Below, in pieces: positions 1 to 64,000 of a DNA stretch of 64,000 nt; positions within the stretch are counted from its first letter, which is position 1; each line of letters starts with the position of its first letter. The position numbers were made by a program, and so were the translations under genes. This stretch comes from Geobacteraceae bacterium (GTDB taxonomy: Bacteria; Desulfobacterota; Desulfuromonadia; Geobacterales; Geobacteraceae): the NCBI GenBank assembly GCA_009773645.1, contig WSYB01000021.1, positions 66,838 through 130,837 on the forward strand, read 5' to 3'. Under the pieces are notes generated by a model. That model saw only the letters and a program-made list of their open reading frames with translations, did not search any database and was not told the DNA's origin.

Positions 1-544
1 CGCCCTTTTGGAGCCTTTCCATCAGCTCGTTTTCCTCGTTGGGATAGAGCCGCTCATCCAGCCCTCCGAACTCCAGGAATACTTCCCTGCGAAAACTCAG
101 GTTGCAGAGGATAAGCTCATGGTCGCCGGTCGCGCGGGGAACGCCGGTCCGGCGGTAACGGTTGCGCACGCCGCCGCCGCCGAACGGGGAGGAAAGCGCC
201 AGGCCGTGCGCCTTTTGCAGAAGGGTGTCGGTCTCCGGCGTGAGCGATGGGCCGCCGACCGCCACCACGGCGGGGTCGGCATAGTGGCGCGCCGCCCTGC
301 GCAGAAAATCGGAGGAGACCATGGAATCATCGTCAAGGAAATAGAGGATATCGCCAGAGGCGAACGCCGCAGCCCGGTTGCGCTGCCGGCTCGGCTGCCT
401 CCCTTCCGCCACCAGGATCTCGACGAGGTCGGGAGGATAATCAATCTTGCGGAGCCCCTCTATGGCCCGGACATTCCCTCCCGGCTTCACCGGGATTATC
501 ACTGAAATTTTCGGGTTCGTCATTTCCTGGTTATCAGTTTCCAT
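1..544 (-). CDS. Family 2 glycosyltransferase (C-terminus beyond window)
   Basis: The minus-strand frame reads METDNQEMTNPKISVIIPVK and continues open to the window edge, so the C-terminal part is missing. The Rossmann-like start (ISVIIPV near residue 12) and the DDD metal/nucleotide-sugar motif in YFLDDDSM are typical of GT-A fold family 2 transferases that add sugars to lipid-linked glycans at the membrane. A TGA stop lies just upstream of the ATG at 544. A second ATG at 523 is possible, but neither has a convincing ribosome binding site. The sugar donor cannot be told. Confidence 0.8.
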   Translation of the reverse strand, partial: METDNQEMTNPKISVIIPVKPGGNVRAIEGLRKIDYPPDLVEILVAEGRQPSRQRNRAAAFASGDILYFLDDDSMVSSDFLRRAARHYADPAVVAVGGPSLTPETDTLLQKAHGLALSSPFGGGGVRNRYRRTGVPRATGDHELILCNLSFRREVFLEFGGLDERLYPNEENELMERLQKG

Positions 545-574
545 CCGTTTTATTCAGAAAAAGCATTTTGAACA

Positions 575-716
575 CGGATCAAATCTGATTTATACGGATT
601 TCACGGATTTAAACCACTGAGAGCATTAACCCAAAAGGTTGTGGTAGTAATCCGGTTATCTCCTTGAATTATCAGTTTTAATCCGCTTTTTCCGTGTTAA
701 TCCGTGTCCAATTGCC
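575..716. repeat. Intergenic imperfect inverted repeat (ACGGATT family)
   Basis: The left part contains GAACACGGATCAAATCTGATT followed by ACGGATTTCACGGATTT. The right part contains AATCCGCTTTTTCCGTGTTAATCCGTGTCC, roughly its reverse complement. This is one of several short intergenic inverted repeats in the chromosomal half. The rest of the gap up to 973 shows no convincing gene. Confidence 0.45.
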
Positions 717-973
717 GTTTTTATACCGGATATATTTGCAGAAAGATAAAAGCAACGACCCGCCCGCACTGGGGCGCCGACTTATATATTTCCCAGAATT
801 TTGATGTGGGATGGATACACCGGATACGACGTGTGCGGCGGCTTTAGCCGCGATGGATTGCAGTTTGATCTCTGAAGAAACAACTTTAAAAGGAAGGCGG
901 ATGTGGGAGAAAAGCGGAGTCCCCCGTGCAGCACCGGCTGACTTTGACAACGTTGGCCGGTAATGACGGGAAA

Positions 974-1741
974 TTATGGAGTGCGGAAGGAAATTCTGTG
1001 GTTGCCCAGTGTACTCAAGATTTGCTGCGCCTTTACGTCTCCCTGGTCGGCAGCCATTTGGCACCATTTTTCCGCCTCACCCCTGTCTCTATCAACCCCC
1101 CAGCCGTTATACAGCAAAAGACAGAGGCTGGTCTGGGCTTCCGAATGCCCCTGCGCCGCGGCCCGGCGAAAAAATCGTGACGCCTCTGCAAAGTCCTGTT
1201 TCACCCCCTGCCCCTGGACGTACGCGGAGCCGAGAATGAACTGTGCATGGGGGTCCCCCTGTTCAGCGGCCTTCCGGCACCATTTGGCCGCTTCCGCCTT
1301 GTCCTCTCCAATCCCCCAGCCGTTATAGTACATGCTGCCCAGGCTGAACTGGGCCTGCACTTCACCCTGTTCGGCCGCCGCGCGAAACCACCGTACAGCC
1401 TCCGCCAAATCCTTTTCGACGCCGTCACCTTTGGCGTAGATAAATCCAAGGTTTTTCTGGGCTTCTATATGCCCGTGTTCGGCGGCTTTGCGAAACCATC
1501 TCACCGCCTTCCCTTTGTCCACAGCGGTCCCGCTGCCGTTATAGTACATACAGCCAAGGGCGAATTGTGCATCCGCGTCTCCATGTTTTGCTGCCTTGTG
1601 GAAGTGCGCCATCGTCTTTATTTTATTCCGATTAAGTTCATGAATATCAATCTCTTCTTTAAAATCGGCCCATGCGGGTGAAAGGAGACACAGCCAAAGA
1701 GAAGCGGTCATCATGGTTTTGAATGCCATGGGCTTTACCAT
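974..1741 (-). CDS. Secreted Sel1-repeat (TPR-like) protein
   Basis: About 255 residues with an N-terminal signal peptide (hydrophobic run ending near PAWA) followed by at least five tandem Sel1 repeats of about 36 residues. These are recognised by the alternating pattern A-x-F/A-x-L-G-x-M/I-Y-x-x-G and A-x-x-W-F/C-R-K-A-A. Sel1 solenoids bind partner proteins, usually in the periplasm; no enzymatic motif is present. AGGGGTGA precedes a GTG at 1744 and the chosen ATG at 1741. The gene stands alone between repeat elements and its partner is unknown. Confidence 0.85.
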   Translation of the reverse strand: MVKPMAFKTMMTASLWLCLLSPAWADFKEEIDIHELNRNKIKTMAHFHKAAKHGDADAQFALGCMYYNGSGTAVDKGKAVRWFRKAAEHGHIEAQKNLGFIYAKGDGVEKDLAEAVRWFRAAAEQGEVQAQFSLGSMYYNGWGIGEDKAEAAKWCRKAAEQGDPHAQFILGSAYVQGQGVKQDFAEASRFFRRAAAQGHSEAQTSLCLLLYNGWGVDRDRGEAEKWCQMAADQGDVKAQQILSTLGNHRISFRTP

Positions 1742-1792
1742 CACTCACCCCTAAGACCACAAAAGGCCAACGGATTTTCACGGATTAACACC

Positions 1793-1951
1793 TGATGCTC
1801 TCGCAAATTCTCAAAAACAGTCTCCTCCCCCCTTGCGGGGGAGGGTCAGGGTGGGGGGGAAATTGCCACGATTTCAGCAGGTTGCAGCTCCACCCACCCC
1901 CTAACCCCCTCCCGTCGAGGGAGGGGGAAAAGGCTTTTTGCGAGTGCATCA
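1793..1951. repeat. MITE-like element, copy 1 (terminal inverted repeats)
   Basis: A 159-bp element with ends TGATGCTCTCGCAAA and TTTTGCGAGTGCATCA, which are inverted copies of each other. Inside are two G/C-rich arms (GGGGGAGGGTCAGGGTGGGG and CCACCCCCTAACCCCCTCCC) that can fold together. A second copy lies at 14555-14694. It has no coding capacity, as expected of a non-autonomous transposable element or a large REP-type palindrome. Confidence 0.8.
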
Positions 1952-1983
1952 ACAATTTCTGAACCATTTTTTCGCTTAAATGG

Positions 1984-4197
1984 TCAGAACTGTTTCTTCA
2001 AATTGGCCGAGAAGCGTTTTTCGGTCCTCGTTTCGCTGTTGTAGCGCCTGCCGTAGCTGTAGTCGATATTCGCCTGCAATTTGTTGAAAACCGCACCGAC
2101 AGCACCGCTACCCATCCACTCTTTTTCATCGCCGGGATCAAGCAGCGAGTACCTGGCGGTAGCGGCGACAAAAATATTTTTGGTGGGATAGTACGTCGCT
2201 CCGAGCGTCAACCTCTTTTTGGATGAAAATTGAGAGAACGATAATGTATTATCCGCCTTCTCATAGGTGAGCTCTTCAGTGAGATCCAACAGTTTCAGAT
2301 TGCCGCCTCTCAAACTGTTCACCGTGTAGGTGAATTTTTGAGCCAGATCCACATTGGTTGTAACCGTGTCATTTTCCTTCACCTTTGCATAGGTGTAGCG
2401 GATGCTTGCCTTTATGTTCCGGTTGGGGGTATAGCTTGCCGTGCCGGTTGCGGCAATGTCGTTACTGCGGAGGCTTCCGGCGCTCCTCGTTCTATATCGT
2501 ACGTTGGAGCCGACGGCAAAGTTGGGAAGGGAATAATCGATAGTATTTCCGAGGGAAGTTATGATATCGGTATCACCGTTGTCCGGCTTGAAAATGTCTT
2601 CGGCGGCCGTAAAGCCGACCCTCAACCTGGCCAGCGGAGTCCAGGACGTCGTAAACGTGGTGACAAAGCGGCTGAACCCCTCTGTGGGCTCATCGCGGGT
2701 TCTGAAAGTGGTGCTGGACGCCCCTCCCAGGAACCCCTGGTTGGCCGTAATGGTGGTGTTCGCTATCTCGTTGCGGGTGCCTCCGGCGGTAGTGATATTT
2801 TCCTCCAGGACGAACCTGATTGTATCGGAAACCTTGTAGACTCCGCGTCCGGTGATGGTCTGCTCCAGATAGTCGGAGTTCACGGTCCCCTCCGCGGAAA
2901 ATACCTTCACCTTGTAGCCGGCGGATAAGCCGAAGATATCGGAAAAGCGGCGGGTGCTTGCCGTCTCTACGCCGCCGTCAAAGGCGATGGTCCTGTCCTT
3001 GTTCTGTTCAACCCGTTCCACCGAGATGGAAGGGGAAAGGGTGAACTGGGAGCGCTTGAACGTATACACCTGGAGCGAAGCCAGCAGATCGTCTCTGTCG
3101 GACAGGGATCTGTCCGCCATGATTCTTTTCTCACGATCGGACGACAGTCGGACCTTCCAATCGGTCTCAGCCCCCCATACCCCCTGGATGTGGAGAGGGA
3201 CTTTCGTAATGGTTGTCAGTCCGGTGACGTCCAGTGTCCGGTTGAGAGTGTTGAAGGTCCTTGCTTCCCACTTTTCCCGTGAAGCGACGGCAAAAAGATT
3301 CAGGTCGTAGGTCTCGGAATTTCCCAGCGACTGGTCCTGGCGCTTGATAAATTGGCCGTCGGCTGAAATCGTTATCCAGTTGGTCAGATCGGACCATGTG
3401 CGATTCAGTCTATGGTCCACGGAGCCCAGAATATACCGGTCCTCCCTGAAGCTCGAATCTCTGTTGAGATAATCATCATGCCGGCTCTGCCGGTAATGGA
3501 GCCAGTTGTTCTTTTTATAGCCGACAAGGGCCAGCTTTCTCGACCGGGTATTCTGCTGCGTCAGGCTTTTCATATCACGGACATAATCATCCTGATAGTC
3601 AACCAGTAACACGGGGATCTCCATAAAAACGGAGCTTCGGTCTTCACGCAGGTCGTTCCTGACGCCGAGCCACAGGGTTGCGCCGCTGCTGACGCGCGTG
3701 CCGTCCATCAGGTTGTCGTTAATGCCGGGGGTGATGATGTCGTCTCCGGTCGAAACGGGACCGGATATGCTGTCCGACAGGAACCTGATGCGGTTCATAT
3801 CGCGGCTGTAGGCGCTAAAACGAACGGGAAGGTTCATCGGCGTGAAACTGAGCTCCCCGTTAAAAAGGATATGACCTGCACTGACGGAAGGGTTCGTCTC
3901 TTCGGTCGGGGTCTTCAGTTCCGTATCGACGGAACCCCATTCGTACCCCAGGGCATACTTGTACTTCCCCAAACTGCCTTTGCCCAGCCGTCCGTCATTA
4001 CCGTACAAAAGCGAATAGCGCTGCTGGAAAGAACTGGCGTCCCGCTTCGCGCCGTTCACTTCGGAATCGAAGCTTTGATAGCCAAGCTCGGCCTCGCCGG
4101 AGAGCCGCGCCTCCACGGACGGCGCGGCGAGCATGCCGGCAGCCAGCAAAAGCGATGCGAAAACCATGCTGCTTATGATGAAGAATCTACCCGGCAT
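1984..4197 (-). CDS. Large outer-membrane beta-barrel protein
   Basis: A 737-residue protein with a signal peptide (hydrophobic residues 7-28, ending near APSVEA) followed by continuous alternating polar/hydrophobic short strands rich in Tyr, Thr and Arg, and ending in KKQF, the aromatic C-terminus typical of BamA-inserted barrels. No cysteine or heme motif is present. Size and position beside multiheme cytochromes resemble barrels of porin-cytochrome conduits, but I cannot assign it to the MtrB/OmbB family by eye. It is transcribed from its own promoter (4469-4497) with a long leader. A role in electron transfer or nanowire export is inferred from context only. Confidence 0.8.
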   Translation of the reverse strand: MPGRFFIISSMVFASLLLAAGMLAAPSVEARLSGEAELGYQSFDSEVNGAKRDASSFQQRYSLLYGNDGRLGKGSLGKYKYALGYEWGSVDTELKTPTEETNPSVSAGHILFNGELSFTPMNLPVRFSAYSRDMNRIRFLSDSISGPVSTGDDIITPGINDNLMDGTRVSSGATLWLGVRNDLREDRSSVFMEIPVLLVDYQDDYVRDMKSLTQQNTRSRKLALVGYKKNNWLHYRQSRHDDYLNRDSSFREDRYILGSVDHRLNRTWSDLTNWITISADGQFIKRQDQSLGNSETYDLNLFAVASREKWEARTFNTLNRTLDVTGLTTITKVPLHIQGVWGAETDWKVRLSSDREKRIMADRSLSDRDDLLASLQVYTFKRSQFTLSPSISVERVEQNKDRTIAFDGGVETASTRRFSDIFGLSAGYKVKVFSAEGTVNSDYLEQTITGRGVYKVSDTIRFVLEENITTAGGTRNEIANTTITANQGFLGGASSTTFRTRDEPTEGFSRFVTTFTTSWTPLARLRVGFTAAEDIFKPDNGDTDIITSLGNTIDYSLPNFAVGSNVRYRTRSAGSLRSNDIAATGTASYTPNRNIKASIRYTYAKVKENDTVTTNVDLAQKFTYTVNSLRGGNLKLLDLTEELTYEKADNTLSFSQFSSKKRLTLGATYYPTKNIFVAATARYSLLDPGDEKEWMGSGAVGAVFNKLQANIDYSYGRRYNSETRTEKRFSANLKKQF

Positions 4198-4310
4198 CCG
4201 TTAACTCTTGCTCCTGTCCATTCTTGCCGTTAAACCGTAAGACGTGCGGGCCGCTTGCCGGCATGGCGTCGAGGGTTGCTTCGATGAATGCTGCAAGTAC
4301 CGTACCTATC

Positions 4311-4328
4311 GCGCCAAAAATTTGGCGC
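4311..4328. promoter_or_regulatory. 18-nt palindrome in the barrel-gene leader
   Basis: GCGCCAAA-AA-TTTGGCGC is a perfect inverted repeat with a 2-nt centre, located between the predicted promoter at 4469-4497 and the start codon at 4197. It could be an operator or an RNA hairpin. Farther upstream in the same leader, GCCGGGAA and TTCCCGGC form another long-range pair. Confidence 0.45.
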
Positions 4329-4468
4329 AAGACCGGAGAAAATAACTGCCTGTTTATGCGTAACTATCGGCCGGTTCGGCCACGGTTGCCGGGAAAAATC
4401 AGCGTCGCACGCTCCGGGGCAGTGAAATAACGTAACGTTCCCGGCTGATTCACAGGTTTGGGCTAGCC

Positions 4469-4497
4469 ATTATAGGTAAAACGGAGGTTATCGGCAA
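4469..4497 (-). promoter_or_regulatory. Sigma-70 type promoter for the beta-barrel gene
   Basis: On the minus strand TTGCCG (4497-4492), a 17-nt spacer and TATAAT (4474-4469, perfect consensus) precede the barrel gene by about 270 nt, implying a long untranslated leader. Confidence 0.55.
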
Positions 4498-4546
4498 CTG
4501 TTAATTGTGCGGTGCAGGTCGGACTTCACGATGCGCGGCCCGAACG

Positions 4547-4577
4547 AAAAAAAAGGGGTGGAATCGCTTCCACCCCC
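4547..4577 (-). terminator. Rho-independent terminator of the tetraheme cytochrome gene
   Basis: On the minus strand, GGGGTGGAA and TTCCACCCC form a 9-bp stem followed by eight T residues (A run 4547-4554 on plus). It begins about 30 nt after the stop at 4607. Confidence 0.9.
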
Positions 4578-4606
4578 ATTGAACCGCGATCAGCAGATGT
4601 CACATT

Positions 4607-5311
4607 TTACTTGGCGTGGCAGGCAAGGCAGAGGTTGCTGCCGGTGTTCTCGATGCGGAGGAAGTTCCCGCTGGTGCCCGGCATGTGAACCTTGTGGCAG
4701 CTTGCGCACTCCATGGTATCGGTTTTGCCGTTACCAGCAAAGAACGGTGCATATGCGCCGGAGTTGCTGATCCCGAAACGGGTCTTTACTTCCGTAATGG
4801 TACGCAGTCCGCCGGTGCCGCTCAGGGAGTCCTGGCCCACTGCCACTGCATAGGAGAAGCCTACCGGATGGTCGTTCTTCAGGTTCGTGCCGAGGTTGGC
4901 GTAGTTGGTGGCGGCCAGTGCCGAACCGGACGCGGTGTGGGTTGTGCCATTAGCGAGCGCCGGGTCGTTGATGAAGGCGCCGAGCTTGGTAACGCCGTCA
5001 TGGCAGCTCATGCAGAAGAGGGAGACGCTGTCGGTGCCGAAGGCAGCGAGTTTGGCTTCATCGGTCAGGGTAATGCTGGATTTGTAAAGCTGAAAGTCGG
5101 TAGCAGTAGGGTTCTTTCTGTTCCAGAGCGGGATATCCTTGACCGCGTTGTGCGGGGTATGGCAGTACACGCACAGTTCGGTGCTCCCCTGGTTAATGCC
5201 GCCGTAAGTGCCCTTCAGGTCATGGGCGCTTCCCACGATGGTGTCTGCGGCCGCGAAGGCCATGGTGGAGGTCATTACGAGTGCTGCTGTCAACAATGCG
5301 ATTTTTTTCAT
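4607..5311 (-). CDS. omcE: Tetraheme c-type cytochrome, OmcE-type nanowire subunit
   Basis: A 234-residue protein with signal peptide 1-20 and four CXXCH motifs at 47-51, 100-104, 202-206 and 228-232. Five further His (30, 54, 125, 148, 209) could be distal ligands for bis-His hemes, one possibly donated to a neighbouring subunit. Heme count, length, the CHTPHN start and gene neighbourhood (NHL lipoprotein, two multiheme cytochromes, ccsA, resB, purE, purD, purH) match what I recall of the OmcE locus of G. sulfurreducens, whose product polymerises into extracellular filaments. AAAGGAAGG precedes the ATG. It has its own sigma-54 promoter and terminator. The OmcE name is inference, not an alignment. 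Confidence 0.8.
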   Translation of the reverse strand: MKKIALLTAALVMTSTMAFAAADTIVGSAHDLKGTYGGINQGSTELCVYCHTPHNAVKDIPLWNRKNPTATDFQLYKSSITLTDEAKLAAFGTDSVSLFCMSCHDGVTKLGAFINDPALANGTTHTASGSALAATNYANLGTNLKNDHPVGFSYAVAVGQDSLSGTGGLRTITEVKTRFGISNSGAYAPFFAGNGKTDTMECASCHKVHMPGTSGNFLRIENTGSNLCLACHAK

Positions 5312-5493
5312 TTTTCAATCCTTCCTTTTAGTTTGGTTTTTACCACATCACATTCAATCCTGCCGACTACATCCTGGTTCCCTTTTGATCGCTGTGCTCT
5401 CACCCACCTCCTTCATTTTGTTTTTGGAATGGTATTGGCAGCCGGGAAACTGGACATCCACCGTACCATCTGATTGCATGTGTTTTAATAAGT

Positions 5494-5510
5494 AGCAAAC
5501 GGCATGCCAA
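5494..5510 (-). promoter_or_regulatory. Sigma-54 (RpoN) promoter upstream of the tetraheme cytochrome
   Basis: The minus strand reads TTGGCATGCCGTTTGCT. GG and GC are separated by exactly 10 nt, matching the -24/-12 consensus TGGCAC-N5-TTGCW. It lies about 180 nt upstream of the start codon. CATAAC and GTTATG flank a 13-nt spacer immediately upstream (5515-5540), a possible enhancer-binding-protein site. Confidence 0.65.
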
Positions 5511-5657
5511 ACCCGCATAACTGGCTAACATGCCGTTATGTTTGATATTTTATCCAGACGTCTTTTCCCCGTTACGGGAGGAAAAGCATTTTAACGTTAT
5601 TTGACAGTGAAATAACCGGGCATCGGTTAATGGGAAGGTCCCTGTATTCAATGGAAG

Positions 5658-5702
5658 AACCGGAGAGCTCCGGGGTTTTGAAAACCCCGGAGCTCTCCGG
5701 TT
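5658..5702 (-). terminator. 45-nt near-perfect palindrome after the NHL lipoprotein gene
   Basis: AACCGGAGAGCTCCGGGG and its reverse complement form 22-nt arms around a single centre base, giving a very stable hairpin about 28 nt beyond the stop of the NHL gene. No strong U-tract follows in the minus direction, so it may stabilise mRNA or act as a bidirectional barrier rather than a classical terminator. Confidence 0.6.
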
Positions 5703-5729
5703 GTGGTCCGCAATGTAACGGGGAAGGCG

Positions 5730-6854
5730 TTATTTCGCCGGAGCTTTTGCGGGGACGACGGCCTCCTGCGGAGGTTGCTGGCCGGGAACCGGATGTTCTT
5801 TCCAGTATTTATCGTTCATATACTGGAATACCTGAACGCGGTAGTTCATCTGGTCCACGACATAAATGGTATCGTTGCCATCGATAAATATCCCCTGGGG
5901 GAGGAGGAACCCGCCGGGAGCGACCGTGGTGCCGGCCTGCTGCGCAAACGCCCCGCCGAACTGCATCAGGGTCTCCCCCTTTTCGTTAAAAATGGTGACC
6001 TTGTGCCCTTTCCCGTCGGTGACGTAAATATGCCCCTCCGAATCGACCGCCGCCGCCTTTATGATGTTGAATTCACCGATACCGTCCCCCCGCTTGCCGA
6101 ACTTCCCCAGGAACTCCCCCTCGGGAGACAGACGCTGGATGCGGGCGTTCATGGAATCGCAGACCACCAGGTTGCCGTCCTTGTCCAAGGCCACGGAGGT
6201 GGGGAAATTGAACTCCCCGTCACCCCCGCCGCGCTGCGGGCCGATAGTCCGGAGGAGTTTGCCGGCAAGGTCGTAGACCGCTATCTTGTGCCCCTGCACA
6301 TCGGGGACATACAGCCGCTTTCTGTTCCGGTCAATGGCGATCGAGGCAATCGACTTGACATCTTTGGTCAGGTCGAACACCGCCTTGGCATTTTCCGAGC
6401 GGTCAAACACGGTTATCGTTTTTTTGGGGCTGTCCCCCACATAAATGTTGCCGTCGCCGTCCAGGGCGACGCCGCTGGGGAGCTGGAACATTCCGGCCGT
6501 CTTTTCCCCGCCCAGCGCGTGCGCTTCCTTCTGGGCCAGGTCAAACACCATGACCCCGCGCAGCACGTGGTCAGACACATATATCTTGCCTGCCCCGTCA
6601 GAGGTTACATACACGGGAAATCCCAGTCGCTTGCTAAACTCCTCACCAAGCAAGGCGGCCAGCGCTCCCTTGGTCTTCAGGTCCCCCTCGCCCGAATAGG
6701 CGCCAAGCCACTCTATGCGGGGGGTGTCGGGGAGGGGCGGCCAGAAATAGCGCTCCTTCACCTGGGGAGCGGTGGCGCACCCCGTCAGGAAAGCGAAAGT
6801 CAACGCAACTGCCGCAGATTTCACGGATAATCCAACCATCTTCATCGATTTCAT
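5730..6854 (-). CDS. NHL-repeat lipoprotein (six-bladed propeller)
   Basis: About 374 residues from the ATG at 6854, which has AGGTGA just upstream. An ATG at 6893 is in frame but would bury the signal peptide. The lipobox LTGC is followed by tandem propeller blades of about 45 residues with the NHL signature, for example PSGVALDGDGNIYVGD, PTSVALDKDGNLVVCD and PQGIFIDGNDTIYVVD. No heme motif is present. It is probably anchored to the outer membrane as a scaffold for the adjacent cytochromes. The C-terminal tail is Pro/Ala rich. It forms an operon with the cytochrome at 6915-7913. Confidence 0.85.
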   Translation of the reverse strand: MKSMKMVGLSVKSAAVALTFAFLTGCATAPQVKERYFWPPLPDTPRIEWLGAYSGEGDLKTKGALAALLGEEFSKRLGFPVYVTSDGAGKIYVSDHVLRGVMVFDLAQKEAHALGGEKTAGMFQLPSGVALDGDGNIYVGDSPKKTITVFDRSENAKAVFDLTKDVKSIASIAIDRNRKRLYVPDVQGHKIAVYDLAGKLLRTIGPQRGGGDGEFNFPTSVALDKDGNLVVCDSMNARIQRLSPEGEFLGKFGKRGDGIGEFNIIKAAAVDSEGHIYVTDGKGHKVTIFNEKGETLMQFGGAFAQQAGTTVAPGGFLLPQGIFIDGNDTIYVVDQMNYRVQVFQYMNDKYWKEHPVPGQQPPQEAVVPAKAPAK

Positions 6855-6914
6855 AGTCACCTGCCTGTCAATAGGATGTTTCACTTCACGCATCGCTCTT
6901 CACTCCTCACGAAT

Positions 6915-7913
6915 CTAATATTTGTGGCATAATTGGCATAACTTCATCTTATCCGCATCATTGGACTGAAAATAGTACCGCGCATCCCCTGAGTGGGGGT
7001 TATGGCAGGAAACGCAGCAGAACTCCTTCCCTTGTCGCAACGGGGAAAGATCCTTCGGCCCGCTCAGCGGATGCCCGCCCCCCGAAGGGGTGCGCACCGC
7101 ATGGATTTCTGTTCCTATTCCAACCTTTTCGTGGCAGGACAGACAGAGCTCGTTTACCGGCAGACGCAACTGGGCGGGGTTGCCGCTGCCGTGGGGATCA
7201 TGGCACACCTCGCACAGACCGGCGTCGATGGGGCCGTGCAGGTATTTGCGCTTTTTGAATTCCGCATCCTTCTCGGCGTGACACTCGTTGCACAGGACGG
7301 CGTCCCGCTTGGCAGCGGAGTATTTGGGGCGCCCCGCAGCGCTGTGGCAATAGGCGCAGGAAAAGGTTCCCGCCGGGCCGTGGACGAATTTCACGCTCAT
7401 CATCCTTTTATGGCAGGTATAGCAGGGATTCCCCTTTTCCGGGCTGCTGTTCAGCTGCGCCTCCGTGGGGCTCATATTGTGACAGGGGGCACAGAGCTCC
7501 TCCCCCTCGGGGGTATGCATGACGTTGGCACGGTATTCCTTGGGGGTGAGGGCGGGGTCGTTTTTCTGATTATAGAAAATGTCGGTGCTTGCCGTCTCGA
7601 TCTTTTTCTCCTTGTTGAACCCTTCGACAACGACCTCATTCTTCCCCGGATCCCAGACCGGCTGGACGATGACAAAATCCTTGAACGCCTTCCTGTATTC
7701 CGTGCTCCCGACCATCAGCATGTCGCTGGCAAGCCCGTTGACGGATATCTTAACTCCGTTTATCTCGGTATTGTTCAGCTTCAGGATGAGGTAGTCCGAA
7801 CGCTTGACCCAGCTCTTCTGCGCCGGGTAGACAAAGGTGATCCCGGCATGGGCCGCAACGGCCGACAACGTCAGTATCAGCACTATATATATTATGCTCA
7901 CCTTGCGGTGCAT
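6915..7913 (-). CDS. Octaheme c-type cytochrome
   Basis: A 332-residue protein with a signal peptide (to about residue 23). A heme-free N-terminal domain of about 115 residues is rich in beta strands (TFVYPAQKSWVKR onward, resembling a carbohydrate- or Ig-like fold). Eight CXXCH motifs follow: CAPCH, CYTCH, CAYCH, CNECH, CEVCH, CLSCH, CVSCH and CQLCH. Several are followed by HGP or DPHG patterns that supply second His ligands, as in NrfB/DmsE-like multiheme families. Probable periplasmic or surface electron carrier. It sits between the NHL lipoprotein gene and the nonaheme cytochrome and is likely co-transcribed with both. Confidence 0.9.
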   Translation of the reverse strand: MHRKVSIIYIVLILTLSAVAAHAGITFVYPAQKSWVKRSDYLILKLNNTEINGVKISVNGLASDMLMVGSTEYRKAFKDFVIVQPVWDPGKNEVVVEGFNKEKKIETASTDIFYNQKNDPALTPKEYRANVMHTPEGEELCAPCHNMSPTEAQLNSSPEKGNPCYTCHKRMMSVKFVHGPAGTFSCAYCHSAAGRPKYSAAKRDAVLCNECHAEKDAEFKKRKYLHGPIDAGLCEVCHDPHGSGNPAQLRLPVNELCLSCHEKVGIGTEIHAVRTPSGGGHPLSGPKDLSPLRQGKEFCCVSCHNPHSGDARYYFQSNDADKMKLCQLCHKY

Positions 7914-7929
7914 TCAGCCTCCTCTCTTC

Positions 7930-8105
7930 TCGGGAATCGGGATCCGGGATACGGGAAGCGTAAAAGCCTTTTAAAATCCGGGACTCGGGAACCGGGAACC
8001 GGGATCCGTAAAAGCCTTCCCACTTCCCGGCCGTTCCTCTTCCCGCTTCCCGGCTTTTAACGCTTCCCGGCCTTTTACGCTTCCCGGCCTTTTACGCTTC
8101 CCGGA
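7930..8105. repeat. CCGGGAA-heptamer inverted repeat between cytochrome genes
   Basis: About 175 bp made of degenerate heptamers: CGGGAATCGGGATCCGGGATACGGGAAG on the left and TTCCCGGCTTTTAACGCTTCCCGG on the right, with arms complementary to each other. AAAGCC spacers separate the units. The same family occurs at 8957-9055, 11487-11640 and 23920-23942. It contains no gene. Confidence 0.75.
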
Positions 8106-8107
8106 TT

Positions 8108-9058
8108 TTACCGATAATCAGCAGCATTCTTCCTATCATAGGATTTCGGTTTATGGCAACCGACCACGCATGTCCCGCCTGTGGCGGTTTTGGTAAAAAA
8201 CATCGGGATATCCCATTTGCCGAAACCGGGCACACTCTCTTTGACAAGCCTTTCCTGTCCGGCAGTATGGGGGTCGTGACATGCCTTGCAGGAACGTCCC
8301 TTATCCGCCTTGTTGATGTGGAGATAGTGAAGGTTGCGGTCGCCGTTACGAAAACCGGTGATGGTATCGGTTCTCTGATCCAGCGGGATTTCCTTGTTGT
8401 GACAGATAAAACAGAGCGCATAGTTGGCGCTGCTGTAAGAGAGGTAAAACGCTTCGGAGAAATTCTGCTTCAGTAACCTGCGATACGCTGAGCCGTGGAC
8501 GTCATGACACGCCGTACACTCGCCATATCCCACCGGCTCATGGACGTATTGCCCATTTGCCAGTGATCTGTCATGGCAATCAAAACAGAGCGCAGACCCG
8601 AATTTTTTGAGAAGCATGCGGTTGCCGGAGCTGTGGGGATCATGGCAGAAAAGACAGCTTCCTCCCGCTACCGGTCCGTGGGGAAACCGCTGTTTGTATT
8701 TGTCCTCATGGCACGACAAACAGAGTGCTGCGCCTTTTATCACCAACGCAATGGAACCCTTGTCGGCGGGGTGCCTTTTGCCGGAAACCGGCTGGTGGCA
8801 GGAAAGACATTCCGCCGCAGCCACCGGGCTGTGAATTGCCTTGCCTTGTTTGTCCCGCAGCAAACCGGAGTGGCATTCGAGGCAACCGGTCTGTTTCGCT
8901 GAAAGCAGGCCGGGACAAGAGACGCTTACGAACAACGCCGCGGCAAAAAGCCGGAAAATCCGGGATCCGGGAACCGGGAACCGGGAACCGCAAAAGCCTT
9001 TACGCTTCCCGCTTCCCGGCCTTTCACTCTTCCCGGCCTTTCCAGCTTCTCCGCTCAT
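8108..9058 (-). CDS. Nonaheme c-type cytochrome with one CX3CH site
   Basis: 316 residues from the ATG at 9058, which overlaps the ccsA stop as ATGA and so is probably translationally coupled. A long basic n-region (about 35 residues, largely encoded by a CCGGGAA repeat) precedes the hydrophobic signal segment LFAAALFVSVSCPGLLSA. Eight CXXCH motifs follow (CLECH, CLSCH twice, CLFCH, CFDCH, CTACH, CFICH, CKACH). Near the C-terminus CVVGCH has three residues between the cysteines. Multiple DPH/DVH motifs give distal His ligands. Probable periplasmic electron carrier of the OmcE-type locus. Confidence 0.85.
   Translation of the reverse strand: MSGEAGKAGKSERPGSGKRKGFCGSRFPVPGSRIFRLFAAALFVSVSCPGLLSAKQTGCLECHSGLLRDKQGKAIHSPVAAAECLSCHQPVSGKRHPADKGSIALVIKGAALCLSCHEDKYKQRFPHGPVAGGSCLFCHDPHSSGNRMLLKKFGSALCFDCHDRSLANGQYVHEPVGYGECTACHDVHGSAYRRLLKQNFSEAFYLSYSSANYALCFICHNKEIPLDQRTDTITGFRNGDRNLHYLHINKADKGRSCKACHDPHTAGQERLVKESVPGFGKWDIPMFFTKTATGGTCVVGCHKPKSYDRKNAADYR
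8957..9055. repeat. CCGGGAA-heptamer repeat inside a cytochrome signal region
   Basis: CCGGGATCCGGGAACCGGGAACCGGG and the complementary TTCCCGCTTCCCGGCCTTTCACTCTTCCCGGCC lie inside the 5' end of the nonaheme cytochrome gene, encoding its unusually long n-region (residues about 5-35, for example GSGKRKGFCGSRFPVPGSR). Confidence 0.75.
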
Positions 9059-9903
9059 TTGCCGTAGCTGTGAAGACCGGACAGGAACAGATTTACTCCC
9101 AGGTAGCAGAAAATAGTGGCTGCAAATCCGATTATGGATAGAATGGCAGCCCTTCTGCCGACCCATCCCCTGGTAATGCGGGCATGCAGAAATGCTGCAT
9201 AAACGAACCAGACAATGAGGGACCAGGTTTCTTTCGGGTCCCAGCTCCAGTAGGTACCCCAGGCATAGTTTGCCCATGCGGCGCCGGTAACGATCCCCAG
9301 GGTGAGAAGCGGGAAACCGATCATGATGGCCCTGTAGTTCAGGTCATCCAGAATCCTGACGGAGGGAAACATGGCAAAGACCCCGCCTGCCGGGGCGTCG
9401 CCGGACGACTGTTCCTGTTTCTCCTTTACCAGGTACATGATGGAGATGCCGCAGGCCACGGCAAAGGCCGCATAGCCCAGGAAGCAGGTTATGACATGAT
9501 AGAGGAGCCAGTTGCTTTGCAGGGCAGGCACCAGCGGCTCAATGCCGCTGTTGAGCCCGAGCTGCGCCCAGGCCATTCCCAGCAGGGCGAACGGCACGAC
9601 AAAAGCCCCGATCACCCGGTATTTGTATTTTAATTCGATCAGACCGTAGATAAGAATGATGGTCCAGGAGAAGAAGACGACCGACTCGTAAAGATTGGAA
9701 AGGGGGGCATGGCCGTGACCCAGATCATAGGATTCTTTCCAGCGCAGGAGGATCGCGGCGGTCTGAACAACGAATCCGAAAAGGGCGGCAAGGCTGCCGG
9801 CAAGGCCGATGTTTTTATTCTTGGTGGCCAGAAAGGCAAAAAATATCAGCATGGAGACCATGTATGACAGGGTCGTGACGTTGAACAGCATGGAACTGGA
9901 CAT
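9055..9903 (-). CDS. ccsA: System II cytochrome c biogenesis protein CcsA/ResC
   Basis: A 282-residue polytopic membrane protein (about eight hydrophobic segments) containing the tryptophan-rich WWD-type motif WGTYWSWDPKETWSL near residues 215-228 that holds heme on the periplasmic face. Conserved His residues flank it. With ResB it forms the cytochrome c synthase that exports heme and ligates it to CXXCH motifs. Some databases name this protein CcsB. It lies between resB and the nonaheme cytochrome it probably serves. The start MSSSMLFNV follows GCGGAGGATAAAG. Confidence 0.92.
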   Translation of the reverse strand: MSSSMLFNVTTLSYMVSMLIFFAFLATKNKNIGLAGSLAALFGFVVQTAAILLRWKESYDLGHGHAPLSNLYESVVFFSWTIILIYGLIELKYKYRVIGAFVVPFALLGMAWAQLGLNSGIEPLVPALQSNWLLYHVITCFLGYAAFAVACGISIMYLVKEKQEQSSGDAPAGGVFAMFPSVRILDDLNYRAIMIGFPLLTLGIVTGAAWANYAWGTYWSWDPKETWSLIVWFVYAAFLHARITRGWVGRRAAILSIIGFAATIFCYLGVNLFLSGLHSYGK

Positions 9904-9971
9904 AGCTCTTTATCCTCCGCAGTTTGCGATTAGTATGCGCTTTTATTTCTCAGGCGAACGAACATAACACG

Positions 9972-10026
9972 GTAGGGGCGGGTCTTGCGCCCGCCCAATC
10001 CGGGCACCCGCAAGGGATGCCCCTAC
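9972..10026. repeat. Short inverted repeat (GTAGGGGC ends)
   Basis: GTAGGGGCGGG at the left and GGGATGCCCCTAC at the right are inverted, with internal complementary G/C arms (GGGTCTTGCG and CGCAAGGG). It resembles the palindromic intergenic elements bounded by GTAGGGGC seen in many bacteria. Confidence 0.6.
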
Positions 10027-10041
10027 ATCGGTCTTACGTGT

Positions 10042-11400
10042 TCACATTTTTTTAAGCTTGTCCGCCAGATCGTCGAACACCAGTTGGAAGCCCGCGGGGT
10101 TCTTGCTCGCGGTCCCCCCGAGAGTGACCCGTCCTGCCGCGACCCTGATCCAGAGCCGCTTGTGGGACATGAAAAACGCCATCATGATACCAACCACCAT
10201 CAGGGTGCACCCCAGCCAGACGACCCAGACTCCCGGGTCCTTCGCCACCTGGAGGCCGGTATAATATTTCTCGTCCGCACCGTCATAGTTGAAGATCAGA
10301 TCTCCGCCGCGCTGGGCATCCAGGTCGGGATAGTTGCGGAAAACGATGAACGACTGCGTCTGGCCGTTGGGAGCGTGCACCTCGATCTTGGCGGCCGGGC
10401 CGGAGAACTCGGGGATAAACGACTTCACTTCCTGAGTGGATTCAAGCACGTGCATGGTGCCGCCGCCCGGAAGGTTTACACTCTCACCCTGCCGCGCAAT
10501 CAGTTTGACCGGTGCGCCCCCATTTTTGGCGCGTACGGAAAGGTGATGGACGGCGCCGTCACCGGCAGGTCCATAACTCGACTGGTAAAAGGTAATCCCT
10601 TTGTAGGAAAGGGGATCGTTGACGATAACGGGAATCTTTTCATACCCCGGAACCGGCTTTCCATTCTCCAGAACGGTCAGAATGCTCTTGAACTCCTTGG
10701 GCGCGCCGGTATCGTAAAAAGAGACGGAAAACTTTTCACATCTGACGGCAAAACCGAGATCGATCGGTTTTTCGGTGCGGGTGTAAGCCGTGGAAACGCT
10801 GGTCCCCTCGACGATATTCACAAAGCCCTTGTAGCCGAAGAAGGAGCCGATCAGAGCGCCGATGAAGATGATGATGATGCTCAGATGGACGACGTAGACC
10901 CCGAGCCGGCAGTAAGGGTTTTTCTGGGCAAACAGGTGATACTCACCGCCGGACTCGGTCGTCACCGGCTCGGCGAACTCCTGCTTGAGAAATGCCGCGA
11001 TCTTGTCCCTGAGTGTGGCGGCGTCACCCGGCATCTTGTATTCGTGGGTGAGAGAGAGGGATTTCTCGAAACCATCGTCCATGACCAGGGTCGGTTCCGC
11101 GATTATCTTCCAGACACGGGGAAGCCTTTTTATGGAACAGGCCACCAGGTTCACCGTTAACAGGTAGAGGAGGAGGATGAACCACCAGGAGTGGTACATG
11201 TCGAAGAACCCCAGCTTGTCGTAGAGCTGGAGCTTGTTCTGGCTGATGGTCTGGAGGTACTCGGGGGGAGGGGAGCCCTGGGGAATGACGGTGCCGATGA
11301 TCGAAGTTGTGGCCAGGCCGATGAGAAGGGAAATGGAAAGTTTCAGGGAGCAGAAAAAATCCCACAGAGTGTGTGCAAATCCGCGTTTGGTAGTTGTCAA
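10042..11400 (-). CDS. resB: System II cytochrome c biogenesis protein ResB/CcsB
   Basis: ResB family: three N-terminal transmembrane segments (first around SLKLSISLLIGLATTSIIG, with the conserved GTVIPQG after it), a large periplasmic domain and a final membrane segment (VWLGCTLMVVGIMMAFF) near the C-terminus. It partners CcsA in heme export and attachment. The chosen start is TTG at 11400 because AGGAGA lies 6 nt upstream. The in-frame ATG at 11421 has no ribosome binding site and would add MHYQEKA. Length then is 452 residues. It is the first gene of the ccs-cytochrome operon. Confidence 0.9.
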   Translation of the reverse strand: MTTTKRGFAHTLWDFFCSLKLSISLLIGLATTSIIGTVIPQGSPPPEYLQTISQNKLQLYDKLGFFDMYHSWWFILLLYLLTVNLVACSIKRLPRVWKIIAEPTLVMDDGFEKSLSLTHEYKMPGDAATLRDKIAAFLKQEFAEPVTTESGGEYHLFAQKNPYCRLGVYVVHLSIIIIFIGALIGSFFGYKGFVNIVEGTSVSTAYTRTEKPIDLGFAVRCEKFSVSFYDTGAPKEFKSILTVLENGKPVPGYEKIPVIVNDPLSYKGITFYQSSYGPAGDGAVHHLSVRAKNGGAPVKLIARQGESVNLPGGGTMHVLESTQEVKSFIPEFSGPAAKIEVHAPNGQTQSFIVFRNYPDLDAQRGGDLIFNYDGADEKYYTGLQVAKDPGVWVVWLGCTLMVVGIMMAFFMSHKRLWIRVAAGRVTLGGTASKNPAGFQLVFDDLADKLKKM

Positions 11401-11486
11401 GGCTTTCTCCTGATAATGCATGTTTACTGTAATAATGGCATTCAACGAGGCATTATATATGAAGCGTAGGCAAAAAGAAAACATAA

Positions 11487-11640
11487 AATCCGGGACTTAA
11501 AAATCCGGGAACCGGGATCCGGGAAGCGGGAACCGGAAAGTCCTTGTAAAATCCGGGATCCGGGAACCGGGATCCGCAAAAGCCTTTACGCTTCCCGGCC
11601 TTTACCGCTTCCCGGCCTTTAACGGTTCCCGGCCTTTAAG
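11487..11640. repeat. CCGGGAA-heptamer inverted repeat reaching into purE
   Basis: CCGGGAACCGGGATCCGGGAAGCGGGAACC in the left half pairs with TTCCCGGCCTTTACCGCTTCCCGGCC and similar units in the right half. The right arm runs into the purE coding region (stop at 11602) and encodes the last residues GREPLKAGKR. Confidence 0.75.
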
Positions 11641-12135
11641 CTTCTCTTGCAGGGCGTTGTCCTTTGCCTCCACCTCTTGCGCCATATTTTGCTTATAGGA
11701 CTTGAGTTTCTCCGCTAAACGGTCATCGGCAAGCGCCAGAATCTGCACCGCCAGAAGACCTGCGTTTTTGGCCCCGGCAGGCCCAATGGCCACTGTCGCC
11801 ACCGGAATACCCCCGGGCATCTGCACGGTCGAATAAAGGGCATCCACGCCGTTCAGGGCGCCGCCGCTGATCGGCACCCCGATCACGGGCAGAATCGTCT
11901 CGGCTGCCACGACCCCGGCCAGGTGAGCCGCCATACCGGCGCCTGCGATTATCACCTTCACCCCGCGGCCTGCCGCCTTCGCAGCCAGTTCCGCAGCTTT
12001 TTTCGGCGTGCGGTGGGCCGAGGCTATGCGCATCTCACAGGAGACCCCGAACTCCGCAAGGATCCTTGCCCCCTCCTCCATGACAGGAAGGTCGGAATCG
12101 CTCCCCATGAGTATTAGTACCAGTGGCTTGTCCAT
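11602..12135 (-). CDS. purE: N5-carboxyaminoimidazole ribonucleotide mutase (PurE)
   Basis: A 177-residue class I PurE that converts N5-CAIR to CAIR in de novo purine synthesis. Signatures: LILMGSDSDLPVM at the start, IASAHRTP (catalytic His near residue 44) and GAGMAAHLAGVVA. The C-terminus after about residue 165 is derived from the adjacent heptamer repeat, making the protein slightly longer than usual. It lies just downstream of purD with purH nearby. No PurK is in this window. Confidence 0.95.
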   Translation of the reverse strand: MDKPLVLILMGSDSDLPVMEEGARILAEFGVSCEMRIASAHRTPKKAAELAAKAAGRGVKVIIAGAGMAAHLAGVVAAETILPVIGVPISGGALNGVDALYSTVQMPGGIPVATVAIGPAGAKNAGLLAVQILALADDRLAEKLKSYKQNMAQEVEAKDNALQEKLKGREPLKAGKR

Positions 12136-12183
12136 TCTTCCCCTCGTATGATATTTCCCAGTTCGAACATATGCTGCTGTTTA

Positions 12184-12266
12184 TCGTGAAAAGTGAAATG
12201 TGAAGGGTGAAAAAACCAGGAGCACCAGTCATTAAAACCTTTCACCTTTCACCTTTCACCTTTCAC
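12184..12266. repeat. GTGAAAG-heptamer inverted repeat
   Basis: GTGAAAAGTGAAATGTGAAGG (left) and CCTTTCACCTTTCACCTTTC (right) are complementary heptamer runs flanking a non-repetitive core between purE and purD. The right arm touches the purD stop region. The same family lies at 22066-22141 and 23945-23983. Confidence 0.75.
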
Positions 12267-13537
12267 TGCTTTCCCAACGCCTTCTTACCTATATCCTTCC
12301 TGTAGTGGACACCACACCAGGTAATGGCGGATACCCCCCGATATGCCCGCTCAATGGCTTCTTTGACCGTATTTCCCATGGCGGTGACACCGAGCACGCG
12401 CCCTCCGCTGGTGACGAATTTATCGCCCTTCAGTGCCGTGCCGGCGTGAAAGACGGACAAGTCCTCCATCTTTGCGGCCTCCTCCAGCCCCGCAATCTCG
12501 TCTCCCTTCCGGTACTCGCCGGGATACCCCTGCGCGGCCATGACAACGCAAACCGCCGCCTTCTCGAACCACTCAATCTCCATGCCGCTGATGTCCCCTT
12601 TCGCCACCGCAAGGAGGATGGGGACGATATCGGACTTCATCCGCATAAGGAGCGGCTGGCACTCGGGGTCGCCGAAGCGGGCGTTGAACTCCAGTGTCTT
12701 GATGTTCCCGCCGTCGATCATCAGCCCGGCATAGAGCACCCCCCGGTAGGGGCGCCCCTCCGCCGCCATGCCATCCACGGTGCGACGCATCACCTCCGTC
12801 ATCGTCTTCTCATGAATGGCAGGGGTAACCACCGGCGCTGGAGAATAGGCCCCCATGCCGCCGGTGTTCGGCCCCTGATCGCCGTCGAAGACCGCCTTGT
12901 GGTCCTGGGCGGAGGCCAGTGGAACAATGTTCTTCCCGTCGGTAAAGGCAAGGAAGGACGCCTCCTCCCCCCGCAGAAACTCCTCGATGACCACTCTGGC
13001 CCCGGCTGCGCCGAACGCGTTGCCGGTCAGCATTTCAGTCACTGCGGTGACCGCTTCGCCCCTCGTCTGGGCGATGATTACTCCCTTCCCCGCGGCAAGG
13101 CCGTCGGCCTTGACGACTATCGGCGTACCGAGCCGGTCGATGAAGGCCAGGGCCGGCTCCACTTCGGTGAAAACCTCGTAGGCGGCGGTCGGGACATGGT
13201 ATTTTTTCATGAGGTCCTTGGCAAATGCCTTGCTCGCCTCGATAACGGCCGCGTTTCTCCTGGCCCCGAAGATAGTGAGGCCGTATTCCTCAAAAAGATC
13301 CACCACCCCCAGTGACAGGGGGAGTTCCGGGCCGACCACCGTCAGACCGATGTTTTCCCGCCGGGCAAATTCGAGGAGGCGCGGCAGGTCGTCAACCTTT
13401 ATGTCGATATTTTCCGCAATCCGGCCGATACCCGGATTCCCCGGGGCGCAGTATATCTTCTCAACCAGCGGCGATTGCGCGATTTTCCAGACAAGGGCAT
13501 GCTCCCTTCCCCCGCTGCCGATAACCAGTACCTTCAT
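12263..13537 (-). CDS. purD: Phosphoribosylamine-glycine ligase (PurD)
   Basis: 424 residues from the ATG at 13537 (AAGGGAAAAG upstream). ATP-grasp enzyme joining glycine to phosphoribosylamine. Visible signatures: MKVLVIGSGGREHALVWK, VGPELPLSLGVVD, VKADGLAAGKGV (ATP-grasp nucleotide binding, near residue 145), GPNTGGMGAYSPAP and LEFNARFGDPE with the metal-binding Glu/Asn. Full length for the family. Purine gene order purH-(two glycan genes)-purD-purE suggests later insertion of the glycan genes. Confidence 0.96.
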   Translation of the reverse strand: MKVLVIGSGGREHALVWKIAQSPLVEKIYCAPGNPGIGRIAENIDIKVDDLPRLLEFARRENIGLTVVGPELPLSLGVVDLFEEYGLTIFGARRNAAVIEASKAFAKDLMKKYHVPTAAYEVFTEVEPALAFIDRLGTPIVVKADGLAAGKGVIIAQTRGEAVTAVTEMLTGNAFGAAGARVVIEEFLRGEEASFLAFTDGKNIVPLASAQDHKAVFDGDQGPNTGGMGAYSPAPVVTPAIHEKTMTEVMRRTVDGMAAEGRPYRGVLYAGLMIDGGNIKTLEFNARFGDPECQPLLMRMKSDIVPILLAVAKGDISGMEIEWFEKAAVCVVMAAQGYPGEYRKGDEIAGLEEAAKMEDLSVFHAGTALKGDKFVTSGGRVLGVTAMGNTVKEAIERAYRGVSAITWCGVHYRKDIGKKALGKQ

Positions 13538-13625
13538 AGTAACTTTTCCCTTCAAGCGTATTTAAAGCATTGGGTCTTTTGTATATAAGTTGAAAATTCA
13601 CCTGCAATCGCAAAAGTCAAAAGCC

Positions 13626-13754
13626 TTAACGCAAAGACGCAACGACGCAGAGTCGCAAAGAAAACCAAAAATACAGAAATTAACTTAATAAAATCATGAC
13701 AATGCCTTGATTTCTTTTCCTTTGCGCCTTGGCGTCTTAGCGTCTTTGCGTTGA
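13626..13754. repeat. Intergenic inverted repeat (ACGCAAAGACGC family)
   Basis: TTAACGCAAAGACGCAACG at the left and GCGTCTTAGCGTCTTTGCGTT at the right are inverted copies about 130 bp apart, upstream of purD. No coding capacity; the loop is A/T rich. Confidence 0.65.
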
Positions 13755-13775
13755 ATCCTTTTGAAAAAGGCAGTT

Positions 13776-14513
13776 TTATCCAAAAAATGCGCTCTTGAAC
13801 AGCCCCATCTTGCTCAAGCGGAACTGCACGGCGGTCTTCAGGACCCCGATGCCGTAAATTATGCTCCGACGCAGATTAATGGAGGATGCCTCTGCAAAAT
13901 ACTTTGTCGGACAGCTCACTTCCCCGATCCGGTAGCCGAACCAGACGATCTGGGCCAGCATCTGGTTGTCGAAGACAAAGTCGTCGGAATTCCTGTCGAG
14001 GGGGAGTTTCTCCAGCACCTCACGGGAGAACGCCCGATAGCCCGTATGGTATTCGGAAAGCTTCTGGCCGAGCATGATGTTTTCAAAGAATGTCAAAAAC
14101 CGGTTGGAGACATACTTGTACAGAGGCATCCCCCCTTTGAGAGCGCCGGTGCCGAGAATACGGGAGGCAAGCACGGCATCGAACTCGCCGCAGGCTATCA
14201 TGGCGGCCATGGCGGTTATCAGTTTCGGCGTGTACTGATAGTCCGGGTGGAGCATGATCACGATATCCGCCCCCAGATCGAGGGCAGCCCTGTAACAGGT
14301 CTTCTGGTTTCCCCCGTACCCCTTGTTCCGTTCATGAACGATCGTTCTTATCCTGAGACGGCCTGCCACCTCTGCGGTCTCGTCCCGGCTGGCGTCGTCA
14401 ACCAGCAACACATCGTCGACCACCTCAAAGGGAATCTCATTGTAGGTCATCTCCAGGGTCTTGGCCGCGTTGTAGGCAGGAAGGACCACCACGATTTTTT
14501 TGCCGTTCAGCAT
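13776..14513 (-). CDS. Polyprenol-phosphate-type family 2 glycosyltransferase
   Basis: A 245-residue GT-A protein resembling dolichol-phosphate mannose/glucose synthases. [14 protein letters not shown] binds the nucleotide, [12 protein letters not shown] carries the first [15 protein letters not shown] has the DxD-like acidic pair, and [13 protein letters not shown] is conserved in the DPM1/GtrB-like subfamily. Unlike GtrB it has no C-terminal transmembrane pair. Probably charges a lipid carrier or transfers a sugar in surface glycan assembly. The neighbouring GT-C/TPR protein may use such a donor. Confidence 0.82.
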
Positions 14514-14554
14514 GTATCAACTTTCCATAGCCTTCTTTGAAACACAATCATTAT

Positions 14555-14694
14555 TGATGCTCTCGCAAATTCTCAAAAATAGTCCCCTCCCCCCTGGCGG
14601 GGGAGGGTCAGGGTGGGGGGGAAATTGCCACTATTTCAGCCCCCTGACCCCCTCCCGTCAAGGGAGGGGGAAAAGGCTTTTTGCGAATGCATCA
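14555..14694. repeat. MITE-like element, copy 2
   Basis: A 140-bp copy of the element at 1793-1951. Ends TGATGCTCTCGCAAA and TTTTGCGAATGCATCA are inverted, with the same internal GGGGGAGGGTCAGGGTGGGG arm; about 19 bp present in copy 1 (AGGTTGCAGCTCCACCCA region) are missing. ATTAT and TTATT immediately flank it. Confidence 0.8.
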
Positions 14695-14726
14695 TTATTT
14701 ACGGACAAGTTCTTGGGCATTATCCA

Positions 14727-16592
14727 TTAAGGACGGTCCCCCTCGCCAAAATAGGCGCCGACCAGTTTCGCAAATTCGGGGAGGGAACGCACGGCAGAAA
14801 GGTACGGGTCCCTTCTCAACAGTTCAAGATTCCGAAAGCCGAGCCTAAATGCCGCTTCCAGCTGCCTGAGAGACTCCTCCCGCTTCCCCCCCAGCGCTTC
14901 CAGACAAGCCATGTTGTAGGCTATCTCCGCATTGTCCCCGACTATGGAGCGGGCCTGGGTAAAATATGAGCGTGCCGCTGTCAGCTCCCCCTTTTGCAGC
15001 CCGATATTCCCGAGGGCAATCAGGGAAGGCACCGAACGCGGCTCAAGCTGCAGAGCCCGGCGATACGCCGCTTCCGCTTCACCAATCCGGCCCGCGTTAT
15101 AGTAGTCGTGACCAAGGTTCTGGAATCCTTCCGAATATGTCGGACACTTCCGGGTCACCCGCTCGAGATATTCGCGGGCGGTGACCAGGTCACCGTTCTC
15201 TATGTAGATGAGTCCCACATTGTTCAACACTTCGCAGTAATCAGGATCAATGGCGAGCGCCTGCCGGTAGGAGGCGAGGGCCTGGGCATGCATGCCGCTC
15301 TTTTCGTGAGATTCTCCCAGGGCTTTCCAGAAATTCTTCCTGCCGGGAATCTTGGCCACCGCGTCGCTCCAGAGGGCAACTGAATTCTGCCACACCCCCA
15401 CCCGCTCATAGGCAAACCAGGATAGCAGTACCACCCAAAGGCCCAGGACCACGGCCAAAACCTTCCCCTTTGCAGACCAGGCCTTTTCCAGGGAGAGAGC
15501 GAGCAGGCCGCCGCCGGCCAAAGCGGCCCCGAACATGGGAAAGTAAAAGTAGCGGTCGTTCATCAATGTCACCAATGGCACGATCTGGGACACCGGTAAA
15601 AAACCCAGAAAAAACAGGGAGTAGCCGAAAAAAAGGACGCGACCCCTCTTCCATCGGTAGAGGAGTATCCCTCCTATCGCCAGGAGAATCACCAGGCCAA
15701 AAGCTCCGGCAACGGCAGCATCGATGCCGTTTTTGACGGGAGGAGCGTACATCGCACTCAGTTGCGCGGGCCAGAACATCATGGCGAGGTAACGGGCCAG
15801 AACCGGCAGCATGGTAAGGACCGTCGCCCAGAGGCTTCCACCGTGGTAAGGCACCCGCCCGCCATGGTACTCAGGGGACTGGCTTATCATAGCAAGCACC
15901 GCCACTGCAAGCGCCGCGACGGCATAGGGAAGCTTTTCGGGCAACCGCTTTTTCCACTCTCCCGCCACTTCGAAACAGAGGTCATACACCACCAGTGCAG
16001 GGGGGAAGACCACCGCAGCCGACTTGACAAGAAGCGCAAGTACAAAGGCGGCCACCGACCCCAGGTAGAGGAGTCCGCCCCGCTGCCGTCTCCGTTCCGC
16101 ATAAGAGACGTACAACAGAAAGGCAACCAGGAAAAAAAACATCGCCAGCAGGTTCTTACGCTGGGAGATCCAGGCCACCGACTCCACCTGGACCGGGTGT
16201 ACCAGGAAGAGAAGCGCGGCAAAGGCGGCTCCTGCCTGTCGGCGCGTAAGCCTGAAGGCGAACCAGTACACCATTAACGCATTGGCGGTATGAAGCAGGA
16301 TGTTGGTAAGAATATAGCCAACCGGCCGCATCCCCCAGATGCTGTAATCCGCCATGTAGGAGATGATCTGCAGCGGCGCATAATTTCCCGCAAAAAAGCG
16401 GGTAAACGCCATGCGCAGATGCTCCGGGGAAAAGCCCTGCGCCGCCCTGTTGCCGGTCACATACAGGTGGTCGTCCCAGTTGGTCAGGAACTCATGGCCA
16501 AGGGCACGCCCATAGACCACCGCCGTCACAGCCAGGAGCGCCAGCACCGGCAACAGGTGCGGTCTTGCCTTTTCAAGCCATTGTGCTTTCAT
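14727..16592 (-). CDS. Membrane GT-C-like protein with C-terminal TPR repeats (TMTC-like)
   Basis: About 621 residues. Roughly ten transmembrane segments occupy residues 10-395, beginning with a first loop containing the acidic pair NWDDHLYV typical of lipid-linked-sugar GT-C enzymes. At least four TPR units (for example ALASYRQALAIDPDYCEVLNN and AEAAYRRALQLEPRS) occupy residues 430-600. The architecture resembles bacterial homologues of O-mannosyltransferase TMTC proteins. A role in protein or surface glycosylation is inferred. ATG 16592 is preferred; 16619 is in frame upstream. Confidence 0.8.
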   Translation of the reverse strand: MKAQWLEKARPHLLPVLALLAVTAVVYGRALGHEFLTNWDDHLYVTGNRAAQGFSPEHLRMAFTRFFAGNYAPLQIISYMADYSIWGMRPVGYILTNILLHTANALMVYWFAFRLTRRQAGAAFAALLFLVHPVQVESVAWISQRKNLLAMFFFLVAFLLYVSYAERRRQRGGLLYLGSVAAFVLALLVKSAAVVFPPALVVYDLCFEVAGEWKKRLPEKLPYAVAALAVAVLAMISQSPEYHGGRVPYHGGSLWATVLTMLPVLARYLAMMFWPAQLSAMYAPPVKNGIDAAVAGAFGLVILLAIGGILLYRWKRGRVLFFGYSLFFLGFLPVSQIVPLVTLMNDRYFYFPMFGAALAGGGLLALSLEKAWSAKGKVLAVVLGLWVVLLSWFAYERVGVWQNSVALWSDAVAKIPGRKNFWKALGESHEKSGMHAQALASYRQALAIDPDYCEVLNNVGLIYIENGDLVTAREYLERVTRKCPTYSEGFQNLGHDYYNAGRIGEAEAAYRRALQLEPRSVPSLIALGNIGLQKGELTAARSYFTQARSIVGDNAEIAYNMACLEALGGKREESLRQLEAAFRLGFRNLELLRRDPYLSAVRSLPEFAKLVGAYFGEGDRP

Positions 16593-16677
16593 GCATCCAA
16601 ATCCTTGTCCCACCCCCACCTCTCAGTGAAATATGCCCGGATGCCAGATTGAGCGAAAAGCGAAGAAATAACCGTTC

Positions 16678-18243
16678 TCAATGCCGGAAATGCCTCATCC
16701 CGGTAAACACCATGGCAATCCCGTGCTCATCGGCGGCCTGAATGACCTCTTCATCCCGCATGCTGCCGCCCGGTTGAATGACGGCGGTGATTCCGACGGA
16801 GGCTGCGTTGTCCAGACCGTCACGAAAAGGGAAGAATGCGTCGGATGCCATCACTGCCCCGGCAACAGGAAGCCCCGCGTGTTCCGCCTTGATGGCAGCG
16901 ATCCGGGCGGAGTTGACCCGGCTCATCTGGCCTGCCCCAACGCCGATAGTCATGCCGTCCTTACCGTAGACAATGGCATTGGACTTTACGAACTTGGCCA
17001 CCCGCCAGGTGAACAGAAGGTCCTCCATCTCCTTCTCCGTCGGCGCCCGTTTCGTCACCACCCTGAGTTCACCGTACAGATCGAAGTCGGTGTCCTGAAC
17101 GAGGATGCCGCCGTTGACCCGCTTCATCTCCAGGCGGCGGATCGGATTTTCCGGCCACTGGCCACACGAAAGCAACCGCACGTTCTTTTTCGCCGCAACC
17201 ACGTCCACGGCGGCAGACGAAACCTTCGGAGCGATGATGACCTCGACGAACTGGCGATCCACGACGGCGCGGGCCGTGGCCTCATCCAACTCGCGGTTAA
17301 AGGCGATGATGCCGCCAAAGGCCGATTCGGGATCGGTTTTATGGGCTTTGTCATAGGCTTCGGACAGATTCCCGCCAATGGCCACTCCGCAAGGGTTGGC
17401 ATGCTTGACGATGACGCAGGCCGGCCCCTCGGAGAATTGCTTTATGCATTCCAGCGCCGCATCGGTGTCGGCGATATTATTGTACGAGAGCTCTTTCCCT
17501 TGCAGTTGCCGGGCAGTGGAAACCGAAGCCTCCTTCACCTCATGTTCAACATAGAAAGCCGCTTTTTGGTGAGGGTTCTCGCCGTAACGCATCCCCTGGA
17601 TCATTTTGAACTGCAGAGTCAAGGTATCTGGGAAGTCCGCCGCGCCCTCACCCAGCCTGCTCCCCAGCCAATTGGAAATGGCGCCGTCATAGGCTGCGGT
17701 ACGCTGGTAGACCTTGACCGCAAGCCGGAAATTGGTTGACTGTGAGACGCTCCCGCCGCTCTCCTTCATTTCGTCGAGGACCTTCCGATAATCGTTGTGA
17801 TCAATAACGACGGTGACATCGGGGTAGTTCTTGGCGGCGGAACGGAGCATGGTAGGGCCGCCGATATCGATGTTCTCGATGGCATCTTCCAGGGTGCACC
17901 CTTCTTTCGCAACCGTCGCCTCAAAGGGATAAAGATTCACCACTACCATATCGATCGGCTCGATGCCGTGTGACTGCATCTGCGCCACATGGGCGGGGTT
18001 GCTCCGCATGCCGAGAAGGCCGCCGTGGACCTTGGGATGAAGGGTCTTTACCCTGCCGTCCAGCATCTCCGGAAAGCCGGTGAACTCGGAAACATCCTTA
18101 ACCACAAGCCCCGCCTCCCGCAAAAGCTTGGCAGTGCCTCCGGTGGAAAGGATTTCAACCCCGTACCCGGCTAGTTCCCGGGAAAACTCGACGATTCCTG
18201 TCTTGTCCGATACGCTGATCAGCGCGCGGGTGATCTTTGCCAT
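16678..18243 (-). CDS. purH: Bifunctional AICAR transformylase/IMP cyclohydrolase (PurH)
   Basis: A 521-residue enzyme doing the last two steps of IMP synthesis. The N-terminal MGS-like cyclohydrolase domain ([47 protein letters not shown]) is followed from about residue 200 by the transformylase domain with [27 protein letters not shown] (catalytic Lys-His) and [12 protein letters not shown]. Full length. ACAAGGAG lies 6 nt before the ATG. Confidence 0.97.
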
Positions 18244-18270
18244 TGTTCACTCCTTGTAAGACTTTATAAT

Positions 18271-18449
18271 TTTAGCCGCAGAGACACCGGACACAGAGAA
18301 CATAACAAGCTTATTTAAGCCTCGCGATTACCCCACGATTGTCAGGTTTTGAATCCAAGCGTTTAGAATCGAGTAATCTTGAAGTAATCGTGAAGCTGAA
18401 GCAGCCTTTAGTTCTAAGTTTTTCGCCGTGTCTCTGTGCCTCTGTGGCA
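18271..18449. repeat. Intergenic inverted repeat (GCAGAGACAC family)
   Basis: TTTAGCCGCAGAGACACCGGACACAGAGAA at the left and TTCGCCGTGTCTCTGTGCCTCTGTGGC at the right form an imperfect inverted repeat spanning the gap between purH and the ASKHA gene. No gene is seen in it. Confidence 0.6.
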
Positions 18450-18461
18450 ATGTTGGAACTT

Positions 18462-19808
18462 CTAAGAATCCGGGAAATTCATCTGCTCAAGAAAGTGTTT
18501 TTCAAAGGCGGGGTTGCCCGAAAGGGGAATGACCCTGATCGACGTTGCCAGCCTGTCAACCGCCTCGAACCCATGGGAATCGCAAAGGGCGTTTTCCACG
18601 CCGGATAAAGCCCCCTCCCGGACAAAACATGCTATTTTTACCATCTTTTCACTGAAAATTCCAACGTTTTTTAGACTCTCCAGGGGGAGTATCGAACCAA
18701 AAGAGCCGGTCAGAATCACCTCCTGTAAAGAATCACGCGGCACGCCTGCCCGCTCGAAAAGCACCTCCATCCCGCTTCTTACTGCGGCCTTTGCCAGTTG
18801 CACCTGACGGATGTCCTCCTGGGTGAGGTAAACCGCCCTTTGGGCATCCCGGTAAAGGACAAAGGCGGTTTCGCCGTCAATTTCATTCACTTGGTTAGCC
18901 AGGTTGGACGAAATTTCCGTGGGGCGAAGCAGGCGGCCGGTACAATCCAGAATCCCTGATCGTAATAGCCCGGCAACGGCAGTGATAACGCCTGACCCAC
19001 AGACCCCGATGGGGCTCTCGCCGCCGATCACGGTAACCGTCACCCGGTCACCGGTAAATTCCACACCGCTTATGGCCCCGGGCAGGGCGGCCATGCCGCA
19101 CGAAAGGTTTCCCCCTTCGAAGGCGGGTCCGGCAGCGGCGGAAGTGGCGTAAATCTTCCCCCCGGCCATCAGGGCCAGTTCGCCGTTGGTCCCAAGATCG
19201 AGGAAGAGGCGTGAGGGGTGAGGGGTGAGGGGTGAGGGGTGAGAAATGCCATGACCCATGACCCACGACCCATGACCCTGACCATAGAGAAAGGCCACCA
19301 GGTCACCGCCGACAAAGCCGCCGGGAAGCGGGAAAACAAAGGCGTTAACGTTTGCATCCCAGCCGAGGGTTGATGCGTTTATGGCCCGGCCTGAGGTAAA
19401 GAGCGGACGATAAGGGGGGAAGGCGAGTGATGTGACCGGCAGCCCGAGAAGGAAGTGCTCCATGGCAGGGTTCCCGGCGATGGCTATTTTTTCCACCGCC
19501 TCCATACGTATACCGGCAGTGCTCAGGAGCTCGCCGGTCAAGCGTTGCAGTTCACCGTTGACGAGGCGCATCATCCTTTGCAGATTTTCAGCCGATCTGC
19601 AGGCGGCCTCCAGGCGGGATAACACATCCGGTCCGAACTCCCGCTGCGGGTTGAGGCCGCCGGCCATCGCCACCCTGGCCCCCCTCCCCGTATCCACAAG
19701 AGAGGCGGCGATGGTGGTGGTGCCGACGTCAAAGGCTACGGCAAAGCGCCGCCCGGGATCAGACGATTTCAACCGAATGCCCCTGGAAGGCGAGGACTTC
19801 GCCGACAT
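18462..19808 (-). CDS. ASKHA-domain ATPase resembling corrinoid-protein activators (DUF4445-like)
   Basis: About 448 residues. The core matches the C-terminal ASKHA part of RACo/RamA-type reductive activators: [19 protein letters not shown] (phosphate 1), [12 protein letters not shown] (phosphate 2), [15 protein letters not shown] and ILTGSFGS. The usual N-terminal [2Fe-2S] ferredoxin domain is absent. Between [10 protein letters not shown] and [10 protein letters not shown] an extra stretch of about 22 residues ([20 protein letters not shown]) is encoded by heptamer repeats (19210-19282). The start overlaps the end of selD by about 50 nt, implying co-expression. Substrate unknown. Confidence 0.8.
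19210..19282. repeat. Heptamer repeats inserted in frame in the ASKHA gene
   Basis: GTGAGGG units (GTGAGGGGTGAGGGGTGAGG) are followed by CATGACC units (CATGACCCATGACCCACGAC) inside the coding region. Length and phase keep the frame open and add about 22 residues to a surface position between two nucleotide-binding motifs. Confidence 0.8.
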
Positions 19809-20799
19809 GGACCGCAAAACACCCCGTCCCGGCCGCCAGTTGCAGGAACCGTTCGGCGTTGGGCGCGGAGAGCGCGATCAGGAGCCCGCCGGAAGTCTGG
19901 GGGTCGAAGAGCGGGAGAAGGTCATCCGCCGGCCCCCAGTACCCGACCCCCTGTCCCCAATAGTAGTCCCGGTTGCGGTAACAGCCGGCCGGGATCAGTC
20001 CGTCCCTGACCAGTTCCTTAACGCTTCCCATGATCGGCAGGCGGTCAAGCTTGAACCTCATGGTCACTCCCGCACCCCTCCCCATCTCAAAGGCATGGCC
20101 GATCAGTCCGAAGCCGGTCACGTCGGAACAGGCGGAGGCCTCACACGCCAGCATGAGGTCCGCCGCAGCGGCGTTCAGCAGGACCATCCACATGACCGCC
20201 TCTTCTGCCGCCCCGGCTGGAGCCATATCGGCCTTGATGGCGGTTGATATGACGCCGGTGCCGAGCGGCTTGGTGAGAATCAGCAGGTCGCCGGGGCGGG
20301 CCGTGGAGTTTCTCACGATCTGTTCAGGATCGATGAGGCCGGTCACCGCCAGGCCGTATTTCAGCTCACTGTCCTCAACGGTGTGCCCCCCCACCAGACA
20401 GGCCCTCGCCTCCCGGACTGCGGCCAGACCGCCGGTCAGAATCTCGGAAAGAACCTCGACAGGCAGGTCGCAGGACGGAAAGAACGCCAGGTTCAGGGCG
20501 GTTACCGGCCGCCCCCCCATGGCATACACATCGGAGAGGGCATTGGCCGCGGCAATCCGGCCGAAGGTAAACGGGTCGTCCACCAGCGGGGTGATGATGT
20601 CGGCCGTCTCCACCAGGGCAAGATTCTTCCCGATGCGATACACCCCTGCGTCGTCGGCAGTCTCCGGCCCCACCAGAAGATGTGGGTCAGATGACTGCAA
20701 AAGACCGGTCAACGCTTTTTCCAGGCCCGCCGGGCCCAGCTTGGCCGCTCAGCCGGCCGCCTTTACCATACCGGTCAATTTGATCTTCTGCTTTGTCAT
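19759..20799 (-). CDS. selD: Selenide, water dikinase SelD, selenoprotein with in-frame UGA
   Basis: Makes selenophosphate from selenide and ATP for selenocysteine and selenouridine synthesis. An ordinary ORF starts only at 20712, but the frame extends upstream through TGA (20749-20751) to ATG 20799: [23 protein letters not shown], with U at residue 17 exactly where the catalytic Cys/Sec of SelD lies, followed by the Lys. GGCCC-GGC-GGGCC just after the UGA can form a SECIS-like hairpin. The remainder ([59 protein letters not shown]) is canonical. About 346 residues. Confidence 0.93.
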
Positions 20800-20849
20800 G
20801 TGTATTGGCTTCCCATAAGGTGCGAATATATACAGATATTAGGCCGGCA

Positions 20850-20925
20850 AATGGCTAAAGGCGAAAGGCTAAAGGTTCTGTATTTTTCTTTCGCCCTTTG
20901 CCCCTGGTCTTTAGCCTATGGAATG
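20850..20925. repeat. Intergenic inverted repeat (GGCTAAAG heptamers)
   Basis: GGCTAAAGGCGAAAGGCTAAAGG at the left and CTTTCGCCCTTTGCCCCTGGTCTTTAGCC at the right are complementary, in the gap between selD and alr; the right arm ends at the alr stop. Confidence 0.65.
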
Positions 20926-22046
20926 TACACCCGCGGCACCCGCTTGCTGATCCCGCAGAATATCTCGTATGGAATGGTGCCTGCCCATGCGGCAAGCTCT
21001 TCCGCCCGGACGCAGTTCCCCCCGCGGTCGCACCCCAGGAGCGTCACCTCATCCCCCACTGCAACGCCGGGAACCCCGGTCACATCCAGCATGATCCAGT
21101 CCATGCAGACCGTCCCCACGACACTGGCCCGTATCCCCCGTATCACGGCTTCCCCGCGATTCGTGAAGGCGCGGCTGTAGCCGTCGGCGTACCCGACCGG
21201 CACGCTCGCCACCAGGGTTTTGCTCGCGGAGACGTACCTCCGGGCGTAGCTGATACTGGTCCCCGGCTCCACCCACTTGAGCATGGCCACGCGGCTCTTC
21301 AGGCGCATCACCGGTTTCAGGTCCATCTTCCCTTCGAAACCGGCCGACGGAAGCGCCCCATAGAGTACGATGCCGGGACGAACCATGTTGCATAACGACA
21401 CATCGAGAGTGAAGGCCGCGGCGCTGTTGGCGATATGGATATAGGGGGGAGCAAATCCCTGCGCTCTTACCTCCCTCACCACGCCGGCAAAGATGTCGGC
21501 CTGGCGCTCCGTATAACGGCGACCGTTTTCGTCAAGTTCGTCGGCAGAGGCAAAATGGGAGATGATCCCTTCAAGCTCAATATTTCCGAGTCCTCCGAGC
21601 GCCCGGAAAAACGCCCCCGCTTCCCGGTGAGAGATGCCGAGGCGCCCCATGCCGGTATCCACCTTCACGTGGATCTTCGCCTTGCGGTAGAGCTTCCCTG
21701 CGGCATCGTTCAAAGCCTGCGCCTGTTCCAGGGAGAAGACCGCCGTGGAGAGGTTGAAGCCGACGCATTTTCTCTCCTGTCCCGGATAAATGCCGCCAAG
21801 GATAAGGATCGGCCGGTCAATGCCGCTTTTCCTGAGCTGGATCCCCTCGGCCAGAAAAGCGACCCCGAAGGCCGTCACCCCCAGCGCCTCAAGCTCCGTG
21901 GCGATATCCATAAAGCCATGGCCGTATGCGTCAGCCTTGACCACCGCCAGGACGCCGCATCCGGCGGGAATGACCCTCTTCACCTGGGAGAAGTTGTGCC
22001 GCAGGGCGGCAAGGTCGATTTCCGCAATGGTTGGACGACTGTCCAT
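20916..22046 (-). CDS. alr: Alanine racemase (Alr)
   Basis: 376 residues from ATG 22046, which has GGAG 5 nt upstream. The longer in-frame start at 22118 is repeat-derived and unlikely. PLP-dependent conversion of L- to D-alanine for peptidoglycan. [11 protein letters not shown] holds the PLP Lys (near residue 38); [19 protein letters not shown] and [11 protein letters not shown] (catalytic Tyr region just before and substrate loop) are all present. Full length. Confidence 0.95.
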
Positions 22047-22065
22047 CTTTACTCCGTGAAACGTT

Positions 22066-22141
22066 ATCGGTGAAGCGTGAAATGTGAAGGGTGAATGGCC
22101 TAAGGCTTTTATTTTCACTTCTCACCTTTCACTATTCACGG
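22066..22141. repeat. GTGAAAG-heptamer inverted repeat upstream of alr
   Basis: GTGAAGCGTGAAATGTGAAGG and TTCACTTCTCACCTTTCACTATTCACGG are complementary arms around a short centre, between the divergently transcribed alr and thiamine genes. Confidence 0.7.
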
Positions 22142-22208
22142 TTTTTTCTACCACTTCTCCCCGTTATCTGTAAAGCAAAAAGCCAAACCCATGAACCCCG
22201 AAAAACCG

Positions 22209-22237
22209 TTGACTTGTCGCCGATTTTCCATTAGCCT
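22209..22237 (+). promoter_or_regulatory. Promoter of the thiamine operon
   Basis: TTGACT, a 17-nt spacer and TAGCCT lie immediately before the TPP aptamer. The -35 box is 5 of 6; the -10 box is weak. Confidence 0.45.
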
Positions 22238-22247
22238 AGGACAAACT

Positions 22248-22336
22248 GCCAGCTGGGGGAGTTCGCAAGAACTGAGATGAGCTTCGCTCAAACCCTTTGT
22301 ACCTGATCCGGTTTATCCCGGCGTAGGAAAGCGGCG
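22248..22336 (+). promoter_or_regulatory. TPP riboswitch (THI element)
   Basis: The conserved aptamer landmarks are present in order: GGGGGAG, ACTGAGATGAGC (CUGAGA box), ACCCTTTGTACCTGATCCGG (the ACCUGAUC pyrophosphate/HMP core) and GGCGTAGGAAAGC. GCCAGC and GCGGC close the P1 helix. It senses thiamine pyrophosphate and precedes the terminator at 22368 and the thiED-thiC genes. Confidence 0.93.
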
Positions 22337-22367
22337 CAACTTCCAATCATACAGTATCCAATCTGGG

Positions 22368-22397
22368 AAGCCGCGACCTTTTTTCGCGGCTTTTTTT
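22368..22397 (+). terminator. Riboswitch expression-platform terminator
   Basis: AAGCCGCGA and TCGCGGCTT form a 9-bp stem followed by TTTTT, about 30 nt after the TPP aptamer and before thiED. It is expected to form when TPP is bound. Confidence 0.88.
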
Positions 22398-22444
22398 ATA
22401 TAAGATGATTACATGATCCGCCGGCATGAAGCAGGTTCGCGCAT

Positions 22445-23944
22445 ATGACACCCACGAAAGATTTCCTCAGGCTTGTAATCGATCGGGAGACGGCCGACCC
22501 CGTGATAAAAGGGGTTTATCTCATAACCGACCACGGCGACCGGCTCGTGGAAAGGGTGAAGACCGCCCTCTCCGGCGGTGTGTCGGTGCTGCAATACCGC
22601 TGCAAGAAGAAGGACGACGGGGAGAGATTCAGCATTGGGATGGAGCTTAAGCGGCTTTGCGCCAATGCGGAGATCCCGTTCATCGTCAACGACGACCTGG
22701 AACTGGCCAGACGACTCGATGCGGACGGCCTTCATCTGGGGCAGGAAGATGGCGACCCGGCTGAAGCCCGCAGAATCCTGGGTCCGAAAAAGATCATCGG
22801 CGTATCCACCCATAACCAGGAGGAAGCGCTCAGGGCTGAAGCAGCCGGAGCCGATTACATAGGCTTCGGCGCCATGTACCCCACTGACAGCAAGGACATT
22901 CAGCACCTGGCGGGACCGGAGGCGCTCGCCGCAGTGAAACCCAAAATCGGGATACCGGTGGTGGCCATCGGCGGGATCAACCGGAACAACGCGACACGGG
23001 TGATCGACAGCGGCGCCGACGCCACAGCAGTAATCTCGGCGGTGCTGGGAAGCATGGAGCCCAGTATTGCGGCCGCGGAGCTGGCGCTCCTTTTTAACCG
23101 GAAAGCCGATTTCCCGCGCGGCAAAGTATTGACCGTAGCCGGCAGCGACTCCGGCGGCGGAGCCGGAATTCAGGCCGACATCAAGACCATCGCCCTCCTG
23201 GGCTCTTATGCAGCATCGGTCGTCACCGCCCTGACCGCCCAGAACACCCGCGGGGTCAGCGCTATTCACGGTGTCCCTCCCGCCTTTGTGGAGGAGCAGT
23301 TCAATGCGGTCATGTCCGACATTCCGGTGGATGTGATCAAGACCGGGATGCTCTTTTCAGCGGATATCATCGGCGTAGTGGCGGACAAGCTGCGGGAATT
23401 CAACAAGCACTTCGTCGTGGTCGATCCGGTGATGATCGCCAAAGGGGGAGCGAACCTCATCAACGGAGAGGCGATATCGGTCCTCAAGAGGCGGCTCTTC
23501 CCCGCCGTCTATCTCCTCACCCCGAACATCCCGGAAGCGGAAAAGCTCACGGGACTTTCCATAAAGGACGAAGAAGGAATGGAGGAGGCGGCGCGGTCGC
23601 TGTGCAGCATGGGGGTGCGGAACGTGCTCATCAAAGGGGGGCATCTCCCGGGAGGGGTTGCAGTGGATATCCTCTTCGACGGCAGCGGCTTCACCCGTTA
23701 TGCCGCGCCGCGCATCCTGACGAAAAACACCCATGGCACCGGATGCACCCTGGCTTCGGCCATCGCCGCCTTTCTCGCCCAGGGAGAGCCGCTTCCCGCG
23801 GCCATGGCCCGTGCCAAGGAGTTCCTGACCAGCGCCATCAAACTCGCCCACCCCCTGGGAAAGGGACACGGCCCGGTGAATCATTTTTTAGCGGCACGAA
23901 AGGCGGTAACCCGTGACTGGGAACCGGGGACCGGGGACCGGTAA
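22445..23944 (+). CDS. thiED: Thiamine phosphate synthase-HMP(P) kinase fusion (ThiE-ThiD)
   Basis: 499 residues with two domains. ThiE, about residues 20-215: GVYLITDHG, VLQYRCK, VNDDLELARRLDADGLHLGQED and a YPTDSK loop for the pyrophosphate; it couples HMP-PP with thiazole phosphate. ThiD, from about 227: VLTVAGSDSGGGAGIQADIK, DPVMIAKGG, LTPNIPEAEKL and the anion-hole GTGCTLASAIAAF; it phosphorylates HMP and HMP-P. The last residues DWEPGTGDR are encoded by a CCGGGAA-type repeat. Controlled by the upstream TPP riboswitch; thiC follows after a repeat. Confidence 0.94.
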   Translation: MTPTKDFLRLVIDRETADPVIKGVYLITDHGDRLVERVKTALSGGVSVLQYRCKKKDDGERFSIGMELKRLCANAEIPFIVNDDLELARRLDADGLHLGQEDGDPAEARRILGPKKIIGVSTHNQEEALRAEAAGADYIGFGAMYPTDSKDIQHLAGPEALAAVKPKIGIPVVAIGGINRNNATRVIDSGADATAVISAVLGSMEPSIAAAELALLFNRKADFPRGKVLTVAGSDSGGGAGIQADIKTIALLGSYAASVVTALTAQNTRGVSAIHGVPPAFVEEQFNAVMSDIPVDVIKTGMLFSADIIGVVADKLREFNKHFVVVDPVMIAKGGANLINGEAISVLKRRLFPAVYLLTPNIPEAEKLTGLSIKDEEGMEEAARSLCSMGVRNVLIKGGHLPGGVAVDILFDGSGFTRYAAPRILTKNTHGTGCTLASAIAAFLAQGEPLPAAMARAKEFLTSAIKLAHPLGKGHGPVNHFLAARKAVTRDWEPGTGDR

Positions 23945-23983
23945 AACCTTTCACCCTTCACTCTTCACCCTTCACAAATTTGT
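23945..23983. repeat. TTTCACC-type heptamer run between thiED and thiC
   Basis: CCTTTCACCCTTCACTCTTCACCCTTCAC followed by AAATTTGTGAA; a half-copy of the GTGAAAG family. Confidence 0.6.
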
Positions 23984-23998
23984 GAACAAGGAGTAGTC

Positions 23999-25306
23999 AT
24001 GCAGAGAACACAATTGGAATTTGCCCGTAGCGGCATAATTACCGACAAGATGAAGGAAGCAGCCCTGGCTGAAGGGGTTGCCCCCGAATTTATCCGCAGC
24101 GGCATTGCCGACGGCACCATCATCATCTGCCACAACATAAAGCACAGAAACGGCCGCCCGCTGGCGGTGGGGAAGGGGCTTCGCACCAAGGTGAACGCCA
24201 ACATCGGCTCGTCGGCCGATGACCTGGATATCTCCAAGGAGCTGGAAAAGGCCCGCGTTGCCGTTAAATGCGGCGCCGACGCCATCATGGACCTCTCCAC
24301 CGGCGGTCCCGTTGACGAAATCCGTCGCGCCATCATCGCCGAGACCACCGCCTGCATAGGCTCCGTCCCCCTTTACCAGGCGGCCCTGGACAGCGTCCGC
24401 ACCAAAAAGAAGGCGATTGTGGACATGACCGTGGACGACATCTTCGAAGGGATCATCAAACACGCCGAAGATGGGGTGGACTTCATCACCGTCCACTGCG
24501 GGGTGACCCGGAGCACGGTGGAGCGCATGAAGAACGAGGGGCGGCTCATGGATGTCGTCTCCCGCGGCGGGGCGTTCACCATCGAGTGGATGGCCCATAA
24601 CAACCGTGAAAACCCGTTGTTCGAACACTTCGACCGGTTACTGGAGATAACCAGGGAATATGACATGACCCTCTCGCTGGGGGACGGCTTCAGGCCGGGA
24701 TGTCTTGCCGACGCCACCGACCGGGCACAGATCCATGAGCTGATCATCCTGGGCGAGCTGACCCAGCGGGCCCAGGACAAAGGGGTCCAGGTGATGATCG
24801 AGGGCCCCGGTCACATGCCGCTCAACCAGATCGAGGCGAACGTCCTCCTTCAGAAGCGCCTCTGCCACGGCGCGCCGTTCTACGTTCTGGGACCGCTGGT
24901 CACCGACATCGCCCCCGGCTACGACCATATCACGTGCGCCATCGGCGGGGCCATCGCCGCTGCTGCCGGCGCAGACTTCCTCTGTTATGTCACTCCCAGC
25001 GAACATCTGCGGCTCCCCACCGTCGAAGACGTCCGGGAAGGAGTGATCGCCTCCCGCATCGCCGCCCACGCCGCCGACATTGCCAAAGGGGTGAAGGGGG
25101 CCATGGAGAGGGATATCAGGATGGCCAAATGCCGTAAGAAGCTCGACTGGGAGGGGCAATTTGACCTGGCCCTCGACCCGGAAAAGGCGAGACGCCTGCG
25201 CGCCGAATCGGGCGTGGCGGACCACGGCGCCTGCACCATGTGCGGCGAGTTCTGCGCCTACAAGGTCATGGACGACGCCATGGGAAAGGAAGCAGCAAAA
25301 ATGTGA
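23999..25306 (+). CDS. thiC: Phosphomethylpyrimidine synthase (ThiC)
   Basis: A 435-residue radical SAM enzyme that rearranges aminoimidazole ribotide into HMP-P. It is the short form lacking the long N-terminal extension. Motifs: VNANIGSS, DAIMDLSTGG, TVHCGVT, SRGG, GDGFRPGC, EGPGHMPLNQIEANV and the C-terminal CX2CX4C cluster CTMCGEFC that binds the [4Fe-4S] cluster. CAAGGAG lies before the ATG. Second gene of the TPP-controlled unit. Confidence 0.97.
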   Translation: MQRTQLEFARSGIITDKMKEAALAEGVAPEFIRSGIADGTIIICHNIKHRNGRPLAVGKGLRTKVNANIGSSADDLDISKELEKARVAVKCGADAIMDLSTGGPVDEIRRAIIAETTACIGSVPLYQAALDSVRTKKKAIVDMTVDDIFEGIIKHAEDGVDFITVHCGVTRSTVERMKNEGRLMDVVSRGGAFTIEWMAHNNRENPLFEHFDRLLEITREYDMTLSLGDGFRPGCLADATDRAQIHELIILGELTQRAQDKGVQVMIEGPGHMPLNQIEANVLLQKRLCHGAPFYVLGPLVTDIAPGYDHITCAIGGAIAAAAGADFLCYVTPSEHLRLPTVEDVREGVIASRIAAHAADIAKGVKGAMERDIRMAKCRKKLDWEGQFDLALDPEKARRLRAESGVADHGACTMCGEFCAYKVMDDAMGKEAAKM

Positions 25307-25388
25307 GGGGTAAAGAGTGAGGAGTGAGGCGTGAAAGGCATTTGCCGTTGACTTGCTGCTCAAATTGGTATAAAAGAGATTTCCACGG

Positions 25389-25432
25389 GCCACCTTAGCT
25401 CAGATGGTAGAGCAATTGATTCGTAATCAAAA
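25389..25432 (+). pseudogene. 5' half of a tRNA-Thr(CGU) gene cut by the prophage (attL)
   Basis: GCCACCT (acceptor strand), TAGCTCAGATGGTAGAGC (D arm) and TTGA-TTCGTAA-TCAA (anticodon arm, anticodon CGT at 25422-25424) are clear. Past about 25430 the sequence no longer supplies a T arm or the AGGTGGC needed to pair the acceptor, so the 3' half is gone. TTGACT...TATAAA at 25348-25374 is a possible promoter with a short 15-nt spacer. The missing half should lie at the right prophage end outside this window. Confidence 0.75.
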
Positions 25433-25508
25433 GACCTCTAGCAGAACGTATCGGAATTTATAAGGAAAACTTGAGGGTATTTTTTTCGGTATCCATTTTG
25501 GTATCCAG

Positions 25509-25584
25509 GCCGGATTACCTCAGTTGGCAGAGGACGCGATTCGTAATCGTGCTGTCGCCGGTTCGATTCCGGCATCCGGCTCCA
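25509..25584 (+). tRNA. Complete tRNA-Thr, anticodon CGU
   Basis: 76 nt with encoded CCA. The acceptor pairs GCCGGAT with ATCCGGC, the D arm is TACCTCAGTTGGCAGAGGA, the anticodon arm is CGCGA-TTCGTAA-TCGTG (anticodon CGT) and the T arm is GCCGG-TTCGATT-CCGGC. It lies about 80 bp inside the prophage end and decodes the same codon (ACG) as the disrupted gene at 25389, so it probably replaces it. Confidence 0.95.
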
Positions 25585-25585
25585 A

Positions 25586-25622
25586 CAAAAAAGCCCCAAT
25601 CCGGAAAATAGGAAAGGGGCTT
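25586..25622 (-). terminator. Terminator of the prophage late operon
   Basis: AAGCCCC and GGGGCTT flank a 17-nt A-rich loop. On the minus strand the stem is followed by TTTTTT (AAAAAA at 25586-25591), ending transcription from the lysis genes before the tRNA. Confidence 0.85.
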
Positions 25623-25678
25623 GCGTGGGTAGGGTTCCCCTTTTCGTCTGGCCGGACTAGCCGCATAAAGGCAATATA

Positions 25679-26314
25679 TCAAAAATCGTAAGAAATAGCA
25701 ACCGTAGCCGTTGCCTCTGGTTCTGTTGAGACATCAGCATAAGCACCAATATTTAATTTGCCTATTCGGAAAAAGTCCCACTGGCCGCTTAAATTTCCCT
25801 TCTGACCGCATTTGCTGCTCAAACCATATCTTACCATCAATCTAATGTCATTCGGGAAGCCAAACAGGGAAAGCGGCTTTTCCTTGACCACAATATCAGT
25901 TTTACCGGTCGTGGTATTGGTCACGGCAACAGCAGAAACTCCGCTGTTGGTTTTCGGAATATCAACATTTGCCACCGCCTGCAATTCTTCCGGCTTCCCC
26001 TGGACCGGTGCCGGTTGCCCAGCGTCCAACAGCCACGGCATGTCCAACTTGTCGGCAACTGCTTTTTTCTCAATCGTGACGATCTGAGTCGGACCGGGCA
26101 CCTTTACCAGCTTGATCTTTTCCACCGGTTCTTCAACCCGTAAAGTCTGGTATTCAGTCCGGGTTATCGTCTGCGCCGGTTTCCGCCAGTTGTACCATGC
26201 AGAAGACGCGGCCAGCAGCAGAATGACAACAAGCGCGATTTCCCCGATGAGCCGCCACGGGATTCTTTTAAACCATGGCGCGGTCAGCTTATCCCTGAGT
26301 TCTTGAAACTCCAT
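25679..26314 (-). CDS. Membrane-anchored phage protein of the lysis cassette
   Basis: 211 residues. A single transmembrane segment near residues 23-42 (LIGEIALVVILLLAASSAW) is followed by a predicted periplasmic domain and a C-terminus of short beta strands ending in VAISYDF. Position after the holin-like and endolysin genes suggests a spanin-like or other lysis-accessory job, but it lacks the coiled coil of Rz-type i-spanins, so this is only contextual. Its start overlaps the previous gene by 26 nt. Family not recognised. Confidence 0.7.
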   Translation of the reverse strand: MEFQELRDKLTAPWFKRIPWRLIGEIALVVILLLAASSAWYNWRKPAQTITRTEYQTLRVEEPVEKIKLVKVPGPTQIVTIEKKAVADKLDMPWLLDAGQPAPVQGKPEELQAVANVDIPKTNSGVSAVAVTNTTTGKTDIVVKEKPLSLFGFPNDIRLMVRYGLSSKCGQKGNLSGQWDFFRIGKLNIGAYADVSTEPEATATVAISYDF

Positions 26315-26546
26315 CGGTTCCCCCTTTCATTTTGCCCCAAATGGCATTTGCCGTCTCCCCGGCCTTACTGATCCCAAACGGAATGCAGACCACCAGCAGC
26401 CAGTTGGCCGGAATGTCGGGGATATCCGCTTTCTTGCTGACAATCAACGATGCCCATATCAGAAGGCATACCAGCGCCAGAAATGAAGCCCACCGGCCAT
26501 AACTGGCCGAATCGTCCCCGGAAAACATTTTGCTGAAAAAGTCCAT
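26289..26546 (-). CDS. Small two-helix membrane protein, probable holin
   Basis: 85 residues with two hydrophobic segments (WASFLALVCLLIWASLIVS and ANWLLVVCIPFGIS) separated by a short charged turn, a soluble N-terminus and a charged C-terminus. This topology and its position immediately after the endolysin fit a class II-like holin that would permeabilise the inner membrane. Overlaps the endolysin stop by one base. Confidence 0.65.
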   Translation of the reverse strand: MDFFSKMFSGDDSASYGRWASFLALVCLLIWASLIVSKKADIPDIPANWLLVVCIPFGISKAGETANAIWGKMKGGTDGVSRTQG

Positions 26547-27112
26547 TACGCAGTCACCTCCCTTGATTGGTTTAACATCGCCTCGATCTTCTGAGCGTAC
26601 CCGGCTATTTTCTCGGCACAGTCGAGTCCGTTGATGATCTTCCGAGCGTTGTGGTAATCACACTTTTCTCCGTCGATGTAGGTCAGGAGCTTGACCCCGG
26701 TAAAGGAACCCTTACGCATTCCCCGGCTCATGATCTTGTAGGCTACGTCAGGAGTACAAGCCATTTCAGGGTGATTGTAAAGATCGATACCAAGCGCCTG
26801 CCCCATGGTCTGATAGTTTTCAGCCCAAGTTAGCTGAACATATCCTCGGCCATAGAACGTCTTACCGTTTGCTGCCGGTTTGCCGTACTTCCTCCCGGCG
26901 CCCTTGTCGAATTCTTCAATCGGTTGCCACCGTCCGGCACACTCGTGCTTGACCGTGGCCAGCATGTAGGCAGCATGGCGAATGTCAATTATGAGAGAGT
27001 CACCACACAATTTAGAGAGCAAGAACAATATTCCGTCCCGCTGCGACTCCTTCAGCTCCCCATACTCGTTCACGTACAGAAACAGGAATTTTTCTTTGTC
27101 AATCTTTTGCAC
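26546..27112 (-). CDS. Endolysin, glycoside hydrolase family 19 (chitinase-like) fold
   Basis: 188 residues. AAYMLATVKHECAGRWQPIEE (catalytic Glu region), YGKPAANGKTFYGRGYVQLTW and ENYQTMGQALG match phage GH19-type muramidases/chitinase-like lysozymes. No signal peptide, so it depends on the holin. It overlaps the small Cys-rich gene at 27099-27212 by 14 nt. Confidence 0.85.
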   Translation of the reverse strand: MQKIDKEKFLFLYVNEYGELKESQRDGILFLLSKLCGDSLIIDIRHAAYMLATVKHECAGRWQPIEEFDKGAGRKYGKPAANGKTFYGRGYVQLTWAENYQTMGQALGIDLYNHPEMACTPDVAYKIMSRGMRKGSFTGVKLLTYIDGEKCDYHNARKIINGLDCAEKIAGYAQKIEAMLNQSREVTA

Positions 27113-27212
27113 TTATAGCCCCCTTGTTCGCCGGGTTGTACCGGCATTGCTTGCACTCTTGCCCCTTGCCATGATGCCCGTATCCCCGGAATACTGGACA
27201 ATACCAGCCCAT
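27099..27212 (-). CDS. Small Cys/His-rich protein (37 aa)
   Basis: MGWYCPVFRGYGHHGKGQEC continues with KQCRYNP. One Cys at position 5, His-His at 13-14 and a CX2C at 20-23 could bind zinc. ACGGAGG lies 5 nt before the ATG, a strong ribosome binding site, and the 14-nt overlap with the endolysin start suggests translational coupling. Function unknown. Confidence 0.65.
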   Translation of the reverse strand: MGWYCPVFRGYGHHGKGQECKQCRYNPANKGAISAKD

Positions 27213-27227
27213 TGTCGCCTCCGTTGT

Positions 27228-27446
27228 TTATGGGCAGGAGTCGCAATCCTCTTGCCGCGTTTTTACCTGCGTAAGCTCCTTGTCGATCCTGGCAATCTCA
27301 CAGCCTTGTTTTCCAACCAATTCAAAGAGTGTTTTTCGATCCTCGCTAAATTGTTTGAGAGTTTGCAGAGACTTACCAATGTAAATCAGCACCCCCCCAA
27401 CGGTTATTAAGCACGTTACCATTACGCAGATAGTCTGGATGCTCAC
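27228..27446 (-). CDS. Small single-pass membrane protein
   Basis: 72 residues: N-terminal transmembrane segment IQTICVMVTCLITVGGVLIYIG followed by a charged helical region with heptad-like Leu/Ile spacing and a CDSC C-terminus. Size and position ahead of the endolysin are compatible with an antiholin, a second holin or an i-spanin-like protein. No family recognised. Confidence 0.6.
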   Translation of the reverse strand: MSIQTICVMVTCLITVGGVLIYIGKSLQTLKQFSEDRKTLFELVGKQGCEIARIDKELTQVKTRQEDCDSCP

Positions 27447-27475
27447 TTCCTCACCTCCTCTGAATTGGTTTTCAG

Positions 27476-30397
27476 CTACTCTGAATCCAAGGGCGAAGGG
27501 CCAATGTCGGACCAGTCCGTATCATCCGCCTTTTCATCAAACACCGCTTCCGCTGCGCGTTTCGTCCCGTACAGTCCCAGCGTCATCATGTGGCTATTCA
27601 CCCGCTTTTCCAGTTCATCTGACATGCCTTTCCGCGCCATGGTCATGAGAGTTTCCGCTACGTCTGGGTTAACTATGGCCTCTTTTAACAGGCCGTTCAC
27701 CTGCTCCTGGCTGTACTTCGTGGCCGGTGACAGCATCCCCTTGAAGATGTTTTTCGCTGCACTGAATACCCACCCCTTGCCAGAAACTACCACGCCAAGC
27801 GTGGCAAACCCTCCCGCCAAGTCTTTGCCGATTTGCGCCCCATTGATCTTTTCAACAGTTGTTGAATTCTTGGAATAGGAAACGTTCTTGTTGCGGGAAA
27901 GCGTTTCGAGAATGGCGTGGTAATCCTTCAGCGCCTGGATTTTTTGCGATTCTCCCTTGTATAGAACCTCCATGGCCGGCATGTACTTGTTGATGAAGTC
28001 CTTCGCCTTCGCCTGGCTGTGAAAAGGATTTCCCATCACATCCGGGGGTGAGTTCATTTCGATCTTCTTCAAGAAGAAATCCTTGAAGGCGTTCTGCACC
28101 CCTTTGGTTGCCGCCTTGTTCCCCCGAATGCCTTCCGTTCTCAAGAGCTCCTGCATGGTTTGGGCGCTGGCGGTGCGGCCCTTGCCGGAAAGAATCTGCT
28201 CCATTACCTTCTCAACGTCGTTTCCAAGAACCTTGGAAGCCACGCCCCGGTTGAACTTGTCGAGGGTCGCATGGGCGACGTCGGCGTTCTTCTGAGCGGT
28301 GGCGACGTTCATGAATTCATCGGTCAGGCCGTACTTGTCGAGGACGTTCCGGTTCTTCTGCACCCAACCATAAACCCGGCTTGTCTGTAACTCACCGTTG
28401 ACAGAAGTGGAGTTGATAAGGTCGTGAGCTGCATAATCCTTAATAAGCGTCCGCGCCTTGTCCTTGCCTACAGCCCTTACAAGGTCGTCTGCCGCGTCCA
28501 TCTTGCCGGTCTGGAAGAAACGGGAAGGGATAGCGTCAAGAGTGGTTTTCAGCCCCGTGATTTCATCCCCCCGTGACAGAACGTCCTTGACGGCACCACG
28601 CCCAAACCGGTCAAACTTCTGCTCCTTGCTGAACCTCTTGGCTGCGGTATATTTCGCCGCCACATCCTCGGCGGGCTGGAGGTTGTCAAGCATGTCCTGA
28701 ATCTGCTTGGTCCTGGTGGACATACCTTCGATATGCTTTGATACCCCGGCATTTTGCATCGGTACATCGCCCAACCCTTGCCGCTGATATTCTTTGACCA
28801 TACGCCCCGTGTAAGCAGCTTCCGATTCAGCCGGTTGCCGCATTGCCGGGACGCCTTTTGCAGTCAGAGCTTTCGAGATCGCTCGCACATCTGGGACGCC
28901 TTGCATCCTCGTCTGTTCATCCACAATCCGTTTGCCAAGATCATCCATTTCTGATTGCAGACGACTGGGATAAACAATCTGCCCGTCATGAATTGCCACG
29001 TCGCCTTTTTCTGCCGCAAGAGCCATGTCGTCAAAGTCGCTGGCAACGGCTGATTTCAGTTTGTCCAGTTCGTAAGCAATATCCCGCCGCCCCCCGCGTA
29101 AAGCCTCCTGGATGCGTCCGTTAATGGTCCGCTCTGCCGCTTGGAGCCCTTGGGTAGTCTTGGGGAGGGATTCGATATAGTCAGTGACAGAATCAATCGT
29201 GGCTCGGACGCTGCGTTCCATTGGCTGTTGATTCAGGTCTTTGATAGCTGTGGTGATATTCTGCGTCGGCATGGGATAATTTGGGACTTCGCCCCAAAGT
29301 TGACGCTCCGTTTCTTTCACGGGGGCAACCGCCTCGTCAAGCGCATCAATAATGGCCTTACCCGATTCCTGCGGGTTCGCCCCATACCGGATATTGTCCG
29401 CCGATTCACGGGCCGTTCTCGCCGCCGCTTCCGCGCCTTGAGCAAGCTGTGCCTGTTCACCCTCAACACCTTTCACCACATCGTCAATCCCTTCTGAGCC
29501 CTTGAAAGTATCATCCAAGAAGGCGAGACCCTGTTGCTTGATTCCCGCATCCTGATAGTGGAGCCGGTCCGCCAGGTCGCCATTTTTCGCCGTCATGGAC
29601 TGTTCAAATGCCGCGGCCTTCGTATCGCCGGTTGATTGGGCATAGGTAGGGGCCTTGATGCCGGTTCGCTTTGCGAGCCCTGCGGTCTCCTCGGCGCGTC
29701 TTGCCGTCTGTTCTTCGGCCACGGCTGAAGGGGTGCGCTCATCAATTAACTGCTCTCCCGCACGGGTAGCATTGCGCTTGTTGCTGAACGGCAAGCCTTT
29801 TGCCTTGAGGCGCTTTGCACCCGTCCAGGCTGTACTTATCCCCTTGGCCGCTGCCTGCCCCCCCATTTCCAAGGTCGCCCCGGTCTCAACATCGGCCACG
29901 GTCTGCAACATGCGGTTGGTCATGTCGCCGCCGTCACGCAACCCCACCGCCTCGTCTATGGTGTCGGCAACGTTTTTGCCAGCCGCGTATCCGAGGGCTG
30001 CACCGGCAACGGTCCCGACCACCGGTCCCGCGCCACTGCCGACAATTCCCCCGCCTACCGCCCCGCCACCTTCCAGAACGGGCCGGATATAGGGTGAAGC
30101 GGCCTTGACGACGTTCTTTGCTCCTTCCTTAATCCGGGTGCCGGTTGAGCCCTCTTTGGCGACAAACTCCCGGCGCATCCGTTCGGTTTCCTCCGGGGAG
30201 GCATTGGGATTACCTACCGTGCGGGTATTCCCGCCCCCCTGCCAGAACGGTTGCGTCTTGAGTTCCGCCAGCACCTTGTTTTGTTCGGTCTGGGGGAGCC
30301 TGGCAAAGTCGCGGTCCACCCGTAGCAGCACTTTGCGCCGTTCGGAAAAAGGGAGCCCCTGAAAGTCCCGGTCTTTCACCACTTCGTCAAAAGTCAT
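27476..30397 (-). CDS. Large virion protein, probable internal ejection protein
   Basis: 973 residues, mostly alpha-helical and charged. A short N-terminal helical domain (VVKDRDFQGLPFSERRKVLL) is followed near residues 105-150 by a glycine-zipper-like hydrophobic stretch (GGGAVGGGIVGSGAGPVVGT then GAALGYAAGKN) that could insert into a membrane. Being the largest late product and the last before lysis, in a row with two medium-size proteins, fits the ejection-protein trio of podoviruses (P22 gp7/gp20/gp16 type). No enzymatic motif seen; inference from position and composition. Confidence 0.65.
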   Translation of the reverse strand: MTFDEVVKDRDFQGLPFSERRKVLLRVDRDFARLPQTEQNKVLAELKTQPFWQGGGNTRTVGNPNASPEETERMRREFVAKEGSTGTRIKEGAKNVVKAASPYIRPVLEGGGAVGGGIVGSGAGPVVGTVAGAALGYAAGKNVADTIDEAVGLRDGGDMTNRMLQTVADVETGATLEMGGQAAAKGISTAWTGAKRLKAKGLPFSNKRNATRAGEQLIDERTPSAVAEEQTARRAEETAGLAKRTGIKAPTYAQSTGDTKAAAFEQSMTAKNGDLADRLHYQDAGIKQQGLAFLDDTFKGSEGIDDVVKGVEGEQAQLAQGAEAAARTARESADNIRYGANPQESGKAIIDALDEAVAPVKETERQLWGEVPNYPMPTQNITTAIKDLNQQPMERSVRATIDSVTDYIESLPKTTQGLQAAERTINGRIQEALRGGRRDIAYELDKLKSAVASDFDDMALAAEKGDVAIHDGQIVYPSRLQSEMDDLGKRIVDEQTRMQGVPDVRAISKALTAKGVPAMRQPAESEAAYTGRMVKEYQRQGLGDVPMQNAGVSKHIEGMSTRTKQIQDMLDNLQPAEDVAAKYTAAKRFSKEQKFDRFGRGAVKDVLSRGDEITGLKTTLDAIPSRFFQTGKMDAADDLVRAVGKDKARTLIKDYAAHDLINSTSVNGELQTSRVYGWVQKNRNVLDKYGLTDEFMNVATAQKNADVAHATLDKFNRGVASKVLGNDVEKVMEQILSGKGRTASAQTMQELLRTEGIRGNKAATKGVQNAFKDFFLKKIEMNSPPDVMGNPFHSQAKAKDFINKYMPAMEVLYKGESQKIQALKDYHAILETLSRNKNVSYSKNSTTVEKINGAQIGKDLAGGFATLGVVVSGKGWVFSAAKNIFKGMLSPATKYSQEQVNGLLKEAIVNPDVAETLMTMARKGMSDELEKRVNSHMMTLGLYGTKRAAEAVFDEKADDTDWSDIGPSPLDSE

Positions 30398-30399
30398 GG

Positions 30400-31722
30400 C
30401 TACAGTCCTTTTTTCTTCTTGAAGAAGTCAGAGGCGGTTTTCGGCTGTCCACCGCCCCCTGTATTGCCGCCGCCGCTGATTCTATTGCCACCGCCCTTGC
30501 GGTTGATGACTACCCGGTTCGCATCTGCCCCGGTCTCGCTGGCAATCCGCTTGTATTCCTCCGAATGATTGTCATAGAGCGCTTTTGCGTCACGGTAGAA
30601 ATCCCGCCCAAGGGTGATGATCGCCTTCCGCTCATCATTGGTGAAACCGGCGCCACCGCTTCTTATCTGGTCCATCTTACCGATAACGCGGGAAAGTATC
30701 GGACTGTTTTGGATGGTCCGGGCATACTCCCCTTCGCGCACTGCCGACATATCGTCAAGCATCTTGTTGAAGACCATAATAAGCGACTGGTCAAGGGCGA
30801 TGAAGTTCTGTTTCGTCCGGTTCTTCGGGTCTTGAAGTTGATTCACCACACTTTCCATACGGCTAGTCTGCTGCCGGATGGTGTCAAAGGATTTGACGAT
30901 GGGAGCACCTTCAAACTCCTTACGCAGTGTCACTTCATAGCGCCGGTCCTTATCCGGATTGCCGGTAGTGATGCTGATCTTTTCCTTCGCCTTCGTCGGG
31001 TCAGGGGCACCCTGCAACATGTTCCCCTGTTCGGTTAACCAGCTCCACCCGGTCGGGGAAGATGGGTCTTTGACTGCCTGAGACTGCGGCTTGTCCGTCT
31101 GCTCCTTGTTGTCTGCCGCCTTGGCTGCACCGGTCATTTTGAAAGCGAATCCTGGCGGCATAGCATCTGCCACCTGATCGAGAGTGGGGGTGCCTGTAAC
31201 ACCCTGTTCTTTCAGTTTATCCCTAGCAAGACCAAGCGCCTGTAGATTGAGTTGATAAGTGGTTTTGCTTTGGCCGTCAGCGGAAAAACCTTCGACGGTC
31301 ATCCATTGATCTTTATCAATCTTCTCTTTAACCCTGAAACCAGGGGACAATGTTTCCTGAAGCAGAGGGTCTTTTGCAATCATCTGGTTGGCTGCATCAG
31401 CGTCAATCTTGGCCATTTCAAAAAAGTTTTTCATGGCCTTATCCTTGCGATCTTGGATACTCTTTTCCTGCTCCATCTTCAGCACGTTGCCTAGGTATGT
31501 ATCCTCCTTGCCCGTCTGTTGCTGGTCGAACTCTTCGGCCTGCGCCTGGTCCCGGCCAAGGGCATACAGAAGAGGGAGCTTGCCAATACCTTCGAGGCCG
31601 GTGATTCCCCCGTCTTTCGGCATAGAACTTATGACCCCGGCGGTGGTCTGCATCCGGCGTTCAAAGGGGTTCTTCTGCTGTTTCATCAGTTGCGCGTATC
31701 CCGATATTCCCAGTTCGGCCAT
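30400..31722 (-). CDS. Probable virion/ejection protein with Gly-rich tail
   Basis: 440 residues, highly charged and helical, with many Lys/Glu and Gln-rich runs in the first 250. The C-terminus has glycine-rich stretches (KGGGNRISGGGNTGGGG) before a basic end FFKKKKGL. It is spaced only 2 nt from the next gene. Likely one of the three proteins injected with the DNA; no family recognised. Confidence 0.6.
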   Translation of the reverse strand: MAELGISGYAQLMKQQKNPFERRMQTTAGVISSMPKDGGITGLEGIGKLPLLYALGRDQAQAEEFDQQQTGKEDTYLGNVLKMEQEKSIQDRKDKAMKNFFEMAKIDADAANQMIAKDPLLQETLSPGFRVKEKIDKDQWMTVEGFSADGQSKTTYQLNLQALGLARDKLKEQGVTGTPTLDQVADAMPPGFAFKMTGAAKAADNKEQTDKPQSQAVKDPSSPTGWSWLTEQGNMLQGAPDPTKAKEKISITTGNPDKDRRYEVTLRKEFEGAPIVKSFDTIRQQTSRMESVVNQLQDPKNRTKQNFIALDQSLIMVFNKMLDDMSAVREGEYARTIQNSPILSRVIGKMDQIRSGGAGFTNDERKAIITLGRDFYRDAKALYDNHSEEYKRIASETGADANRVVINRKGGGNRISGGGNTGGGGQPKTASDFFKKKKGL

Positions 31723-31733
31723 GATAAACCCCC

Positions 31734-32981
31734 TTATCCCATCAGTGAAAATTTACCAGCTTTGGTCTGTGTAGGTGCAATGTTAAAGCTGCTACCACCG
31801 CCCCCGCCTCCTCCACCGCCCGATTTGCCCCCGTAGAGATAAAGAAGCCCGCCCGCTAGGTTGCTCCCGGCACTGGCATAGGAAGAGGACAGGCGCTGCT
31901 TCGCTTCCCAGTCGGCCAGCTTGTTGGCGTTCTGGGCGCTGTAGTAGCCGAGCGTCCCGGCATAGTTCTGGCTGGCAATGTCGGCGTTGCTCTTCTGCAC
32001 CTGTGCGTTTGCCAGAAGGTCGGATCGCTGCCCGGCGTCAATCTGGCCCAACAGGTTCGCCCAATAGGTTCGATCATTGTTGGTCAGCGTCTCTTTCGCC
32101 ATGGTTGACTGGTTGGCTATGTCCGTGTCCTGAGTGGCTTTCAGCTTGTCCAGCTCTGCCTTGGTGTCCACGTAGGCGCGGGAACCGAACATGCCGGTAG
32201 CGTTGGCGGTCTCATCTTCGTTTCTCTTGATCTTTTCAAAGCGCGGGTCAATGTCCCGGTGCATGGAGTCGGCGTAAGCCGTACCGAATTGTTCAATCTG
32301 CGCCTGACGCTCCGGGGAAAGTTCGTTGAGGTTACCCATGGCCGTTGTTCGCAGTTCGGCCAGCTTTGCCTTTTCCGCGTCCCGTTCGGCCTTATCGACC
32401 TCCCATTTGGCATATTTCGTGTTATAGTCGGCCAGGTCCTTGTTGTACTGTTCAAGGACCGTATCCACCTCGTTCAGCATTTTATCATATTCTTCGGCTC
32501 TCCACCCGCCGCTGTGTTTGGCAACGCCGCCGGGGTCTGCCGCTACGTGAGCTTGGAAGCGCCTCTCCACCTCCGCCTTGATAAGCGGGTCTTGCATGTC
32601 TTTGTCGAAATTGGTAACTCTTTCGTAACCTATAATATTGCCTTCACCGTCCGTCTGAGGCGTTTCCGTGGCTCTTGTTATCCTGTTGGCCCATTCCGTG
32701 GCGGGCTTCGGCGGTTCCGAGTTGGGGCCGTAGGTGATCCATTCACCGGTTTGGGGGTCACGAACATTTCGGGACAGAATCTCCCCGTCTTCTCCGTAGA
32801 TGGTTGAATTTGAAGGTGGAAGCGGGGCAGAGTATGAAGGAGCGCCGGGGGCGGTGGCTAGGCTGTATGCTGTCATGCCAAGGCCACCAATAATCCCAAT
32901 AGCCGCTATCCCTTCCCATGTGAGGAAATAACATACCCCTTTCTGCATGGCTCGTTCTTGGGCAGTGGTAAATAAACTCAT
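31734..32981 (-). CDS. Probable virion/ejection protein with one membrane segment and a glycine run
   Basis: 415 residues from ATG 32981, which has GAGGAGG 7 nt upstream and overlaps the radical SAM stop (ATGA). A hydrophobic helix (IAAIGIIGGLGMTAYSLA) lies near residues 25-43, a long charged coiled-coil-like region runs from about 115 to 310, and the C-terminus carries nine consecutive glycines (GGKSGGGGGGGGGSS). The N-terminal membrane helix resembles small ejection proteins that line the inner membrane. Function inferred from order. Confidence 0.65.
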   Translation of the reverse strand: MSLFTTAQERAMQKGVCYFLTWEGIAAIGIIGGLGMTAYSLATAPGAPSYSAPLPPSNSTIYGEDGEILSRNVRDPQTGEWITYGPNSEPPKPATEWANRITRATETPQTDGEGNIIGYERVTNFDKDMQDPLIKAEVERRFQAHVAADPGGVAKHSGGWRAEEYDKMLNEVDTVLEQYNKDLADYNTKYAKWEVDKAERDAEKAKLAELRTTAMGNLNELSPERQAQIEQFGTAYADSMHRDIDPRFEKIKRNEDETANATGMFGSRAYVDTKAELDKLKATQDTDIANQSTMAKETLTNNDRTYWANLLGQIDAGQRSDLLANAQVQKSNADIASQNYAGTLGYYSAQNANKLADWEAKQRLSSSYASAGSNLAGGLLYLYGGKSGGGGGGGGGSSFNIAPTQTKAGKFSLMG

Positions 32982-33745
32982 TGCAATACCTCCTCGTTGG
33001 CATATTGGGCAAGGGCTACAGGCATGAATTCGCCGTTCCAGGCAAGGAACATACAACCAGGAATGTTGTAAGACTCGTCATATTCGGCTTTCGTGGGGGA
33101 GCGTCGCAGCACGATACTAAAGCCATCTACATTCACAACTGATTTGCCAGGGGTGATAAATGGGAGTTCAAACTGTGGCAGACACCGCGTTACCCCCTCG
33201 ATCAAAGCACTCATCTTCATGGCGGGTACATCTCTGCGGTAGACAGTGGAAATGGTGGCAGTATGGAAACCATCCCGGTTTGCCAGAATGTATTCCACGG
33301 CGGCCTTGATATCTTCCTCGTTGTCTACGCTGAAGAGCCCGGCCATGATCTTCAAATCGCGCCGTCGGCATTCATCAAGTAGAGCCTGTTTTTTCTCCAC
33401 GATCCATTCAGGGAAGAGAGACGGGTTGTGAACGCTTAGTGCAATGTCCAGCGTGCCACCCTTGCAGAATTCGAAGATATGATCATGAAGAGTCCCATTG
33501 GTAATGGCAAACACCCGATATCCGTTAGCTTCAAGTTCAGCCTTGATTTCCAGTATCTTCGGGCTATTGAACGGTTCTCCACCAGTCAGAGCAACGCCAT
33601 GTATCGGTTTTCCAATCCTGCCGAGAGCGCCAAGAACATGCCAAATATTGAACAATGGCTGAGAACTCAAATGCGCAGCGCACCACGGGCATGAAATATT
33701 GCAATTATTGGTGATCGGGTAGGTAGCTAAAACCAAATGTTCCAT
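32978..33745 (-). CDS. Radical SAM enzyme inside the virion gene cluster
   Basis: 255 residues. CX3CX2C at Cys15, Cys19 and Cys22 (NCNISCPWC) binds the [4Fe-4S] cluster, and TGGEP at 54-58 contacts SAM; the remainder fits a partial TIM barrel. Near the C-terminus a single Cys (GCMFLAWNGEFMP) recalls the start of a SPASM-like region but is insufficient for a second cluster. It overlaps the following virion gene and is spaced 19 nt from the lipoprotein peptidase gene, so it is expressed with the late operon. Substrate unknown; a protein or peptide target is possible. Confidence 0.88.
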   Translation of the reverse strand: MEHLVLATYPITNNCNISCPWCAAHLSSQPLFNIWHVLGALGRIGKPIHGVALTGGEPFNSPKILEIKAELEANGYRVFAITNGTLHDHIFEFCKGGTLDIALSVHNPSLFPEWIVEKKQALLDECRRRDLKIMAGLFSVDNEEDIKAAVEYILANRDGFHTATISTVYRRDVPAMKMSALIEGVTRCLPQFELPFITPGKSVVNVDGFSIVLRRSPTKAEYDESYNIPGCMFLAWNGEFMPVALAQYANEEVLQ

Positions 33746-33764
33746 AATATTTCTCTACCTCCGC

Positions 33765-34343
33765 TCAAAACGACAGCCATTTCCCTCTCCATGCGGGGTA
33801 TTCGCAGACGTTGAATAGATATGTGCTATGGCCTTCAACCCCTACCCCTGTCAACCAATGGATTAATTCATGCGCGAACAGGCTATTATAAGAGGGGTCA
33901 CGGAGCGTGGTGGAGTCCATCAAGTAGATTATGTTCGCATCAAGGTCAGTACATCCCGCTGAAGTCTCCTGTCCTCCACAGGTGAAAGGACGATCAACTA
34001 CAATAAATGTCGGGCTGCCGGGCATAATCGGACCATTGTAATTTTGTGTCACACACGCCTTAACGTCTTCAAAGGCTGACTGTAAGGGGTCGGCCTGAGT
34101 TGTTATATCCCCTTGGGAAAGAATCTTTGCGCCAGCTAGATCAACGCCAGAAACAGGGTTTGTTGACTGCCCGCAACCCATGAACAGTGCCAAGATCAAA
34201 CAGCCTAACCAGCCCTTCGCCTTTGCTGTTTGGACAATCAATTGGCTAACCGCCTTGTTAAGATTAAATCCGCCCATTTGGTCCCTCAACCACTTTAATG
34301 CTCTTCCTGCTTCTTCTGTGAGTCTTACCGATGTTGCATTCAT
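33765..34343 (-). CDS. Lipoprotein metallopeptidase with N-terminal RHH-like segment
   Basis: 192 residues from ATG 34343 (AAGGAGG 7 nt upstream). Residues 1-45 read like a ribbon-helix-helix DNA-binding segment (MNATSVRLTEEAGRALKWL). Then GWLGCLILALFMGC is a lipoprotein signal with lipobox Cys57. The C-terminal domain has HELIH (158-162) with a possible third ligand His172 (EGHST), a zinc-peptidase motif. A TTG near residue 35 would give a plain lipoprotein, so two products are conceivable. It could cleave envelope or virion protein. The combination is unusual. Confidence 0.7.
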   Translation of the reverse strand: MNATSVRLTEEAGRALKWLRDQMGGFNLNKAVSQLIVQTAKAKGWLGCLILALFMGCGQSTNPVSGVDLAGAKILSQGDITTQADPLQSAFEDVKACVTQNYNGPIMPGSPTFIVVDRPFTCGGQETSAGCTDLDANIIYLMDSTTLRDPSYNSLFAHELIHWLTGVGVEGHSTYLFNVCEYPAWRGKWLSF

Positions 34344-34405
34344 GGCGCTGCCTCCTTGTGAGATTTTACAAGAATTGTAGCGCAAATTTAATATTTGTCA
34401 ATACA

Positions 34406-35581
34406 TTATTCAATAATCTCCATAGCAAACCAAGAATATCCGCCAGCAGATGTTCCTGTATTCTCGGCTCCGGGGGGGTGAAGCTCAAAGGTATCCCCCC
34501 CAGCAACAGGCAGCACCGGAGAGGCCGTTGGATTTACAATCCCTGCGGCATCAGCATAGCCTATCACATACCCAGGATAGACGGCTGCACTGCCATTTTT
34601 ATACAGGATAAGGTACGATGCTATGTTGTCGTGTCGAAAAGACAACCTAACTTTAGTCGCACCGGCTGGGACTACTAATGTTCCCGCATTAGGAGCATGA
34701 ATATTATCTGTGTCATATGATTCTGCTGTCCAGGCTATTATCGCACCTGCTGTGGCTCCGCTAGGGTTATATACCAGCGCCCCTCGGAATGACGTAGGAA
34801 GCGACGCCTTTCCTGTGATATCACCCGGCAGTTTGCCGCTGCCGTCACGAACCGGTATGGTGCTTGCCGTGGTCCCAGTATTCTGCACATAGCCGTTTAG
34901 GGTAGAAGCCGCCCCTACTATCTCACCCACAATTTGACCGGAAGTATTCCGTAAAACTATCGTATTGGCCGTGGCATTAACATTGGGACTATAACCGCCA
35001 AGGGTCACGGCATCTCCGGTAATACTTCCCGGCAGTTTCCCCGTTGCATCCCTGACGGCTATGGTGCTTGCCGTGGCGCTTGTGCTCACTGGGTAGCCAG
35101 TGGCCATTTTGGCCGATACGGAACCGTTTTGGAGCACGGGCTTTACCACCGAATAATAAATCTTGATGATTGGGGTTTGCAGAACCGCATCGGCAATGGT
35201 TACCGTCGTCGTGTTGGGGCCTGAAGAGTAGGTGGCGGAGACGATTTCCGAATAAACAGAGCTGCCGGTGATATCGGCCTTTACACGTCTGGTTGCCAGA
35301 AACTCGGTAAGATGATCACCAATGACCGTAAATTGAGTAGAGCTGACATATGTTGCCGGTTGGACGTAATCGTACCATTCGGAAGCGTTCTGGTTCAGCG
35401 AAAGGCCGTTGATTGCAGTAATGGCGTTATTGAATTCGTTGTCCAGCTCTGCCGACGGCAGCGGCGCTTTCTGCGCCGAAAGCGTCTGAAACCTGGTGGT
35501 ACCTTTGGGCCGCACTGCAACGCCGTAACAGAGACTTGCCGTAAGCATCAGTACCGTGACAATTGCCGATAAACGTTTCAT
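34406..35581 (-). CDS. Tail-fibre-like protein with an apparent signal peptide
   Basis: About 391 residues from ATG 35581 (GGGAGG upstream; ATGA overlap with the previous stop). It starts with a textbook signal peptide (MKRLSAIVTVLMLTASLCYG), unusual for a virion component. The middle has repeated segments of about 40 residues (ASTIAVRDATGKLPGSITG, ANTIVLRNTSGQIVGEIVG, ASTIPVRDGSGKLPGDITG) as in fibre shafts. The C-terminal third is beta rich, like a receptor-binding head. It may be exported and surface displayed, or the hydrophobic start may be an attachment domain. Confidence 0.7.
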   Translation of the reverse strand: MKRLSAIVTVLMLTASLCYGVAVRPKGTTRFQTLSAQKAPLPSAELDNEFNNAITAINGLSLNQNASEWYDYVQPATYVSSTQFTVIGDHLTEFLATRRVKADITGSSVYSEIVSATYSSGPNTTTVTIADAVLQTPIIKIYYSVVKPVLQNGSVSAKMATGYPVSTSATASTIAVRDATGKLPGSITGDAVTLGGYSPNVNATANTIVLRNTSGQIVGEIVGAASTLNGYVQNTGTTASTIPVRDGSGKLPGDITGKASLPTSFRGALVYNPSGATAGAIIAWTAESYDTDNIHAPNAGTLVVPAGATKVRLSFRHDNIASYLILYKNGSAAVYPGYVIGYADAAGIVNPTASPVLPVAGGDTFELHPPGAENTGTSAGGYSWFAMEIIE

Positions 35582-37062
35582 AGTTTGCCTCCCATGACCC
35601 CTTGAATGATGATGTTGTTCCACTCGATGGGTCCTTGTGTAGAGATATTGGATATGATGATCTGCACCGCCTTACCGTAGCCAAAGAGAGGTAACCGCAG
35701 GGCGCCGAACTCCGTTACCGAATCCATGAAAAAGGCGTTGTCCCATGTGTCGGCCTGTGGTGCGTCCATGAATGATATGCCCGGTTTCGTCTGTACGGTC
35801 TGGATATTTCCCGGCATGACGGCGTTCATATCGTGGGAGATCATCACATCCAGGTTGATGTTCACTCCCTTACCGAACATCATTTCCATGATCTTCGGAT
35901 ATCCCATGAAATTCTGCCGACTGTACGGCATCCAAGGGCTTTCCCAAACCATATTGATAGGGGTCTGGTCGAACGACCAGTACCCGCCGTAATCGTAGAC
36001 AAGCCCAGTCCCGCACAGGTACATTCTGCCATTCATGAGGTGGAACAAGCCGTTCACATCCGCCCCCACCATGCGCCCCCACGCCTTCCAGATGTAGGAG
36101 TATATCCATACCACTTCATTGATGAGAAAGCATGACCAGCCGCGCTGTGGATAGTGGGCGACGGCAAAGTCATTGCCAAGGGCGAGGCCATACTTGATTT
36201 CCCGTTGAATGGCCGTTGCCTCGTATTTGGATACGTCGCCGATGCTCATGTTACCGGTTGTCACCACCTGGCGAAGGCTTTTAACCCCCGTATCGTGGAG
36301 AAAGAGGAGGTCGCTCCCCAGCGGGAGAGCCACATTCGGGGAAACCACCCCCACCCCGCTGATCACCTGCACCACCCGGAAGTCTCCGCCCGCTGTGGGA
36401 TTGGTCCCGGAATAAATCACTACATGGTTGCGAAAGAGAAACACCAGCAAGTCAACGTAGGTCACGATATCCAGAAGCTCGTCCCCACGGGGCAACACAT
36501 ACCGAAAATCAATGTAACCGGCATTGGCCGCCGTCGTGTAGTCTTCGGGGGCGTTCAAGGCCGAATGAAAGGCCATCATCCGGTTTATGCCGTCCGTCCA
36601 CCAGACGCGCCCCTTGTGGACATGGGGCTTGATGAATTTGGTATTGACCGGCAAGCCCCCGAGGTTTGGCACGGCTGCCCCGTCATAGATCATGGGGACA
36701 TCGACCCCATTGCTCATGATGCACTTGTCAGCGATCTGGGCAAACCAGACCTTGGCCGCGCCATTAAGCCCGATCTTCAGGTCTTCCAGGACGTTGACGT
36801 TGAGCTTCCATATCTTGCCACTCCCCGCCGCCAGAATGATCGTGGTGCCGTCGCTCTTCTTGTACTCGAAGCCGGTCTTAATGGCTATTTCCAGCGGGTT
36901 CAGGTTCACACGGGAATAGCCCGGAATTTTTCCCAAGCCTCCCGTTTCCGACACATGGCAATTCTGAAGTTTGACTGCAAACTTCTGCGGCATGGCCAAG
37001 TAAGGGTAGATGGATGATTCACCACCGGAAAAGTCGAGTATGCGCAGAATTTGGCCGATCAT
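35578..37062 (-). CDS. Packaged-DNA stabilisation/tail-connector protein (P22 gp10-like role)
   Basis: 494 residues, beta-rich with repeated short motifs (AAGSGKIWKLN, MSNGVDVPMIYDG, FLFRNHVVIYSGTN) as in propeller-like head-completion proteins of short-tailed phages. Position directly after the adaptor-like gene and before the tail fibre supports a plug role closing the connector. Assignment is by resemblance and order; it could also be another tail tubular protein. Confidence 0.65.
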   Translation of the reverse strand: MIGQILRILDFSGGESSIYPYLAMPQKFAVKLQNCHVSETGGLGKIPGYSRVNLNPLEIAIKTGFEYKKSDGTTIILAAGSGKIWKLNVNVLEDLKIGLNGAAKVWFAQIADKCIMSNGVDVPMIYDGAAVPNLGGLPVNTKFIKPHVHKGRVWWTDGINRMMAFHSALNAPEDYTTAANAGYIDFRYVLPRGDELLDIVTYVDLLVFLFRNHVVIYSGTNPTAGGDFRVVQVISGVGVVSPNVALPLGSDLLFLHDTGVKSLRQVVTTGNMSIGDVSKYEATAIQREIKYGLALGNDFAVAHYPQRGWSCFLINEVVWIYSYIWKAWGRMVGADVNGLFHLMNGRMYLCGTGLVYDYGGYWSFDQTPINMVWESPWMPYSRQNFMGYPKIMEMMFGKGVNINLDVMISHDMNAVMPGNIQTVQTKPGISFMDAPQADTWDNAFFMDSVTEFGALRLPLFGYGKAVQIIISNISTQGPIEWNNIIIQGVMGGKL

Positions 37063-37955
37063 AGGAAATCTATCCCCCCGTCGTCCTCACCGATGTTGCT
37101 GGTCTTGAGTCCTATTTTTGCCTGGAAGGTCTCAAGTTCCGGCATGTACTCTTCCCCTTGATCTTTCCGGGCCAGGTATTTCATGCCGAGGATGATGGTA
37201 TCCTGGTCGAGAAGCGGTACATCTTCACCGTTCACCAGTTTAGCGGGCTTCTGTAACAGGTTGGCGTCGATTCGATACGTGATGTCGGGTGTTGGGGCAA
37301 CCTCAATGAGCAGCACGGCCCCGGCTCGACCGTAATGCCGGTAATAGATGGGCTCCCCCTGGCTCTGGTTTGCCTTGACATAAGCCCGAAAATCAACGTC
37401 GGGGAGTTTGGTAAGTGGCTGATGGTCACTGATTCGCAGTTCCCCGACCATATCGACTTTCCCACCTTGAATCGGGGAGAGTGCGTAGATTGATAACCCG
37501 GCAACGGCATCGAAGGCGGCTTGCAGCTTCATCTCGTCCCACACGGCATAATCGGCCATGTAGTCAAGCTGCACCTCGTTGGCAAAACCGAGAAGCAACT
37601 GTGCGTGCCCTTCGGCAATCACCCCTGCTTCCGGGAGCCGCAACCACCGTTGCAGTTCCTTGATGGTCTCCAAGATGGTCTGCTGACGAGAGCGATAGAG
37701 GCATTCGGTCTCCATGAGGAGCACACCGCCCGCCGTGAAAACCGAAACGACATACACGCCGCCGTTGCTGGCGTTGAAATCGGCGTTGCCGGTATATTGG
37801 CCAGGGACGGCGGCGTCTTCGGCAAGGTTGAGGACAATTTGCTGGGCTTGGCCGGCAACCCAGCCAAACCCCCAAAATTTACCGTCCAACTTGCGCATGA
37901 CCTTAGCGAAAAGCCCCGCCTGACCTTCGATGCCGTTGTAGGTTATCGGGTACAC
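37059..37955 (-). CDS. Head-tail adaptor-like virion protein
   Basis: 298 residues of mixed alpha/beta composition (ETIKELQRWLRLPEAGV, then AYVKANQSQGEPIYYRHYG) resembling podovirus adaptor/connector proteins that extend the portal. Overlaps the next gene by 4 nt (ATGA). No catalytic motif. Exact family not recognised. Confidence 0.6.
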   Translation of the reverse strand: MYPITYNGIEGQAGLFAKVMRKLDGKFWGFGWVAGQAQQIVLNLAEDAAVPGQYTGNADFNASNGGVYVVSVFTAGGVLLMETECLYRSRQQTILETIKELQRWLRLPEAGVIAEGHAQLLLGFANEVQLDYMADYAVWDEMKLQAAFDAVAGLSIYALSPIQGGKVDMVGELRISDHQPLTKLPDVDFRAYVKANQSQGEPIYYRHYGRAGAVLLIEVAPTPDITYRIDANLLQKPAKLVNGEDVPLLDQDTIILGMKYLARKDQGEEYMPELETFQAKIGLKTSNIGEDDGGIDFL

Positions 37956-37958
37956 GGG

Positions 37959-38417
37959 TTATATCCTCACCTGGAAGGGAAAGCGGTTCACCTCCCGCGC
38001 TACCAGCTCGTTCCCCTCGCCATCCTCACGGCGTTGCTGCGAATATGCCGTCAGTATGGCATCCTGCAGAACCTTGGCGACGGACTGCGGCACTTCGACT
38101 TCCTTGTCCCGCTGAATCAAATAGGTGTATCCCTGGATGGATACCGTAACGTCGTCCTTTTGCGTCTCTGTTGAGGCAATCAGGATTTTTACCTTCGGCT
38201 GGGAATCCAGTATCTTCTTGGTTTCGTCCAACAGCCTGCTTTCCGCTTCCGCCTCCGATACTTCCTTTTGCCTGGGCGGTGCGGGTGACGCAGACGGTAT
38301 AGTTACAAGCCTCTTTTCGGGCCGGGGCGCCGGCTTCTTCTTTGCCGGTTTTTTGAATCCGGTTTTCTTCACCGGCTTGATTGCCTGCTGCTCTTGTACT
38401 TGCGCTGTTTCGGTCAT
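37959..38417 (-). CDS. Hypothetical phage structural protein with basic N-terminus
   Basis: 152 residues. The first 60 are Lys/Pro rich (KKTGFKKPAKKKPAPRPEKR) and probably disordered. The remainder is a small alpha/beta domain with TVSIQGYTYLIQRDKEVEVP, a pattern seen in many small virion-associated proteins. Ribosome binding site AAAGGGGG. Function unknown. Confidence 0.6.
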   Translation of the reverse strand: MTETAQVQEQQAIKPVKKTGFKKPAKKKPAPRPEKRLVTIPSASPAPPRQKEVSEAEAESRLLDETKKILDSQPKVKILIASTETQKDDVTVSIQGYTYLIQRDKEVEVPQSVAKVLQDAILTAYSQQRREDGEGNELVAREVNRFPFQVRI

Positions 38418-38487
38418 GGTGTTTGCCCCCTTTTTGATTTGAATTGGATAAAGGGGGGATAGTAACTCCCCCCCTTTATATGTGTTG

Positions 38488-38796
38488 TTACCTTTCCGCT
38501 ATCCAGTGCAGCGTCTTGGCAGCAATGTTCACTCCCGTGCCGAGAGTAAAACCTTCGGTATTCCCGGCTTCGGTCCCGGCATAATGGCTGATACCGTTTG
38601 CCGCCTCAAAGGTCTGTGTCCCCACCGTAACCGTTTTGAACCCCTTGCCCGCAGCCATGGTATCGGTCCATATCCATTTCATGGCGTCCGTTTCATTGAA
38701 AACGGTCACCCTGCGGGGCTTGAAGCCGATGCTGATATTCTTTGCGTTACCGTCCCCCACATGAGTGCCGGTAACTGTCAGTTGGTCCTTAAGCAT
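38488..38796 (-). CDS. Small capsid-associated protein, possible decoration protein
   Basis: 102 residues of beta-rich sequence with KNISIGFKPRRVTVFNETD and a GISHYAGTEAGNTEGF loop, similar in flavour to phage head-decoration or capsid-stabilising proteins. It is encoded right after the major capsid gene, in the place where such proteins often lie. Confidence 0.6.
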   Translation of the reverse strand: MLKDQLTVTGTHVGDGNAKNISIGFKPRRVTVFNETDAMKWIWTDTMAAGKGFKTVTVGTQTFEAANGISHYAGTEAGNTEGFTLGTGVNIAAKTLHWIAER

Positions 38797-38857
38797 CTCC
38801 GTTTCTCCTTTCGTGTTGTCCGCCCCGATAGTAGTTGCCTATCGGGGCGGGTTGCTG

Positions 38858-39835
38858 TTAACCGATGCAGGCGGTTTCTACCCTCATCATCCATAAATCC
38901 TGGAGAATCGCCGTTGCCGTGTACCCTTTCCAGCCAACAGTGCCGCGTTGTGCCAACGGGTCAGAGTCGGTGGGTTTCGGATTGTTGACATAAGTGGAAA
39001 CTGCGTTTTTCCCGGCCAGTGCCACGGTCGCATAGGCGTCCTTGCCGAATATCAGGATCGGGTAGACGTCCGAACTCACCCCGGTGGTGGAAAGGGTCGC
39101 GCCCTTTGCCCCGCCCGCATCGGCCCACGGGGTGATATTGTTATCCTCAACAAACCGGAAATCACCCACGCTGCCGCGTTCGCCTTCAATCAATCCCATT
39201 GCAGTGGGGTATTCGGAGACGTCCTTCCACCCCGCCATTTTTTCAAGGTCCGGGAACATGTCACAGTGGCAGACGGCAATAAAAGCCGCACGGATCGGAC
39301 CGGTGCCGACGTTGGGTCCGGCCTTGATGACTTCCTTGATCGGCTTGGCGTGCTGCCGACGCAAAAGCCGGGCGATGGTCCTCAGTTGATCGCGGGACAC
39401 AACCGTGTTGACGGCGTTACGCGCCACGCCGTTGGCGTAGAAGACACTTGTACCGGCCTTCAACGTACCGGCCCGGAGAATATCCCATGTTTCCCCCGAC
39501 TGCTCGCCCAAGATATCGGTCGATTCCTGAAGCACGGGGTCTTCATGGGTGTCCTGGATAACATCGGTAATGGTGATGAAATCGCCGTACTGCTGAAGAT
39601 TGACGGTAATGTCGGTTTTTGTCAGGGTTTTGCCATTGGGCGTCACGCCTTCCAGCAAGGGGACCGTGGCTGCCGTCAGCTTGTTGAAGCGCCGGAAGGT
39701 GATTGACTTGGTGCTTTTCGACGGAATAGTCCGGCTCTGGCCGAACTGCCCGAGGATATTGTTGGGAGTGGCGCGGGTTAACAGTTTCCTGTCAACATGA
39801 GCCTGTGTCCGCGGCGAAATGTCGTTGTAAACCAT
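38858..39835 (-). CDS. Major capsid protein, N4-gp56 family
   Basis: 325 residues. Start ARTQAHVDRKLL-like region, FGQSRTIPSKSTKSITFRRF, LLEGVTPNGKTLT and the conserved QYGDFITITDVIQDTHEDPVL followed by LGEQSGETWDILR are characteristic of the N4-gp56 major capsid family (HK97 fold). The C-terminus GTVGWKGYTATAILQDLWMMRVET is also typical. Full length; preceded by a scaffold-type gene. Confidence 0.88.
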   Translation of the reverse strand: MVYNDISPRTQAHVDRKLLTRATPNNILGQFGQSRTIPSKSTKSITFRRFNKLTAATVPLLEGVTPNGKTLTKTDITVNLQQYGDFITITDVIQDTHEDPVLQESTDILGEQSGETWDILRAGTLKAGTSVFYANGVARNAVNTVVSRDQLRTIARLLRRQHAKPIKEVIKAGPNVGTGPIRAAFIAVCHCDMFPDLEKMAGWKDVSEYPTAMGLIEGERGSVGDFRFVEDNNITPWADAGGAKGATLSTTGVSSDVYPILIFGKDAYATVALAGKNAVSTYVNNPKPTDSDPLAQRGTVGWKGYTATAILQDLWMMRVETACIG

Positions 39836-39850
39836 GTTGGTACTCCTTTC

Positions 39851-40789
39851 TTATCTGCCCTGCTTCTTGCGTTCTTCCCGTTCTGCCTCTTCCCAGGCGG
39901 CATCATAATCATTGGGGTCACCGTCCTTGGATTTGGTCGGGAACGGGGTCGAACCACCCCGCAGGGTCATTGCGTTGTTTATCCGTTGGTTTCTCTTTTC
40001 CTCTTCCTGCTGCTTCAGCTTGGCAGCCTCCGGTTTGGCGCGGGACTTCTTGTACTCGGCCATTGCCCATTTGATGTCGTCAGGATCGTTACTGTTGAGA
40101 GCCGCCGTCTGCAACGATGGTCGCTGATCGGCCGCCCACTTGAAATAATCCTCACTGGCGATGATCTCCTTGAAATCGGGGTGTCCATCTTCTCCCCCGG
40201 TAACTTTGGGCAGTACGTTGGCTTCAAAGTAGTCAAGAGCCGCTTTTTTCCGGTTGATCTCTTCCTGCTCGGCGGTTTTGACCTTATCCTTTTTCAGCGA
40301 TTCGGTTTCGGCCTTGAGCCCGTTCACAGCATCCAAAAGCGGGTTGATGATGCTCTTCAACTCCGGGTACTCGTTGAAGGCGTTCTCCAAGGAAGTCTGG
40401 TCAATGGCGGCCTTGGCATCGTCGGCCTTCTTCTGCTGCTCCTGGACCTGTTTTTCAGTAGCGCGACCGGCCTTGAATTCGTCCAGGGTCCGCTTCAGTT
40501 CGGCGTTTTCCTGAGTGACACGGGTAAACCCGGCCTGAAGATCCTTGATCCGCTTTTCTGTGGGATCGTCGTCAGACTTGCCATTGTCTTCTTTCAGCGG
40601 CTCTGACCCTGCGGGCGCGGCTTTGCCGTCAGTGTTTCCCCCTTCCGCATCCGGGTCCTTTTTGTCGGAGAATCCGGTATCGTCGGGGTTGGTTTCACCT
40701 TCGGCCTTTTCGATTTCGTCCCATGCCGCTTCATAAGCCTCTTCGCCTTCGGGCTGCCCTTCCAGTTCCTTCTTGACTTCAACTGTCAT
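39851..40789 (-). CDS. Probable scaffolding protein
   Basis: 312 residues, very acidic and helical, with a central coiled coil (roughly residues 80-140, RVTQENAELKRTLDEFKAG) and a basic C-terminal segment ending EEAEREERKKQGR. Composition and place directly upstream of the capsid gene are typical of phage scaffolds that guide procapsid assembly. No protease motif is seen. Confidence 0.72.
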   Translation of the reverse strand: MTVEVKKELEGQPEGEEAYEAAWDEIEKAEGETNPDDTGFSDKKDPDAEGGNTDGKAAPAGSEPLKEDNGKSDDDPTEKRIKDLQAGFTRVTQENAELKRTLDEFKAGRATEKQVQEQQKKADDAKAAIDQTSLENAFNEYPELKSIINPLLDAVNGLKAETESLKKDKVKTAEQEEINRKKAALDYFEANVLPKVTGGEDGHPDFKEIIASEDYFKWAADQRPSLQTAALNSNDPDDIKWAMAEYKKSRAKPEAAKLKQQEEEKRNQRINNAMTLRGGSTPFPTKSKDGDPNDYDAAWEEAEREERKKQGR

Positions 40790-40876
40790 TGCCTTTACCT
40801 CCTTGTTTTCCGGGCCGGTTATGCCGGGAGTCCGGGTTTTGTTGTATGGGGCCGCTTCTGGCGGGAGTCCCGTTAC

Positions 40877-41203
40877 TTATGGTAAATAATAGATTTGGTA
40901 CTTCGCACCCACTCCTGAGATGGTTGCATAAATGCCATTGTTGGTCCTGAACGGGATCGCTTGACCTCCTACCTTGTCAGAACCCTTCACCGGGCACCTT
41001 GCTACGACACTCCCGGAACCATTGATATTGTCATACACTATGCACTCAGCATCGTTTGTGCCGTCCGTAGTGACCACAATGGCGCCAACTATACCTAATC
41101 CAGAGTCAATAAGGGCTGCGGCTGTCCGTTCGCCGGACGGGAGATATACTTTATTGACATTTTGACCGTATGGGTCTGTAGGATTTGCAGTGGCAATATT
41201 CAT
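40877..41203 (-). CDS. Hypothetical structural protein (108 aa)
   Basis: Start chosen at ATG 41203 (AAAGGA upstream) because the longer frame overlaps the previous gene. Beta-rich: VYLPSGERTAAALIDSGLGI, VTTDGTNDAECIVYDNINGS and GIYATISGVGAKYQIYYLP suggest a small beta-sandwich, perhaps a capsid or tail decoration. Belongs to a group of small genes between portal and scaffold. Confidence 0.6.
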   Translation of the reverse strand: MNIATANPTDPYGQNVNKVYLPSGERTAAALIDSGLGIVGAIVVTTDGTNDAECIVYDNINGSGSVVARCPVKGSDKVGGQAIPFRTNNGIYATISGVGAKYQIYYLP

Positions 41204-41216
41204 GATATCTTTTCCT

Positions 41217-41795
41217 TTATGCTGCAGTATCTCCCTGAAGCCGGATGGTAAAATTAATGCCGGAAGCAGCTGCGGCACTGGCGGAAATAACCCGCTTGAC
41301 CCATACGAATATGATGTTGCCGGCGGCCATATCGGCAGAATGGCCGTTGATGTTAACGGCAATGCCGTTAACATAGGAGTTGGCCGCGCTGGATGCCACC
41401 CAATTGGAGACATTCCCCACGTTGACCACGGGTGCGGTGGCCTCGTTGACGACACTTTGAGCATTGCCGGTCGAGGCGTTGAGGGTCGGCACTTCGACTG
41501 CAATGCTGATAGCGGTTGAAGCGTTGGCCTCATCGGTGACGATCCACACCTTGGCATTCTGCAAGGCAAGGCTGGCATGAGTGTTTTTCAGGCAAATGCA
41601 GCGGTAATCCGTTACCCCTGCCGCCGCTTCCGCCCCTGATATGTCGTCAAAGAGGTTGTTATCGGTGTTGTCGGTAGGCTCCACGGTACCGCGATATCCA
41701 CCTAACGAAACCGCTGCCGAACCAGCGGCGCCGCCATCGCTGACACCACCTCCCTGGGTAAAGTATTTTTTCAGGTCGCTTGCTATTATCGCCAT
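41217..41795 (-). CDS. Beta-rich structural protein (192 aa)
   Basis: N-terminus MAIIASDLKKYFTQGGGVSD, a DNTDNNLFDDISGAEAAAG segment and a long Ser/Ala/Thr-rich beta region ending in FTIRLQGDTAA. Similar proteins occur beside capsid genes in other tailed phages, where they are annotated as hypothetical. Likely surface decoration; no motif. Confidence 0.6.
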   Translation of the reverse strand: MAIIASDLKKYFTQGGGVSDGGAAGSAAVSLGGYRGTVEPTDNTDNNLFDDISGAEAAAGVTDYRCICLKNTHASLALQNAKVWIVTDEANASTAISIAVEVPTLNASTGNAQSVVNEATAPVVNVGNVSNWVASSAANSYVNGIAVNINGHSADMAAGNIIFVWVKRVISASAAAASGINFTIRLQGDTAA

Positions 41796-41995
41796 CTCAA
41801 CACCTCTTTAATTTTGAGCCAAAGTCTGCTCCACCATGTAACGGGGCACGGATAGAGCACCCCGTCTATCAGCTCCGCCCACTCGCCGGGAGGGATCATT
41901 AATTGATTCTCGAATTGGGTATAAGAGAAGGCCTCGCCGGTACTCAGCAATCCCTTGCCCTTCCGTTGGTCATACGCAACTATTTTTACCCTCAT
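41786..41995 (-). CDS. Small phage protein (69 aa)
   Basis: MRVKIVAYDQRKGKGLLSTG followed by a Trp-rich end (CPVTWWSRLWLKIKEVLRWR). The start overlaps the stop of the LamG-like gene (ATGA) and its own end overlaps the next gene by 10 nt, indicating tight coupling. The C-terminal amphipathic helix could contact a membrane. Unknown function. Confidence 0.55.
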   Translation of the reverse strand: MRVKIVAYDQRKGKGLLSTGEAFSYTQFENQLMIPPGEWAELIDGVLYPCPVTWWSRLWLKIKEVLRWR

Positions 41996-42915
41996 TGAAT
42001 GAACCTCCTAAATGAGCTGCCGATGATAGTTATCTTCCCGCCCAAGTCGCCCATGCTCCACCGCAAAGCAAGATCGGAAAACACTGTTCCAGCCGAATCC
42101 CAGAGTATTTGTAGGTCGCTGGCAACCATGTTACGCATATCGAAAAGGATGGACAAATCACCGTTCACCTCTGTGAAGACATCCCATTGGACCGCCAAAT
42201 CAGCAAACACCTGGCTCAGTACGTCAAAGCGGACGGAAAGATCACCGTCTACCGAATTAAGCAAATCCCATTTCAGCGAAAGATCGCCCATAACGCTGCC
42301 CGCCATATCCCAAATCAGGGCAAGGTCTGAATAAACAGATGACGTGCTACTGGCATCTATTGCCTGGAAATTATCCAGGTGATAACCAGTTGTTGCTGTA
42401 CCCAGCTGAGAACGCAAACCAGCTTTACCAGCCGTTGTTATTGCAGTATCAGTTACAGATACACGCTCAACACCATCCACAAACATTTTGATGGTTGACC
42501 CAACAGCCTGTACTTTAACGTTGTATATGTTGCCGACCGTCAAAGTTTGTGCGTACGTTGACCCCAATTGCGTAAAAGTACCTGACACAATCTTAGCAAG
42601 TGTCCAACCTGTACCTTGTATATATCTGGCAAGGTACATGGTATTATCTGAAGTGCTTAATCGACAGGCAGCCCCTGACTGTGAATTAGCACTATTTGAA
42701 GCAGCATATATATCTAAACTTGCACTGTAGTCTGCATTAGCAGAAACACCACTATGATAATAACATGACAAACCAGCAGTAGCAGAATTCCTACACCTAT
42801 TAGAAGTGATTACTGAATTTACTGTATAACTTGAATGCAACGTGAAGTTGGTGTCCGCAACTTGCAACGTTGCATCATCTGTACCTGTAAAATTTGCTGT
42901 TGCAAAAATTGCCAT
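41992..42915 (-). CDS. LamG-like protein with seven 14-residue tandem repeats
   Basis: 307 residues. Residues 1-190 look like a concanavalin/LamG-type beta sandwich (YNVKVQAVGSTIKMFVDGVERV and LDNFQAID near its end). Residues 196-288 contain seven uninterrupted 14-residue repeats of consensus [GSA]-D-L-x-[LIV]-x-[WF]-D-x-x-x-x-V-x. Such regular spacing suggests a beta-solenoid or stacked hairpin. The DNA is A/T richer than the capsid genes, so it may be a recent acquisition. Likely a capsid or tail accessory involved in binding surfaces. Confidence 0.7.
   Translation of the reverse strand: MAIFATANFTGTDDATLQVADTNFTLHSSYTVNSVITSNRCRNSATAGLSCYYHSGVSANADYSASLDIYAASNSANSQSGAACRLSTSDNTMYLARYIQGTGWTLAKIVSGTFTQLGSTYAQTLTVGNIYNVKVQAVGSTIKMFVDGVERVSVTDTAITTAGKAGLRSQLGTATTGYHLDNFQAIDASSTSSVYSDLALIWDMAGSVMGDLSLKWDLLNSVDGDLSVRFDVLSQVFADLAVQWDVFTEVNGDLSILFDMRNMVASDLQILWDSAGTVFSDLALRWSMGDLGGKITIIGSSFRRFIQ
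42052..42330. repeat. Seven 42-bp coding repeats
   Basis: These encode the 14-residue units beginning SDLALIWDMAGSVM and GDLSLKWDLLNSVD; the codon register is constant with no insertions. Confidence 0.8.
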
Positions 42916-42920
42916 AGGAG

Positions 42921-43334
42921 TTACTCGTTTATGTCAAACTTGTTCTCGTCAAAAACTGGATTATTCACCCTACCTATGCCACGTATTACATCCCGGTACC
43001 CATCAGAATTGGCAATGAATGCTGTATTGACACCCAATAACTCTAATTGCTGAATCATGTCATTCTTTGTTGCTGTATGAATATCAGATACCTTCATATC
43101 CAGATCGACCATAGGCAACGGATGCATCTTAACATCATCAATAAGTTTTGCATGATCTACAGCTTTAACAATTACTAAAGAAAACCTATGCTTTGGAATA
43201 CCAGTCAATGGGTCTGTCTCAATTTCCCCACCTTCAAACATTAGCCATGGATACGCAGATGCCCGACAACGATATCCGGTTGCACCGGGTTCAACTTCAA
43301 ACTGTTCAATTTCTGCCATGTAATATCTTTTCAT
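42921..43334 (-). CDS. Hypothetical phage protein (137 aa)
   Basis: Start at ATG 43334 (GGGAG 7 nt upstream); the longer frame lacks support. MKRYYMAEIEQFEVEPGATG followed by FRCRASAYPW-like and HRFSLVIVKAVDH segments suggest a compact alpha/beta domain; residues near the C-terminus DMIQQLELLGVNTAFIANSD resemble a helix-turn region. A/T rich. It precedes the LamG-like gene by 5 nt and is probably functionally linked to it. Confidence 0.6.
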   Translation of the reverse strand: MKRYYMAEIEQFEVEPGATGYRCRASAYPWLMFEGGEIETDPLTGIPKHRFSLVIVKAVDHAKLIDDVKMHPLPMVDLDMKVSDIHTATKNDMIQQLELLGVNTAFIANSDGYRDVIRGIGRVNNPVFDENKFDINE

Positions 43335-43359
43335 TGCAGTCTCCCGTAAAGCGTTGTTA

Positions 43360-43572
43360 TTAATCGTCCTCGTCAAAAACCCTCTGCTCCGCGTCGATCT
43401 GTTCAAGAAGGTTTACCACCTCATCCAAGTCGTTATAGCCACCTTGGGCACGGTAAACTTCTTCGCCTGTAGACCGGCGCATGGTGTCCAGCCGGTTACC
43501 ACGCATTTCCTTTACCCGGTCTATGAACCCTTGGAAATTCACCGAATCGCGTAACGCCTGCACGTTTATCAT
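43360..43572 (-). CDS. Small helical protein after portal (70 aa)
   Basis: MINVQALRDSVNFQGFIDRV, continuing as an acidic helical protein. Overlaps the portal stop (ATGA). Small genes here in podoviruses often encode portal-associated or head-assembly factors; no closer assignment is possible. Confidence 0.55.
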   Translation of the reverse strand: MINVQALRDSVNFQGFIDRVKEMRGNRLDTMRRSTGEEVYRAQGGYNDLDEVVNLLEQIDAEQRVFDEDD

Positions 43573-45581
43573 GCCGCCATGCCTCCCATCATCATGCCTT
43601 GTTCACTTGCCCCCGGCTGCATCCCTTCCAAAGAGGAGGCGGCTTCGGCGGTTGATGCAGCGCCAGGGGCAACTTGCGGGGTAATGCCTGACCGTTTCGG
43701 GTCGGGCTGTATCCCCATTTCCTCTAGTACTTGCGCCTGTTCGAACCCGGACAACAGCGGGAAAATAACATCCACGCGCAGCAGCTCGCGGAGGTCTTTC
43801 CCTTGGCTTGCCTGTTGTGCCGCCGTCTCGATGATCTGGTCAATCTGATCGTCGGGGCGCATGACTTCCGGTATCTCCAGGATGTAAAAGACTTCTCTCC
43901 AGAATTTCGCATCGTCTATGAAAAGCGCTGCCGGTGTGCCGTTGGTAACCTGCTTCGCCTTCAACAGGTTTTCCAGCTTGATTTCTTTCGCCATGAGCGA
44001 GTCTGCACCCGTCGCCTTGATTTTGAGCGGAATTTTGATGCTCTGGTCTTCGCCCATTTCCATGAACCACTGGTAAAAGCCTTCGACAATCGGCTCAATC
44101 CAATAGTCGTCAATGTTCTGCATGACGCTCTTCAAGTTCACGTTCGCTGCAGTCATCAGCATGGAAATGCCGGTAGCCGTCTTGTTGAGGAAAGAGCCGG
44201 TGTCCCCGCTGGTGTATTTCGGGATGCCGGTCTCTTCGTCGGCAAACCGCTCGAACATTTCCAACAGCTCCCGGAGTCCCTGGGTAACATCCGGTATTCT
44301 CAGGAGCTGGATAGCTTCCGAGATATTGGTTCCGTCCTTGAAGTAATAAACCTTGCCGGGATACCAATCGGCAGAACCGGTGCGTTTCCAGTCGATCTTG
44401 TTCCAGAGCATGGCAATGACGCCGTTGCCGGACAACGCCTTGTTGTCGATGATCAACCGGGCCGCGCTGTTTATCATTTTCTGCGAGTCGCGCATCAAGC
44501 CTGCAACGCCTTCGCCGTAAATCTGATGTGGGATTTTCTTGTACGGACTTACATAGAATGGCCGGAAACCCAACGGGTTGAGACATGCTTTGACCACGAT
44601 CCCGTCAGCGGCCAGGACAACCAGAGCTTCAAGGCAGTCGTCTTCGTCCAAGTCTTCGGGGATATCTTCGACACCGTACCCCCGGAGCATTCCCACCGGG
44701 ACGAGCCCCCAGTATTCAATAACCGATACCCGCTTGTCCTTGTTCCCTTGTTCCCCCATCCAGTTGTCGCCCAGCATGTCGCGGCGCAGGTCGTCAGGGT
44801 CAACGCTGGTGGCCCGGCGTTTCGCTTCCTTGACCGCCGCCCGGTTATACCCCCCAGCCATGCCCATACGCATGAACTGTGTGGGTAGAATCCGTTGGAA
44901 ATGTATCTCGCCGATGCTTTCCCGCGTGCTCTTGGCATTCGGGTCAACGTAGTATTCCCAAAGCGGAATATGGTCAATGGTCGGAACCATTTCGGACTGT
45001 GTTTCCATCCGGTAAGGGTTGATGTTCTTGTCCAGTTGGTTGACGGGTATTCCCGCGATGGTGCGCTGAGTCACCACCTGTTTTTCTTTCGCCTCGACAA
45101 TCGGCCCTTTCAGAACGGCAGTCCCGAGAATGGCGCATTCCAGCACGGCGGTGTTGAGCTTTTCCGAGGCCTCAATCAGCTTAAAATGCTCTTCCAGTTT
45201 GGACTTGAACTTCTTGGAGACCTTCACGGCATCGTCAGGCGAAATGCCGTAGCTCTCGGCGTTGATTGCTTCCACATCAAAGGGAATGTTTTTCCTGCCG
45301 GAAAGGAAGGCATCGATAATGCGACTGTGTGCCGTGTTGCATTTGAGCGTGGTAAGCTTGATGAAGATCTTCGAGCGCCGGCCTTTGCCTTCGGTCTTGC
45401 GCCACTTGGTAGCCTCTTGGTACTGGCCCAGGTAATTCAACTGGCATTCCCGCCACCTCTCTTCAAAAGGCGCCCGTGCCGTCTTGAACGTATCGAAAAT
45501 ATCCTTGACGTAGGCGGAAAGCTCGTTGTGGCCGAACTCTTGCTGAGGCTGTGCTTCGATTGTGGGCTTTGCTTTTGCCAT
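43569..45581 (-). CDS. Portal protein
   Basis: 670 residues. Typical portal composition: N-terminal FKTARAPFEERWRECQLNYLG, WRKTEGKGRRSKIFIKLTTLK, IPLWEYYVDPNAKS (wing domain), FYVSPYKKIPHQIYGEGVAGLMRD and INSAARLIIDNKALSG, then a helical C-terminus with Met/Gly-rich tail. It forms the dodecameric channel for DNA packaging. It follows the large terminase by 8 nt. Confidence 0.85.
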   Translation of the reverse strand: MAKAKPTIEAQPQQEFGHNELSAYVKDIFDTFKTARAPFEERWRECQLNYLGQYQEATKWRKTEGKGRRSKIFIKLTTLKCNTAHSRIIDAFLSGRKNIPFDVEAINAESYGISPDDAVKVSKKFKSKLEEHFKLIEASEKLNTAVLECAILGTAVLKGPIVEAKEKQVVTQRTIAGIPVNQLDKNINPYRMETQSEMVPTIDHIPLWEYYVDPNAKSTRESIGEIHFQRILPTQFMRMGMAGGYNRAAVKEAKRRATSVDPDDLRRDMLGDNWMGEQGNKDKRVSVIEYWGLVPVGMLRGYGVEDIPEDLDEDDCLEALVVLAADGIVVKACLNPLGFRPFYVSPYKKIPHQIYGEGVAGLMRDSQKMINSAARLIIDNKALSGNGVIAMLWNKIDWKRTGSADWYPGKVYYFKDGTNISEAIQLLRIPDVTQGLRELLEMFERFADEETGIPKYTSGDTGSFLNKTATGISMLMTAANVNLKSVMQNIDDYWIEPIVEGFYQWFMEMGEDQSIKIPLKIKATGADSLMAKEIKLENLLKAKQVTNGTPAALFIDDAKFWREVFYILEIPEVMRPDDQIDQIIETAAQQASQGKDLRELLRVDVIFPLLSGFEQAQVLEEMGIQPDPKRSGITPQVAPGAASTAEAASSLEGMQPGASEQGMMMGGMAA

Positions 45582-45589
45582 GGGTTACC

Positions 45590-47089
45590 TCAATATCCGC
45601 ACTCGGGGTCCAGCGGTTGGTATCGGTCGTTTTCACCATCTTCCGGCGCATCGTCCAGCTTGTAAGCCGCTGTTGGCTGGGCAAATGTCAGGTTGTGAGC
45701 GTCGGCCCGGTTTGGTGAGCCCACGCCGCGCCGTTTCAGGTCTTCCTTGCTCTCGATTACGATCTTGCCTTTACCGCTGATGTGATACTTCGGGGTTGTC
45801 CATTCTCCAACGATTATCTGCGTATCATCCTCGATGATGTTTCCCTTCAAGGAGGTCTTGTAACGATTGCAGATAACGCCGCGTCTTGCCTCAAACCAGT
45901 CCCGTGCATTGCCCCATAGCTCATCTCGCAGTCTCAGGTATGTGTGCGGGTCAAGTGCGGGAGACTCGGCAACGTTGACCCCGTACGATGGAAAGCCGGA
46001 ATTGCTCAGGTTGTCGTGGACTCCCGCCCCCCAGCCGATAACGTCAACGAAGATGCCGGTCGGTTTGTAGATGTTGGCCAGCGCCTTCACATAACTGGCC
46101 GTCTGGAAGGTGTCCATTCCCCTGAGCACATGGTATGGATGGAAGATGTCCCCCTGCCGGATTGCGATAACCGTTTCATCGTCGCCGAAGTAGGCCACGT
46201 CCACCCCAAACACGACCGGGTGAGCCTTCCAAATTGCTTCTAGTATTTCCCGGTACAGTGATCCGGATACCAGGTCGAACGGGATGAAGCTGTCACCGTC
46301 CCGGAGCGGAAACTCACCAAGCACCCGAACGCGGTACATGTTGGAGTCAACGCCGAACTTGGCGGCTATCTTCTCAACGTCCTGGTCCCGGCAGTTGCCG
46401 CCCTCGCTTACCAGCGACTTCAGGCAGGAGAACGTCAGCCGCTTGTAGACCGTCATGAATTTGGGATCGTTGTGGATTTTCCAGAACGAGCCTTCAAGCC
46501 GGGTCGGGTTGCCCCCGTTCAGTTCTTTGGTTTCCTGCCGACCGTGTGCCCCGTCCCAAACATCCCAGATATCGTCATGGACGCCGGGTGCCTCATCCAT
46601 TACCTTAAGCACGTACTCGGCATGGAAGCCCTGCAAGGCGGTTGGATTTTCTTTCGTGGCTGTGCGGGCCACGGCCTGATGGTTGTCACCCATGACCTTG
46701 TGAAAGTACCGTTCACGGGTCCATTCCATCCGGTCGGCGAACAGCGGCAATTTCTTGTCATGCCATTTCTTGACCTCCGCCCAAAGAACGTCTTGGAGCT
46801 GGTGTTTACTCGGCGCCGTGCAGGGAACCTTCACCCCGCCTGTGCGGCAGTCAAGGTAATGATGGATGCACCATGCAAAGAGGGAAGACTTTCCGGTGCC
46901 ATGGCCGGACTTGATGCTGACCGAATCATGCTTGTCCAGCGCCTTGAGTGCGTCGCCCTGCTGGTTGGTCGGAGTTATGCCAATGCAATATTTGGTATAA
47001 GAAACCCGATCATCCCACCATTCATCGATATACCGCGCCATTTGAGCGCCGTCGCATACTTCGATTCTGGCATTATCAGCAATTTTCAT
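45590..47089 (-). CDS. Terminase large subunit (packaging ATPase/nuclease)
   Basis: 499 residues. Walker A GHGTGKS at 62-68, a Walker B-like VMDEAPGV near residue 138, and the nuclease domain from about 280 beginning FGVDVAYFGDDETVIAIRQG (first catalytic Asp) with IFVDVIGWGAGVHDNL as the second acidic motif. It drives DNA into the procapsid through the portal encoded next. The ATG overlaps the preceding zinc-ribbon gene stop. Confidence 0.9.
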   Translation of the reverse strand: MKIADNARIEVCDGAQMARYIDEWWDDRVSYTKYCIGITPTNQQGDALKALDKHDSVSIKSGHGTGKSSLFAWCIHHYLDCRTGGVKVPCTAPSKHQLQDVLWAEVKKWHDKKLPLFADRMEWTRERYFHKVMGDNHQAVARTATKENPTALQGFHAEYVLKVMDEAPGVHDDIWDVWDGAHGRQETKELNGGNPTRLEGSFWKIHNDPKFMTVYKRLTFSCLKSLVSEGGNCRDQDVEKIAAKFGVDSNMYRVRVLGEFPLRDGDSFIPFDLVSGSLYREILEAIWKAHPVVFGVDVAYFGDDETVIAIRQGDIFHPYHVLRGMDTFQTASYVKALANIYKPTGIFVDVIGWGAGVHDNLSNSGFPSYGVNVAESPALDPHTYLRLRDELWGNARDWFEARRGVICNRYKTSLKGNIIEDDTQIIVGEWTTPKYHISGKGKIVIESKEDLKRRGVGSPNRADAHNLTFAQPTAAYKLDDAPEDGENDRYQPLDPECGY

Positions 47090-47277
47090 AGAGCGAAAGC
47101 CGCATCGGAGGCGGCTTCAAGTTCAGCTTCGATTTTAAGTGTATGCTGGCAGTCGGGGCAAATACCACCTTCCCAGTCCTGTGGCATGTTCACGTATTCG
47201 ACCTGGCCGGCAACCAAGACGATTTCTTCAGTTATCGCCGTATGGCAGCGGTCGCATATGTGGGTGAGGAGAATCAT
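47086..47277 (-). CDS. Small zinc-ribbon protein
   Basis: 63 residues with paired CX2C knuckles (ICDRCH near the N-terminus and GICPDCQ near residue 40), a typical two-knuckle ribbon that would bind zinc. Overlaps genes on both sides by 4 nt. Possibly a transcription or packaging accessory; unknown. Confidence 0.65.
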   Translation of the reverse strand: MILLTHICDRCHTAITEEIVLVAGQVEYVNMPQDWEGGICPDCQHTLKIEAELEAASDAAFAL

Positions 47278-47459
47278 TCCTCTATCCTTGTGTACCCGTT
47301 TTCGAAAGGGAACGCCGGGGAATAGGCCGTATACCCGTCTCCCTCCTGGTATTCCACGAAGTAGCCGCCCACTTCTACCTTCGGGTTACGTGTCAGCCAT
47401 GCGGCGTCAACTGTGACCGAAACTTTGCCGCTGAGATACAGTGTGCGGCCCCCCCCCAC
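47274..47459 (-). CDS. Frame downstream of a G9 tract (possible frameshift partner of the RyR protein)
   Basis: The frame GGGRTLYLSGKVSVTVDAAW continues to GYFVEYQEGDGYTAYSP and FENGYTRIEE, a protein-like beta-rich sequence typical of small phage proteins. No good start with a ribosome binding site exists: GTG 47459 and TTG 47465 lie at the poly-G. The upstream RyR frame enters the same G9 run (47449-47457) and would join this frame if one G were skipped. Either a single-base indel broke one gene or slippage joins them. Confidence 0.55.
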   Translation of the reverse strand: MGGGRTLYLSGKVSVTVDAAWLTRNPKVEVGGYFVEYQEGDGYTAYSPAFPFENGYTRIEE

Positions 47460-47892
47460 TATCAAGAGGCAGCATAATTTCAATTTTCGCTGCCCTGACC
47501 TTCTTGTGACACTGATACAGGGGCAACTCTGCGGTGTTGTTAGCTGCGACCAGCGGGGCCAGCGCCGCCACAATCGCTTTGAATAGGTGGTCTTTGGCCT
47601 GCTGCTCTACCGGCAGCGCCTCGTAAGGGACAAAACAGGGGTGCTCTTTTTTTTCGGCATCCTTCACGGTGCCGAATTTCCAGCCAGCGGCCCGTTTTTC
47701 TTCGAGCCATGAATCATGGCTTGCACTGGCTGGCGCGTCGGGATTGGCTAGATTGAACAGTACCCCGTTAATCGCGCTGTCTCTCTGCCACGCTTCGGCC
47801 TCTTCCCATGGCATTTGGCTGTTGTCGCCCAGGCCTGCGCATAGTGCCCGGTTTGCTTCGTGGCAAGTTTTTGCGATATCTGATACTGTCAT
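47407..47892 (-). CDS. RyR-domain protein (C-terminus altered at a poly-G tract)
   Basis: 161 residues from ATG 47892 (GGGGGG-rich leader with AGGGGGGCAACC). The RyR fold signature is clear: IAKTCHEANRALCAGLGD, MPWEEAEAWQRDSAINGVLF, ASASHDSWLEEKRAAGWKFG and HPCFVPYEALPVEQQAKDHL. RyR domains are common in phages and may bind a nucleotide-derived ligand. After MLPLDSGGG the reading frame passes a G9 run into PHTVSQRQS and stops soon, whereas another frame is the better protein continuation. Confidence 0.75.
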   Translation of the reverse strand: MTVSDIAKTCHEANRALCAGLGDNSQMPWEEAEAWQRDSAINGVLFNLANPDAPASASHDSWLEEKRAAGWKFGTVKDAEKKEHPCFVPYEALPVEQQAKDHLFKAIVAALAPLVAANNTAELPLYQCHKKVRAAKIEIMLPLDSGGGPHTVSQRQSFGHS

Positions 47893-47905
47893 GGTTGCCC
47901 CCCTG

Positions 47906-48058
47906 TTATGCGTTGCCTTCTGCCTGGTAATCGTTATGCACCCACAGCCCGTCAAACTCTTCCACCGGATTACACCAGCACAGTTCACTGCAAATATGGA
48001 CGCCGAGCAGTGCGCCGCCAGCGTGGTAAATAGTCCTGTTTGCTTGAGGATATGCCAT
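47906..48058 (-). CDS. Small Cys-containing protein (50 aa)
   Basis: MAYPQANRTIYHAGGALLGV and then a HICSELCWCNPVEEFDGLW segment with three closely spaced cysteines. The frame is free of stops and looks protein-like, but there is no obvious ribosome binding site. A GGGGGCTGACGGCCCCC hairpin lies just upstream. Tentative. Confidence 0.45.
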   Translation of the reverse strand: MAYPQANRTIYHAGGALLGVHICSELCWCNPVEEFDGLWVHNDYQAEGNA

Positions 48059-48084
48059 AAGAGAAAAGGGGGCCGTCAGCCCCC

Positions 48085-48411
48085 TCAGTCGAACTCCATC
48101 GAATCGAAAGCTTGGTGGATAAGGCTACCCAACAAGTCGACAAACTCTTCATTGTTGTGGACATACTCCCCGCCAAGATTATGATTCACCGCACCGCCAG
48201 CGTAGTACAACAACCAATGCGCTAACTCGTGGCAAAAGGTCTGCTCGAACTTGCTTTCAGCGCGGGGATGTTGTTCGCTGATAGGCAGTAGTTGGATCAG
48301 GCATTCGTCGTAAAGAGCTGCCCCGTTCCAGTTCCTTTCATGGGCAAGTCGTTTTTCCTCAACGACATTGATGATATGCCCCATAAGTCTGAACCGCTTG
48401 GGTATCTTCAC
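48085..48411 (-). CDS. HExxH putative zinc metallopeptidase (108 aa)
   Basis: HELAH at residues 61-65 (TFCHELAHWLLYYAG) within a short helical domain, preceded by KIPKRFRLMGHIINVVEEK. Resembles ImmA/IrrE-like or SprT-like minimal peptidases found in phages; a third ligand may be the Glu/His in VNHNLGGEYVHNNEEF. Overlaps the upstream gene by 4 nt. Substrate unknown; repressor cleavage or virion maturation are options. Confidence 0.65.
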   Translation of the reverse strand: MKIPKRFRLMGHIINVVEEKRLAHERNWNGAALYDECLIQLLPISEQHPRAESKFEQTFCHELAHWLLYYAGGAVNHNLGGEYVHNNEEFVDLLGSLIHQAFDSMEFD

Positions 48412-48803
48412 CGACTATCCCCCACTGCAACCTTTGCCAGTTTGCCCTGCTCCCGCGCCTCTTTTTCGATCTTGGCTTTCTCTTCCCGCTTCCGCTTCTC
48501 AACCGTCTGCGCCGCATCGTCAACCGTCGTCTTATGGTTCATGTTCACAGTCTGGTCGGCCTTTACCTCAGGCACCACCCGCGCCACTACCAGCTTGTTC
48601 AAAGCATTCACCGCGTCAACCCGCACCGCTACCGCAGTCGGTTTTTCAATCACCGTCCCACTCTTCGGGTCATATACCGTGTCCTTCTCCTGACCCTTGA
48701 TTACCCGCATCAGAAAGCCCCGCGCTTCTTTCAGGTCTTTCTTCAGGTAGCCTTTGAGCAGCTCTTGAAAACTGTCTTTTGATTTTGCAGTCGAAGTTTT
48801 CAT
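48408..48803 (-). CDS. First gene of the late operon; possible terminase small subunit
   Basis: About 131 residues from ATG 48803 (TAGGCGAT upstream). The longer frame to 48869 would start inside the promoter. N-terminal helical part with FQELLKGYLKKDLKEARGFL, a central segment VAVRVDAVNALNKLVVARVV and a long charged C-terminal helix. Position ahead of the terminase large subunit suggests a small terminase or late regulator, but no HTH is evident. Confidence 0.55.
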   Translation of the reverse strand: MKTSTAKSKDSFQELLKGYLKKDLKEARGFLMRVIKGQEKDTVYDPKSGTVIEKPTAVAVRVDAVNALNKLVVARVVPEVKADQTVNMNHKTTVDDAAQTVEKRKREEKAKIEKEAREQGKLAKVAVGDSR

Positions 48804-48842
48804 GTCATCGCCTATGAATATTTTTTCAGCCTTACGGACGCA

Positions 48843-48871
48843 ATTAGCACCATTCGGAAACTGTGTCAAGT
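48843..48871 (-). promoter_or_regulatory. Late-operon promoter
   Basis: TTGACA (48871-48866, perfect) with a 17-nt spacer and TAATTG (48848-48843) on the minus strand, about 40 nt before the start at 48803. Confidence 0.6.
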
Positions 48872-49411
48872 TTTTTTACTCAGCGTGTAAAATTTCTACT
48901 TAGATTTTTTTGGGGAATTTTTTAATGGAGGTGAAAGGCAAACATGCGAGGGCGGGGAGTGAGAGGAGGGGGGACCGTTCCGCACAGCAGGGGCAGGGGG
49001 GGGAGGGGTCTTCGGGGTCGGCTTTCCTGTGGGTATATTGTGGGTAGAATGGCGCTGGCAGAGGGCTGAGGAGGGCTAGACTACGGTCTAGCAGGCCACG
49101 CCTATTGATAGATAATCAATAGGTCATAACACATAAGGTGTTGTTATGGTTATGCTTTTATAGTATATAGGCCGCTTCGGTATCCATTTCGGTAACCGCT
49201 CGGGAGAGGACTAACCCCTGGTTTTGGCTGTCTGACTTGCGACATATTATGTCACAACACGACTGTAAAGCGTTGATGGTAGGCCCTCCAACCCAACCAA
49301 TTTTACCTTGGAGAGTGGAGAGTATACAGCCAAGGGGGAAAGGCGCGGGGTCAAGACTGGACAACAATGACGGAGAAAAGCGAGCGGCAGGAAGAGCAGA
49401 AACCAGACAAT
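48872..49411. other. Non-coding control region with G-rich tract and stacked palindromes
   Basis: No convincing gene. From 48947 to 49020 the plus strand is dense in G runs (GGGCGGGG, GGAGGGGGGACC, GGGGCAGGGGGGGGAGGGG), able to form G-quadruplexes. At 49076-49148 three inverted repeats follow one another: CTAGAC-TACG-GTCTAG, CCTATTGAT-AGATA-ATCAATAGG and CATAACAC-N5-GTGTTGTTATG. Next comes A/T-rich DNA and the motif CGGTATCCATTTCGGTAACC (49171-49190). It could hold an operator cluster, origin or packaging site. Confidence 0.5.
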
Positions 49412-49436
49412 AAAAAAGGGCCGGATAATGGCCCTG
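49412..49436 (-). terminator. Terminator of the early/replication operon
   Basis: On the minus strand GGGCC-ATTATCC-GGCCC is followed by TTTTTT (A run 49412-49417). It lies about 180 nt beyond the methyltransferase remnant downstream of dnaB. Confidence 0.85.
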
Positions 49437-49618
49437 GAAATGATACCGAAATGGAGTGGTTTTGACGATTAGTGGAGATGTTTGGATTTAAGAAATAAGT
49501 ACTGCTCCCCCACCTCGCCCACTCGGTACCCCCTCATAGCATGTGGATTGGAATCTGTCAAGAAGAAATTATCTCTCCCTTTCCGAGCGCACCGTTCAGG
49601 CCGGTGGCCCTCAAGCCG

Positions 49619-49819
49619 TTATCCCAACAACATTGAACCGCGCAAAGCTTGCGGCATCGCAGATAGCAACTGCCGCCCAATCCATTCGGTGTACGCTGGC
49701 GGAATTGCCTGTGCTAGTCCGGACCGGGTCATCCAATCTATACCCATTGCAACACGACCATCCGCAGCCTGGAAATTGTTACCTACGCACGTCATTACAT
49801 AGTGCCGTTGCCTTTGTCG
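49619..49819 (-). pseudogene. C-terminal remnant of a DNA cytosine methyltransferase
   Basis: Right after the dnaB stop, the same frame continues with VGNNFQAADGRVAMGIDWM and TRSGLAQAIPPAYTEWIGRQ, the conserved C-terminal end of phage/plasmid Dcm-type C5-methyltransferases, then stops at 49619. Nothing resembling the catalytic PCQ or ENV motifs lies upstream. An ATG exists at 49795 but a 58-residue fragment would be inactive. Probably the scar of a gene replaced by dnaB recombination. Confidence 0.7.
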
Positions 49820-51157
49820 TTAAACCCCATCAAACCGCTGATACTCGCCTATCCAGCAAACCGGAACGCTAATATTCCGCTCGCCAGACCTCTGCTTCTC
49901 AATGATAATTTCCGCCTCAGTCTGGTGCTCTCGATAGTTGTGTTTCTCATCGGTCACACGGTCCCGGCATTTCTGACAGTACGCTGCTGGGCGATAGGGA
50001 AACAAGATAACATCCGCATCCTGCTCAATCTCTCCTGAGTCACGCAGGTCGCTCATCATGGGTCGCTTGTCCGGTCGGCCGTCAACGGCGCGGGAGAGTT
50101 GCGATAATGCAACCACCGATACATCTAGCTCTCTCGCCAGTTGTTTAAGACCTCTGGACACTTCACCAAGAGCCTGTGTACGATTCTCCTTACTCGGCAA
50201 TCCCATCAATTGCAAATAGTCCACTACTACCACGTCCAAGCCATCCCGCTTCTGCCGCCGCGCCTTTGCCCTGATCTCCCGCAGCGATATAGCCGGTGTG
50301 TCGTCAATCCACAGCTTCCAACCGTGAATATTTGCCATGGCCGCTGTTAAGTTGCTCCAATCCATGTCCTTGAGCCATCCATTACGGATGCGCTCGTATC
50401 GGATGCCGTAACCTGCACACAATCGGTCTACGATATCGCCTCGGCTCATTTCGAGGGTAAACATCATCCCATTGCGCGCGCCGCTACACACCGACGAGAG
50501 AATGTTTCCAGCCAAAGCAGACTTTCCCATAGACGGGCGGCCTGCAATAACAACGAATTCCCCCTGATGCATCCCTGCCGTGGCCTTATCCAGCGCCTCT
50601 ATGCCATAGGGTATCCCTTGAATCTGGCCTTTTGACTCAAACCGCCGCTCAATCCTAGTGGTTGCCTCCCGGAGAGATTGCGCTATAGCAATAGGAGCAT
50701 TGCTACGCTTATCCATTGGCTGCTGAATGGCTGTTTCCAGTTTCACCATGGCTTCAATGATACCGGCGCCGTCATAAACTAGGCTGATAGCATCCTGAGC
50801 GTACATGATGATTCTTCGTTCCGCCGATTTCTCCTTCACGATCCGGCAGTAATAGGCAATATTGGCCGCAGTTGGTACATAATCAACGAGTGTTACGAGA
50901 TACGCCCCGCCGCCGATCTCTTCCAGGTGATTCGTTGATTTCAGGATGGTTGATATGGTGATGAGATCTATCGGCTCGTTCTTGTCTGCAAGGGTTGCCA
51001 TGGCGTTGAAAATAAGGCGGTGAGATTGGCGGTAAAAATCCTCTGCCGTAAGGATCTCATGCACGGCATCAATAGCACTATTGCTCAGGAATATCCCGCC
51101 AAGTACCGACATTTCAGCTTCAATACTCTGTGGTGGGAGTTTACGTTCGCTCATCAT
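49820..51157 (-). CDS. dnaB: Replicative DNA helicase, DnaB family
   Basis: 445 residues. N-terminal domain starts LPPQSIEAEMSVLGGIFLS (primase-interaction domain). RecA-like domain: VVIAGRPSMGKSALAGNIL (Walker A), VVVDYLQLMG (Walker B), and VVALSQLSRAVDGRPDKRPM (arginine finger and linker). Slightly shorter than bacterial DnaB, typical of phage. Loaded probably by the winged-helix protein encoded just upstream, whose end overlaps the dnaB start by 17 nt. Confidence 0.95.
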   Translation of the reverse strand: MMSERKLPPQSIEAEMSVLGGIFLSNSAIDAVHEILTAEDFYRQSHRLIFNAMATLADKNEPIDLITISTILKSTNHLEEIGGGAYLVTLVDYVPTAANIAYYCRIVKEKSAERRIIMYAQDAISLVYDGAGIIEAMVKLETAIQQPMDKRSNAPIAIAQSLREATTRIERRFESKGQIQGIPYGIEALDKATAGMHQGEFVVIAGRPSMGKSALAGNILSSVCSGARNGMMFTLEMSRGDIVDRLCAGYGIRYERIRNGWLKDMDWSNLTAAMANIHGWKLWIDDTPAISLREIRAKARRQKRDGLDVVVVDYLQLMGLPSKENRTQALGEVSRGLKQLARELDVSVVALSQLSRAVDGRPDKRPMMSDLRDSGEIEQDADVILFPYRPAAYCQKCRDRVTDEKHNYREHQTEAEIIIEKQRSGERNISVPVCWIGEYQRFDGV

Positions 51158-51872
51158 ATTTTGCTAACACCTTTCGCCGTTTTTCGGCAAGCTCGGCAGC
51201 TTTTACGTCCACAGGTTCTTCTTGTGCCTTAGCCGGCGCATCCTTTAGGGCAAACAGCCCTTGCCAGTTGTTGAATGTGGATTGATTGAGTACCGCTGCA
51301 GGGTCGTGACCCTGTGCCATTAGAGTTTCCAGTTTATCGACCGCCAGTTGCATAGCATGGGCGGAAAGTTGCTTTTTAATCCGCGCCCTCATTTCCACGA
51401 ATGCCTCCCATGGTTTTTCAGGAAGCCAAAGAGGCGGTTGGAAATCTATAGGTTTATTCTTTACCTTCTTAACCTTCTTATTATGTGTCCCTTCTGGTGT
51501 CCCTTCTGGTGTCCCTTCTGGTGTCCCTTCTGGTGTCCCTTCATCTTGGTATCGCTCGTAATTTATTATTGTAATTAAGGTAGTTAGATTATTTTTTTGT
51601 TGTCCTATTTGCTGGACACTTTCAAGCCAGTTTAGAAACCTAAAAACGGTCTTTCTGTCCCAGCCCCACTTTACAGCCAATGTCTCAACCGAATATGCCA
51701 ATTGACCACGCTTTACTTTGACCTCTTGACCACGTATCCAAAATGAACTATCAGTGTAATTTGCTATAAGGATCATGTCGATCCATGCTCTTGCTTTGTC
51801 GAAAGGCTTCAACTTCCACAGTGGATTCTCCCCTATAGCCCTGTGGACTTTCACCCACCCATCAGCGGCCAT
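51141..51872 (-). CDS. Phage replication protein, winged-helix (DnaD-like)
   Basis: 243 residues. N-terminal WVKVHRAIGENPLWKLKPFD, RGQLAYSVETLAVKWGWDRK and TVFRFLNWLESVQQI form a winged helix as in phage replication initiators. The linker has tandem EGTP units (TPEGTPEGTPEGTPEG, 12-bp DNA repeats at 51485-51541). The C-terminal WLPEKPWEAFVEMRARIKKQ and AVLNQSTFNNWQGLF segment is typical of helicase-loader-like domains. Likely origin binding and DnaB recruitment. Confidence 0.78.
   Translation of the reverse strand: MAADGWVKVHRAIGENPLWKLKPFDKARAWIDMILIANYTDSSFWIRGQEVKVKRGQLAYSVETLAVKWGWDRKTVFRFLNWLESVQQIGQQKNNLTTLITIINYERYQDEGTPEGTPEGTPEGTPEGTHNKKVKKVKNKPIDFQPPLWLPEKPWEAFVEMRARIKKQLSAHAMQLAVDKLETLMAQGHDPAAVLNQSTFNNWQGLFALKDAPAKAQEEPVDVKAAELAEKRRKVLAKYDERT
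51485..51541. repeat. 12-bp tandem repeat in the replication protein linker
   Basis: TGTCCCTTCTGG repeated almost five times on the plus strand without errors, encoding EGTP units. Perfect identity implies recent slippage. Confidence 0.9.
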
Positions 51873-51984
51873 TTATCACCTTCCCGCAGAATGGACACGC
51901 CACGGGCTCAATCGGTGTGAGATAATCGGCGTTTGTCTCATCGTCATGTAGATTGGCGAAGATCGGTATTTCACAACAGTCCAT
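51862..51984 (-). CDS. Small Cys-rich protein (40 aa)
   Basis: MDCCEIPIFANLHDDETNAD with a C-terminal ACPFCGKVINGR knuckle; a CC pair and a CX2C could bind zinc. GGGAGGGG 2-6 nt before the ATG and the overlap with the winged-helix gene start support translation. Unknown function; first gene after the replication promoter. Confidence 0.65.
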   Translation of the reverse strand: MDCCEIPIFANLHDDETNADYLTPIEPVACPFCGKVINGR

Positions 51985-52126
51985 AACCCCTCCCAACAAT
52001 ACAAGAAAGCCCCGAGATAGGGACGAGCTATCAAGGGGCCTTCAGGGGTTTGGGGGATTACTCCCCGTAACCAGCTTTAACACGGTCTCGTCCACCGTAA
52101 GTGTCTTGTTATTCAATTTTCCGCAA

Positions 52127-52156
52127 AGGTTAAACTTCCGCAATCAGAATTGTCAA
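52127..52156 (-). promoter_or_regulatory. Promoter of the replication genes
   Basis: TTGACA (52156-52151, perfect) then a 17-18 nt spacer and TTAACC/TAACCT on the minus strand. The leader to 51984 contains an AAGCCCC...GGGGCCTT hairpin (52007-52043), so attenuation is possible. Confidence 0.5.
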
Positions 52157-52179
52157 GCTTTTTTTTCAGTGTCACGGAC

Positions 52180-53082
52180 TCAAGAAGCGTTAAGCAAGTC
52201 CAGAAGCGACGGCATGGAGACTTCATCTTCTGCCGCCTTGCAGTAATTGGCTCCGTCCAGGAAGTACCGTGGTGAAAGCTCACAGGCCATGCCATAACGC
52301 TTTTTGAGAATTGCCCGGTATGGGACCGTACCCAGCCCTGAAAAGGGGTCATAGACCGTTTCCCCCTCCATGCTGAACTGCTCAATCACCCTGTCCGCCA
52401 GGTCGAACTGCATCGGGCAGAGGTGCATTTCCTTACCCTTGGCAGACTGCGCCCCGTTAAGCGTCAGCATCCGGGTAATATCGGTCCATACGTCCGGGTG
52501 CCAAGATTGCGGCTGCAACAGCATAAACGTAACGGGCAGCATCCCTTTCGCGTCCAGGTGCTCGGCAATCTTCACGTGGTGCTCAAAATCATAGACCTGA
52601 TTCAGCGAGTAATCCCGGAACGCCTTGAAAATCTGCTCATGGGTCAGGCTCTCCCATTCTTCCGGTGTCAGCAGCCTGTTGCCAGAAGACCTGGCAAAAC
52701 CGTGAGCATCAACTTGCCAGCGGCCCCGGCTGTACTTCTCCTTGCTCTTGACTACCGGATTATCGGCATAAGAGTTGACGGTATCGGTCGGCGGCTTCCT
52801 AAACAGCAGCAGGTATTCCGGCATACCAACTCCCATCTTTGAGCCGTCCTTGCACTGCTCTGTCCATCCAAGCCGATAGGTCTGGTTGTTCTCCCGCACA
52901 ACATCGGTCACGATGGTTTTCATCCCCATGTAGGCGAAACCATGGCGTGTGTAATGCTCGATGGTCCGACAGTGGAAGGGATAGACCGTCTGGAAGCCGA
53001 GGCCTGTCATTCCTCCTGGTACAATCCGGTCCTTGACATGGATTGCCGCTATCCGTCCCGCCTTCCACCTTCCACCATCCAC
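52180..53082 (-). CDS. DNA methyltransferase part of a decayed helicase-methyltransferase
   Basis: 300 residues from a GTG. The sequence GRIAAIHVKDRIVPGGMTGLG, TVVRENN-type NQTYRLGWTEQCKDGSKMGV and the SAM-binding end HLCPMQFDLADRVIEQFS then VYDPFSGLGTVPYRAI match the C-terminal methyltransferase half of phage DEAD-box helicase/methyltransferase fusions. The usual N-terminal helicase of several hundred residues is missing here: the residual N-terminus is in another frame at 53049-53198. The catalytic (N/D)PP(Y/W) motif is not evident, so activity is doubtful. Confidence 0.7.
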   Translation of the reverse strand: MDGGRWKAGRIAAIHVKDRIVPGGMTGLGFQTVYPFHCRTIEHYTRHGFAYMGMKTIVTDVVRENNQTYRLGWTEQCKDGSKMGVGMPEYLLLFRKPPTDTVNSYADNPVVKSKEKYSRGRWQVDAHGFARSSGNRLLTPEEWESLTHEQIFKAFRDYSLNQVYDFEHHVKIAEHLDAKGMLPVTFMLLQPQSWHPDVWTDITRMLTLNGAQSAKGKEMHLCPMQFDLADRVIEQFSMEGETVYDPFSGLGTVPYRAILKKRYGMACELSPRYFLDGANYCKAAEDEVSMPSLLDLLNAS

Positions 53083-53198
53083 CGGACGATTGCCGCCTGA
53101 TGTGGTTTCAGGATCGGGTTAATGTGTGTCGCCTCAATTTCCACGCCATAGCTTTTGACGGCAGCAACCTTGGATTTCAGGAACTCTTCGTAGGTCAT
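53049..53198 (-). pseudogene. N-terminal stub of the helicase-methyltransferase
   Basis: MTYEEFLKSKVAAVKSYGVE, then INPILKPHQAAIVRWMVEGG, the canonical first 45 residues of phage SNF2/DEAD helicases that continue into a Walker A motif. Here it stops after RRDG. The junction region GGTGGATGGTGGAAGGTGGAAGG is a short G-rich repeat where an internal deletion plus frame change seems to have happened. ATGA overlap with the resolvase stop. Confidence 0.7.
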
Positions 53199-53656
53199 AA
53201 CCCTTTCCTTCTGCCCCACTCCGCTATCAGCAGAGCCTCCGCACACCCGTCATGCTTCTTGGTGCAGCGGGGAAACAACAGGTTGACCGTTGGGAACAAC
53301 TGTTCTGCCATGCGAATGCTGGTGTCCTTGGCACTCCGCACTCTCATATTGGCTTTCCAGGTTGCCGGATGCACCTCATGCAGCGGCACCCCGACAACGG
53401 CACAGAGCATACGGAAATATCCGAGGTAGAGCCCAGCCGATTTGGCAGCAAACGTTCCTACTGCGCTGCCACCCCCGCCGCCCGACTCCATGACCGTGAC
53501 AAGCTGGTTCTCCGACGCAACCAGAGCGTCGGTGAAAAACTGGTAGATTCCCCCCGGCGTTTCTGGCATCCGCTCATATTCAACTGCTTTGCCGTCGTTG
53601 GTAATAAGGGATAGTCCGCCTTTCTGGCCTGGATCGATACCTATATAAAACTTCAT
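53195..53656 (-). CDS. RuvC-like Holliday junction resolvase
   Basis: 153 residues with an RNase H fold. FYIGIDPGQKGGLSLI carries the first Asp, VTVMESGGGGG the Glu, and KKHDGCAEALLIAEWG the final acidic pair; HPATWKANMRVRSAKDTS is the typical intervening helix of phage RuvC relatives. It would resolve branched DNA before packaging. Overlaps its neighbours by 4 nt. Confidence 0.85.
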   Translation of the reverse strand: MKFYIGIDPGQKGGLSLITNDGKAVEYERMPETPGGIYQFFTDALVASENQLVTVMESGGGGGSAVGTFAAKSAGLYLGYFRMLCAVVGVPLHEVHPATWKANMRVRSAKDTSIRMAEQLFPTVNLLFPRCTKKHDGCAEALLIAEWGRRKGL

Positions 53657-53916
53657 ACGCCCCCCGTTACTGATAATTTGTTTTCAACCATTTCCAGCTC
53701 TTCAAGCAGCTTCTGACGCTTTGCCGCAAGTTTGTTTTGCCTGACAGCGGCCATAGCTTCAATGCCCTTGTTAGTGCTTTTGATTTTGTTAAAAGGTCTT
53801 GTCGGTTGGACCGTGGGCGTACCTTCCCAAAATCCGCAAATTTGGCACTTAACGGCCTTGATAAATTCGCTTGAATCATCAACCATTCTCAAACTTCCGC
53901 ACTTTGGACAGGTCAT
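53653..53916 (-). CDS. Zinc-ribbon phage protein (87 aa)
   Basis: MTCPKCGSLRMVDDSSEFIK with a second knuckle VKCQICGFWEG: two CX2C pairs about 20 residues apart. The C-terminal helix AAKRQKLLEELEMVENKL is basic then acidic. Similar small proteins accompany phage recombination genes. Unknown. Confidence 0.65.
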   Translation of the reverse strand: MTCPKCGSLRMVDDSSEFIKAVKCQICGFWEGTPTVQPTRPFNKIKSTNKGIEAMAAVRQNKLAAKRQKLLEELEMVENKLSVTGGV

Positions 53917-54173
53917 GCGTAATACCCCCTGTCCACGTTCTTCTGAATCACCGCGTCCATTGCGCCTTTAACGTCAACGCGGTATTTTTCCTGAAGGATA
54001 CGGAGCGCCGTTTCAGCGGAATGAATCACGTCCCACAATTCCATTGCCGCCTGGTCGAAGTTCACTGGGACGGTGCAACCCTCCATCTGCGCTTCGTCAA
54101 CTTCAGTCTGTATATGGTCAAGCTGCTGAAACAGGGTCTTTTCATCGACAAACTTAGCCCTCGGAAATCTCAT
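53913..54173 (-). CDS. MazG-like protein (86 aa)
   Basis: Start ATG 54173 (AGGAGGCAGAG upstream). FQQLDHIQTEVDEAQMEG followed by DQAAMELWDVIHSAETALRI gives the two acidic helices (ExxE and ExxD) of MazG-type NTP pyrophosphohydrolases, though the full EExxE motif is incomplete. Could alter nucleotide or ppGpp pools during infection. Confidence 0.6.
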   Translation of the reverse strand: MRFPRAKFVDEKTLFQQLDHIQTEVDEAQMEGCTVPVNFDQAAMELWDVIHSAETALRILQEKYRVDVKGAMDAVIQKNVDRGYYA

Positions 54174-54336
54174 TCTCTGCCTCCTCTTGCAAACAGTCCT
54201 CGCACGCTGCCTCGTCGGTGTAGTAATCCCTGCCGCATTCCGGGCATGTGCTGGGTTCGCAGGGGAGCCGGTGACGGCCCCCCTTGCATGTACCTGATGG
54301 ATAACTCTCATTTGGACAAGTGCCGGTGTAGCACAT
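54154..54336 (-). CDS. Cys-rich small protein (60 aa)
   Basis: Start ATG 54336, two nucleotides after the stop of the preceding small gene, implying coupling. MCYTGTCPNESYPSGTCKGG then STCPECGRDYYTDEAACEDC: eight cysteines in pairs that likely bind two zinc ions. Acidic C-terminus. Function unknown. Confidence 0.6.
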   Translation of the reverse strand: MCYTGTCPNESYPSGTCKGGRHRLPCEPSTCPECGRDYYTDEAACEDCLQEEAENEISEG

Positions 54337-54338
54337 GG

Positions 54339-54443
54339 CTATTTCGTGCAGTTCTCGGCGCCGCAAACCCGCTTGCGCTTCTTGGCTTTGCAGTCCTGGC
54401 ATTCAAATGTCGGCTCTTCCGGCCTTTCAGCCAGCCCGATCAT
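54339..54443 (-). CDS. Tiny Cys-containing protein (34 aa)
   Basis: MIGLAERPEEPTFECQDCKA then KKRKRVCGAENCTK: CX2C and CX5C pairs around a basic stretch. GGAGG lies directly before the ATG (short spacing). It ends just before the next small gene. Tentative, supported by the chain of tightly spaced genes. Confidence 0.5.
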   Translation of the reverse strand: MIGLAERPEEPTFECQDCKAKKRKRVCGAENCTK

Positions 54444-54477
54444 ACCTCCGCCGCTATCCTCGGAAACGGGCAGGGCA

Positions 54478-54978
54478 TCATCGTAAAATGCAGCCGTCGT
54501 ATCCGGCGGCTTCGACCCCCATCTCTTCCAGCTTCTCCCTAGAGAAAACTGCTATTTCTTCGCCGCCGTCGCTTTCAATATTGACAACATCAATGGCGCC
54601 GTCAGCCTCGGTTTCTGCCGCTTCCTCCTGCTCGAAATTCAACTGTTTTTGCAGCTCCTCGCCGGTCAGGGTCTTGGTTTCGATAGGCTCAAAGGTATCT
54701 GCCCTTATCAGACTCTTGACGCAGCGGGGATAGTCGAATTCCCAGTAGCATTCAACGTCACGCATCTCTTTCCCGGTCGATATTTTCCGGGCAATAACGC
54801 GGCTCTGAGAGGTGCAAGCGTCGATCTTCGCCTTGTACTCGGCGGTGATTTCTTTCTTACGGTCTTTCAGTTCGGCCTGCTCCTGTGTCAACCGGGCCAG
54901 TTCGTCGCTGTAGCTGGCCTTTTCTTCTCTGCTCAGGATGCAGGGGAGTTCCCTGCGGAATGTGTTGGTCCCTATCAT
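54478..54978 (-). CDS. Hypothetical early phage protein with coiled coil
   Basis: 166 residues. A coiled-coil hairpin spans about residues 15-60 (SREEKASYSDELARLTQEQA, AELKDRKKEITAEYKAKI), then a basic core VECYWEFDYPRCVKSLIRAD and an acidic tail. The same architecture occurs in hypothetical proteins of many siphoviruses and podoviruses near RecT. Ribosome binding site AAGGAGGC before the ATG. Confidence 0.65.
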   Translation of the reverse strand: MIGTNTFRRELPCILSREEKASYSDELARLTQEQAELKDRKKEITAEYKAKIDACTSQSRVIARKISTGKEMRDVECYWEFDYPRCVKSLIRADTFEPIETKTLTGEELQKQLNFEQEEAAETEADGAIDVVNIESDGGEEIAVFSREKLEEMGVEAAGYDGCILR

Positions 54979-54996
54979 TTTTGCCTCCTTGAGTTT

Positions 54997-55215
54997 TTAA
55001 TTGAAATGGCACCAATGGCACCGCTGTGCGTATGCCGGTGGTATGAAATTATCGTACTGCAACATTAATCCAGAGTTGGTTTGCTCAACTGCCGTGATCC
55101 TGGTTTCCAGGTCGTGAATGTCGATGACGATCTTGATTGTTCCGATTATCATGAGACTGACGAAAATGAACACAATCAGACAGCCACTTGACTCTTCCTT
55201 GTCCTGTTGAATCAT
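54997..55215 (-). CDS. Small single-pass membrane protein (72 aa)
   Basis: CLIVFIFVSLMIIGTIKIVI (residues 12-31) is a transmembrane helix followed by a short coiled coil and a CHWCHFN end, which happens to contain a CXXCH sequence. Without a signal peptide for export of that end it need not bind heme. Overlaps the upstream gene by 4 nt. Unknown. Confidence 0.55.
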   Translation of the reverse strand: MIQQDKEESSGCLIVFIFVSLMIIGTIKIVIDIHDLETRITAVEQTNSGLMLQYDNFIPPAYAQRCHWCHFN

Positions 55216-55502
55216 GGTTTTAACCTCACTTTCCGCCCGTTGGCTCGGTGTGCAAACATGGCGTTGAGCAGCTGGTTTTCCTTTCGCAGTTCCATGTTTT
55301 CAGCCATGACGTTGCCGGACGACTGGACAAAGTTGTAATAGCAGACGATCACGTACAGCCATCCGATGTTGATAACGATTCCGTAGCGGTCAAATTTGGG
55401 CTTGAACCCAGCATACTTGCCACAACCAGCATAAATGCCACAGCCAGGGAAACGGACAGTTGCGGAAAAGAACTCCTTGAATTTGGCAATGATGTTTTTC
55501 AA
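55212..55502 (-). CDS. Small phage protein with hydrophobic centre (96 aa)
   Basis: MKNIIAKFKEFFSATVRFPG, a CGIYAGCGKYAG repeat, then a hydrophobic stretch (IVINIGWLYVIVCYYNFV) and a charged helix NMELRKENQLLNAMF. Possibly membrane-associated together with the neighbour at 54997. GGAGGA before the ATG. Confidence 0.55.
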   Translation of the reverse strand: MKNIIAKFKEFFSATVRFPGCGIYAGCGKYAGFKPKFDRYGIVINIGWLYVIVCYYNFVQSSGNVMAENMELRKENQLLNAMFAHRANGRKVRLKP

Positions 55503-55544
55503 TTTTCCTCCTTTCCTTGACTAGAATTTCAGAGCCTCGGACTC

Positions 55545-56018
55545 TCAGCGTACAGATATGCTGCGAGAAGTCCTTTTGTTGTTTGCCTGTTCGACCCTTG
55601 TTGCCCATCTGCAGTTATTGGGGCCATAACCGCCGTTGTTATCAATGCGATCTAAGGTTCTGTCAACGGGGCGTTCTCCCATGTCTGCAAAGAACTGGCT
55701 AAAATCCAGCCATGAAAGATCTACCGTTATCCCCCTGCCACCGTAATTGTGGTAATTAGGCGCATTGGGATTGTTGCACCTGGATATCATAGAAATCCAA
55801 CTCTTGTAGGTTCTTGATTTCCACATGCCATGTCTTTTCGTTTTGCATCCACAAGATGTTGTGTTTCCACAGCGAAGGCTCAAGCCTAGAACGATAACTA
55901 TGTTGCCGCACTCGCATTGGCATTTCCATCTTACCCGTCCATGTCTGCTGTTTATTTCTTCGCGTGACAGAACAGTTAAGCGCCCGAAAACTTGGCCTGT
56001 TAGCTGAAGTGGTTTCAT
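55545..56018 (-). CDS. HNH-type homing endonuclease-like protein
   Basis: 157 residues. N-terminal [20 protein letters not shown], a zinc-like CQCECGNIV...CGNTTSCGC segment and the C-terminal [20 protein letters not shown], the characteristic ending of phage HNH/AP2-linked endonucleases. Free-standing, inserted between the coiled-coil gene and small membrane genes; a mobile gene within the phage. Overlaps the neighbour by 4 nt. Confidence 0.8.
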
Positions 56019-56833
56019 CTCACACTCACCTGTCTATCTTCGGCATACTGAACCCCGGCAAAAGCCATATTCATCCCCCGGAATTTCTTAATCGCCGCCT
56101 CGTCCCACGATTTGACCAAATTGGCCGGGGCTTTCCCCTCGGCAATGGCCTTGATGAGCGTTTCAGCGTCGATGCTAACGATGTTGTAAACCTTCTTTCC
56201 TGACACACCGGCAGTCTTTGCCGGGATAGCGGCCAATGGGATAACAGTTATTGCTTCTGCCGCAATCTCAGCTTGCCGCTGTGCCTCTGCCGCCTTATCC
56301 TGCTGTCCTTCCAGTTTGAGCCACAACACTTCCATCTGCCGCTTAGCCATTTCCCTTTCCGTTTCGGTCGTCTCGGCATTCTCAATGAGAAGCTGCAGGG
56401 CGGCGATTTGCTCTTCAAGTTTGTTGCCTGCGTTCATGGCCTTGGTGATCTTCCCCTGGGCAGCGGTAAGGATCTTCTGTTTCTCTGCTTCGGCTTCTTT
56501 GCGGGCCTGTTCTTCAGCTTCCTTTGTAATTCTCTCCTGCTCAAGCTGGAAATCAGCCACCTTCCGCTTGATGATTTTCTCGGCTTCGTCCAGCTCATCG
56601 GTCAGTTTCTTCTTGTCTGCCACGAGCTGCTTGTGGAGTTGATGCGCCTGTTTGATGCCGGGGTCGCAGTGGCTGTCAATCACTTCCCGTCGGCGTTTAA
56701 TTTCCCTGATGCCGTCACGGGCAATTTCAACGTGTGCCGGTGCGGAAACAACAAGCTCCATTGCTGCCAACTTGACCGGTGCCACCGTCTCCATGAGCTT
56801 GTCGGCCTGTATTACTGCTGCTGTCTGTGTCAT
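56015..56833 (-). CDS. Coiled-coil phage protein near the recombination genes
   Basis: 272 residues. Residues about 40-200 form a long charged coiled coil ([20 protein letters not shown] and [20 protein letters not shown]). The C-terminal domain has [20 protein letters not shown] and [19 protein letters not shown], similar to proteins of unknown function that accompany RecT/exonuclease pairs. Overlaps the nuclease gene by 4 nt, suggesting a joint role. Confidence 0.7.
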
Positions 56834-57456
56834 ACTGCCCCCTTAAAATAATTTTTCTGAAACATGCAACTCTTGAAAAGCTCCCAATCCAGCGGATTCC
56901 GCAGCGGTTCAAAATCGTACGCCCCGCCATTCTTCGGCAGCCAAAGAGCGTACCGCTCCGTTTTGCCGACAAACCTGTTTTCTGCCAGCCATGCCTGTTC
57001 ATAAGCCGCCAGTTGCGGCCCTACAGTGCCGCTTTCGCCTGTCTTTATGTCGATGAAGCATAATGCTCTGCCAATCTTTGCCAGGATATCCAACGTCCCA
57101 GCATAGCCGTATTTCGGATGGTAAACAGCGAGCTCCGTGTAAAGGATTTCCGGCTTGACCTCATCCATCCACTTTTCAAACTGCTGCAATGGTGCCACGT
57201 ATTCAGGCGCCAGGGATCCCCAACAGATGCCGCCCTTGATAATGAGTTCGCAGCCAAAATGAATATCTTTCCCCTTTGCCCCGCCTTCCTCCATGATTTC
57301 GGAGGCTATGACTTGACCGGTGTAACGGTTAACGTGGAACCTAGAACCAGCGACCCCTACGGTGATTTTTAGCCACTCGTTGAGGATGGATGTAACGCTA
57401 GGGACTGGCTGACCATCCCAGTAATAGCAGTGCTTTTCGGGGTCGAAGGTCAGCAT
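56830..57456 (-). CDS. PD-(D/E)XK nuclease, probable recombination exonuclease
   Basis: 208 residues from ATG 57456 (TGATG overlap with the previous stop). YGYAGTLDILA (Asp123) and ALCFIDIKTGES (Asp136-x-Lys138) form the PD-(D/E)XK active site; GKDIHFGCEL supplies an upstream His helix as in Cas4/RecB-like and lambda-Exo-like enzymes. With the Bet/RecT protein it would give a two-component single-strand annealing system. Confidence 0.8.
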   Translation of the reverse strand: MLTFDPEKHCYYWDGQPVPSVTSILNEWLKITVGVAGSRFHVNRYTGQVIASEIMEEGGAKGKDIHFGCELIIKGGICWGSLAPEYVAPLQQFEKWMDEVKPEILYTELAVYHPKYGYAGTLDILAKIGRALCFIDIKTGESGTVGPQLAAYEQAWLAENRFVGKTERYALWLPKNGGAYDFEPLRNPLDWELFKSCMFQKNYFKGAV

Positions 57457-58523
57457 CAGTATTCCGCCAGCCATTCAACGTCAGCAGGCAAACCAAAACT
57501 TTCAGCTTTCGCCTTCCAGCACTCAGTCTGCTGCGTCTCTAAATAATATTCACGCCCCCCTGAGGGGCAGTGGCAGTTGAGGTATCGAAACGGAGCTTGG
57601 ACTTCGGGGAGTTTGAACTGAACTATGCGCATGGGATAGCCGTGGCCATCGTCTACAATTTCGTGGATTATTTCCAGCCCGTCCAAGGTCGCCATCTTGG
57701 ATTTATCCATAACTTCATAAGCAACGCGGCGTTGTTCCATGTTGGCAATGGCAAAAACCTGTGCAGCAGTAATAGATCCATCAGCGATAGCACGCCAGAT
57801 ATTCACGTCGTCAAATCTCACCCCATGTATAAAATAGAGTCCCCATCCGTCAGAGTATTTAATTGCCATGTCGGTAAGTGAATGTAAACGGCCCTGGTCG
57901 TCTTTCTCGATTATGGTGGGACGCGCGCAGACCATGATAAAATCGCGATTCGGCCAAATATAGTTGACTGATTCGCAAACCTTACGGTAAGCCATAGCAC
58001 GCTCGACAATATCTTTGGCTAACTTCAGCTTGCACACGTCCATGAAAAACGCCACTGAAGCAACAGCTCCCCACCACCAGCCCCCTATCCAGAACTGGCC
58101 ACCCAACCAGAAGTGCCAGCTGATTGAGACACCAGACTGTTTAGCGATCTGAACGGCAGTCTCCACAGCGCCATCCACAACGCCACCCACAGCGCCACCC
58201 ACAGCGCCACCCACAGCGCCACCCACAGCGCCACGCACAGCGTCACGCACAGCGCCACGCACAGCGCCGACGCCGCTTACGCGGCGTTTCTTCCAGATAC
58301 CTTCCGCTACGGCGGCAGCAAGAGAGCCGACGAGTGGTGAGGAAACCCGTACCACGCGGGGCGGATACGGAATGCCCGCTTTCTCGTAGCAAATGGGCAT
58401 ATTCTTGTCGAAGGTGTCCCAGTCTGTTTCGCCAGTAGTGAGTCCAATATTTATCCACTTTTGCGCAAATTCCGGCATCGCGGCTTTCTGCTTTTCGGTC
58501 AATTCCTTGATATAATCGGTCAC
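57456..58523 (-). CDS. DUF6745-like protein with GGAV repeat
   Basis: 355 residues. Residues 82-125 are a tetrapeptide array (GAVRGAVRDAVRGAV, then GGAVGGAVGGAV) from 12-bp DNA repeats. A conserved core follows: SWHFWLGGQFWIGGWWWGAV, WPNRDFIMVCARPTIIEKDD and MAIKYSDGWGLYFIHGVRFD, matching what I recall as DUF6745. The protein ends with YLNCHCPSGGREYYLET. Function unknown. It forms a unit with 58539-58868, as in other genomes I remember, and here sits inside the recombination module. Confidence 0.75.
   Translation of the reverse strand: MTDYIKELTEKQKAAMPEFAQKWINIGLTTGETDWDTFDKNMPICYEKAGIPYPPRVVRVSSPLVGSLAAAVAEGIWKKRRVSGVGAVRGAVRDAVRGAVGGAVGGAVGGAVGGVVDGAVETAVQIAKQSGVSISWHFWLGGQFWIGGWWWGAVASVAFFMDVCKLKLAKDIVERAMAYRKVCESVNYIWPNRDFIMVCARPTIIEKDDQGRLHSLTDMAIKYSDGWGLYFIHGVRFDDVNIWRAIADGSITAAQVFAIANMEQRRVAYEVMDKSKMATLDGLEIIHEIVDDGHGYPMRIVQFKLPEVQAPFRYLNCHCPSGGREYYLETQQTECWKAKAESFGLPADVEWLAEY
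58141..58265. repeat. 12-bp tandem repeats encoding GGAV units
   Basis: CACAGCGCCACC repeated about ten times with few changes (some units CACGCACAGCGC). The in-frame minisatellite expands or contracts by four residues per unit. Confidence 0.85.
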
Positions 58524-58538
58524 GGTTGTATCTCCTTT

Positions 58539-58868
58539 TTAGTCAATGACCTGAGTCATGGTTTCGTGTTTATGCTCAAACTGGCGGCGCAGCTCGTAGA
58601 TACCGGTAGGGATCGGAGCCGTCTTGATAGTGGCGTCGCCTACACCGTGATCCGGGTGGAGAAGTATGCAGTTCACACCAGCTACCAAATAACCAAAAAC
58701 GAATTGGTCAACGTCTTTGAGATATACAGTCCCGTCCTTAACCGCATGGTCGTTACCACCACTGCCCTGCATCATGACGCTGGTGTTTGCCGGTTTCAGA
58801 CCTTCGGGTAGAGAACCAATTTGCACCAAGCATAAATCGCCATGCCGTATCGCTATTTTCTTTGCCAT
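58539..58868 (-). CDS. Partner of the DUF6745-like protein (RQGD-type beta protein)
   Basis: 109 residues. IRHGDLCLVQIGSLPEG, GGNDHAVKDGTVYLKD and LLHPDHGVGDATI with TAPIPTGIYELRRQFEHKHE fit the small beta-barrel proteins that precede DUF6745 genes in phages and actinobacteria (pattern RQGDxLL...GHAH...HxEH...IPxGxYxVxRQxEY, from memory). Spaced 15 nt from its partner. Function unknown. Confidence 0.7.
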   Translation of the reverse strand: MAKKIAIRHGDLCLVQIGSLPEGLKPANTSVMMQGSGGNDHAVKDGTVYLKDVDQFVFGYLVAGVNCILLHPDHGVGDATIKTAPIPTGIYELRRQFEHKHETMTQVID

Positions 58869-58899
58869 TTGAATTGCCTCCTTGATTTATTGTTTTAAC

Positions 58900-59814
58900 T
58901 TACCCTTCCGCCCCCGGCTCACGTTCAAACTCGCCAGCCATCCCCGCCCGGTGCTCTTCCAGTTTCTTGTTGAGCTTCGCCCAGGCTTTCTTTTTCCAGT
59001 CAATACCGACCTTGGAAAGCTGGTCGTATTTGATGTGCAGCTTCTTGCCATCCTTGCCGGGAAACTCGCTGCACTCCTTTAATAGCTCGCACATGGCCTG
59101 ATAATCTCCGTCAGCAATCTCTGCCAGAGCCTGTTCAATCTGGTCGTCAATGGAGGTTTCGGAGTATTCGGCATCCGTCGCCTGCAACTGATGGGACGAT
59201 TGCGGCCTTGCTGCCGGTGCCGGTTTGACGGAAGCGGAACGTGATTGCTGCCGGTTCTGACTTGCCGTGTTGGAATTGTCAGCCTGCGCCATTTCTTCCT
59301 GCGTGTAGAGGTCTGCCAACTTCTTTGGCCATGCCTGGCGCCGGGCCAGTGCTTCGGCACACTTCGCCAGCATGTGGCGGGGCATCTTGTCCCACATGAA
59401 GCCCAGCTTCTCGCCAGGATAGTATTCCGTCCAGAATGCCGTTGCCGTGAACTCGATTTCCACCCCGTTGATTTCCCGCAACACCGTAACCGTTGCGCTT
59501 TCCAGCCGTCCCTGTTCGTCAAATTCATAGACCGGCTGTTTCATCCCCCGGTAATCCCCGGCGCTTTCCGACTCGGCCCGAAGGTAGTCAATGGAAGCCT
59601 GAAACGCCACCTTGCCGCCGCGCTTGATCGGATGAATGAGCTTGTCCATGGGGTGAACGCCTTTGCGCTGGCAATGGTAGATAAAGAGCTTCAGTTCATC
59701 ATCGGTGGACTCGGGAAAGATCGTGCTCTTGATAACGGCCATCTGGTCGGGGGAAACGATGATCTGCCGTTCCATCCCCAATGTGAGTGCTTTTTCTTCC
59801 GGTGTTGTGGTCAT
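58900..59814 (-). CDS. bet: Phage recombination protein Bet/RecT (single-strand annealing)
   Basis: 304 residues. QMAVIKSTIFPESTDDELKL, FIYHCQRKGVHPMDKLIHP, KVAFQASIDYLRAESESAGD and EKLGFMWDKMPRHMLAKCAE are diagnostic of the Bet/RecT family. Residues 185-235 are a disordered linker; the C-terminal part may bind the nuclease or host SSB. Anneals single strands during recombination and replication. Confidence 0.9.
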   Translation of the reverse strand: MTTTPEEKALTLGMERQIIVSPDQMAVIKSTIFPESTDDELKLFIYHCQRKGVHPMDKLIHPIKRGGKVAFQASIDYLRAESESAGDYRGMKQPVYEFDEQGRLESATVTVLREINGVEIEFTATAFWTEYYPGEKLGFMWDKMPRHMLAKCAEALARRQAWPKKLADLYTQEEMAQADNSNTASQNRQQSRSASVKPAPAARPQSSHQLQATDAEYSETSIDDQIEQALAEIADGDYQAMCELLKECSEFPGKDGKKLHIKYDQLSKVGIDWKKKAWAKLNKKLEEHRAGMAGEFEREPGAEG

Positions 59815-59817
59815 GTG

Positions 59818-59988
59818 TTATTTACCCTCCTTTGTGAAAAATCCAGCGGCTTCGGTGGCCGCCCTTAACAAATCGCTGATGCTCGCCTGCTGGCGCTCCA
59901 TCCAATACTGCAATGCTTCTCTTTCATCGTCCGACACCCGCATGGAGACGATTTCATAACGCGGATTTTCCCTTGTCCTTCCTGCCAT
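59818..59988 (-). CDS. Ribbon-helix-helix-like small protein
   Basis: Start ATG 59988 (AGAGGTGA upstream), 56 residues: RYEIVSMRVSDDEREALQYW followed by MERQQASISDLLRAATEAAG, a short strand then two helices typical of MetJ/Arc-type regulators. Possible early repressor. Confidence 0.65.
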   Translation of the reverse strand: MAGRTRENPRYEIVSMRVSDDEREALQYWMERQQASISDLLRAATEAAGFFTKEGK

Positions 59989-60037
59989 GTCTTCACCTCT
60001 TACTTTCACCTGATTTTCTCGTCAGCATCTCTGAATC

Positions 60038-60265
60038 TCAGGACAAAAAAACTCTGTCCAGCTCGTCAACTGGAATCTGCCAGCATCTACCCACCTTCTT
60101 GGCAAACAAGGCTTTAGCCGCCTCTTTTGGTGGCACCTTCTCTCTTTTGCCGTACTTCTTGACGAGCCATTCGCCTCGCAGGCACATGCGGGCCAGGTTC
60201 CTTTCCTCAACGCCGGGGTGCCTCTCTGCCGCCTTGGCACAGGTTACGCTCTTTGCTTCCATCAT
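60038..60265 (-). CDS. Small DNA-binding protein, excisionase-like
   Basis: 75 residues: VTCAKAAERHPGVEERNLAR, MCLRGEWLVKKYGKRE and KKVGRCWQIPVDELDRVFLS. The ending (trp-x-ile-pro-x-x-glu-leu) is the wing of MerR/Xis-like winged-helix proteins. GGAGGGAGGTGAT precedes the ATG. Could direct excision or regulate early genes. Confidence 0.68.
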   Translation of the reverse strand: MMEAKSVTCAKAAERHPGVEERNLARMCLRGEWLVKKYGKREKVPPKEAAKALFAKKVGRCWQIPVDELDRVFLS

Positions 60266-60436
60266 ATCACCTCCCTCCTTTCGTTTAATTCGTGAGTGGG
60301 GTATCGGACTTGTTCAGCGAAACGATACCTATGGCCGTCAGAATCGCTTATGTCACCGATCAGGGGGCTTTCATCCGATTTCTATCCCCCGGCTTCGCCG
60401 TGCTGACTCTCGGAATGCCGCACGATCTACTCTAAT

Positions 60437-60613
60437 TCACCGCCCGCGTGTCTCTCCCACGCCGACCCCACATCGTGTTGCTGAAATTGCTTCTTTCACC
60501 AAAATCTCTTCTTTCAGCTTCTTCCACTGGATGCAATTAGTAAGCAGGCCTGCCTCGCACTCAAAGCCGTAAGATTCCAATTTCTTCAATAGTTCTATGA
60601 TATGATTGGTCAT
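60437..60613 (-). CDS. Small phage protein (58 aa)
   Basis: MTNHIIELLKKLESYGFECE then AGLLTNCIQWKKLKEEILVK: an amphipathic N-terminal helix and a basic helix. AAAGGTGA lies about 6 nt before the ATG. The 170 nt up to 60266 hold only a GGGGG...CCCCC hairpin. Function unknown. Confidence 0.55.
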   Translation of the reverse strand: MTNHIIELLKKLESYGFECEAGLLTNCIQWKKLKEEILVKEAISATRCGVGVGETRGR

Positions 60614-60614
60614 T

Positions 60615-60806
60615 TCAATTCACCTTTCCCGAAATCGCCTCTACCGCTCTCGCAAAAGATAGAAGCTTTTTGCCGCAGGGAGTCAGGTCGTCAGGGATAC
60701 GAAAACACATTATCCCGTCTCCGTTATCGTGGAGTTTTATTGGGCCGTAGAGGTAGAGACCAAAGCCGTGAGCCTTAGCAAGTTCTATAATTTGTTCATC
60801 TGACAT
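60615..60806 (-). CDS. Small phage protein (63 aa)
   Basis: Start ATG 60806 (GGAGAAG upstream). MSDEQIIELAKAHGFGLYLY with DNGDGIMCFRIPDDL and a C-terminal helix KKLLSFARAVEAISGKV. Compact alpha/beta; no family known. Confidence 0.55.
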   Translation of the reverse strand: MSDEQIIELAKAHGFGLYLYGPIKLHDNGDGIMCFRIPDDLTPCGKKLLSFARAVEAISGKVN

Positions 60807-60886
60807 TTTACTTCTCCGATCTCTGGCAGAAAAATAACCAGAACATAGGACCCGCTGATTGAGCGGGTGATGCTTAATCGTTATCC

Positions 60887-61135
60887 CTAGACTTCTATCT
60901 GCTTCCCCGTTGCATCTACCCATACCCGAGTGGGCCACTGTGTAGCACAGAGTTGGGCAATGTGGGCGGCACCACGATCAGTTGTTGTGTACGCCCCCGG
61001 AGGAGCAATAGCCCTGATAAGACCATTACGTTCTAGGCTCTGTAACTCCTCTTTAACTGCTGGTGCATCGCTTCGAGGGTGAACAGTGGGCGAAACATGG
61101 CAGTGGATCAATATCTCTATTGCATTCGGTGTCAT
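60887..61135 (-). CDS. Small winged-helix-like protein (82 aa)
   Basis: Start ATG 61135 (AGGGGAAAT upstream). MTPNAIEILIHCHVSPTVHP, then APAVKEELQSLERNGLIRAI and YTTTDRGAAHIAQLCATQWP: a three-helix winged-helix pattern where a new-strand wing precedes TTxxG. Probably a DNA-binding regulator; common in phages as hypothetical. Confidence 0.6.
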   Translation of the reverse strand: MTPNAIEILIHCHVSPTVHPRSDAPAVKEELQSLERNGLIRAIAPPGAYTTTDRGAAHIAQLCATQWPTRVWVDATGKQIEV

Positions 61136-61213
61136 TCTATTTCCCCTTTCTTGCCGATGGCACCCAATGGGATAATCATCGGCTGTTGCGCTCAAAACGA
61201 CAGCCTCAACCCG

Positions 61214-61375
61214 TTATCCGATCTCCACAAACAGATACCGCTCCCCGTAAGCGTCCTTCTCCTCCGCTTCCCGTACCTCAAACTGCGGGGCTTCCATGTC
61301 GCCGCAAAACACCTGCATGTCGCCTTGCTCGCTCATTATCTCGCTCAGTTCGTTGATCAGGTCAGATAATTGCAT
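61214..61375 (-). CDS. Small acidic phage protein (53 aa)
   Basis: MQLSDLINELSEIMSEQGDM then VFCGDMEAPQFEVREAEE. AGGAGGG is 9 nt before the ATG. Very acidic, with one helix then beta strands; similar small proteins are widespread in phages. Unknown. Confidence 0.6.
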   Translation of the reverse strand: MQLSDLINELSEIMSEQGDMQVFCGDMEAPQFEVREAEEKDAYGERYLFVEIG

Positions 61376-61421
61376 TCGGTTATTCCCTCCTTTTTTGGGG
61401 TTGATTGAATTGAAATTGCTC

Positions 61422-62183
61422 CTACTCGGCTACCAACTGCGCAGTCGTCTTCCCGCCCCGGCACTTCAACAGCATTGTGCTGATTTCATGCTTCGAAAAG
61501 TGCAGAGCCTTCGCCAGTACTCCGATGGTCTGCGCTGAGGCCGCGCCATTCCGCATGAGGACGTTGCAAACTGTCTCATTGGTGAGCGGTATCTGATCTT
61601 CCCATATCCATTTGTAGATCGGCCTGCCGCCATGGAGTTTCGTATATCGGTTGTACAATTCGCGGCTGATTCCGGTATTGTCCTTGCGCTTTTGGTAGGG
61701 CAGGGGCTTTGCGGGACGGGGGGAAGATACTGTGGGATCGGTTGTAGAGGTCTGCCCTCGCAGTATCCGGTTTTCCGCCTCCAACAGTTCGATGTAGCGG
61801 TCTTTCGGGATGGATACCGGAGCGTCGGGGAGGACGGGGGCCACTGTGGGTTTGCCCCTGAAGTAGCAATTCACCAGTTCCCGCTGCACCTTCCAGCTCA
61901 GTTCATCGGTGAAGCTCTTGGCGATCATCAGGTAGCCGGATTCGGTCAGGAGGGTGAGACCATTCGGGGCGGCTGTCCCGCAGAGCTGTTTGGCTTCGAA
62001 CGAATTTCGTACGAAGTAATCTTCACCTTCAATAAAATGCTTTTTGTTTTGGTTGAAATTCCTCCTTGTAGTACCTCCCGGCCTGCCGTGCATTTCGTCA
62101 ACTTGCCTCAGAGTGACCACCGGCAACCCCTGAAGCTCCATCCGCTGCATTTCTCTGCCGTTGATGCTGACAAGCTGCCCCAT
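61422..62183 (-). CDS. ORF6N-domain antirepressor-like protein
   Basis: 253 residues. LQGLPVVTLRQVDEMHGRPG, RRNFNQNKKHFIEGEDYFVR and GLTLLTESGYLMIAKSFTDE form the ORF6N/KilA-N-type DNA-binding domain (residues 15-110). The C-terminal domain (RELYNRYTKLHGGRPIYKWI, ending KHEISTMLLKCRGGKT) is of an anti-repressor type. First gene of the leftward early operon, facing the repressor gene. Confidence 0.82.
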   Translation of the reverse strand: MGQLVSINGREMQRMELQGLPVVTLRQVDEMHGRPGGTTRRNFNQNKKHFIEGEDYFVRNSFEAKQLCGTAAPNGLTLLTESGYLMIAKSFTDELSWKVQRELVNCYFRGKPTVAPVLPDAPVSIPKDRYIELLEAENRILRGQTSTTDPTVSSPRPAKPLPYQKRKDNTGISRELYNRYTKLHGGRPIYKWIWEDQIPLTNETVCNVLMRNGAASAQTIGVLAKALHFSKHEISTMLLKCRGGKTTAQLVAE

Positions 62184-62246
62184 TTTTACCCTCCTTGTTT
62201 ATTGGCTTTAATATGCTTCTTGAAACTTGTAGACAACGTGGTATGC

Positions 62247-62276
62247 TTTATAATACGTTTCAGATAATTATGTCAA
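62247..62276 (-). promoter_or_regulatory. Early leftward promoter
   Basis: On the minus strand TTGACA (62276-62271) is followed by an 18-nt spacer and TATAAA (62252-62247). Its -35 box lies inside the ATTATGT palindrome at 62267-62282, so repressor binding would block it. Confidence 0.7.
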
Positions 62277-62301
62277 CATAATATTATCCTTTTTTGATAA
62301 T
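62267..62301. promoter_or_regulatory. Operators between antirepressor and repressor
   Basis: ATTATGT-CA-ACATAAT (62267-62282) is a perfect 7-bp inverted repeat. ATTATC-CTTTTTT-GATAAT (62283-62301) is a second one with a 7-bp spacer. They overlap the -35 boxes of the divergent promoters, the usual arrangement for a lambdoid-type switch. Confidence 0.65.
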
Positions 62302-62322
62302 AATTTCTGTAAAGGATATAAT
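62294..62322 (+). promoter_or_regulatory. Repressor maintenance promoter
   Basis: TTGATA (62294-62299), exact 17-nt spacer and TATAAT (62317-62322, perfect) directly upstream of the repressor. Confidence 0.75.
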
Positions 62323-62353
62323 AACGCGTAAACAAAGGGATTATTAATCAATT

Positions 62354-63034
62354 ATGCTTATTGCACATACAAGAAAAATAACTAAAGTAACCCGCATGGA
62401 TGTAACCCAGGACAAAATGCGGAAAATTACCGGGTCAAATCTGGCCCGACTTCGTAAGGGAAAAAAATTAACCCTTGAGCAGTTAGCTGAACAAGCCAAT
62501 ACCAATGCCACCTATTTATCTGCAATCGAAAGTGGGAAGAAAGGGTTAGGACCGGGGCTGCTGATTCGATTATGCAACGCACTCAAGGTCGATGCTTCTG
62601 AGTTCACCCGGCCCCTGGATGATTTTAAACCGGCCCCCCCGCCATCGGGCAAGATCGCTGTTATCTCCATGGGCAAGGGCGGGCCGGAAGGTTACTATGA
62701 AGCGCCCTATCCTGTCGGGCATGGCTTTGACTACATCGACCGGCCTTACGATGTGTCCGACGAGAACGCCTACGCCGTCAAGGTGGTTGGTGACTCCATG
62801 TCGCCACGGTATGAAGAAGGGGAAATCGTTGTGGCCTCGCCTCAGAAGGAAGTCCATACCGGTGATTATGTGGTTGCGAAGTTGTCGACCGGTGAGGTGA
62901 TGATTAAAAAAATCAAGTTCCGGGAAGGGTTGGTGATCCTGTCCAGCGTCAACCCGTCTGTTGAGGCGTGGATTTGCAAGCCGCGGGAGATTGTTTTCTA
63001 TCACAAGGTGGTTTGGAAGAAAGAAAAGGGGTGA
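62354..63034 (+). CDS. Phage repressor, XRE HTH plus S24 peptidase-like domain
   Basis: 226 residues. HTH: ITGSNLARLRKGKKLTLEQL, ATYLSAIESGKKGLGPGLL. C-terminal S24 fold with GDSMSP (Ser148) and a Lys near 185 (GEVMIKKIKF). The usual Ala-Gly or Cys-Gly cleavage dipeptide is not obvious between the domains, so it may be inactivated by the antirepressor rather than by RecA. ATG 62354 lies 31 nt after the -10 box; ATG 62396 is an alternative. Confidence 0.88.
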   Translation: MLIAHTRKITKVTRMDVTQDKMRKITGSNLARLRKGKKLTLEQLAEQANTNATYLSAIESGKKGLGPGLLIRLCNALKVDASEFTRPLDDFKPAPPPSGKIAVISMGKGGPEGYYEAPYPVGHGFDYIDRPYDVSDENAYAVKVVGDSMSPRYEEGEIVVASPQKEVHTGDYVVAKLSTGEVMIKKIKFREGLVILSSVNPSVEAWICKPREIVFYHKVVWKKEKG

Positions 63035-63047
63035 AAGGGGGGAACTT

Positions 63048-63479
63048 ATGAAAAAACTAATACTGGGAGGTTTTTTATTTTTGGCGGGGTGTGGCAGCGG
63101 TGGGAGCGGAAACTCGGCAGTCAATTCGACCCCGGTTCTTGACCCCCCAACAATATTGAATCTCCAAATTTCCCCACAATCTGCCACATTGAATGAAGGC
63201 GGAACACATGTTCTGGTTTCGGGAACTGTGACGATAACTGACCCTGAATTTTCAAATACTCGATACCTTTACGTAAAATCTCTAGACCCCAACGGGAATA
63301 TTATCCAATCCATTAAGAATATCCTGGAAGGTGGTGGGATTGTTGCCAACACTAAAGCGCAGATACAAATCAATATGCCAACTACTACAAGGGGCAATCT
63401 TTCGATTTTGGTTTATCTTGAAAACCCGGCCTCTGCGTTAACATCAAATTTTCTTACGACACCGTTCCCAATAAATTAA
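63048..63479 (+). CDS. Small lipoprotein next to the repressor (lysogenic conversion candidate)
   Basis: 143 residues from ATG 63048 (GGGGGGAA upstream). Lipobox LAGC after a short hydrophobic start (KKLILGGFLFLAGC), a Ser/Gly linker, then a single Ig-like beta domain (LNLQISPQSATLNEGGTHVL, YVKSLDPNGNIIQS). Co-directional and 13 nt after the repressor stop, so transcribed in the lysogen. Superinfection-exclusion or host-surface roles are plausible but unproven. No close family is apparent. Confidence 0.75.
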   Translation: MKKLILGGFLFLAGCGSGGSGNSAVNSTPVLDPPTILNLQISPQSATLNEGGTHVLVSGTVTITDPEFSNTRYLYVKSLDPNGNIIQSIKNILEGGGIVANTKAQIQINMPTTTRGNLSILVYLENPASALTSNFLTTPFPIN

Positions 63480-63488
63480 ATTTCCCCC

Positions 63489-63520
63489 TTGACATTATGC
63501 TTTATTATGCTTTAATATGC
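63489..63520 (+). promoter_or_regulatory. Promoter with three 10-bp iterons (TATGC)
   Basis: TTGACA at 63489-63494 and TTTAAT at 63511-63516 (16-nt spacer) overlap three TATGC motifs at 63496, 63506 and 63516, spaced exactly 10 bp. TATGC also occurs at 62212, 62242 and 62353 in the repressor control region. Confidence 0.55.
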
Positions 63521-63568
63521 ACTATAAGTCCATATCGCGGACTGACAAAACAGAAAGGAGGGCTGAAA

Positions 63569-63931
63569 ATGGCAGACAAAGAGATTGAATTTTTACAACG
63601 GAAGTTTGCGGCCCTTGGCTACAACACGGTTTCGGACTTCATGCGAGACCGGAGGAGCGAGCTTACCAAGGAGACGGTGACTGCCATCATCTACCGGGGG
63701 AAGAAACCTGATCTGCGCTCCCTCCTGAAACTGAGCGTTGACCTCGGCCTGACCACCGATGAAATGACAGGATTACTCATTGCCCGTGGCGAAAAGCAAA
63801 TTGCCAAATGGGTAGCTCCCGTTGAAATCAGCCGGGGTGAGCAGGAAGTTATCGAAAAGGTTCGGGCCATGAAAGGCGACAAGGGCAAGTTAAAGCTGGT
63901 CAATGACCTGCTGGACAATCTGAGGGGGTGA
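63569..63931 (+). CDS. HTH regulator-like protein
   Basis: 120 residues from ATG 63569 (AAAGGAGGG upstream; the longer frame starts inside the promoter). KEIEFLQRKFAALGYNTVSD, RRSELTKETVTAIIYRGKKP and SLLKLSVDLGLTTDEMTGLL resemble an XRE-type five-helix domain, followed by a helical C-terminus VIEKVRAMKGDKGKLKLV. Its partner is probably the promoter it follows or the integrase gene 4 nt downstream. Confidence 0.7.
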   Translation: MADKEIEFLQRKFAALGYNTVSDFMRDRRSELTKETVTAIIYRGKKPDLRSLLKLSVDLGLTTDEMTGLLIARGEKQIAKWVAPVEISRGEQEVIEKVRAMKGDKGKLKLVNDLLDNLRG

Positions 63932-63935
63932 GCAC

Positions 63936-64000
63936 ATGGCTTCGGTAAGGAAATACTGGCGCTGCACAAATAGCGGCTGCAAAAACCCAGAGACGGGCAA
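63936..64000 (+). CDS. Probable integrase, N-terminus only
   Basis: ATG 63936 with GGGGGTGAG upstream opens the frame MASVRKYWRCTNSGCKNPET and runs off the window. MASVRKY starts and a CX4C near the start are seen in phage tyrosine recombinases, and position at the right end in outward orientation is where the integrase is expected. Identity cannot be proven from 21 codons. Confidence 0.5.
   Translation, partial: MASVRKYWRCTNSGCKNPETG

Follow-up and report, generated by a model that had tools for sequence, protein, structure and literature searches.

What would a radical SAM (rSAM) enzyme encoded among the virion genes of a short-tailed phage act upon? This question was raised by the window, the whole stretch of 64,000 nucleotides analysed here, which contains a temperate podovirus-type (short-tailed) prophage of ~40 kb integrated in the bacterial chromosome. 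A 21-bp repeat forming the attL core in the 3' part of a tRNA-Thr gene (25554–25574, plus strand) recurs at 65392, past the integrase, and the prophage length was therefore taken as about 39.8 kb. A CI-like repressor is encoded at 62354 and an integrase-like gene lies immediately beyond the window edge. PHROG family matches were obtained for terminase, portal, major capsid, stabilisation protein and endolysin. The late operon lies on the minus strand, as do all the genes described next, in the order terminase, portal, scaffold-like gene, capsid, stabilisation protein, tail fibre, HExxH gene, rSAM and three ejection-type genes. The major capsid protein (N4-gp56-like, 38858–39835) matches phrog_1357 (4.3e-68) and is 39% identical to the annotated capsid of Pun_Y3, and the P22 gp10-type stabilisation protein (35578–37062) matches phrog_5107 (2.4e-23), phrog_3287 (2.9e-15) and an annotated phage stabilisation protein. 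The tail fibre-like protein (34406–35578) has a signal-peptide-like N-terminus, and its N-terminal part is related to the 121-aa gene preceding the rSAM of another genome of the order, G114. The second ejection-type protein (30400–31722, gp15/gp20 position) has a Gly-rich C-terminus and matches phrog_13634 (4.6e-11, function unassigned), its role being assigned from gene order, and the large third one of 973 aa (27476–30397, gp16 position) was placed by order and size only.

The rSAM gene (32978–33745, minus strand) encodes a short-form enzyme of 255 aa and is preceded by a good ribosome-binding site (GCGGAGGTAGAGAAATATTATG). The original prediction of a CX3CX2C rSAM gene within a virion operon held: the protein contains CNISCPWC at residues 15–22, scores 39.7 bits with Pfam Radical_SAM (PF04055, 7.4e-10, cut-off 29.5 bits) and has virion genes as neighbours by PHROG. 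Cys15, Cys19 and Cys22 were invariant across 27 rSAM relatives, and the C-terminus carries a family-specific motif (LAWNGEFMPVALAQYANEE). A partial TIM-barrel fold was predicted by the AF2 model (pLDDT 83, pTM 0.84). The fold search with this model returned MoaA, GDGT-MAS, viperin-like proteins, SuiB and PqqE, with MoaA and other rSAM structures at a probability of 1.00, and these resemblances of the model are judged to be generic. No NCBIfam assignment reached its cut-off (best 27 bits, cut-offs far higher). Similarly, neither a Pfam SPASM match nor the cysteines of an auxiliary cluster were found when SPASM/twitch domains were looked for. The short-form C-terminus has a single conserved Cys (231), which is not retained in the long form of the enzyme described below.

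Finding relatives took alignments and a search through the genomes of the order. Among 141 genomes of the order, close relatives were found only in G091 (67% identity, full length) and G114 (63% identity, C-terminus deleted), and a remote one of 344 aa in G118 (29% identity over the core). The viral contigs contributed L030, which is 70% identical, and L031, which is the same prophage as G091 (contig JAFLLC010000007.1, MAG labelled Deltaproteobacteria). When the G118 enzyme was used as query, 37 viral contigs with a long-form rSAM of ~25% identity to the short form were recovered; several of these are near-identical and thus not all independent, and clustering at 90% gave 31 distinct enzymes, short forms included. 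The long form carries an N-terminal zinc ribbon of the HMPTM/Tes type (PF23545, 6e-16), which is absent from the window rSAM. Because the C-terminal motif 'LA..G...PV.LAQ..NE' is common to both, the short and long forms are best seen as one family, and the best solved relative of the family profile is GDGT-MAS (2.7e-28). Extra scans for short-form loci gave none beyond the three independent intact ones (window, G091 and L030). The window rSAM, stabilisation protein and capsid, each run as a single query sequence against viral and genome contigs, gave no hits. The tblastn search of the long form found no match in 50,697 phage records, as against dozens of viral contigs, and the long form would therefore have escaped isolate-based work. 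An rSAM of the human-gut phage MT835493 was rejected as a relative; it is unrelated and adjoins a ribonucleotide-reductase-like gene, and is therefore probably NrdG-like.

The phages carrying the enzyme are diverse. The G114 prophage is related to that of the window (terminase 62%, portal 75%, capsid 69%), G091 and L030 are T7-like phages with structural genes other than those of the window, and G118 and most long-form contigs represent phages different again from both types. The dN/dS was about 0.02–0.2 in close long-form pairs and the dS of the short forms was saturated or nearly so; the sequences indicate that the rSAM relatives are under purifying selection. In the G114 prophage (L018, 1501–2200), a deletion fuses rSAM codon about 190 to an internal gp14-like codon, shortening both genes, and the structural genes upstream of the deletion are 50–75% identical to those of the window.

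The gene following the rSAM, here called the partner (31734–32981, minus strand), encodes the first ejection-type protein, of 415 aa, with a hydrophobic segment near the N-terminus and a run of nine glycines at residue 388, near the C-terminus. Both the ATGA spacing and the glycines had been noted originally and were confirmed: the TGA of the rSAM overlaps the ATG of the partner, and the next protein downstream has the Gly-rich C-terminus as described. The start and stop codons of the pair also overlap in G091 and L030, and G118 is arranged alike. Among the 37 long-form contigs, 6 stop inside the rSAM and 31 run on past it. In 29 of these 31 the next gene starts at −20 to +4 nt from the rSAM and its product is N-terminally hydrophobic, so that the relatives stand beside ejection genes in other phages and not always in unrelated metabolic contexts. 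In the remaining two, the partner is 130 nt away in one and a strand switch, perhaps an assembly effect, intervenes in L037. The partner bodies belong to 7 sequence families and the genes upstream of the rSAM to about 19. Together with a virion gene whose product is hydrophobic at the N-terminus, the rSAM gene forms a two-gene unit that recurs in otherwise different podoviruses, the pairing being seen in dozens of further phages from the environment.

The nature of the partner was then sought in protein families. Six of nine tested partners matched T7 gp14 or P22 gp7-type ejection families: those of L048, L027, L059 and L066 matched phrog_598 'DNA ejection' (4e-26 to 8e-8), and those of L024 and L030 matched phrog_418 'internal virion protein' (1e-34), L024 being also above the T7_gp14 cut-off. 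The G091 partner also has a match to the gp14-type family (T7_gp14). Tested members of three partner families led to 'DNA ejection' (phrog_598) or 'internal virion protein'/T7_gp14, and where such a match was obtained the partner is identified as an ejection protein of T7 gp14 or P22 gp7 type. The window/L063-type, L034-type and L044 partners gave no family match. As the window partner has no match of its own in Pfam or PHROG, its gp14/gp7 role is taken from its position, its membrane segment and its relatives, its body being 55% identical to the L063 partner, which is itself downstream of an rSAM. From position and hydrophobic N-terminus, and for the window also from likeness to the L063 partners, we infer that the window/L063- and L034-type partners are ejection-type proteins.

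The window pair has the same operon place as gp13-gp14 of T7 and gp7 of P22. T7 and P22 are not known to encode an rSAM. Of the T7 core proteins, gp14 leaves the virion first and ends up in the outer membrane, and its P22 counterpart is gp7 (PMC8954989); the partner is probably the protein that the phage injects first into the host. In G091 the pair is placed between gp13-like and gp14-like genes, and a gp13-like gene is found upstream of the rSAM in G091 (phrog_308, 2.8e-44) and L030. In L030 (4818–5998), gp13-like and papain-family protease genes lie between a tail-tubular-like gene and the rSAM. The idea of a general slot for modifying enzymes ahead of gp14 was dropped: confirmation was limited to the gp13-like neighbours in G091, L030 and L081, and the small genes preceding the L077 and L078 partners gave no family match. 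The gp7-like ejection proteins of these two, from a Vibrio and a Pseudomonas phage (L077 3914–4717, L078 3923–4738), are not hydrophobic at the N-terminus, and their C-termini bear a Peptidase_S74 chaperone domain.

The enzyme form was found to vary together with the N-terminus of the partner. All three intact short-form rSAMs are paired with a partner bearing FLTWEGIA at residues about 19–26, just ahead of the membrane segment; in the window the motif (residues 19–26, 32904–32927, minus strand) is a candidate recognition or modification site. The partners start as MSLFTTAQERAMQKGVCYFLTWEGIAAIG in the window, MRRRVPGLYQSELYSTRNFFLTWEGIAIAS in G091 and (V/M)IRFRPGLYQSDLYSNRRFFLTWEGIAVIA in L030. 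The DNA pattern of FLTWEGIA occurred in 2 of 2.9 million viral contigs, both rSAM-bearing, and among the 141 genomes only in G000 and G091, which are those with an intact short rSAM. The codon differences within the motif are all synonymous, and simple hitchhiking is argued against because the 18 residues before it are almost wholly different between the window and G091/L030. In G091 the part of the partner that matches T7_gp14 begins at residue 27, which places FLTWEGIA in an N-terminal extension.

Two comparisons are informative on this covariation. The partner bodies of the window and L063–L065 are orthologous (about 50–55%), and L063–L065 have a long-form rSAM and partners without FLTWEGIA, whose N-termini read EFCGYVIAA, QFCGIVIAA or QFCGIVMAA; the same body thus occurs with two rSAM forms and two N-termini, and so the enzyme form and the partner N-terminus change together. 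Conversely, G091 and L030 combine a short rSAM and FLTWEGIA with a gp14-type body unlike that of the window, and therefore the same enzyme-motif pair is found on two different bodies. A single deletion in G114 took both the C-terminus of the rSAM and the N-terminus of the partner. Some of this covariation could have arisen if the rSAM travelled together with the neighbouring 5' end of the partner gene, and with three independent intact short-form loci the link between FLTWEGIA and the enzyme rests on n = 3. No single motif was identified in the long-form partners, and an 'aromatic + membrane' N-terminus as universal substrate was rejected, as it is the same in the gp14-type proteins of L079 and L080, phages without this rSAM.

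Because the rSAM is tied to an ejection protein and to its N-terminal segment, modification of that segment before packaging would be the simplest reading. We consider it probable that the rSAM is a dedicated maturase of the first ejection protein of the phage and acts on the N-terminal membrane segment of the partner. The enzyme would bind the nascent partner at the FLTWEGIA segment and cleave SAM with its [4Fe-4S] cluster, and one or more residues of the segment would be modified before the partner enters the procapsid. The possible chemistries include a crosslink, C-methylation or another C–C bond, epimerisation and beta-modification; C–C bond formation or C-methylation is thinkable from the Tes/HMPTM-like branch, but the sequence predicts none of these chemistries. 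As T7 gp14 would suggest by analogy, the modified N-terminus may help insertion into, or assembly of, the outer-membrane pore of the DNA-ejection conduit; or the modification may mark a leader for removal, in the manner of the first 20 residues of P22 gp7. Like SuiB, PqqE, SkfB and the sulfatase maturase, the phage protein has an rSAM core, with fold matches to SuiB and PqqE, and its gene lies beside that of a presumed protein substrate; it differs from these peptide maturases in that no SPASM or RRE domain was recognised and that the partner is a large virion protein and not a short peptide. A post-translational modification of an injected protein had been proposed originally, and this part gained strong circumstantial support from the tie between rSAM and ejection gene in many phages. 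The glycine runs proposed with it as target fared differently: they are not a plausible target and are probably irrelevant, because the partner orthologues of L064 and L065 are without the run, and it is the FLTWEGIA segment that tracks the rSAM.

Some phages, these findings suggest, subject their DNA-injection machinery to chemical modification. More tentatively, and with doubts of our own, podoviruses may employ radical chemistry to remodel the membrane segment at the N-terminus of the protein ejected first, giving a modified, RiPP-like pore or anchor for DNA entry, enzyme and target segment passing between phages as matched pairs. Ejection proteins build the channel that carries the DNA of short-tailed phages across the cell envelope, and their switch from a packed to a membrane-inserted state is poorly understood; a dedicated radical enzyme, if true, would add an extra chemical step to virion maturation. 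Such a modification would escape virion proteomics unless modified N-termini were searched for. The literature search found no rSAM linked to ejection proteins or to their radical modification, the nearest match being a mention of HExxH in N4 RNA polymerase, and neither the papers nor the phage records covered by the searches report an rSAM family locked to ejection-type proteins. The rSAM and its partner make a concrete candidate enzyme-substrate pair that is testable in vitro.

In a RiPP-like variant of this reading, conceivable though unlikely, the N-terminal 18–26 residues of the partner would recruit the rSAM as a leader and then be cut off by a peptidase, encoded by the phage where it has one or otherwise supplied by the host, as for P22 gp7. 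A host protease trims 20 residues from the N-terminus of P22 gp7 ahead of assembly (PMC4992974), the residues preceding FLTWEGIA differ between the window and G091/L030, and in three loci whose partners are extended at the N-terminus the gene immediately before the rSAM is peptidase-like. The phage candidates are the HExxH protein of the window, a papain-type protein in L030 (Peptidase_C1, 3.6e-19) and a C92 protein in L065 (Peptidase_C92, 5e-6). However, most loci have no evident peptidase beside the rSAM, the C1 and C92 enzymes might just as well serve in lysis or at the cell wall, and for the HExxH protein, an orphan, family support is weak.

The HExxH gene (33765–34343, minus strand) had been described as a lipoprotein zinc peptidase. 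The ORF is real, with 192 aa from an ATG with a strong SD (AAGGAGG, then MNATSVRLTEE...) and HELIH at residue 158, but its N-terminus is polar: about 45 polar residues stand ahead of the hydrophobic stretch WLGCLILALFMGC, which is therefore not a normal lipoprotein signal, barring an internal start, and a lipoprotein is doubtful. An internal TTG start could yield the lipoprotein alone. These first ~45 residues resemble a ribbon-helix-helix regulator (MNATSVRLTEEAGRALKWLRDQMGGFNLNKAVSQLIVQTAKAKGW) fused in frame to the lipoprotein-like stretch. A peptidase is weakly supported, by a sub-threshold Pfam DUF6647 score (17.9 against 24.1 bits) and a weak PHROG metalloprotease match (0.029); the single-sequence fold was uninformative (pLDDT 39) and no relative was found among the 141 genomes of the order. 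A conserved pair of rSAM and HExxH was rejected, the HExxH gene being found only in the window phage, outside the conserved unit; its place is taken by the papain-family protease in L030, the C92 peptidase in L065, a T7 gp13-like gene in G091, or unrelated genes.

It is distinctly unlikely that the rSAM modifies another virion protein, such as a gp15/gp16-like protein or the tail fibre, its place beside the first ejection gene being merely convenient. Those proteins are encoded in the same operon and the rSAM is near tail genes in many loci; against this, the partner alone is constant while the upstream genes vary, it is FLTWEGIA in the partner that tracks the enzyme, and the pair of L034, L035 and L040, between terminase and portal, has no other tail or ejection gene close by within the available sequence. 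This terminase-portal location may be positionally analogous to that of T7 gp6.7 and gp7.3, which lie immediately before the portal gene (T7-like phage table, PMC4517105), gp6.7 forming an outer-membrane channel with gp14 (PMC11784390). The three loci and L036 have a long-form rSAM and a 122-aa hydrophobic partner with a Gly/Ser-rich tail, and the L036 pair likewise lies between terminase and portal, the contig ending near the end of the portal gene.

A QueE-, viperin- or Tes-like action of the rSAM on a small molecule, lipid, tRNA or DNA base, changing the host envelope or metabolism or countering defence, is improbable. The GDGT-MAS match of the family profile, the HMPTM zinc ribbon of the long form, and MoaA and viperin in the fold search speak for it. 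But the NCBIfam models all stay below cut-off, including that for Tes (window rSAM 18.3 bits, long form 64 bits, cut-off 450). The phage long form is also about 340 aa as against about 500 for the known Tes/HMPTM enzymes and has its own C-terminal motif, the window short form is without the ribbon, and the gene lies in a virion operon and not in lipid or pterin biosynthesis. The QueE test was negative for the window rSAM (phrog_2076 E 0.048; QueE models about 19 bits, cut-offs at least 260; virion operon context), and the annotated phage rSAM genes matched, mostly QueE, share the rSAM core only, with weak matches to the N-terminal core alone (best E 2e-5). Metabolic neighbours are absent, and start/stop coupling to an ejection gene across many phage lineages would be needless for a soluble metabolic enzyme. 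The host-envelope modification offered originally is disfavoured because the partner is constant. Accidental cargo (a moron) or a remnant without virion function is hardly credible: no rSAM is annotated in capsid-gene relatives such as Pun_Y3 and Rollin, or near the ejection genes of these, StenR_269 and two Manatee Spring phages (capsid/stabilisation relatives), but dN/dS is low among the relatives, the pairing with ejection genes is repeated and the C-terminal family motif is kept across about 25% identity.

Two minor observations concern other proteins. The fibre proteins of the window (34406–35578, minus strand; MKRLSAIVTVLMLTASLCYG) and L063 (3514–5976; MRRSSWWIVVAVSCALMACQAFG) have a signal-peptide-like sequence ahead of the usual fibre start, an odd feature for a virion protein whose assembly is cytoplasmic. 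In addition, a small lipoprotein-like ORF of the window (62961–63479, plus strand) containing MKKLILGGFLFLAGCGSG adjoins the CI-like repressor in the same orientation and is a candidate lysogenic-conversion protein.
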